22,586 nucleotides of DNA. Source: a virus. A program made the position numbers and the translations under genes. How positions within the stretch are numbered: position 1 is the first letter of the stretch; each line of letters begins with the position of its first letter. The notes under the pieces were generated by a model that did no database searches, was not told the DNA's origin, and saw nothing but the letters and a program-made list of their open reading frames with translations. Location of the stretch: positions 1 to 22,586 of the IMG/VR virus record IMGVR_UViG_3300010368_000124; one strand, 5' to 3'. Below, piece after piece: positions 1 to 22,586 of this stretch.

Positions 1-51
1 ACGGGATTATGGGCGATCTGTATGATTTTGCTTGTCATGAAACACTATATC

Positions 52-80
52 TTGAGGCGGAGCCGTATTTCTTATATAAT
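52..80 (+). promoter_or_regulatory. Sigma70-like promoter of the ParB/ABC/GNAT operon
   Basis: TTGAGG (52-57) and a perfect TATAAT (75-80) are separated by 17 bases, the optimal sigma70 spacing. Transcription would begin near 87, about 33 bases before the first ParB start codon. The strand, the spacing and the position just ahead of a run of overlapping genes make it the likely operon promoter. Bases 1-51 hold no gene I can support and may be the end of an upstream gene. Confidence 0.7.
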
Positions 81-83
81 ACA

Positions 84-112
84 CCAATACTAACTGACTA
101 TCAACGTATTGG
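84..112 (+). promoter_or_regulatory. Inverted repeat reaching the Shine-Dalgarno of the first ParB gene
   Basis: CCAATAC (84-90) and GTATTGG (106-112) form a perfect 7-bp inverted repeat around a 15-base loop. The right arm overlaps the GGAG ribosome-binding site (111-114). In RNA the stem could mask that site. In DNA it would sit right at the predicted transcription start and could be an operator. A transcript starting at 87 would carry only part of the left arm, so the RNA role would need an upstream start. Confidence 0.45.
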
Positions 113-119
113 AGTGACA

Positions 120-782
120 ATGCAGACCAAACTGGTTGATCCGGGTATTCTTCAACCGAACCCGTGGAATACGAACTCAGTCGGCGCTGAAAACATGGAG
201 AAGCTGAAACGGTCGATCTCTGACCTTGGCTTCTGCACAGCAGTCGTAGTGAGAGAGTTGCCTTCGGGTGAGCTCGAAATCCTCGGTGGCCAGCACCGTA
301 CGGAAGCCGCCGTTGAGCTCGGGATCGAACTGGTCCCGGTCGTCAATCTCGGGCCTGTCGAGGATGACCGGGCGAAGAAGATTGGCCTCGTCGATAACGC
401 TCGGTACGGCGTCGATGACGCTCACGCGCTGGCAGAGCTCTTCGAGTCCGTTGGTATCGATCCGATCATCGCGGCTGCTTTCCTGCCGATGGACGAGGGC
501 GAGATCGAACAGATTCTCAGCTCCACCGAGATCGACCTCGATAACCTCGACTTCATGGCCGACGACGATGACGACGGCTCTGAGGATGAGACGCTCGCCG
601 ACCTGAAAGAGCGCCCTAAACCGACGCATACCCAATTGCGGTTTCGCGTCCCGAACGCCGATGCGGAATCTATCTCTCGTGTCATCGAGAAGACGATCTC
701 ACGCGAAGGCATCAACGATGGCGACGACGCTACGAACGCTGGTTCCGCGCTCGCCCATCTCCTGCTGAATAGTACGTCATGA
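120..782 (+). CDS. ParB-like N-terminal domain protein (first of two)
   Basis: This 220-residue protein has a ParB/sulfiredoxin-fold domain over about residues 5-100, with the signature GGQHR at 56-60 followed by T-E-A-A. An aspartate-rich linker follows (about 150-165), then a C-terminal region that begins T-H-T-Q-L-R-F and is common in phage-borne ParB-like proteins. Such proteins bind DNA or act as nucleases or CTP-dependent clamps; which applies here is unknown. The ATG at 120 is preferred over an in-frame ATG at 9 because it has GGAG five bases upstream and because the promoter at 52-80 lies between the two. Its stop overlaps the next start as ATGA. There is no ParA partner, so plasmid-type partitioning is unlikely. 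Confidence 0.88.
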   Translation: MQTKLVDPGILQPNPWNTNSVGAENMEKLKRSISDLGFCTAVVVRELPSGELEILGGQHRTEAAVELGIELVPVVNLGPVEDDRAKKIGLVDNARYGVDDAHALAELFESVGIDPIIAAAFLPMDEGEIEQILSSTEIDLDNLDFMADDDDDGSEDETLADLKERPKPTHTQLRFRVPNADAESISRVIEKTISREGINDGDDATNAGSALAHLLLNSTS

Positions 783-955
783 CTGAGTGTGAAGAAATGA
801 AATTCGACGAGTGCATGGACTGCACCCACTTCCGCGTCAGGCGCGAAGAGCAAGTGCTCACGCGGACCTGCAAGAACTGTGACGCAGGGGAGGAGTTCGA
901 AGAGAGCGACGTCCTCGGCGTCGATGAATATCTGAGAGACGCCAATGACCGATAA
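779..955 (+). CDS. Small zinc-ribbon protein, 58 residues
   Basis: This short acidic protein fills the gap between the two ParB-like genes. It carries two CxxC knuckles, C12-M-D-C15 and C31-K-N-C34, with 15 residues between them, which is a zinc-ribbon or treble-clef arrangement. Its start overlaps the ParB stop as ATGA, and its end overlaps the next gene by 11 bases, so translation is probably coupled along the operon. The spacing of the knuckles is close to that I recall for Mu Com, the small zinc-binding protein that activates translation of mom. Because a GNAT gene lies downstream, a Com-like role is worth testing, but resemblance at this length is weak evidence. It could equally be a structural zinc-binding accessory of the ParB proteins. 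Confidence 0.75.
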   Translation: MTECEEMKFDECMDCTHFRVRREEQVLTRTCKNCDAGEEFEESDVLGVDEYLRDANDR

Positions 956-1610
956 AATCTCAAATGCGCCGGTTGAAAGCTGGGACGTCGCAGACGTCAA
1001 GCCATACGAGCGCAACAACAAGAAACACCCTCCGAAGCAGATCGAGCAACTCGCTGCGTCCATCGCCGATCAGGGCTTGAATGACCCGATCACGGTCGAT
1101 GATGGCGGTGTGATTATCTCCGGCCACGGTCGGTACGAGGCCATCCTCAAGCTCGGCTGGACGAAGGTTCCTATTCGGTGTCTGCGCGGGATTTCGGAAG
1201 CGAAAGCTGCGAAACTTCGGATTGCGGCGAACAAGACATCGAGCACCGAATACGACCTTGATGTGCTCTCCGAAGAGCTGGAACGCCTGTCCATCCTTGG
1301 CGAGAACATCACGGTCATGGGCTTCGATAGCCGTGAGCTTGAAATGCTTATGGACGATCTCGGGGAGATGAGCGACGCGGCTATCACTGATATCGACACC
1401 GCCGTCTCCGACTTTGACGATGACGTTCTGGACGCGGCGGCGAAAGCCGAGGGTTCTGACATCTCGCTCTCGAAGGCGTTCGACATCAAGCGTCTTCCGT
1501 TGCGATCCCAGAAGGTCGCCGGTCTGTTCATGAAGCGCATCGAAGAGCTTACCGGTCTGACCGGCGCTGACGCTCTGATGGCTCACATGGAGGCCGTCAC
1601 CAATGACTGA
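945..1610 (+). CDS. ParB-like N-terminal domain protein (second)
   Basis: This 221-residue protein has a ParB-like domain over about residues 10-110. The motif SGHGRYEA (59-66) corresponds to the GEGRxRA/GGxHR box of the family. The remainder (about 110-221) is helical and acidic, with a basic C-terminal stretch after residue 175. It differs clearly from the upstream ParB-like protein, so this is not a recent tandem duplication. ParB-like proteins of this type often sit next to terminase and DNA-modification genes in phages. The ATG at 945 lies inside the end of the zinc-ribbon gene, and its stop is the TGA of ATGACTGA, which contains the start of the ATPase gene. DNA binding is likely; the reaction, if any, is unknown. 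Confidence 0.87.
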   Translation: MTDKISNAPVESWDVADVKPYERNNKKHPPKQIEQLAASIADQGLNDPITVDDGGVIISGHGRYEAILKLGWTKVPIRCLRGISEAKAAKLRIAANKTSSTEYDLDVLSEELERLSILGENITVMGFDSRELEMLMDDLGEMSDAAITDIDTAVSDFDDDVLDAAAKAEGSDISLSKAFDIKRLPLRSQKVAGLFMKRIEELTGLTGADALMAHMEAVTND

Positions 1611-2259
1611 TCTCGTCATCAACCGGAAGTTCCAATCACGCGTCAAGCGGACGGATCGAGTCATGAAGGTGGCAGAAGCCTTCGGTATCGGTCTGGAAGA
1701 CCGCGAGTGGGTCGTCTTCAAGGATTGGAAGGTTTCCATCGAACAGGGCTCCGTGGTGTACGTCACGGGGCAGTCAGGTAGTGGTAAGTCCACTTTGCTC
1801 CGAGAGCTCGCTGCTGGGCTCTCAGCAGCCGGGAAGCGCGTATGTATCATCGATGACGTGGTGTTCACCGACGAACCCATCATCGACCAGCTCGGGTCCG
1901 ACATGACCGAGGCAACCCGGCTCCTCGCGATGGCCGGTATCTCGGACGCGTATCTCTACATTCGCAAGCCCTCTGAATTGTCCGATGGTCAGCGTTACCG
2001 GTTCCATCTGGCCAAGCTGCTCGAACAGGATGCCGACGTTTGGGTGGCCGACGAATTCGGGGCCGTACTCGACCGCGTCACCGCTGAGGTCGTCGCCTAC
2101 AACGCGCAGAAGATCGCTCGTAGCGTCGGCAAAACCCTGATCGTCGCCACCACTCACACCGACCTGATCGAAGGTCTTGGGCCGGACATGGTCATCACCA
2201 AGCGCTTCCAAGATCGCGTCGATGTTTGGACGTCACGGGATGAAGACAAACATGCTTGA
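1603..2259 (+). CDS. Soluble ABC-class ATPase (like the ATPase half of COG2401)
   Basis: All ABC motifs are present in 218 residues: Walker A GQSGSGKST (56-64), a Q-loop candidate Q96, signature LSDGQ (126-130), Walker B with D150-E151, a D-loop-like AVLD (154-157) and H-loop H185. There are no membrane segments and no permease partner, so it is not a transporter. The Walker B region (ADEFGAVLDR) and the end (ATTHTDL) fit COG2401, where such an ATPase is fused to a GNAT-like domain. Here the GNAT gene is separate and next in line, with an 8-base start/stop overlap (ATGCTTGA). This arrangement suggests that the two products work as one complex. The substrate is unknown; DNA or a nucleotide is the most reasonable guess. 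Confidence 0.87.
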   Translation: MTDLVINRKFQSRVKRTDRVMKVAEAFGIGLEDREWVVFKDWKVSIEQGSVVYVTGQSGSGKSTLLRELAAGLSAAGKRVCIIDDVVFTDEPIIDQLGSDMTEATRLLAMAGISDAYLYIRKPSELSDGQRYRFHLAKLLEQDADVWVADEFGAVLDRVTAEVVAYNAQKIARSVGKTLIVATTHTDLIEGLGPDMVITKRFQDRVDVWTSRDEDKHA

Positions 2260-3133
2260 TGATCACGAAACGCCGTTTTTGATAGACAAACGCGAGGAGC
2301 CTCCGCGCCTGTCGTTCCTCGACCGCGTGTTCGTCGAGAAGGGTACGCGCGACGATTGGCTGCTGCTCGAAGGCTTGCACTACAAGGCGCATGGCACAAC
2401 GCCGGGAGCTCACTACTACCGGCTGGTGCTCGATGATGAGACCATCGGTGTTCTGATGATGGCCTCTCCGAAGCTGCTGCTCAAAGAGCGCCACGTGATG
2501 TTTCCGAAACTCAAGCCCGCCCGTGACACTCGGATCGCGAACCAGAAGCGTATGACGTGGATCAACGCGAACATGTCAATCGTCGCCCGGTGCGTCGTGG
2601 ACACGATGTATCGCGGGGCAGGGCTTGCATACCGGTTCACCAACATTGCGAGCCGGATGGAGAACAAGCGCTTCATTGAAATCCAGTCATCAATGAGCAA
2701 GTACAATCAATTCGCCCAGAAAGCCGGGTTTGTTTTCTGCCCGCCGATGAAGAGCAACAAGTACGACGTCGGCATCAAGTTTTTCCGATCCATGTTCGAC
2801 GCCGACCCGGCAGACACCGAAGGGCTGATCGAAGAGATCATGTCCAAGCCGGACGTCGAACGGGATTTCTTGATCGCCGAGCTCCGCAAGTTCTACCGGA
2901 AGCACTCCATGTTGGAGAACACCGGGAAGGCTCTGATCGAGAACTTCGGAGACCGGAGAGTAGCCCGTCTTCCTGTCCGTGAGCTGGTCTACCAGACGCA
3001 ACAGATGGTCATCGCGAGCCCTCTCTACGGTGTCTACACGAACCCTGACGTTGGCCGAGAACTTCCGGCCAGAATTTCTATTCACGCCTTTGACCAGCAG
3101 GCCGTGAACGAACCTCTGAATTTGGAGACCTGA
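2252..3133 (+). CDS. GNAT-fold acyltransferase-like protein paired with the ABC ATPase
   Basis: This 293-residue protein has a GNAT-like N-terminal half: LHYKAHG (42-48), a beta-strand region ending in G-V-L-M-M-A, then VVDTMYRGAGLA (115-126), whose R-G-x-G is the acyl-CoA-binding motif A. YNQFAQKAGF (151-160) follows, like GNAT motif B. The C-terminal 120 residues are a helical region I do not recognise. The ATG at 2252 gives the same 8-base overlap with the upstream TGA seen elsewhere in this genome; ATG 2240 is an alternative. COG2401 fuses such a domain to an ABC ATPase. Mom of phage Mu is also a GNAT-fold protein, acting on adenine in DNA, so DNA base modification is a candidate role. 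A Mom relationship is inferred from fold and context, not demonstrated. Confidence 0.72.
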   Translation: MLDDHETPFLIDKREEPPRLSFLDRVFVEKGTRDDWLLLEGLHYKAHGTTPGAHYYRLVLDDETIGVLMMASPKLLLKERHVMFPKLKPARDTRIANQKRMTWINANMSIVARCVVDTMYRGAGLAYRFTNIASRMENKRFIEIQSSMSKYNQFAQKAGFVFCPPMKSNKYDVGIKFFRSMFDADPADTEGLIEEIMSKPDVERDFLIAELRKFYRKHSMLENTGKALIENFGDRRVARLPVRELVYQTQQMVIASPLYGVYTNPDVGRELPARISIHAFDQQAVNEPLNLET

Positions 3134-3134
3134 A

Positions 3135-3404
3135 ATGGCCGAGAGAATGAGCAGCAAGCAGTATCAAATCCTCGACGTCCTGATCCGGGGAAACCCTGAC
3201 GGTTCGTGGATTGATATCGATCAGCTCCTCGAACGTCTCCCGTACGAGACGACGAAACCCAGCATCCAGCACTCGATCCGAATCCTCATGAGGAAGGGAT
3301 TGATGGAGCGGAAAAACATCGAACGCCGGAGAGGATCAGACCGTCGTCTGCTTGCTCCGACGATGAAAGCTTACACCACCATGAGAGGCGCTACAAAACC
3401 GTAA
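3135..3404 (+). CDS. Small winged-helix DNA-binding protein
   Basis: This basic 89-residue protein matches a winged helix-turn-helix pattern. An N-terminal helix carries KQYQILDVLI (8-17). A helix-turn-helix region around DIDQLLERL and the following P-S-I-Q-H-S-I-R-I-L-M-R-K-G-L helix comes next, and then a wing rich in arginine (ERRRGSDRR, 63-71). A GGAG lies seven bases before the ATG, and the gene starts two bases after the GNAT stop. It closes the ParB/ABC/GNAT operon and may be its regulator or a regulator of the late genes. MarR-like topology is likely, but the target is unknown. Its stop codon lies within the left arm of the large inverted repeat that follows. Confidence 0.7.
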   Translation: MAERMSSKQYQILDVLIRGNPDGSWIDIDQLLERLPYETTKPSIQHSIRILMRKGLMERKNIERRRGSDRRLLAPTMKAYTTMRGATKP

Positions 3405-3510
3405 CCGAGAATTCCAGCCCCCGTTAATAATAAGAACTAATATACTATAAGATATATAATATAATAATATATATATATATAGGGGCTATGTTTTTTCGGT
3501 TACTGTTTTG
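3394..3510. repeat. Long inverted repeat enclosing a very AT-rich island upstream of the small terminase
   Basis: The outer arms are 3394-3411 and 3493-3510 and match at 16 of 18 positions. Nested inside are AGCCCC (3416-3421) and GGGGCT (3482-3487). Between them, about 58 bases are almost purely A and T, ending in a TA dinucleotide run (3466-3480). A T6 run (3491-3496) follows the inner right arm. The island contrasts sharply with the GC-rich surroundings. Its position directly before the small terminase gene fits a packaging initiation site (cos or pac). A replication origin, a terminator of the upstream operon, or an insertion scar are alternatives. Confidence 0.7.
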
Positions 3511-3551
3511 GAATGAAGCGCCTCTCGACCATCCCGGTCGAAAGGAACGTA

Positions 3552-4181
3552 ATGTCCAGTACCACAAAGAAATACATCCGACTTACTGCGGCTCAATGGG
3601 CTGCGGTAGTGGCGAAATGGGAGCTTGGAACTCACACTCTCCAATCGCTCTCGGAAGAGTATCGCATCTCGCTCACAGCGATCAAGCAGGGATTGAACTC
3701 TCGCGGTGCAAAGCGCGGTGTCCGCGCTCACGAGGTTGCCGAAGAGGTAGTCGAGCAGCAGAAGTCTGACCGTCAGCGTACCGCTGAGCTCGCCGGTCGG
3801 ATGAAGGAGAAGTATCTCAAGTACACCGACGCCATCTCGTCCATTGCGATGCGAAAGCTGATGGAACAGCACGCGGCGGGGAAGTCCCTCGAAGGCATCA
3901 AGGGCGAGATGGAAACGCTGCGCAAAGCCGCAGCCGTCCTCTCGACCATGCGAGACGAGAACTTCCATCTCCTCGGTCTCTACAAGGACGATATCAGCGA
4001 GGAAGAGCTGCCTGAGATCATCATCTCCGAACTTACGGCAGAGGAGCTCGATGCAATCCAGCGGAACTTCGAGACGGATGCCGCCGTGACCTTGTCCGAT
4101 GAAGACATGATCGCGATGGTGGACGAGGAGGAGGCCAGCGATCCTGTCCTGCCGTTCGATGACGAGGAGGGGGCCGACTAA
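3552..4181 (+). CDS. Terminase small subunit
   Basis: This 209-residue protein lies directly before the large terminase and overlaps it by one base (TAATG). The N-terminus carries a helix-turn-helix candidate at about residues 28-50 (TLQSLSEEYRISLTAIKQG), the part that would recognise the packaging site. A long helical, coiled-coil-like region (about 60-140) would oligomerise the ring, and the C-terminus is very acidic, as expected for contact with the large subunit. The start is set at ATG 3552, with AAGGA five bases upstream, rather than the in-frame ATG at 3513, which has no ribosome-binding site. The call rests on position, size and architecture, since small subunits diverge quickly. Confidence 0.8.
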   Translation: MSSTTKKYIRLTAAQWAAVVAKWELGTHTLQSLSEEYRISLTAIKQGLNSRGAKRGVRAHEVAEEVVEQQKSDRQRTAELAGRMKEKYLKYTDAISSIAMRKLMEQHAAGKSLEGIKGEMETLRKAAAVLSTMRDENFHLLGLYKDDISEEELPEIIISELTAEELDAIQRNFETDAAVTLSDEDMIAMVDEEEASDPVLPFDDEEGAD

Positions 4182-5443
4182 TGGCCGTTCGTGTCCCTCC
4201 GCATATCCTGAAACTCCACCCCGGTCAGGCACAAGTCGCTGTCAGTCGGAAGCGTTTCCGTGTGATCGTCGCCGGTCGTCGATGGGGCAAAACCCACTTC
4301 TCGCGTACCGAGCTGATCAAGGCTGCGATCAAGAAACCAAAGTCTCTGGTCTGGTACGTCGCACCGTCCTATCGGATGGCCAAAGACATCATGTGGGACG
4401 AGCTCAACGACGCTATCCCTCGCCGGTTGGTGAAGAAGAAAAACGAAACCAAGATGCAGGTCCGGTTGGTCAACGGCTCGATCATTCAGCTTCTCGGTGC
4501 CGATGATCCTGACTCGCTGCGTGGTCGCGGCGTGGACTTTGTCGTGCTCGACGAGTTTCAGGATTTCAAGGAAGGCGTCTGGGAGCAGGTTATCTATCCG
4601 ACGCTGACCGACAGACAGGGCCACGCTCTGATCATCGGTACGCCGAAGTCGTTCAACCAGCTCTACAAAGCTTGGGACAAGGGGCAGTCTGACGACACGA
4701 TCAACGAAGACTGGGCGTCGTGGCAGTTTCCGACGGCGACCTCTCCGTTCATCCCGAAGAAAGAGATCGAAGCTGCGCGCCGGAACCTTCACGAGAAGGC
4801 GTTCAAGCAGGAGTACGAGGCGTCCTTCGAGACCATGTCCGGTCGGGTTTACTACGCCTTCGACCGCAAGACCCACGTCGGAACATATGACCTCGATCCG
4901 TCGCAGCCGATCCTTATCGGGATGGACTTCAACATCGATCCTATGTCGGCTGTGATCATGCAATACTCCCGCGAGAAGCGAGAGCTTTGGGTGGTGGACG
5001 AAATCCACATGACCCAATCGAACGTCGCCGAGATCGCTGACGAGATCGAGCGTCGGTACTGGCGTCACATCAAGGCGAAGAAGGTCGCGGTCTATCCTGA
5101 CCCTGCCGGTGCAAATCGAAATCAGGGACGTGGCGAGTCGAACTTCGACGTGCTCAAGCAGAAGGGCATCAAGCACATCATCTATCGTCGCAAGCACCCC
5201 GCCGTCACTGACCGGGTCAACGCGGTGAACTCGATGCTGCGCTCTGCCGATGGATCGATCCGCATCCGGGTCGATAAGCGGTGCAAGGAACTGATCAAAT
5301 CCCTTGAACAGACGCTCTACAAGTCCGGCACCGCGCAGGTGGATAAGTCTGCCGGTATGGAGCACATGGCCGATGCCATCGGCTATCCTGTCGAGTACCT
5401 CTTTCCGGCACGTCGTACCGATCTTGTTGGCGTCAGCCGTTGA
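4181..5443 (+). CDS. Terminase large subunit (packaging ATPase and nuclease)
   Basis: This 420-residue motor protein translocates DNA into the prohead and cuts the concatemer. The ATPase domain has a Walker A AGRRWGKT (31-38), Walker B VDFVVLDE (118-125) with catalytic E125, and a coupling motif IIGTPKS. The RNase H-like nuclease domain starts at GMDFNIDP (247-254) with D249. It continues through YPDPAG and ends with the conserved acidic residue D398 in HMADAIGYP. It is slightly short for the family but complete. Downstream, a promoter in the 61-base gap separates it from the portal gene, so terminase and portal can be transcribed separately. Confidence 0.96.
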   Translation: MAVRVPPHILKLHPGQAQVAVSRKRFRVIVAGRRWGKTHFSRTELIKAAIKKPKSLVWYVAPSYRMAKDIMWDELNDAIPRRLVKKKNETKMQVRLVNGSIIQLLGADDPDSLRGRGVDFVVLDEFQDFKEGVWEQVIYPTLTDRQGHALIIGTPKSFNQLYKAWDKGQSDDTINEDWASWQFPTATSPFIPKKEIEAARRNLHEKAFKQEYEASFETMSGRVYYAFDRKTHVGTYDLDPSQPILIGMDFNIDPMSAVIMQYSREKRELWVVDEIHMTQSNVAEIADEIERRYWRHIKAKKVAVYPDPAGANRNQGRGESNFDVLKQKGIKHIIYRRKHPAVTDRVNAVNSMLRSADGSIRIRVDKRCKELIKSLEQTLYKSGTAQVDKSAGMEHMADAIGYPVEYLFPARRTDLVGVSR

Positions 5444-5445
5444 TG

Positions 5446-5474
5446 TTGATTATCAGTCAAGAATAACGTATAAT
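5446..5474 (+). promoter_or_regulatory. Sigma70-like promoter of portal and head genes
   Basis: TTGATT (5446-5451) is followed after 17 bases by a perfect TATAAT (5469-5474). Transcription would begin near 5481, leaving about 24 bases before the portal ATG at 5505. A reverse-oriented partial copy of the genome's repeated 17-bp motif (5455-5471, with AGTCAAGAAT) lies in the spacer, where a bound protein could block or activate RNA polymerase. Confidence 0.75.
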
Positions 5475-5504
5475 TCCCTTTGACTTATAAATTGCGAGTT
5501 CTGA

Positions 5505-7100
5505 ATGACCGCCGACGAAATCCTTTCGCACTTCAAAAGACAGGAACAGGACACGCTCAAGCTTATGCTTGACCGTCGTCATCCTGACTATAACGCTCGC
5601 CTTCCACACTGGGAGTTTTGCGAAGCGACGTACCGTGGCGGTCCTGACTGGTTCGACCTGAATATCTTCAAGTACCACAAAGAGGGTGACGGGGAATTTG
5701 GTGAGCGCAAAGATCGCGCCTATCGGTTCAACCACACCCGCGAAGTGGTCGATATCGTCAACAAGTACATTTTCAAGGCTCAGATCGCTCGCAAGCAGGA
5801 TGACGCTCCTGCGCAGATCAAGAAGTTCTGGAAGAGCGCCACTCTCGCTGGCCGCAGTATCAATCACTTCATGCGACAGGTTGCGGAGAAATCCTCGGTC
5901 TACGGTCGCCCGTACATCGTGGTTGATACAACGGCGTCAGGTGAGGGTACTCTCGCGGAAGAAGCCGAGAACGGAAACCGAGTCTACGCCTACATCGTCA
6001 AACCGCAGAACGTGCTCGATATGGCGTTTGATGATCTCGGTGAACTGGTCTGGATCATGATCCGCGAGACGGCTCGTGACGACGCCGATCCTCTCGACTC
6101 GGGCGCAGAGCGTGAACGATATCGCCTCTGGATGCGCGACAACTGGGTGCTCTTCGACATCGAAGTCGATGAGTCAACCGGTGAGAAGACGGTCATCCCT
6201 TCCGAGGCTGGCGAGACGAACATCGGCATGGTCCCGGTTGTCCCCGGCGATCACGTCGTCCATGAGAACCGCTACTCGTCCCCGTCTCTGATCGATGATG
6301 TCGCCTACCTCGACCGCGCGACAGCCAACTACCTCTCGAACCTTGACGCAATCATTCAGGACCAGACTTTCTCGCAGCTCATTATGCCAGCGCAAGCAAT
6401 GCTGCCGGACGACGATGAAGCCGAAAAGATCATGGAACTCGGCACGAAGCGCATCTTTACGTATGACGCTCAGGCCACCATCGCCCCTCAGTACATCTCT
6501 CCTGACCCGAAACAGGCTGGCGTGATCCTCTCCGTGATCAACAAGATCATTGGGGAAATCTACCACTCGGTCGGTATGGCTGGTGAGCGCACGAAACAAG
6601 ACAACGCCGTCGGTATCGATAACTCGTCCGGCGTCGCGAAAGCATATGACTTTGAGCGCATGAACGCCATGCTCGCAGCGAAAGCCGCTGCGCTCAATGA
6701 CATCGAGAACCGTCTCATCAGGGTCGTCGCCGCATGGACCGAAGCCCCACAGGATGACGACGAGGAGCTGGTCAAATATCCGGCGAACTTCGACGTTCGC
6801 TCGCTGTATGACGAGTTCGAAATTGCCCAGCGCCTCTCTCTGATCGATGCCCCAGACATGGTGCGCAAAGAGCAGATGAAGACACTGGTCGAGAAACTCT
6901 TTCCTCGCCTCTCGAAGACGATCATCGAGAAGATCACGAAAGAGATTGATGACGGCTGGCCGGACATTCTGGCCAAGCTCGACTCTGAGACGGCGTCTGT
7001 CTCGGAAATCCCCGGTCTCGTCGTCCCGACCAAAGATAACAAGCAGGGACAGAATAATACCGAGACCAAGAAGACCAACGAAAAAGCCTCCACCGATTAG
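5505..7100 (+). CDS. Portal protein
   Basis: This 531-residue protein occupies the standard portal position after the large terminase and before scaffold and capsid. Its size is typical for siphovirus portals. The N-terminal part contains an aromatic-rich region (WEFCEATYRGGPDWFDLNI) and a basic segment before VVDIVNKYIF. The middle has YGRPYIVVD and a stretch with S-L-I-D-D-V-A-Y-L-D-R-A. A long helical C-terminal part ends in a charged, disordered tail. It forms the dodecameric ring at the packaging vertex through which DNA enters and leaves. No MuF or protease domain is fused to it. The ATG at 5505 follows a short GAG-type ribosome-binding site. Confidence 0.87.
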   Translation: MTADEILSHFKRQEQDTLKLMLDRRHPDYNARLPHWEFCEATYRGGPDWFDLNIFKYHKEGDGEFGERKDRAYRFNHTREVVDIVNKYIFKAQIARKQDDAPAQIKKFWKSATLAGRSINHFMRQVAEKSSVYGRPYIVVDTTASGEGTLAEEAENGNRVYAYIVKPQNVLDMAFDDLGELVWIMIRETARDDADPLDSGAERERYRLWMRDNWVLFDIEVDESTGEKTVIPSEAGETNIGMVPVVPGDHVVHENRYSSPSLIDDVAYLDRATANYLSNLDAIIQDQTFSQLIMPAQAMLPDDDEAEKIMELGTKRIFTYDAQATIAPQYISPDPKQAGVILSVINKIIGEIYHSVGMAGERTKQDNAVGIDNSSGVAKAYDFERMNAMLAAKAAALNDIENRLIRVVAAWTEAPQDDDEELVKYPANFDVRSLYDEFEIAQRLSLIDAPDMVRKEQMKTLVEKLFPRLSKTIIEKITKEIDDGWPDILAKLDSETASVSEIPGLVVPTKDNKQGQNNTETKKTNEKASTD

Positions 7101-7102
7101 GT

Positions 7103-7142
7103 CGAGAGACTGACCAATCAATTCACCCGAGCCGAGAGACTG
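7103..7142 (+). repeat. Short direct repeat in the portal-scaffold gap
   Basis: CGAGAGACTG occurs at 7103-7112 and again at 7133-7142, thirty bases apart, in the 56-base gap between portal and scaffold. The second copy is followed by the AGGAAAG ribosome-binding site of the scaffold gene. No promoter or hairpin is evident. It may be a small slippage duplication. Confidence 0.5.
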
Positions 7143-7156
7143 GCAGGAAAGAACAC

Positions 7157-7954
7157 ATGACCACCGAACCTGAAAACAAAGAAACCGAGCCTACTGCCGA
7201 GAGCATCCTCGCTGCGGAAGCAGCGGCGAAGGCGGCAGCTACCAAGTCCTCCGAAGGTGGACCCGACGGAAAACCCGACGGTCAGGTGACTGACGAAGTC
7301 GCCAAGCTCCTGAAAGAGCAGATGAAGATGAAGGAGCGCCTGCGCGCTGCCGAGTCTGCTGCCGACGAACGGGCGAAAAAGCTGTCTCAGTTTGAAGGCG
7401 TCGATCCCGAAGAGTACCGCAAGATCATGGACGAGCGCAAAGAGAACGAGCGCAAGGAAATGGAACGCAAGGGCGAGTACGACCGGATCATCAAGCAGAT
7501 CAATGACGAGAACGACCAGCGTATCAATGATGCGCTTTCCCAAGTCACTGACCTGAACTCCAAGCTGGAAACGGCGAATTCTCGTCTGAACCGCCTGTCT
7601 ATCGGCAATTCGTTCGCGTCTTCCTCGTTCGTGCAGAATGAACTCGTCCTGACTCCGGGGAAAGTCGAAGTCTTGTACGGCGATCACTTCGAGGTCACTG
7701 AGAGCGGCATCGTCGCTTATGACAAGCCTCGTGGCGCGACCAACCGTACGCCTCTGGTCGATGGCCGTGGCGATAGCATGTCATTCGAAGCCGCTCTGGA
7801 AAAGATCATCAAGTCCGATCCTGACTTCGAGCGTATCGCGAAGTCGAAAATGAAGCCGGGCGCGAAGTCGTCCACCACCGATAGCGACAGGTCCGACACG
7901 AAAGTCACCGGTCAAGCCGCTATCCTCGCCGGGCTTAAAGCCCTCAAGAGATAA
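7157..7954 (+). CDS. Capsid scaffolding protein
   Basis: This 265-residue, highly charged protein sits between portal and major capsid genes. An alanine-rich, low-complexity N-terminus (1-45) precedes a long predicted coiled coil (about 48-150), rich in K/E/R heptads. A more globular segment follows (about 155-220), then a basic C-terminal tail. A helical rod with a basic end that touches the capsid lining is the classic scaffold design. No prohead protease motif (Ser-His triad) is seen here or elsewhere in the window, so assembly probably relies on this protein rather than a cleaved delta domain. AGGAAAG precedes the ATG at 7157. I recognise this by architecture and position rather than a specific motif. 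Confidence 0.8.
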   Translation: MTTEPENKETEPTAESILAAEAAAKAAATKSSEGGPDGKPDGQVTDEVAKLLKEQMKMKERLRAAESAADERAKKLSQFEGVDPEEYRKIMDERKENERKEMERKGEYDRIIKQINDENDQRINDALSQVTDLNSKLETANSRLNRLSIGNSFASSSFVQNELVLTPGKVEVLYGDHFEVTESGIVAYDKPRGATNRTPLVDGRGDSMSFEAALEKIIKSDPDFERIAKSKMKPGAKSSTTDSDRSDTKVTGQAAILAGLKALKR

Positions 7955-7957
7955 ATT

Positions 7958-7974
7958 GTCACTCAGTATTGACT
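7958..7974 (+). repeat. 17-bp dispersed motif, copy upstream of major capsid gene
   Basis: The sequence is GTCACTCAGTATTGACT, which I take as the reference copy. Its last six bases are the -35 element of the capsid promoter. Confidence 0.7.
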
Positions 7975-7997
7975 GTTCCGCCAAGATAGGCGATAAT
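7969..7997 (+). promoter_or_regulatory. Strong sigma70-like promoter of the major capsid gene
   Basis: TTGACT (7969-7974) and GATAAT (7992-7997) are 17 bases apart, giving ten of twelve consensus bases. The start site would be near 8004, with a leader of about 48 bases. The promoter lies in the 97-base gap between scaffold and capsid genes. With the terminator after the capsid gene it would yield an abundant monocistronic capsid mRNA. Confidence 0.8.
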
Positions 7998-8006
7998 AGT
8001 ACAAAT

Positions 8007-8033
8007 GTTGACTGACAACTTGATGCAATTGCA
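8007..8033 (+). promoter_or_regulatory. Leader hairpin and palindrome of the capsid mRNA
   Basis: GTTG-ACTGA-CAAC (8007-8019) can form a small hairpin a few bases from the predicted 5' end. TGCAATTGCA (8024-8033) is a perfect 10-bp palindrome. Structure at the 5' end often lengthens mRNA life; alternatively the palindrome is a protein-binding site. Confidence 0.4.
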
Positions 8034-8051
8034 AAATTCAGGGAGCTACTG

Positions 8052-8957
8052 ATGCCGCTGCTGAAATCCGAAGCCGAAAAGCTTTCGAATAACCAACTCA
8101 TCGCTGGCGTGATCGAAGAGATTATCGACCGCGATGCCACCTTCGCTCTGCTGCCGTTCGTTCGTGCAGAAGGCAAGGCTTATGTCTACAACCGCGAAAC
8201 GACCCTCGGTACCGTTGACTTCCTCGACCCGAACGAAGTCGTTCCCGAGGGCGCTGCGACGTTCACCGAAGTCACCGCCTACCTGCGTATTCTCGCTGGC
8301 GACGTCGATATCGACAAGTTCCTGATCCAGACCATGTCTGACACGAGCTCGCAAGTCGCGATCCAGCTTGCTGCCAAGGCGAAGCTGATCAAGCGCAAGT
8401 TCCAGCAGACCTTCGCTACCGGCGACAATGGTGCCAATGCCAAGGAATTCGATGGTATTGTCAATCTCGTCGCCGCTGGTCAGAAGATCGAAGCCGGTAC
8501 CAATGGCGCCGCTCTGTCCCTGTCCATGCTCGACGAACTCAAGGACGCTGTGCCAAACGGTGTTGACGCCTTCGTGATGCGCCCCGGCACCCTGCGTGCT
8601 TGGAAGCAGCTCGTCCGCGCTTCGGGTGGTACGACTCCTGACCACATGCAAATTCAGAACCTGACCGGTGTCAGTGTTCCTTCGCATGATGGCGTGCCTA
8701 TCATCGTCAACGAATTCCTGCCCGGCGACGAGACTGTCGGCACGAATGACGACACTTGCTCGATCTATGCCGTGCGCATGAACGAAGCCGACGGCCTGCA
8801 CGGTCTGTATGGCGGCGACAATGCTGGCGTCGTGTTCGAGGAAATCGGCACCGTCCAGAATAAGGATGCCTTCCGCTACCGTATGAAGTGGTACACGGGC
8901 CTCGCGCTCAAGTCCACGAAGTCGTTGGCTGCTCTGAACGGCATCTCGAACATCTAA
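8052..8957 (+). CDS. Major capsid protein
   Basis: This 301-residue protein has the position, size and composition of a HK97-fold capsid subunit. An N-terminal helical arm (1-40) precedes an extended-loop-like strand region around TTLGTVDFLDPNEVVPEG (about 50-68). Long helices follow (about 95-125), a presumed P-domain spine. The A-domain-like part contains the VMRPGTLRAW segment, and the C-terminus holds RYRMKWYTGLAL. It assembles as hexamers and pentamers over the scaffold. GGGAG (8041-8045) lies six bases before the ATG. It has its own promoter and terminator, matching the large amount of protein needed. No N-terminal delta domain is apparent. Confidence 0.88.
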   Translation: MPLLKSEAEKLSNNQLIAGVIEEIIDRDATFALLPFVRAEGKAYVYNRETTLGTVDFLDPNEVVPEGAATFTEVTAYLRILAGDVDIDKFLIQTMSDTSSQVAIQLAAKAKLIKRKFQQTFATGDNGANAKEFDGIVNLVAAGQKIEAGTNGAALSLSMLDELKDAVPNGVDAFVMRPGTLRAWKQLVRASGGTTPDHMQIQNLTGVSVPSHDGVPIIVNEFLPGDETVGTNDDTCSIYAVRMNEADGLHGLYGGDNAGVVFEEIGTVQNKDAFRYRMKWYTGLALKSTKSLAALNGISNI

Positions 8958-8973
8958 TCACTCAATACTGAGT
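8957..8973 (+). repeat. 17-bp dispersed motif, copy downstream of major capsid gene
   Basis: ATCACTCAATACTGAGT matches the reference copy at 13 of 17 positions and contains the palindrome CACTCA-ATAC-TGAGTG (8959-8974). No -10 element follows at the right distance, so here the motif is not a promoter. It lies immediately after the capsid stop and before the terminator. Confidence 0.65.
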
Positions 8974-8986
8974 GGGTAGTATTCCG

Positions 8987-9019
8987 AAGGGGGTGGGGCG
9001 TCAAACCCCACCCTTTTTT
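8987..9019 (+). terminator. Rho-independent terminator after the capsid gene
   Basis: GGGTGGGG (8991-8998) pairs perfectly with CCCCACCC (9006-9013) around a 7-base loop, and six T residues follow. G-U and A-U pairs extend the stem on both sides. Downstream head-completion genes have no clear promoter of their own, so read-through is probably partial and lowers their expression relative to capsid. Confidence 0.92.
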
Positions 9020-9040
9020 CGTTAGATCACAGGATAAATC

Positions 9041-9493
9041 ATGAAATTTCGTATCGACGAAAAGGGCTGGAAAGGTTTCTCCGGCAACATGGGTACCGCG
9101 CTGTTTGTCGATGGTATTGCCGAAATCGCGAGCAATTACGAAGCGCTCCGTATCGGCTCGCTGGTCCGTCTCGTTGAAGTCGATGACGATGGCAATGAGC
9201 TTCGAATTGCCTCTCCGACTCAGGAAATGGTCGAGACCCGTGGTCTGTCTGCCGAGGTCGTTGCCTACCACAAACGTGGTGTCGAGCCCGAAGAGGGCGA
9301 CACGGAGGCCTCCGTCGTCGAAGACGAAACGCCCGTGGTTGAGGTCGTCCGTTACACCGAAGACCAACTGTCTGCGCTCGCTGACAAAGGTGGTATCGCG
9401 GCCCTCCGTGAGATCGCTGGCCCTCTCGGTGTCAAGGGCACGAGTATCGCCGGTCTGATCGATGAAATTCTCGCCCTGCGCGGCACTCAATAG
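9041..9493 (+). CDS. Head-region protein with a C-terminal SAP/HeH-like motif
   Basis: The protein has 150 residues. The N-terminal half is a beta-rich segment with an alternating hydrophobic pattern, and a linker rich in Glu and Val follows (about 85-108). The last 40 residues, beginning Y-T-E-D-Q-L and containing LALRG at the end, look like the small helix-extended-loop-helix fold seen in SAP, LEM and Rho-N domains. That fold often contacts nucleic acid or acts as a docking module. AGGA lies six bases before the ATG. As the first gene after the capsid terminator it is likely a head-completion or decoration protein. I do not recognise a specific family, so the function is unassigned. Confidence 0.75.
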   Translation: MKFRIDEKGWKGFSGNMGTALFVDGIAEIASNYEALRIGSLVRLVEVDDDGNELRIASPTQEMVETRGLSAEVVAYHKRGVEPEEGDTEASVVEDETPVVEVVRYTEDQLSALADKGGIAALREIAGPLGVKGTSIAGLIDEILALRGTQ

Positions 9494-9503
9494 GGGGTCT
9501 ATC

Positions 9504-10337
9504 ATGTTCTCGGAATACCAATCGGATACAGCCGTCACAATTACCGTCGCCGTGCCTGCGCCGGGGGGTTCAACGCTCCTCACCGCAAACTCTGTTGAGT
9601 ACGCTGTGTTCGATGAAGTGGGTGACGTGGTTGTCGCTCGCGGAGCTTTCGGCTCCTACACCAACGGCGACCTGACCGTCGATGTCGCCGTCGATGGTGC
9701 CGACAATGCCCTCATTGCGGGAACGGTACGCGGTATGCGTCGCATCGACGTCTACTTCACCACCGATGACGGCACCTTCTCTGCGACCGCTCGCTATATG
9801 ATCACTGCCGTATCGCTGCTGGCAGTGATGCAAAATAGCTTCATGACTTACGAGGAAGCCTTGATCACCGCGTCCGACATGTTCGGTATTGACGGTTGGA
9901 GTGCCGCAACGGAAGCCGAGCAAATGTCGGCTTTGGCCAGCTCGTATCTCCGGCTCATTCGGATGAACTATCGGTACAAGACCAGCAGCGACGTTTCCAA
10001 GATTATCACCGGTTGGACCGACTCGTATGAGCCCGGCTCTGGTGGCGTCTATACGATTGTCACTGATATCGACGAGCTGACCGTGGAAGAATGGCAGGAC
10101 GTGCTCCCTACCGACTTCAAGCGCGCCCTGCGTCGCGCTCAGATCATTGAGGCGAACGTGATGCTCTCTGGTGATCCGTACGGTGATATGCGTCAGGAGG
10201 GTATCATCTCCGAGACGGTCGGCGAGTCAAAGGTGTTCCTTCGCTCTATTCCGCCGATCCGTACTCCCGTCTCGCGAGAGACGATGACGGAGCTTCGCGG
10301 TTTCATCTTTCGTCGCAATGTCCTGTCGAGGGCATAG
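9504..10337 (+). CDS. Head-tail connector-like protein with an N-terminal beta domain
   Basis: The 277-residue protein appears to have two parts. Residues 1-105 form a beta-rich, Ig-like segment with alternating hydrophobic strands. Residues about 110-277 are mainly helical, including YEEALITASDMFGIDGW and SYLRLIRMNY, which resemble the helical head-tail adaptor proteins that dock under the portal. The chosen ATG at 9504 follows a G-rich ribosome-binding site (AGGGGG, 9492-9497). An in-frame ATG at 9462 would overlap the upstream gene and lacks such a site. The next gene starts directly after its stop. Assignment as adaptor is by position between capsid and tail genes and by helical content, so it is tentative. 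Confidence 0.65.
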   Translation: MFSEYQSDTAVTITVAVPAPGGSTLLTANSVEYAVFDEVGDVVVARGAFGSYTNGDLTVDVAVDGADNALIAGTVRGMRRIDVYFTTDDGTFSATARYMITAVSLLAVMQNSFMTYEEALITASDMFGIDGWSAATEAEQMSALASSYLRLIRMNYRYKTSSDVSKIITGWTDSYEPGSGGVYTIVTDIDELTVEEWQDVLPTDFKRALRRAQIIEANVMLSGDPYGDMRQEGIISETVGESKVFLRSIPPIRTPVSRETMTELRGFIFRRNVLSRA

Positions 10338-11090
10338 ATGACCCCTAACCAACTCACTGAGGCCGCTCAGAGGGCGTCAGAGCGCTACACCGTCATGACG
10401 GGCGCTTTCCGTGGCGCGCTTGTTGACGCAGTCGGTAGGAACCCTGCGGACATGAGGTCTCGCGCCTCTCTGAAACGCGCCTGTCTCGACATTGCCTTGG
10501 TCTATCTGAGAGGCGAGATCGAGAACATCAGCTACGACGTCGATGACGCCGCGCAGGACGAGACCGACCGCTTCGCCCTGTCTTACACCGGATCGACCGT
10601 CAGAGACGATATGAGCGCGCTCACGCTTGATACTGTCGCTCTTGCAAAGGAGAGTCTGGAAACGGAGCTGCGTGCGCAGATAGAGCGTGACATCAATCAG
10701 GTGCTCTCCCGGTTCAAAGACTTCCAGATCGAGACGCATATGCTCGCCGACTCTGAACGGATATCTCTGAACGCCGCGAAGCTCCGGGTGCAGATGAAGG
10801 GCGAGACGAAGGCGTCATACTATTTCCGAGACAGGATTGGCCGTCGGTTCGAGAGCCGGAAATTCGTCAGGGCAATCTGGCGCAACACGCTGCTCCAAGT
10901 CGGCAACGAAGCATTCATGATCTCCGCTGCAAAGGCGGGTTTCCTGACGCTGGTTGTTGACCATCCAGATCAGGCGTCCAACGCCAACGGTACGAGAATC
11001 TCGCTCGGTGCCCAGCCTGCGGACTCCTATGCCTCCATCCGCGATACAATCTTCCATCCCAACTCTCAAGCAAGATTGGTACTGCCGTAA
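10338..11090 (+). CDS. Hypothetical head protein, possibly MuF-like
   Basis: This 250-residue, mostly helical protein begins immediately after the upstream stop codon. Its C-terminal third has RKFVRAIWRNTLLQVGNEAF, then AGFLTLVVDHPD, and near the end FHPNSQARL. This order loosely recalls the MuF minor-head domain, in which a helix carrying R-A-E/T is followed by a strand and a final H-P-N-C-R. The cysteine is absent here and the DxRTC-type segment is not clear. It could therefore be a diverged MuF-type internal head protein or an unrelated neck protein. Neighbouring genes are head-completion genes, which fits either. The function is unassigned. Confidence 0.6.
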   Translation: MTPNQLTEAAQRASERYTVMTGAFRGALVDAVGRNPADMRSRASLKRACLDIALVYLRGEIENISYDVDDAAQDETDRFALSYTGSTVRDDMSALTLDTVALAKESLETELRAQIERDINQVLSRFKDFQIETHMLADSERISLNAAKLRVQMKGETKASYYFRDRIGRRFESRKFVRAIWRNTLLQVGNEAFMISAAKAGFLTLVVDHPDQASNANGTRISLGAQPADSYASIRDTIFHPNSQARLVLP

Positions 11091-11458
11091 TGTTCAGGGC
11101 GAATAATACATTTCTGCACACCGGCCTCGTTATTGACGTGAACGGCTTCCCTGTCATCGATATGGACGGAGAGCCGTCTTACATGACGGCGGTGGAGCAA
11201 CCGTGTTCCGTGATCTCTCTCGATCTCGTGCTGGATCGTTCCTCTGTCCGAGCCGACTCGTCTGCCTCTCGTGGCCGGGCACAGGAAATCGGGGGTAGCG
11301 CGATGATCCTCGTGTCTCCGACGCTGACGATATTGAAGCAGGACATTGCCGAAATCCAAGGTGAACTCTTCGAAGTCATTGCCGTCTGGCCGCGCACGCG
11401 TGTCAGGGGCGGGGTGCATCACAAAGAGATCGTCCTTCGCAGGGCAAAACCAGTCTAA
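11090..11458 (+). CDS. Putative head-closure (stopper) protein
   Basis: This 122-residue beta-rich protein sits where siphoviruses encode the head-closure or stopper subunit, between the adaptor and the HK97 gp10-like neck gene. The N-terminal strand region (FLHTGLVIDVNGF) and the C-terminal strands (ILKQDIAEIQGELFEVIAVW then GVHHKEIVLRR) suggest a small barrel, like other stopper proteins. Start and stop overlap both neighbours by one base (TAATG), implying coupled translation. No diagnostic motif is visible. The call rests on size, strand content and gene order. Confidence 0.6.
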   Translation: MFRANNTFLHTGLVIDVNGFPVIDMDGEPSYMTAVEQPCSVISLDLVLDRSSVRADSSASRGRAQEIGGSAMILVSPTLTILKQDIAEIQGELFEVIAVWPRTRVRGGVHHKEIVLRRAKPV

Positions 11459-11889
11459 TGGGGTTGCGCTGGAAAGGTCTGTCTCCACAAAGTCTCGGAC
11501 ACCTGTGGGCCGAAGCCGACCGATCAGTGCGCGCAAACGCACGTCGGGCTTTGAAAGAAGAGACGCAGGAGATCATGGAGATCAGTATCGAGCAAACGCC
11601 GCTCGAAACCGGGGAAGCAGAGGCCGCTCACCGCATCGTGGAGAGACAGGGGAACCAGTACCGTATTGGCTACAACATCGAAATCGGCGGTGTGGTCAAT
11701 GGGGTGGATACCGACCTCTATATCGGCTGGCTGCATGAAGACCAGAACTACAATCTCGGCAAACAATCTGAGATCAAAAATCAAGGGTCGAGCCGAACTG
11801 TTGGCCCCAAGTTCCTCGAACGTGCCTACGAAGAACGAGAGATGGACGTCATCAGGGCCATCCGTGAAGAGCTGGAGAAATTCGGATGA
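11458..11889 (+). CDS. HK97 gp10-like neck / tail-completion protein
   Basis: The 143-residue protein has the pattern of the HK97-gp10 family. A basic helical N-terminus is followed by a helix with EIMEISIEQTPLETGEAEAAH (the T-P-x-x-T-G motif, about residues 47-53), then a strand region and a W-L-H-E-style segment (YIGWLHEDQN). FLERAYEEREMDVIRAI forms the last helix, where family members have P-x-F-L-x-x-A. These proteins sit at the head-tail joint and are needed to attach tails. The start overlaps the upstream stop by one base, and the stop overlaps the next start as ATGA. Confidence 0.82.
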   Translation: MGLRWKGLSPQSLGHLWAEADRSVRANARRALKEETQEIMEISIEQTPLETGEAEAAHRIVERQGNQYRIGYNIEIGGVVNGVDTDLYIGWLHEDQNYNLGKQSEIKNQGSSRTVGPKFLERAYEEREMDVIRAIREELEKFG

Positions 11890-12263
11890 TTGAGAACATC
11901 GTCACATACCTGCGCAGTCTGGATATAGCGCCTGTGGGTGTCAGCGTCTTTCGTCAGACCATTCCTGCGGGAGTATCTCCCGCTGTCGGCGTGTTCCTGA
12001 GTTTGACCGGCATCAAGATCGACCAAGAGCTGCCGAACTATCACAACGACAGTTTGCAGCTCATCATTCGCGCTGACACCTACTCAGCCGCCTATGAGAT
12101 CGCGGAGTCCTTTTCGGCAGCGCTCGATATCGGCGAACAGGAAGTGGGCTCGCTCCACGTGAACTATCTGAGACCTCGTCACCTGCCAGCCGTGTTCCCT
12201 CGGTCTGATGGCGACTACTACGAGGCGTCTGTGAATTTCGACTTTAACTTCGTGAGAAGCTAA
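11886..12263 (+). CDS. Tail terminator / minor tail protein U-like
   Basis: This 125-residue protein lies directly before the major tail protein, the usual place of the tail terminator that caps the tail tube and joins it to the head. The pattern fits: an N-terminal helix (IENIVTYLRSL), a strand (GVFLSLTGIKIDQ), a Y-E-I-A-E-S-F-style helix in the middle and C-terminal strands (YYEASVNFDFNFV). It is the last gene of the head-completion group, and an 83-base gap with a promoter follows. Sequence identity to lambda U is not claimed. Confidence 0.72.
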   Translation: MIENIVTYLRSLDIAPVGVSVFRQTIPAGVSPAVGVFLSLTGIKIDQELPNYHNDSLQLIIRADTYSAAYEIAESFSAALDIGEQEVGSLHVNYLRPRHLPAVFPRSDGDYYEASVNFDFNFVRS

Positions 12264-12274
12264 GGCAGAATAGG

Positions 12275-12303
12275 TAGTCAACGCTGAGTGACTATGTTAC
12301 AAT
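12275..12303 (+). promoter_or_regulatory. Probable promoter of the major tail protein gene
   Basis: TACAAT (12298-12303) has five of six consensus bases, and TAGTCA (12275-12280) is 17 bases upstream with four of six. The weak -35 region overlaps a reverse-oriented copy of the 17-bp motif (12276-12292). That placement would suit activation by a protein bound there. Confidence 0.5.
12276..12292 (-). repeat. 17-bp dispersed motif, copy upstream of major tail protein gene
   Basis: Read on the - strand it is GTCACTCAGCGTTGACT, matching the reference copy at 15 of 17 positions. It lies in inverse orientation relative to the other close copies and occupies the spacer of the tail-tube promoter. Confidence 0.7.
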
Positions 12304-12310
12304 AGGCGAT

Positions 12311-12330
12311 GATTGAAGCTTCAACCAATC
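12311..12330 (+). promoter_or_regulatory. Palindrome at the 5' end of the major tail protein leader
   Basis: TTGAAGCTTCAA (12313-12324) is a perfect 12-bp palindrome. It is framed by GATTG (12311-12315) and CAATC (12326-12330), which can also pair. It starts at the predicted transcription start and ends just before a very strong ribosome-binding site. The capsid leader has a comparable 5' hairpin, which suggests mRNA stabilisation or a shared operator. Confidence 0.45.
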
Positions 12331-12346
12331 TATAAGGAGAACTGCA

Positions 12347-12868
12347 ATGGCTTCTGACGTCAAAAACGTCAAACTCGGTCCTTGCGCCGTTGATTTCGAC
12401 AGCACCGATCTTGGTTACACCAAGGGCGGCGTCGAGGTCGATATCACCACGACTCGTAAGAAGATCATGGTGGATCAATTCGGCGAAACCGAGGTCGATG
12501 AATATATTACTGGTCGTCAGGTGACGGTTCGCGTCCCTCTGGCCGAACACAATCTGGCAACCCTCGCTGCCGTCATTCCGGGTGCAACACTCGTCATTGA
12601 CGGGACTGACGCCACGAAGATGCGCATCGACGTGACTTCCGGTGTCGGCACTTCGCTGCGTGATACGGCTGCGGAACTGGTCCTCGCTCCGACTCTCGGT
12701 ACTGCGAATGAGAACTTCACGGTTTTCCTCGCCGCTCCGTCGGGTGACATTCAGTTCGCCTACCGTCACGACGAAGAGCGTATCTACGCCGTTGAATTCA
12801 CCGGCTATGTCGATGTGGACAATGGCAACCGCCTGTATTCCATCGGCGACGATACCGCTACGGCGTAA
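12347..12868 (+). CDS. Major tail (tube) protein
   Basis: This 173-residue, beta-rich protein has the features of a siphovirus tail-tube subunit, which stacks as hexameric rings. It opens with VKLGPCAVDFDSTDLGYTKGGVEV (about residues 6-30), where tube proteins carry a first strand and turn. It continues with VDEYITGRQVTVRVPLAE and ends in YAVEFTGYVDVDNGN. AAGGAGA (12334-12340) is the strongest ribosome-binding site in the window and lies six bases before the ATG. It has its own promoter and is followed by a hairpin, in keeping with high demand. Position before the G/GT genes and tape measure confirms the assignment. Confidence 0.88.
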   Translation: MASDVKNVKLGPCAVDFDSTDLGYTKGGVEVDITTTRKKIMVDQFGETEVDEYITGRQVTVRVPLAEHNLATLAAVIPGATLVIDGTDATKMRIDVTSGVGTSLRDTAAELVLAPTLGTANENFTVFLAAPSGDIQFAYRHDEERIYAVEFTGYVDVDNGNRLYSIGDDTATA

Positions 12869-12870
12869 TT

Positions 12871-12887
12871 GTCACTAAGTTTTGACT
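12871..12887 (+). repeat. 17-bp dispersed motif, copy downstream of major tail protein gene
   Basis: GTCACTAAGTTTTGACT matches the reference copy at 15 of 17 positions. It has a TTGACT, but no -10 element follows at 16-18 bases because a GC-rich hairpin occupies that place. It starts two bases after the tail-tube stop. Confidence 0.7.
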
Positions 12888-12912
12888 GACCGGGGCATCG
12901 CGCTCCGGTCAG
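12886..12912 (+). terminator. Hairpin after the major tail protein gene
   Basis: CTGACCGG (12886-12893) and CCGGTCAG (12905-12912) form a perfect 8-bp stem with an 11-base loop. No T run follows, so it is not a canonical intrinsic terminator. It may act as a weak or factor-dependent terminator or protect the 3' end of the tail-tube mRNA. Confidence 0.5.
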
Positions 12913-12941
12913 ACTTAACCCCCAAAAATCAAGAGACACAC

Positions 12942-13268
12942 ATGGCCAGTCCTAAAATTCTCAATCTGGATACCCTCGAAACGGGTTCCGAAAAAGTCAT
13001 CGTCATCGGCGGTGTCGAATATGCGATGCGACCCTTCTCCGTGCAGGACTTCATCGAGCAGATGCGCTCGATCTCGTCCGCTGAGAACGCGGCTCCCGAA
13101 GAAGCCTTCTCCCTTGTTGTGGACTCTATCGTCCGCGCTTTCCCCGGTCTGGAACGCAAGAGCGTCATGGACATGGAGATGCCCAAGCTGAACGCGATCT
13201 ATGAGTTCATCCGCGCCACCACGGAAGAGGAAGTCACAGAGGGAAACGTCTTAGCGGCGAGCGAGTAG
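12942..13268 (+). CDS. Tail assembly chaperone, short form (G-like)
   Basis: This 108-residue protein lies between the major tail protein and the tape measure, where lambda-like phages encode G. It has a strand-rich N-terminus (VIVIGGVEYAMRPFSVQDFIEQM, about residues 18-40) followed by helices. The ATG at 12942 is chosen; an upstream TTG at 12882 in the same frame lies in the repeated motif and hairpin and is not credible. The ribosome-binding site is weak (AAGAGA). The gene ends with the slippery heptamer GGGAAAC six codons before the final sense codons, as in the lambda G/GT arrangement. Chaperones of this kind bind the tape measure during tail assembly and are not part of the virion. Confidence 0.85.
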   Translation: MASPKILNLDTLETGSEKVIVIGGVEYAMRPFSVQDFIEQMRSISSAENAAPEEAFSLVVDSIVRAFPGLERKSVMDMEMPKLNAIYEFIRATTEEEVTEGNVLAASE

Positions 13269-13597
13269 GGGCCGAAGTCGAAAGTATCGACTTCCCTTAT
13301 TTCTTCGCCGCCATCATGCGGTTCTACGGAATGGCGTATCGGGAAGTTCTCGATCTTCCAATACGCGCCTTCTGGTCTCTCTTCGCACAAATTCGACGTC
13401 TTCAAGCTCAGGAAGACATGCGCCAGCTCGACGTCTTTATCGGCGGCCAGACATCTGAAAACTCAAAGATCGTCAAGGAGTCGCTGGAACGAGAACACGA
13501 CACCCCGGTCAAAAAGAAAATCGATTTCGCTGGCACCTTCGACCGTGAAGGTTGGGAAGCTCTCAAGCGGATGCAGCACCAAAAAGTTGGCTCTTAG
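12942..13597 (+). CDS. Tail assembly chaperone, frameshifted long form (GT-like)
   Basis: A -1 shift at 13241-13247 joins the first 102 residues of the G-like protein to a second frame that is open from 13205 to 13597. The fused product has about 218 residues. The added part contains ESIDFPYFFAAIMRFYGM and the charged tail ending Q-H-Q-K-V-G-S. The second frame has an ATG at 13316 with no ribosome-binding site, in the middle of what looks like a continuous domain, so independent initiation is unlikely. In lambda the T extension recruits the tail tube protein while G coats the tape measure. The stop is nine bases before the tape-measure start. Confidence 0.85.
13241..13294 (+). promoter_or_regulatory. 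Programmed -1 ribosomal frameshift site
   Basis: G-GGA-AAC (13241-13247) is a canonical X-XXY-YYZ heptamer in the correct phase for the G-like frame, and differs by one base from the GGGAAAG of lambda. Slippage leads into the open second frame. A perfect 8-bp hairpin, GAAGTCGA (13274-13281) with TCGACTTC (13287-13294) around a 5-base loop, lies 26 bases downstream. That is farther than usual for a stimulator, so its role is uncertain. Confidence 0.87.
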
Positions 13598-13606
13598 GAG
13601 AGACCC

Positions 13607-16600
13607 GTGGCCGTTCGCAAACTTACTCTGACACTTGATCTGGACTCGGGCGGTTTCTCCGCTCGGGTTCGAGACGCGAACGGCAAGCTTCAACGCATGT
13701 CCAACATGAGTGACCAAGCAGGTCGCTCGATGCAGCGGATGGAACGTCGGATCACTGGCGTCACCAGTACCCTGCGAGACTACTCGATCATCGTCAACCA
13801 AGCCGCGCACGCTCTAAATATGATGCGCACGGTGATGGTCGATTGGATGGGCTCGATCATCCGCTCCAATGCCGAAATCCAGAGGATGACATTCCTGATC
13901 CGGGGTCTCTCTTCGGCAGCGGAATCCTCTGACGCCATCCGAGAGACGGCTGAGAATTTCGAGTACCTGATCAGCGTCGCTCAGAACGCTCCCTTCACGA
14001 TTGCCGGTCTGACCGACACGTTCGTCAAGATGCGCTCCGTCGGTATCGATCCGACTTCGGGTTCGATGCAGTCCCTTGTTGACGCCGTCGCTTCGTTCGG
14101 CGGTACAGAGGAGACCCTTCACCGTGCGTCCATCGCTATTCAGCAGATGGCCGGTAAGGGCGTGATCTCGATGGAAGAGCTTCGCCAGCAGCTTGGTGAG
14201 GCGGTTCCAACCGCTCTGCCAATGCTCGCCCGCGCTCTCGGCATGACAATGGACGATCTGGTCGATAACATCTCCCAAGGTCGCGTCCGCGCCCAACCAG
14301 CTCTCGCCGCTCTCTTCAACGAATTCAATCGCGCCTTTGGTGGCGCGGCAATTCAGATGATGGACACGTTCTCCGGCCAGATGAGCCGCGTCCAGACGCA
14401 ACTGCGCCTGTTCGCCCTCGATATCGGCGGGTTCAATCACAGCACTGCTCAGTTTACTGAGGATGGCCTGATGGGGCAGCTCACCGAGCAGCTCCGCGAA
14501 ATTACAGGTCTGCTTTCCGATCCGCGTGCCGTTCAATTCGCTCGTGACTTCGGGCAGGGTATGATCGACGCCGCGAACGGTATCAAGGCTTTCTTGGTGC
14601 AGATGTACGAGGCCCGCGACACTATCGTAAAGGTCGCGCAGGTTCTCGGTACCCTGATGAGCATCCGTCTTATCATCGGTCTGGCCGTGTCTCTCGGCTC
14701 AGCGATGGGCAGCGTCAACAGGGCGGTTCTCGGGTTTCTCGGGACACTCGCGAACGGTGTAAACCAGACGCGTCGTGCTATGGCCTCTGAGGAGGCTTAC
14801 GTTCAATCGCTCCGCCAGCGCGCAATGGCAACCCACGCTGCGTCCAGAGCGGCGGTGACTGAAAACCTCGTCAAGATTGAGTCGATTAAACTCACGCTTG
14901 CCAAGTCTCGGGCCACAGCAAATGCGGCTTTCGCAGAGGCAACCGCTCGTCGTAATGAGGCTCTTCAAGTTCAGCGTATCACCGGCCAGATGGGGCTGCT
15001 ACGTCAGCGTACCGCCGAGCTTATGGTCGCGAAACAGGGCTTGATCCAGCAAGAGCGGCGTGAAGCTTTCGGTCGAGAGGCTCTTTCTGCTGCGACGGAT
15101 CGACTGAACGCAGCCGAAGCCCGTGCCACGACGACCGGCAATAGGTTGAACGTCGTAATGCAGGGTACGTCCCGTAGCGCTCGACTTGCGGCTGGCGCGA
15201 TGACCGCCTTGCGTGGTGCGACCAGCTTCCTGCTCGGTTGGGGCGGTTTGATCTTGAGCATCGGCGCAGTCGCCCTCTCATTCCTCGACTTGGAGACGGC
15301 GACGGATCGGGCAGCGAGAGCCTTAAGGGACTTCAACGACACCGGTCTCGTCAGCGACGATAACATGACTGATATGGAAGAGAGTATTCGGAGCCAGACC
15401 ACGGCTATGGAGACGGCCCTCACCGCATACAATCAGGCTATGGGGTCAGAGGGTCGGTACGTCGCCAGCGGCTACGGCCCAAACGGGATGGCATTTCAAG
15501 CTTGGACCGACGAGGAGCGTCAGGCTTTGCATGACAACTACGAGAGGTTCAAGACCGAACTTGAGGCTCAGAACGTCGATCTGTTGAACATGCGACAGGC
15601 GTACAATGAGCGTCAGGGCGAGATTTCTGCTAACAACCAGATGCGGGCTCTTCTCCGCGAGGAAGCAAACCTGCGTCGGACACACCGGGTTGAGCTGGAG
15701 CGCATCTACGATCTGACGACCGAAACTGCGAATAACGCCGCGCTCGATACAGCCGAGAGAGAACAGGCCCAGAGAGACAATGAAGCTCTCCGGGTGGAAG
15801 AGGTTCGTTGGTTCGGCCAGCAGTTGATCGACATGTACGCGAGTACAGCAGCCGCACAGCAGGCTTTGTATGAGGGTATGGAGGAGACCGACAGAAACAC
15901 CCCAACCGGCTTGGGTGTCCGCGAATATATTGACCGACTGCTTGCTAAGGCTCAAGAGCTGAGAGCCATGCTGCCTCAGAGTATTTCTGATGCCATCGTC
16001 GATCTCGACACGGTCCTTATGGACGGCGATAACAGCCCCGTCAGTCGTCTCACAACTCAGTTGGAAGAGCTGCGTATCGAAGCGCGAACCACGGGCGACG
16101 CCGTCGCCGACGCGACCGCTTCAATTGTCGCTGGTCTGGTCGAGGGCATCGGGAATGACCCGAAGACCTCGGCGGCTGTCGAGTACCTGAACATCGTCCG
16201 CGAGATCGCGGAACTCGAAGATCAGATCAAGCAGAACGATAACAACGACCGGGCACTCGCTCGTCTGGGTGAAGAGGCCACTCGTGCTTCGGCTTCCGCA
16301 TCCGAGATGATGGATACCCTGATCAACGGGGGTTCGGAAGCGAACTCGACCCTTTCTCGCTCAACCGCGCGACTTGAAGCCATGCGTCGCGGTTTCGTCG
16401 GTAACTCGGAAGCTGCCGACCGACTCTTCGGAGAGGCGATGAGCGCTCGTCGGTTGGAGCTCGCCGTCGAGGGTCTGACTAAAATTCAGGAAGAGACACG
16501 TCGTATGTCTCAGTCCATGATGACCGAAGGCGACCGAGCGCGCTCTGTGTACGAAGAACGTATCGCGGAGATCAATCAGTGGCGCGACCTGTGGGTCGAA

Positions 16601-17326
16601 GCTGGTCAGGACGTTGCGGACGTCCAGCGTATCGTCACCGAAGCCCAACTGGCGGCTCAAGCTGAACTCGACCGGTCTACCGAGACTGCCTCTGACCGTA
16701 TGATCAGGGATTGGCGGAACGTCACGCAGCAGATGCAGGACGCTCAAGGTGAGTGGATCGGCGACTTCATCGACTCGATGGCTGAGGGCGAGTTCAGTTT
16801 CGGGGAATTCACCAAGAATATCCTGAAAGACATTCTCAAAATCCAGCTTCAAGCCCGACTGGCTCCGGCGTTGAACAGTCTGATGAACGGCGTCATAGCT
16901 GGTATCGGTGGTATGTTCGGTGGCGGCGCTACCGCAAGCGCAGCGGCTACTCCTAGTTTCAACCTCTTCGCCGGTAATCATGGTGGCGGTATCGTGGGCA
17001 AGGAAGCGAACTTCCACAAGAGTCTCGGTCTGCCCCAGTATCACCAAGGCGGTATCGCGGGTCTTGGCTCCAACGAGGTTCTCTCGGTCTTGGAAAAGGA
17101 CGAGGGCGTGTTCACGAAGGAACAGATGCGCGCGATGGGCGGCGGGGGCTTCAACGGTAACATGGCTCCTCAGATCGACTTCAACGTCATCAACCAGTCG
17201 AGCCAAGATGTTCGGGCAGAGCAGCAAGGTTCGCGCTTTGACGGGGAGAGGTTCGTCGTCGATATCGTCCTCAAGAATTTGGCCAAACCCGGCTCGATGC
17301 GGAACGCTATTAAGGGTCTGCAATAG
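13607..17326 (+). CDS. Tail tape measure protein
   Basis: At 1239 residues this is the longest complete gene. It sets tail length and travels with the DNA at infection. Residues about 115-300 match the tape-measure N-terminal domain (N-A-P-F-T-I-A-G-L, G-K-G-V-I-S-M-E-E-L-R-Q-Q-L-G-E). Long helical segments follow, with two hydrophobic stretches (about 346-368 and 541-560) that could insert in a membrane. The C-terminus has the lambda H-like segment FTKNILKDILKIQLQARL and a glycine-rich region with two H-x-G-G-I repeats. It starts at GTG with AGGAG six bases upstream; no better ATG is available. By the rule of about 1.5 angstroms per residue the tail would be near 185 nm. Confidence 0.95.
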   Translation: MAVRKLTLTLDLDSGGFSARVRDANGKLQRMSNMSDQAGRSMQRMERRITGVTSTLRDYSIIVNQAAHALNMMRTVMVDWMGSIIRSNAEIQRMTFLIRGLSSAAESSDAIRETAENFEYLISVAQNAPFTIAGLTDTFVKMRSVGIDPTSGSMQSLVDAVASFGGTEETLHRASIAIQQMAGKGVISMEELRQQLGEAVPTALPMLARALGMTMDDLVDNISQGRVRAQPALAALFNEFNRAFGGAAIQMMDTFSGQMSRVQTQLRLFALDIGGFNHSTAQFTEDGLMGQLTEQLREITGLLSDPRAVQFARDFGQGMIDAANGIKAFLVQMYEARDTIVKVAQVLGTLMSIRLIIGLAVSLGSAMGSVNRAVLGFLGTLANGVNQTRRAMASEEAYVQSLRQRAMATHAASRAAVTENLVKIESIKLTLAKSRATANAAFAEATARRNEALQVQRITGQMGLLRQRTAELMVAKQGLIQQERREAFGREALSAATDRLNAAEARATTTGNRLNVVMQGTSRSARLAAGAMTALRGATSFLLGWGGLILSIGAVALSFLDLETATDRAARALRDFNDTGLVSDDNMTDMEESIRSQTTAMETALTAYNQAMGSEGRYVASGYGPNGMAFQAWTDEERQALHDNYERFKTELEAQNVDLLNMRQAYNERQGEISANNQMRALLREEANLRRTHRVELERIYDLTTETANNAALDTAEREQAQRDNEALRVEEVRWFGQQLIDMYASTAAAQQALYEGMEETDRNTPTGLGVREYIDRLLAKAQELRAMLPQSISDAIVDLDTVLMDGDNSPVSRLTTQLEELRIEARTTGDAVADATASIVAGLVEGIGNDPKTSAAVEYLNIVREIAELEDQIKQNDNNDRALARLGEEATRASASASEMMDTLINGGSEANSTLSRSTARLEAMRRGFVGNSEAADRLFGEAMSARRLELAVEGLTKIQEETRRMSQSMMTEGDRARSVYEERIAEINQWRDLWVEAGQDVADVQRIVTEAQLAAQAELDRSTETASDRMIRDWRNVTQQMQDAQGEWIGDFIDSMAEGEFSFGEFTKNILKDILKIQLQARLAPALNSLMNGVIAGIGGMFGGGATASAAATPSFNLFAGNHGGGIVGKEANFHKSLGLPQYHQGGIAGLGSNEVLSVLEKDEGVFTKEQMRAMGGGGFNGNMAPQIDFNVINQSSQDVRAEQQGSRFDGERFVVDIVLKNLAKPGSMRNAIKGLQ

Positions 17327-17342
17327 TCACTCATTCTTGACG
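17326..17342 (+). repeat. 17-bp dispersed motif, copy after the tape measure gene
   Basis: GTCACTCATTCTTGACG matches the reference copy at 13 of 17 positions. It starts on the last base of the tape-measure stop codon, and its TTGACG is the -35 element of the next promoter. Confidence 0.68.
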
Positions 17343-17365
17343 GCATAACCAACAGTTGATACTAT
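17337..17365 (+). promoter_or_regulatory. Sigma70-like promoter of the tail-tip genes
   Basis: TTGACG (17337-17342) and TACTAT (17360-17365) are 17 bases apart. The predicted start near 17372 is only about three bases from the ATG at 17375, so the mRNA would be leaderless or nearly so. AGGGA (17366-17370) could serve as a ribosome-binding site only on longer transcripts reading through from upstream. Confidence 0.72.
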
Positions 17366-17374
17366 AGGGACCAA

Positions 17375-17740
17375 ATGACCGATTACCCGACATTGTCGAA
17401 AGATATTGACGCGAGTTCGTTCTCTCAGGAGTCCGAAAATCTCGCGGTGGCAACCGAAACTGACGGTGGCTATGTGATTACGCGATCAAAGTTCACCCGG
17501 CGTCCGCGCCGGGTGTTCATGTTCAAGCACACTGACATCTCGGAAGCCGAACGAAACACGCTTCAAGATTTTTGGGACGCTCGCAAGGGCGGGGTAGGGG
17601 CTTTCGATTGGACTCACCCTGTCACCCTCGTCGTCTACAACGTCCGCTTCTCTCCTGAGATGAAGCTGAAATTCTCGCGTTCCGGCTATGGAACAAACCA
17701 TCGTTGGGACAGCAGCGATATCGAACTCAGGGAAGTATAA
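17375..17740 (+). CDS. Minor tail protein, M-like
   Basis: This 121-residue protein directly precedes an L-like gene, as M precedes L in lambda. It has a beta-rich pattern: VITRSKFTRRPRRVFMFKH (about 34-52), a short helix EAERNTLQDFWDARKGG (about 57-73), the strand GAFDWTHP (75-82) and a final strand ending IELREV. The helix and the W-D/F-D-W elements are typical of this minor tail protein group at the tail tip. Its stop overlaps the next start by one base (TAATG). Lambda M itself is only inferred from order and size. Confidence 0.72.
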   Translation: MTDYPTLSKDIDASSFSQESENLAVATETDGGYVITRSKFTRRPRRVFMFKHTDISEAERNTLQDFWDARKGGVGAFDWTHPVTLVVYNVRFSPEMKLKFSRSGYGTNHRWDSSDIELREV

Positions 17741-18369
17741 TGGTAACTCGCGTAACTACAGTCGGACAAGCGATTGAGCGTAACCAGATCGCGTCAGAGA
17801 ACGCGTACGTCGTTCTGCTTCGTATTGACGTGCGCGATACCACTAACGCTCACGTCGAATATATTCATCTGGCCAAGAATACCGAACCGGTCACTTATCG
17901 CGGCGAAATCTACGACCCCGCGAACTTCGAGATCAACGTCAAAGAGGAAGCTGGACAGATACCCTCTGTGACGGTCTCGGCCCATGACGTTGCGGGGCTG
18001 GTCAGAACTCAGATGGAGAACTATCGCGGTGGCGTTGGTTTCAAGGTTAGGTTGACGATCATCAACTCTGCGGCCCTCTCGGGTCCAGCCGACATCGAGG
18101 AAGAATTCGAGGTCATCACGGCCTCTGCTCCTCCCGGCTACAAGATCAGCTTTACCCTCGGTGCCGAAAATCCTCTCGCGATGCGTTTCCCTCGTGGTAT
18201 TCAGTTCCGTGACCGCTGCCTGCTGACTTACAAGGGGCCGCGCTGCAAGTATGCCGGTGCCATTGGTAGTTGCGACTTTACTCTGGACGGCGCGAACGGG
18301 TGTCGGGCTCATGAGAACATCACGAATTTCGGGGGAGCACCGTCTCTTCGGTCGCTGAATTATGGCTGA
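17740..18369 (+). CDS. Minor tail protein, L-like, probable Fe-S protein
   Basis: This 209-residue protein has an N-terminal beta domain followed by a cysteine-containing C-terminal part. The four cysteines, C160, C169, C178 and C188, lie within F-R-D-R-C, G-P-R-C-K-Y, G-S-C-D-F and G-C-R-A-H. That layout is the one that binds a 4Fe-4S cluster in lambda L, a tail-tip protein. These are the only cysteines I see in the protein, which supports a cluster. The ATG at 17740 overlaps the M-like stop by one base; an upstream in-frame ATG at 17704 lies inside that gene and is not needed. The stop overlaps the peptidase start in the 8-base sequence ATGGCTGA. Confidence 0.88.
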   Translation: MVTRVTTVGQAIERNQIASENAYVVLLRIDVRDTTNAHVEYIHLAKNTEPVTYRGEIYDPANFEINVKEEAGQIPSVTVSAHDVAGLVRTQMENYRGGVGFKVRLTIINSAALSGPADIEEEFEVITASAPPGYKISFTLGAENPLAMRFPRGIQFRDRCLLTYKGPRCKYAGAIGSCDFTLDGANGCRAHENITNFGGAPSLRSLNYG

Positions 18370-18802
18370 TAATCAGTCAGTCTTGATTGACTATATAGAC
18401 CTTCTTGGGGTACAATTTGCCTATGGAGGAAGAGGTCCGACTGAATACGATTGTTACGGCCTCGTAATCGAACTCAACAGGCGTCTCGGTAAGACAATCC
18501 CTGACTATAGGTCTCCCGAAGAGGGCTCGGAAATCGAGGTTCTTATGGGCGGCGAAGCGAAGTCCAAGTGGACGTGTTTTGCGCACCGGGACGACTACCC
18601 CGATCTCGATTTTCCACCATCAGTTTTTCAACCCGGTCGCACGATCATGTTTCAGGTCGGTCGCTTCGGGTGTCACGTCGGACTCATCATCCGGCCTCGC
18701 AAATTCATTCACGTTTGGGAGGGGTCAGGCTCAGTCGAAGTCACCCCAATCCATCGAGACTGGAAGCGCCGTATCATCGGAGTCTATGAATTCAATGGCT
18801 GA
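18362..18802 (+). CDS. NlpC/P60 cysteine peptidase, K-like tail-tip protein
   Basis: The 146-residue protein has the NlpC/P60 active-site pattern. C31 lies in Y-D-C-Y-G-L-V, H105 in GCHVGLII, and H117 is the probable third member, in F-I-H-V-W-E-G. Such tail-tip enzymes cut peptidoglycan cross-links during DNA entry. Lambda K has an added N-terminal JAB metallopeptidase domain; it is missing here, so this is the short form. Both ends overlap neighbours through an ATGGCTGA sequence. The first 20 codons also carry a strong promoter and a copy of the repeated 17-bp motif, an unusual double use of coding sequence. Confidence 0.88.
   Translation: MADNQSVLIDYIDLLGVQFAYGGRGPTEYDCYGLVIELNRRLGKTIPDYRSPEEGSEIEVLMGGEAKSKWTCFAHRDDYPDLDFPPSVFQPGRTIMFQVGRFGCHVGLIIRPRKFIHVWEGSGSVEVTPIHRDWKRRIIGVYEFNG
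18376..18392 (+). repeat. 17-bp dispersed motif, copy inside the peptidase gene
   Basis: GTCAGTCTTGATTGACT matches the reference copy at 13 of 17 positions and has AGTCA/TGACT half-sites. It lies within codons 5-11 of the peptidase gene. Confidence 0.6.
18387..18416 (+). promoter_or_regulatory. Internal sigma70-like promoter inside the peptidase gene
   Basis: TTGACT (18387-18392) and TACAAT (18411-18416) are separated by 18 bases. Transcription would begin near 18423, inside the peptidase gene, so the first intact product would be the J-like tip protein. The fit could be chance in coding DNA, but it coincides with a copy of the repeated motif. Confidence 0.5.
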
Positions 18803-21800
18803 TCGCGCCGTCCCCTATACCGAAAATGCCGACCTTGAGTGTTTCTTGGTTCTCAACCCGATGGATGAGACCAACACTCGCCGCGTAACCGTGGCTTATG
18901 ACCCGGCGAGCACCTTCGGTGTCCTTCTGGCTGACCTGCCGGAAGAGTGTGAATGGCGCATTGGTTATAACGGGGCGGTCTACTCACCGGCTGAACTGGT
19001 GGACGTGATCCCGGTTCCCGGTTCGCGCTTCACTGTGGTTCGAATTCCAGAAGGCGGTGACGCGAAGGATATCATTCGCGTCGTCGCAATGATCGCTCTC
19101 GCGGTGTTTGCACCCGAAGTAGCGATCATGTTCGGTCTTGAAGGCATGGCCGCTGCGGCTGTTACTATCGCGGTCAACGTCGCCGGTGCTCTCCTAATCA
19201 ACGCTATTCTTCCTCCAACGCAGCCTGCGATGGGTGGCACGAACTCTATCGACCAGTCTCAGTCCTACGGGATCGACGGACCGAAGAACACCGCCAAGGA
19301 AGGCGTGCCTCTCCCTGTGATCTACGGGGAGTATCGTGTCGGCGGAAATATCGTTGACGCGTACACGAAGAATGTTGGGGCATACCAGTACCTCTACATG
19401 CGGACCATCCTGAATGATGGCGAAGTCCACTCTATTGAAGACATTGAAGTAAACGATCAGCCTGTCGAGAATTTCCAAGATTACCAAGTCCGCAAGACTT
19501 ACGGGCTTGATACTGAACAATCGAACGACTGGTTCGAGAACTCAATTCGTCCGTATAATCGAAGCGCAAAGCTTAATACTTCATATATTACCCATACGAC
19601 GACGGGTGAAGTTGACCGAGTACGTTTCGATTTTGTAGCTCCTCAAGGTATCGTTAAGTTCAATGACAATGGCGACAAGGTCGCTATGAGTGTGGACGTC
19701 GCGATTGATTATCGCATTGTCGGCTCTCCGACGTGGACCCCAATGTCGTCATTCGCCCTTCGTGATATCGCCGGGGTAACTACTGCGACAGGCGCTACAG
19801 GTGCCTCTCTAGCGGTATCGCCTGATGGCGACCCAGGGATGCCATTCTCCATCTCAACTGAGTACCGAGGAGCAGGGTCATCCGACGCTTGGACTGGTTT
19901 CGGTACGGCGGAGGGGTTCATCCCTCCCGCGACAGAGGGTATTGGCGGTTCAGATCGCATTATAAATACGACCGTTGGTCAGCCTGCCCCGAGCATTGAA
20001 ATAGCCCGCGCGTTCGATATCCCCGGCTCATATGAATTCCGCGTCTCCGGTGGCTCATTCTCTACGATCCAAGAGTACGGCAATGAGGTCGGCGTTTACA
20101 CAATCCAAGGCAAGCGCGAGACGAAAGCCTTACGTGAGTCAATCGAGTCGGTGATCTTGCCGCGAGCTCAGTACGAATTCCGTGTGAGCCGTACGACAGC
20201 AGAAGCGTCTGGCGATGATAATCAAACTGTAGACCAGCTCTATCTCGCCGACATTAACGAGATCGATGTCGATAATGTATCGTATTCTGGTCGCGCGACG
20301 CTTTCTCTTCGCATCAAGGTCAATGAACAGATCAGGGGTATCCCGACCCTTACCGCTCTGGTCGAGGGTTCGCTGCTCAAGACCTACGACGAGACAGGCG
20401 CTGAGCTCTCTGAGGAATATACGCCGAACGCTGCATGGATTGCGGTCGATTGTTTGACCAACCCTCTGCGTGGCGGCGCTCTGTCTGCTGATCGTATCCT
20501 TTGGGATAGCGTCGTCGATTGGGCTGAATACTGCGACGATAACGCCCTCGAATATAACGGCGTCTTTGATTTCAAGACGAACGTATGGGACGCTGAGCAG
20601 CTCATTACGCGCGTTGGTCACGCTCATCTTGTCCGTATCGGTACGAAATACGGCTTCGTGGTGGACCGCGCCGCTGAGCCCGTTATGCTGTTTGGCGATA
20701 GCAATATCGTCGCCGGTACGTTCGAGACAAATTGGCTCCCGCTCACAGACCGCTCAAACGAAGTTCGCCTGAACTATCAGGACGCCTCTGATGGTTATCG
20801 CGGCAAGACGATCCGTCTGGTCGATGATGTCGCTTTGGCGAACGGTGCTCCTGAACGCGTCGCTGAGATGTCTATGCCGGGCATCACCGACCATGTCGCT
20901 GCCGGTCGCGAAGCTGAACTTATGCTGCGACGCAACAAGCTCATCTTCAAGATGGTCTCGTTTGATGCCCCGGCAGAAGCGATTGGCCTCACGATTGGCG
21001 AAGTTGCGCTCGTCCAGCACAGCTCTACCCAGTTCGCGGACGGTGCCTCTGGCTTGCTCGAAGCCGGTAGTACCACGACGACGCTCGAACTCGATATCCC
21101 CGTGACAATGCAGACCGGAGAGACCTACCGGGCGATTGTTCACTATCCGGCCCTCCTCCGTGGCACAAAGACGATCACGAGTATCATCGGGGATATCGTC
21201 TATACGACGGCCTTCGGCAGTAACCAAGCTCAAGGCACAAGTCTCAAGGGTCCATCCGGCGAGTCTCGTATCATTGAGGCGAACGCTGGGGGGGATTGGG
21301 TCCGTGTTGACGATCCTGACCAGTTCGGAGTCGGGGAGAGCGTTGAATTCTGGCAGATCGATGCCCTCGAAGAACGCGATGTCACCCTCGACGTAGGCGA
21401 GCAGACATCAATCTCATTCGGGACGGCTCTCCCGTCCGCGCCTCCACAATACGCCAAGTGGCTCTTCGGTCGGGTTGAAACCGTCCAGAAACCATTCCGG
21501 TTGATCGGCACGTCTTATTCGTCGCCGGAGACGCGCACGCTGAATTTTATCGAGCACAACAATCTTGTGTACGATCTTGAAGCGGTTATCCCTCAACCTA
21601 CACCTACCATAATTACCTATGTGGCTCAGGTCCGTGACGTGGCCGCATCAACTGAATTGAATACTGGCGTCGAGACGGGGACACAACGTGTCTCTATCTC
21701 ATGGAACTTGCCTGATGATATCGATTACATGGGCGCAGATGTTTATATCGGCACCGATGATGTTTTGGGTTGGCGTCACTTCGCGACCGTTGCGGACGTA

Positions 21801-22586
21801 AACGAGCTTGAACGCGACTTCCGCTCCGGCGAAGAGGTTACGGTCAAGGTCGTAGCTATCGGTATTCATAACCGCCGAGCCTCGTTTAATGAAGCTCCGG
21901 TTGTGACTTTTACGCCGTCACCTGACAAGTATGTCATCCCGGTCGCCCCCTCGAATGTGCAGGTCGAACGCGTTGCCTTTGACGTTGACGCTACCGCCGT
22001 CCTCTCTTGGGATGCGACGACGTCGAATGTCTTCAATTACCGGATCGACTATCGCTCTATCGAGGAGTCTGAATACACAGACGTCATCGGGGAGATCGTG
22101 ACGCCCACTGGTGAGGAAGCTGGGTACGTTGAGGGTCAGACTACCACCGACACTCAAATCGCTCTCAGCGGGCTCTCTGTGGGCTATTATCAGGCTCGCG
22201 TGCGTGCGGAACGCGGAACAGCCGTTTCTGCATGGTCGATCCTGACCTTCGCTGTAGCCGTGCCTGACCTCTCTACAACCGTCACTGGTCTTAGGATTGA
22301 TGGCGGTGCCGCCGACGCTCCTACCGGGACGTTCTCTGGATCAGCAGCCGAATTCTTTTGGGACGACGTCGCTTACGACGATGCCACCGGCAACCGCATC
22401 GGGCAGGGGAGCTATTGGCGTGACTACGAGGTCAAAATCCTTACGACCGGGGGCTCGCTGCTCCGTACGGATTACACGCGAGACCCGAAGTACACTTATG
22501 GATATGAGAAAAACCTTCAAGACGGCCTGAACCGGTCCTTCGAGATTGAGGTTCGACTGCGTGGCGTGCATGGACAGGTGTCCACT
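18795..22586 (+). CDS. Central tail tip / host-specificity protein J-like (partial, continues past window)
   Basis: The frame is open from ATG 18795 to the window end (1264 codons, no stop), so the protein is longer. Residues 1-90 contain CEWRIGYNGAVYSP, and a hydrophobic alanine-rich segment (about 92-138) follows, like the I-like assembly protein or the N-terminus of J-type proteins. No separate I gene is present. From residue 172, PLPVIYGEYRVGG opens the conserved J core. The C-terminal visible part has fibronectin type III-like repeats at about 944-1040 and 1049-1150. J proteins close the tail and bind the host receptor with the C-terminus, which lies outside the window. The start shares ATGGCTGA with the peptidase stop. 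Confidence 0.9.
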   Translation, partial: MADRAVPYTENADLECFLVLNPMDETNTRRVTVAYDPASTFGVLLADLPEECEWRIGYNGAVYSPAELVDVIPVPGSRFTVVRIPEGGDAKDIIRVVAMIALAVFAPEVAIMFGLEGMAAAAVTIAVNVAGALLINAILPPTQPAMGGTNSIDQSQSYGIDGPKNTAKEGVPLPVIYGEYRVGGNIVDAYTKNVGAYQYLYMRTILNDGEVHSIEDIEVNDQPVENFQDYQVRKTYGLDTEQSNDWFENSIRPYNRSAKLNTSYITHTTTGEVDRVRFDFVAPQGIVKFNDNGDKVAMSVDVAIDYRIVGSPTWTPMSSFALRDIAGVTTATGATGASLAVSPDGDPGMPFSISTEYRGAGSSDAWTGFGTAEGFIPPATEGIGGSDRIINTTVGQPAPSIEIARAFDIPGSYEFRVSGGSFSTIQEYGNEVGVYTIQGKRETKALRESIESVILPRAQYEFRVSRTTAEASGDDNQTVDQLYLADINEIDVDNVSYSGRATLSLRIKVNEQIRGIPTLTALVEGSLLKTYDETGAELSEEYTPNAAWIAVDCLTNPLRGGALSADRILWDSVVDWAEYCDDNALEYNGVFDFKTNVWDAEQLITRVGHAHLVRIGTKYGFVVDRAAEPVMLFGDSNIVAGTFETNWLPLTDRSNEVRLNYQDASDGYRGKTIRLVDDVALANGAPERVAEMSMPGITDHVAAGREAELMLRRNKLIFKMVSFDAPAEAIGLTIGEVALVQHSSTQFADGASGLLEAGSTTTTLELDIPVTMQTGETYRAIVHYPALLRGTKTITSIIGDIVYTTAFGSNQAQGTSLKGPSGESRIIEANAGGDWVRVDDPDQFGVGESVEFWQIDALEERDVTLDVGEQTSISFGTALPSAPPQYAKWLFGRVETVQKPFRLIGTSYSSPETRTLNFIEHNNLVYDLEAVIPQPTPTIITYVAQVRDVAASTELNTGVETGTQRVSISWNLPDDIDYMGADVYIGTDDVLGWRHFATVADVNELERDFRSGEEVTVKVVAIGIHNRRASFNEAPVVTFTPSPDKYVIPVAPSNVQVERVAFDVDATAVLSWDATTSNVFNYRIDYRSIEESEYTDVIGEIVTPTGEEAGYVEGQTTTDTQIALSGLSVGYYQARVRAERGTAVSAWSILTFAVAVPDLSTTVTGLRIDGGAADAPTGTFSGSAAEFFWDDVAYDDATGNRIGQGSYWRDYEVKILTTGGSLLRTDYTRDPKYTYGYEKNLQDGLNRSFEIEVRLRGVHGQVST

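Follow-up and report, generated by a model that had tools for sequence, protein, structure and literature searches.

A split ParB and ABC-GNAT operon beside the terminase genes of a tailed phage, a candidate system for acylation of DNA bases

A six-gene operon upstream of the terminase genes

The stretch of DNA analysed here, called the window, comprises all 22,586 bases of one virus record and represents a fragment of a tailed-phage genome. Six plus-strand genes at 120-3404 encode, in order, ParB1, a four-cysteine protein, ParB2, an ABC ATPase, a GNAT protein and a winged-helix protein (Table 1). The terminase genes come directly after, and the portal gene follows TerL. The operon is tightly packed, with genes 1-5 overlapping by 4-11 nt and the winged-helix gene starting after a 1-nt gap. 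The start of ParB1 is placed at the ATG at 120, behind GGAG, with an in-frame ATG at 9 that is likewise open. An earlier, sequence-only reading of this DNA had described six tight genes behind one promoter. The six open reading frames, their order and their packing were confirmed, but the promoter-like site is no better than those in shuffled sequence, as the window contains 2 such sites versus 2.0 expected from the shuffles.

Table 1. Genes and features of the operon and the adjoining terminase genes.
Feature	Position	Strand	Remark
Promoter-like site TTGAGG-17-TATAAT	52..80	+	Not above chance expectation
ParB1 (phrog_723 type)	120..782	+	ParB_N domain only; extra ParB of this phage lineage
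58-residue four-cysteine protein	779..955	+	C-x2-C ... C-x2-C-x2-GExFE; probably zinc-binding; optional part
ParB2 (phrog_930 type)	945..1610	+	Counterpart of the single ParB preceding fused ABC-GNAT genes
Soluble ABC ATPase	1603..2259	+	ABC half of split COG2401-type protein
GNAT-fold protein (phrog_886), 293 residues	2252..3133	+	Predicted acyltransferase half; extra helical C-terminal domain
Winged-helix protein (MarR/PadR-like fold), phrog_900, 89 residues	3135..3404	+	Probably a DNA-binding regulator
Small terminase-like DNA-binding protein (phrog_867), TerS-like	3513..4181	+	Directly after the operon; precedes TerL in relatives
Large terminase subunit TerL	4181..5443	+	Syntenic anchor

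The arrangement is strongly conserved. The order ParB1-ParB2-ABC-GNAT was kept in all 61 relatives with enough upstream DNA, with a minus-strand helicase gene preceding ParB1, and TerL follows in 71 of the 71 relatives with enough downstream DNA. Co-occurrence of the genes in other phages had been named beforehand as a test of the operon, and because the order holds at every one of the 61 loci the gene set is more than a chance assembly. The GNAT gene was found in 30 phage records and in at least 204 virus stretches. The module is also present in 905 plasmid records, mostly phage-plasmids and mainly from Klebsiella, Escherichia and Acinetobacter, 789 of which are called non-mobilizable. SSU5-type phage-plasmids have this operon in the corresponding position, where it is annotated as ABC transporter and partition genes and has no function reported in the papers that we found. 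The literature searched, for which coverage was incomplete, likewise yielded no report of modified DNA in SSU5-type phages. At about 50 loci an extra gene of about 84-166 residues, encoding a conserved small protein that is absent in the window, lies between ParB2 and the ABC gene (for example L008 5014-5364).

The encoded proteins and their fold relatives

Both ParB proteins matched the Pfam ParB_N family, ParB1 with an E value of 6e-9 and ParB2 with 1e-5, just short of the Pfam cut-off. ParB2 also matched phrog_930 at 2e-54, and the two proteins belong to different phage ParB families, phrog_723 and phrog_930, which agrees with the initial description of two distinct ParB-like proteins. The open reading frame of the 58-residue CxxC-CxxC protein noted in that description is present as well, and its four cysteines are invariant, and its GExFE motif kept, in 14 relatives. 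Its gene was found by direct search in 18 of 61 loci; nickie gp159, which occupies the same position and has no cysteines, was left out of the set. The proposed analogy of this protein to Mu Com fared less well. The comparison gave a probability of 2%, and the protein was rejected as a Com homologue.

The ABC protein contains a Walker A motif (GQSGSGKS), a signature motif (LSDGQ) and a Walker B motif (VADEF), all near invariant in 24 relatives and consistent with the soluble ABC ATPase with intact motifs that had been proposed. Family scans of all six proteins found no membrane permease partner in the operon, and we rejected the reading as an ABC transporter on that ground. The small winged-helix protein was modelled with AlphaFold2 at a pLDDT of 89 and gave MarR/PadR matches, in line with its first assignment.

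The GNAT protein had no Pfam match, matched no ATPase family, and returned nothing in a PDB sequence search. An AlphaFold2 model built with 36 relatives reached a pLDDT of 91 and a pTM of 0.82. Foldseek searches with this model returned GNAT enzymes, with TmcA as the top PDB match and Mu Mom (8bv8) at rank 4, and searches of viral models matched LE4 gp15, an ABC-GNAT fusion, and a Salmonella Mom. In the R-G-x-G loop of the 36 relatives the R and the first G are invariant and the second G is kept in at least 90%. The GNAT assignment, the fold of which had likewise been named beforehand as a test, is thus supported by fold and motif, and conservation of the loop favours an acyl-CoA donor. Given the GNAT fold of the protein and the lack of a match to any ATPase family, the phrog_886 label of ‘ABC transporter ATP-binding subunit’ is wrong; this mislabel has spread through the public records of many phage genomes.

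Mu Mom acts on DNA adenine and TmcA on tRNA cytidine, and the two fold relatives resemble the window system in different ways. Mom has the GNAT fold in common with the window protein and an HY motif similarly placed in both alignments, but carries N-S-E-S in place of the R-G-x-G loop kept in the window family. A profile comparison of the two gave a probability of 5%, and we therefore rejected homology to Mom; the closeness to Mom in particular that had been suggested comes down to a likeness of fold, and Mom is a structural cousin only of the window GNAT. TmcA, the tRNA(Met) cytidine acetyltransferase, is similar in combining an ATPase with a GNAT that acts on a nucleic-acid base. It differs in being a single chain with an RNA substrate, and its ATPase is of a different, helicase-like type, leaving the GNAT fold as the one element common to both systems. 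A search for Mom genes elsewhere in seven SSU5-type genomes, run without a positive control, found none.

Relation to the fused ABC-GNAT system

The sequence-only reading had also proposed that a COG2401-type fusion of ABC ATPase and GNAT is split in this operon. We compared both proteins with profiles of the fused family, the alignments of which held first six phage proteins and then 52 from viruses and bacteria. The ABC protein, which is of the DEF...DR type, matched the fused-family profile with an hhalign probability of 99.9 and an E value of 2e-32, and the GNAT protein matched the GNAT domain of the family with a probability of 96 and an E value of 2e-9 over about 100 columns. In the window the two domains are encoded by two overlapping genes and not by one polypeptide. 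These matches support the view that the window proteins correspond to the two halves of a COG2401-type fusion. Phage pT24, which the literature names for a GNAT-ABC pair, matched the ABC profile at 5e-23. In pT24 the ABC-GNAT frame (L094 4067-5239) is interrupted by a stop that cuts off the ABC part from the remainder of the GNAT part, and it is therefore annotated as two genes.

Three relatives, L302, L316 and L326, with TerL proteins 52-55% identical, contain one fused gene between ParB2 and the winged-helix gene. The genes retained around it in L302 and L316 are ParB1, a cysteine-protein gene, ParB2, the winged-helix gene, TerS and TerL; the L326 fragment starts inside ParB1 and has no cysteine gene. 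In a tree of ABC domains all split forms fall into one clade (100/100), and the three fused genes lie inside the fused clade. Two architectures that separated long ago thus occupy one operon slot, an argument for a common function of the split and fused forms; the two architectures are interchangeable. This natural swap also shows which genes form the working core. ParB1 of L302 and L316, the two loci tested, is of the split type. ParB2 of all three loci can be aligned from end to end, including the tail, with the ParB partners of fused genes, and therefore the working core is probably ParB2, ABC and GNAT. The tail of ParB2 may make contact with the ABC-GNAT part.

The fused form regularly has a ParB gene upstream. 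On virus contigs, 36 of the 57 open reading frames directly upstream of a fused gene matched Pfam ParB_N, and 48 of the 57 matched a ParB profile built here. On contigs of bacterial genomes, ParB adjoins the fused gene in 47 of 71 cases and lies within 3.5 kb in 55 of 71. A control count of ParB genes directly downstream of fused genes gave 1/114. Many genomes of Nonomuraea and related bacteria carry a fused ABC-GNAT gene, several with ParB upstream (L222-L243). Directly downstream of fused genes we found genes for Asp decarboxylase (3), formyltransferase (3) and others. The aspartate decarboxylase or formyltransferase genes after fused ABC-GNAT genes at L097 5098-5523, L099 5008-5625 and L100 5023-5496 encode candidate tailoring enzymes, which would suit the trimming or capping of an amino-acid-like group; no tailoring enzymes were found in the operon of the window.

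Collectively, the window resembles the COG2401-type fused system, as in phages LE4, Jace, Axumite and pT24, in its homologous ABC and GNAT domains, in the ParB gene upstream (ParB2 in the window) and in the slot that either form can fill. It differs in that ABC and GNAT are separate genes in a clade of their own, in the different C-terminal domain of the GNAT protein, and in the addition of a second ParB, a winged-helix gene and the four-cysteine protein. We found no paper on COG2401 or on this gene set in the literature searched, for which coverage was incomplete, and the split form, the second ParB, the cysteine protein and the split/fused swap appear undescribed. The earlier statement that no system with the full gene set has been described appears to hold for the split form with its extra genes. 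It does not extend to base acylation by ABC-GNAT proteins, which is not a new idea, since the fused system, in which a GNAT is coupled with an ABC ATPase, was already predicted to modify a DNA base with an acyl group (PMC7824862, which cites an earlier paper).

Proposed function and alternatives

We propose that the operon encodes a split ParB and COG2401-type ABC-GNAT system that most likely, at a rough probability of 0.6, adds an acyl group to a base of the phage's own DNA at a late stage of infection. ParB2, perhaps with ParB1, would load on or mark DNA in a nucleotide-driven manner. The ABC protein would dimerise on ATP, open or scan the DNA and position it, and the GNAT protein would transfer an acyl or aminoacyl group to the exocyclic amino group of a base. 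Regulation of the operon or the marking of sites would fall to the winged-helix protein, and the cysteine protein may be an optional adaptor. The benefit would presumably be protection from restriction. To our knowledge no chemistry is known for any ABC-GNAT member.

Several observations are consistent with base acylation, besides the homology to the fused system, the interchange with it and the prediction published for it. The closest folds of the modelled GNAT protein include the base modifiers TmcA and Mu Mom, and the enzymes encoded after fused genes are of kinds that would suit the tailoring of an amino-acid-like group. ParB lies upstream of the fused form and also before a Mom gene. In the Microbacterium phage Appa, a ParB gene directly precedes a Mom-like gene (L102 3469-4728), and a tRNA-Gly(ccc) adjoins. 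Participation of a ParB-like ATPase in base modification has been described before, for DpdB (PMC12839542). Against base acylation stand the lack of sequence homology to Mom and the constant proximity to the terminase genes, which also fits a packaging-linked task. The tRNA-Gly beside the Appa mom gene is suggestive of glycine as the donor for Mom. About 110 ABC-GNAT loci showed no enrichment of tRNA genes, and an aminoacyl-tRNA donor, as hinted at by Appa, was rejected for this system.

More tentatively, in SSU5-type phages and phage-plasmids a ParB NTPase, a separate ABC ATPase and an acyl-CoA- or aminoacyl-dependent GNAT might together install a new acylated base just before packaging, as a widespread system interchangeable in nature with the fused enzyme. 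If so, an unrecognised DNA modification, often annotated as an ABC transporter, would be present in over 900 sequenced plasmids and in hundreds of phages. Phage-plasmids might by this means evade restriction on changing hosts, and PhiR41_1 or another K-12 phage would offer a test of the ABC-GNAT base-acylation prediction.

It is unlikely that the GNAT protein instead modifies RNA, for instance a tRNA in the manner of TmcA, which has an ATPase domain of its own, or a protein of the host or the phage, with ABC and ParB controlling access. TmcA is the top PDB fold match, and many GNATs have proteins or small molecules as their substrates. However, the ParB_N proteins and the winged helix point to DNA, and in phage Appa ParB is also paired with the DNA enzyme Mom. 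The strict linkage to the late and packaging region and the absence of tRNA gene enrichment at the loci likewise speak against this reading.

An accessory role in packaging or genome maturation, in which ParB and ABC load on concatemers and aid the terminase while the GNAT tunes a protein, is less probable still. The operon lies directly upstream of TerS and TerL in every relative that could be assessed, and fused relatives are often near terminase genes too, with a terminase small subunit gene adjoining in 4 of 52. The module is present in all 23 loci with a TerL identity of 52% or more, but at all 22 loci where the related terminase has 43-48% identity, ABC and GNAT are absent. That packaging should require the module is therefore unlikely, and the alternative that the genes prepare DNA for packaging, offered at the outset, loses ground accordingly. 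We rejected an essential packaging factor for the same reason. Fused versions also occur away from terminase genes, among tail genes, in a T4-like phage and in the jumbo phage pT24.

A plasmid-partition or transcription-control locus of a phage-plasmid, with the ParB proteins as centromere binders, is very improbable: the ParB domains, the winged helix and the plasmid life of many relatives would fit, but family scans found no ParA-type gene in the operon, ParB_N is the only domain recognised in the ParB proteins, and the genes are linked to GNAT, ABC and late genes. A known anti-phage defence system was also rejected, as PADLOC gave generic ATPase and ParB/MTase matches only, with the gene set of no system.

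Two minor features lie at the edges of the operon. An opposed promoter-like site is present on the minus strand at 104-76 and would be in keeping with the helicase gene that reads away from this point in relatives, the contig starting too close to show the gene itself. At the other end, the spacer between the winged-helix gene and TerS (3405-3487) is AT-rich, with 27% GC versus about 56%. A GC dip at this spacer is also seen in relatives, and the spacer may serve as a late promoter or packaging site.
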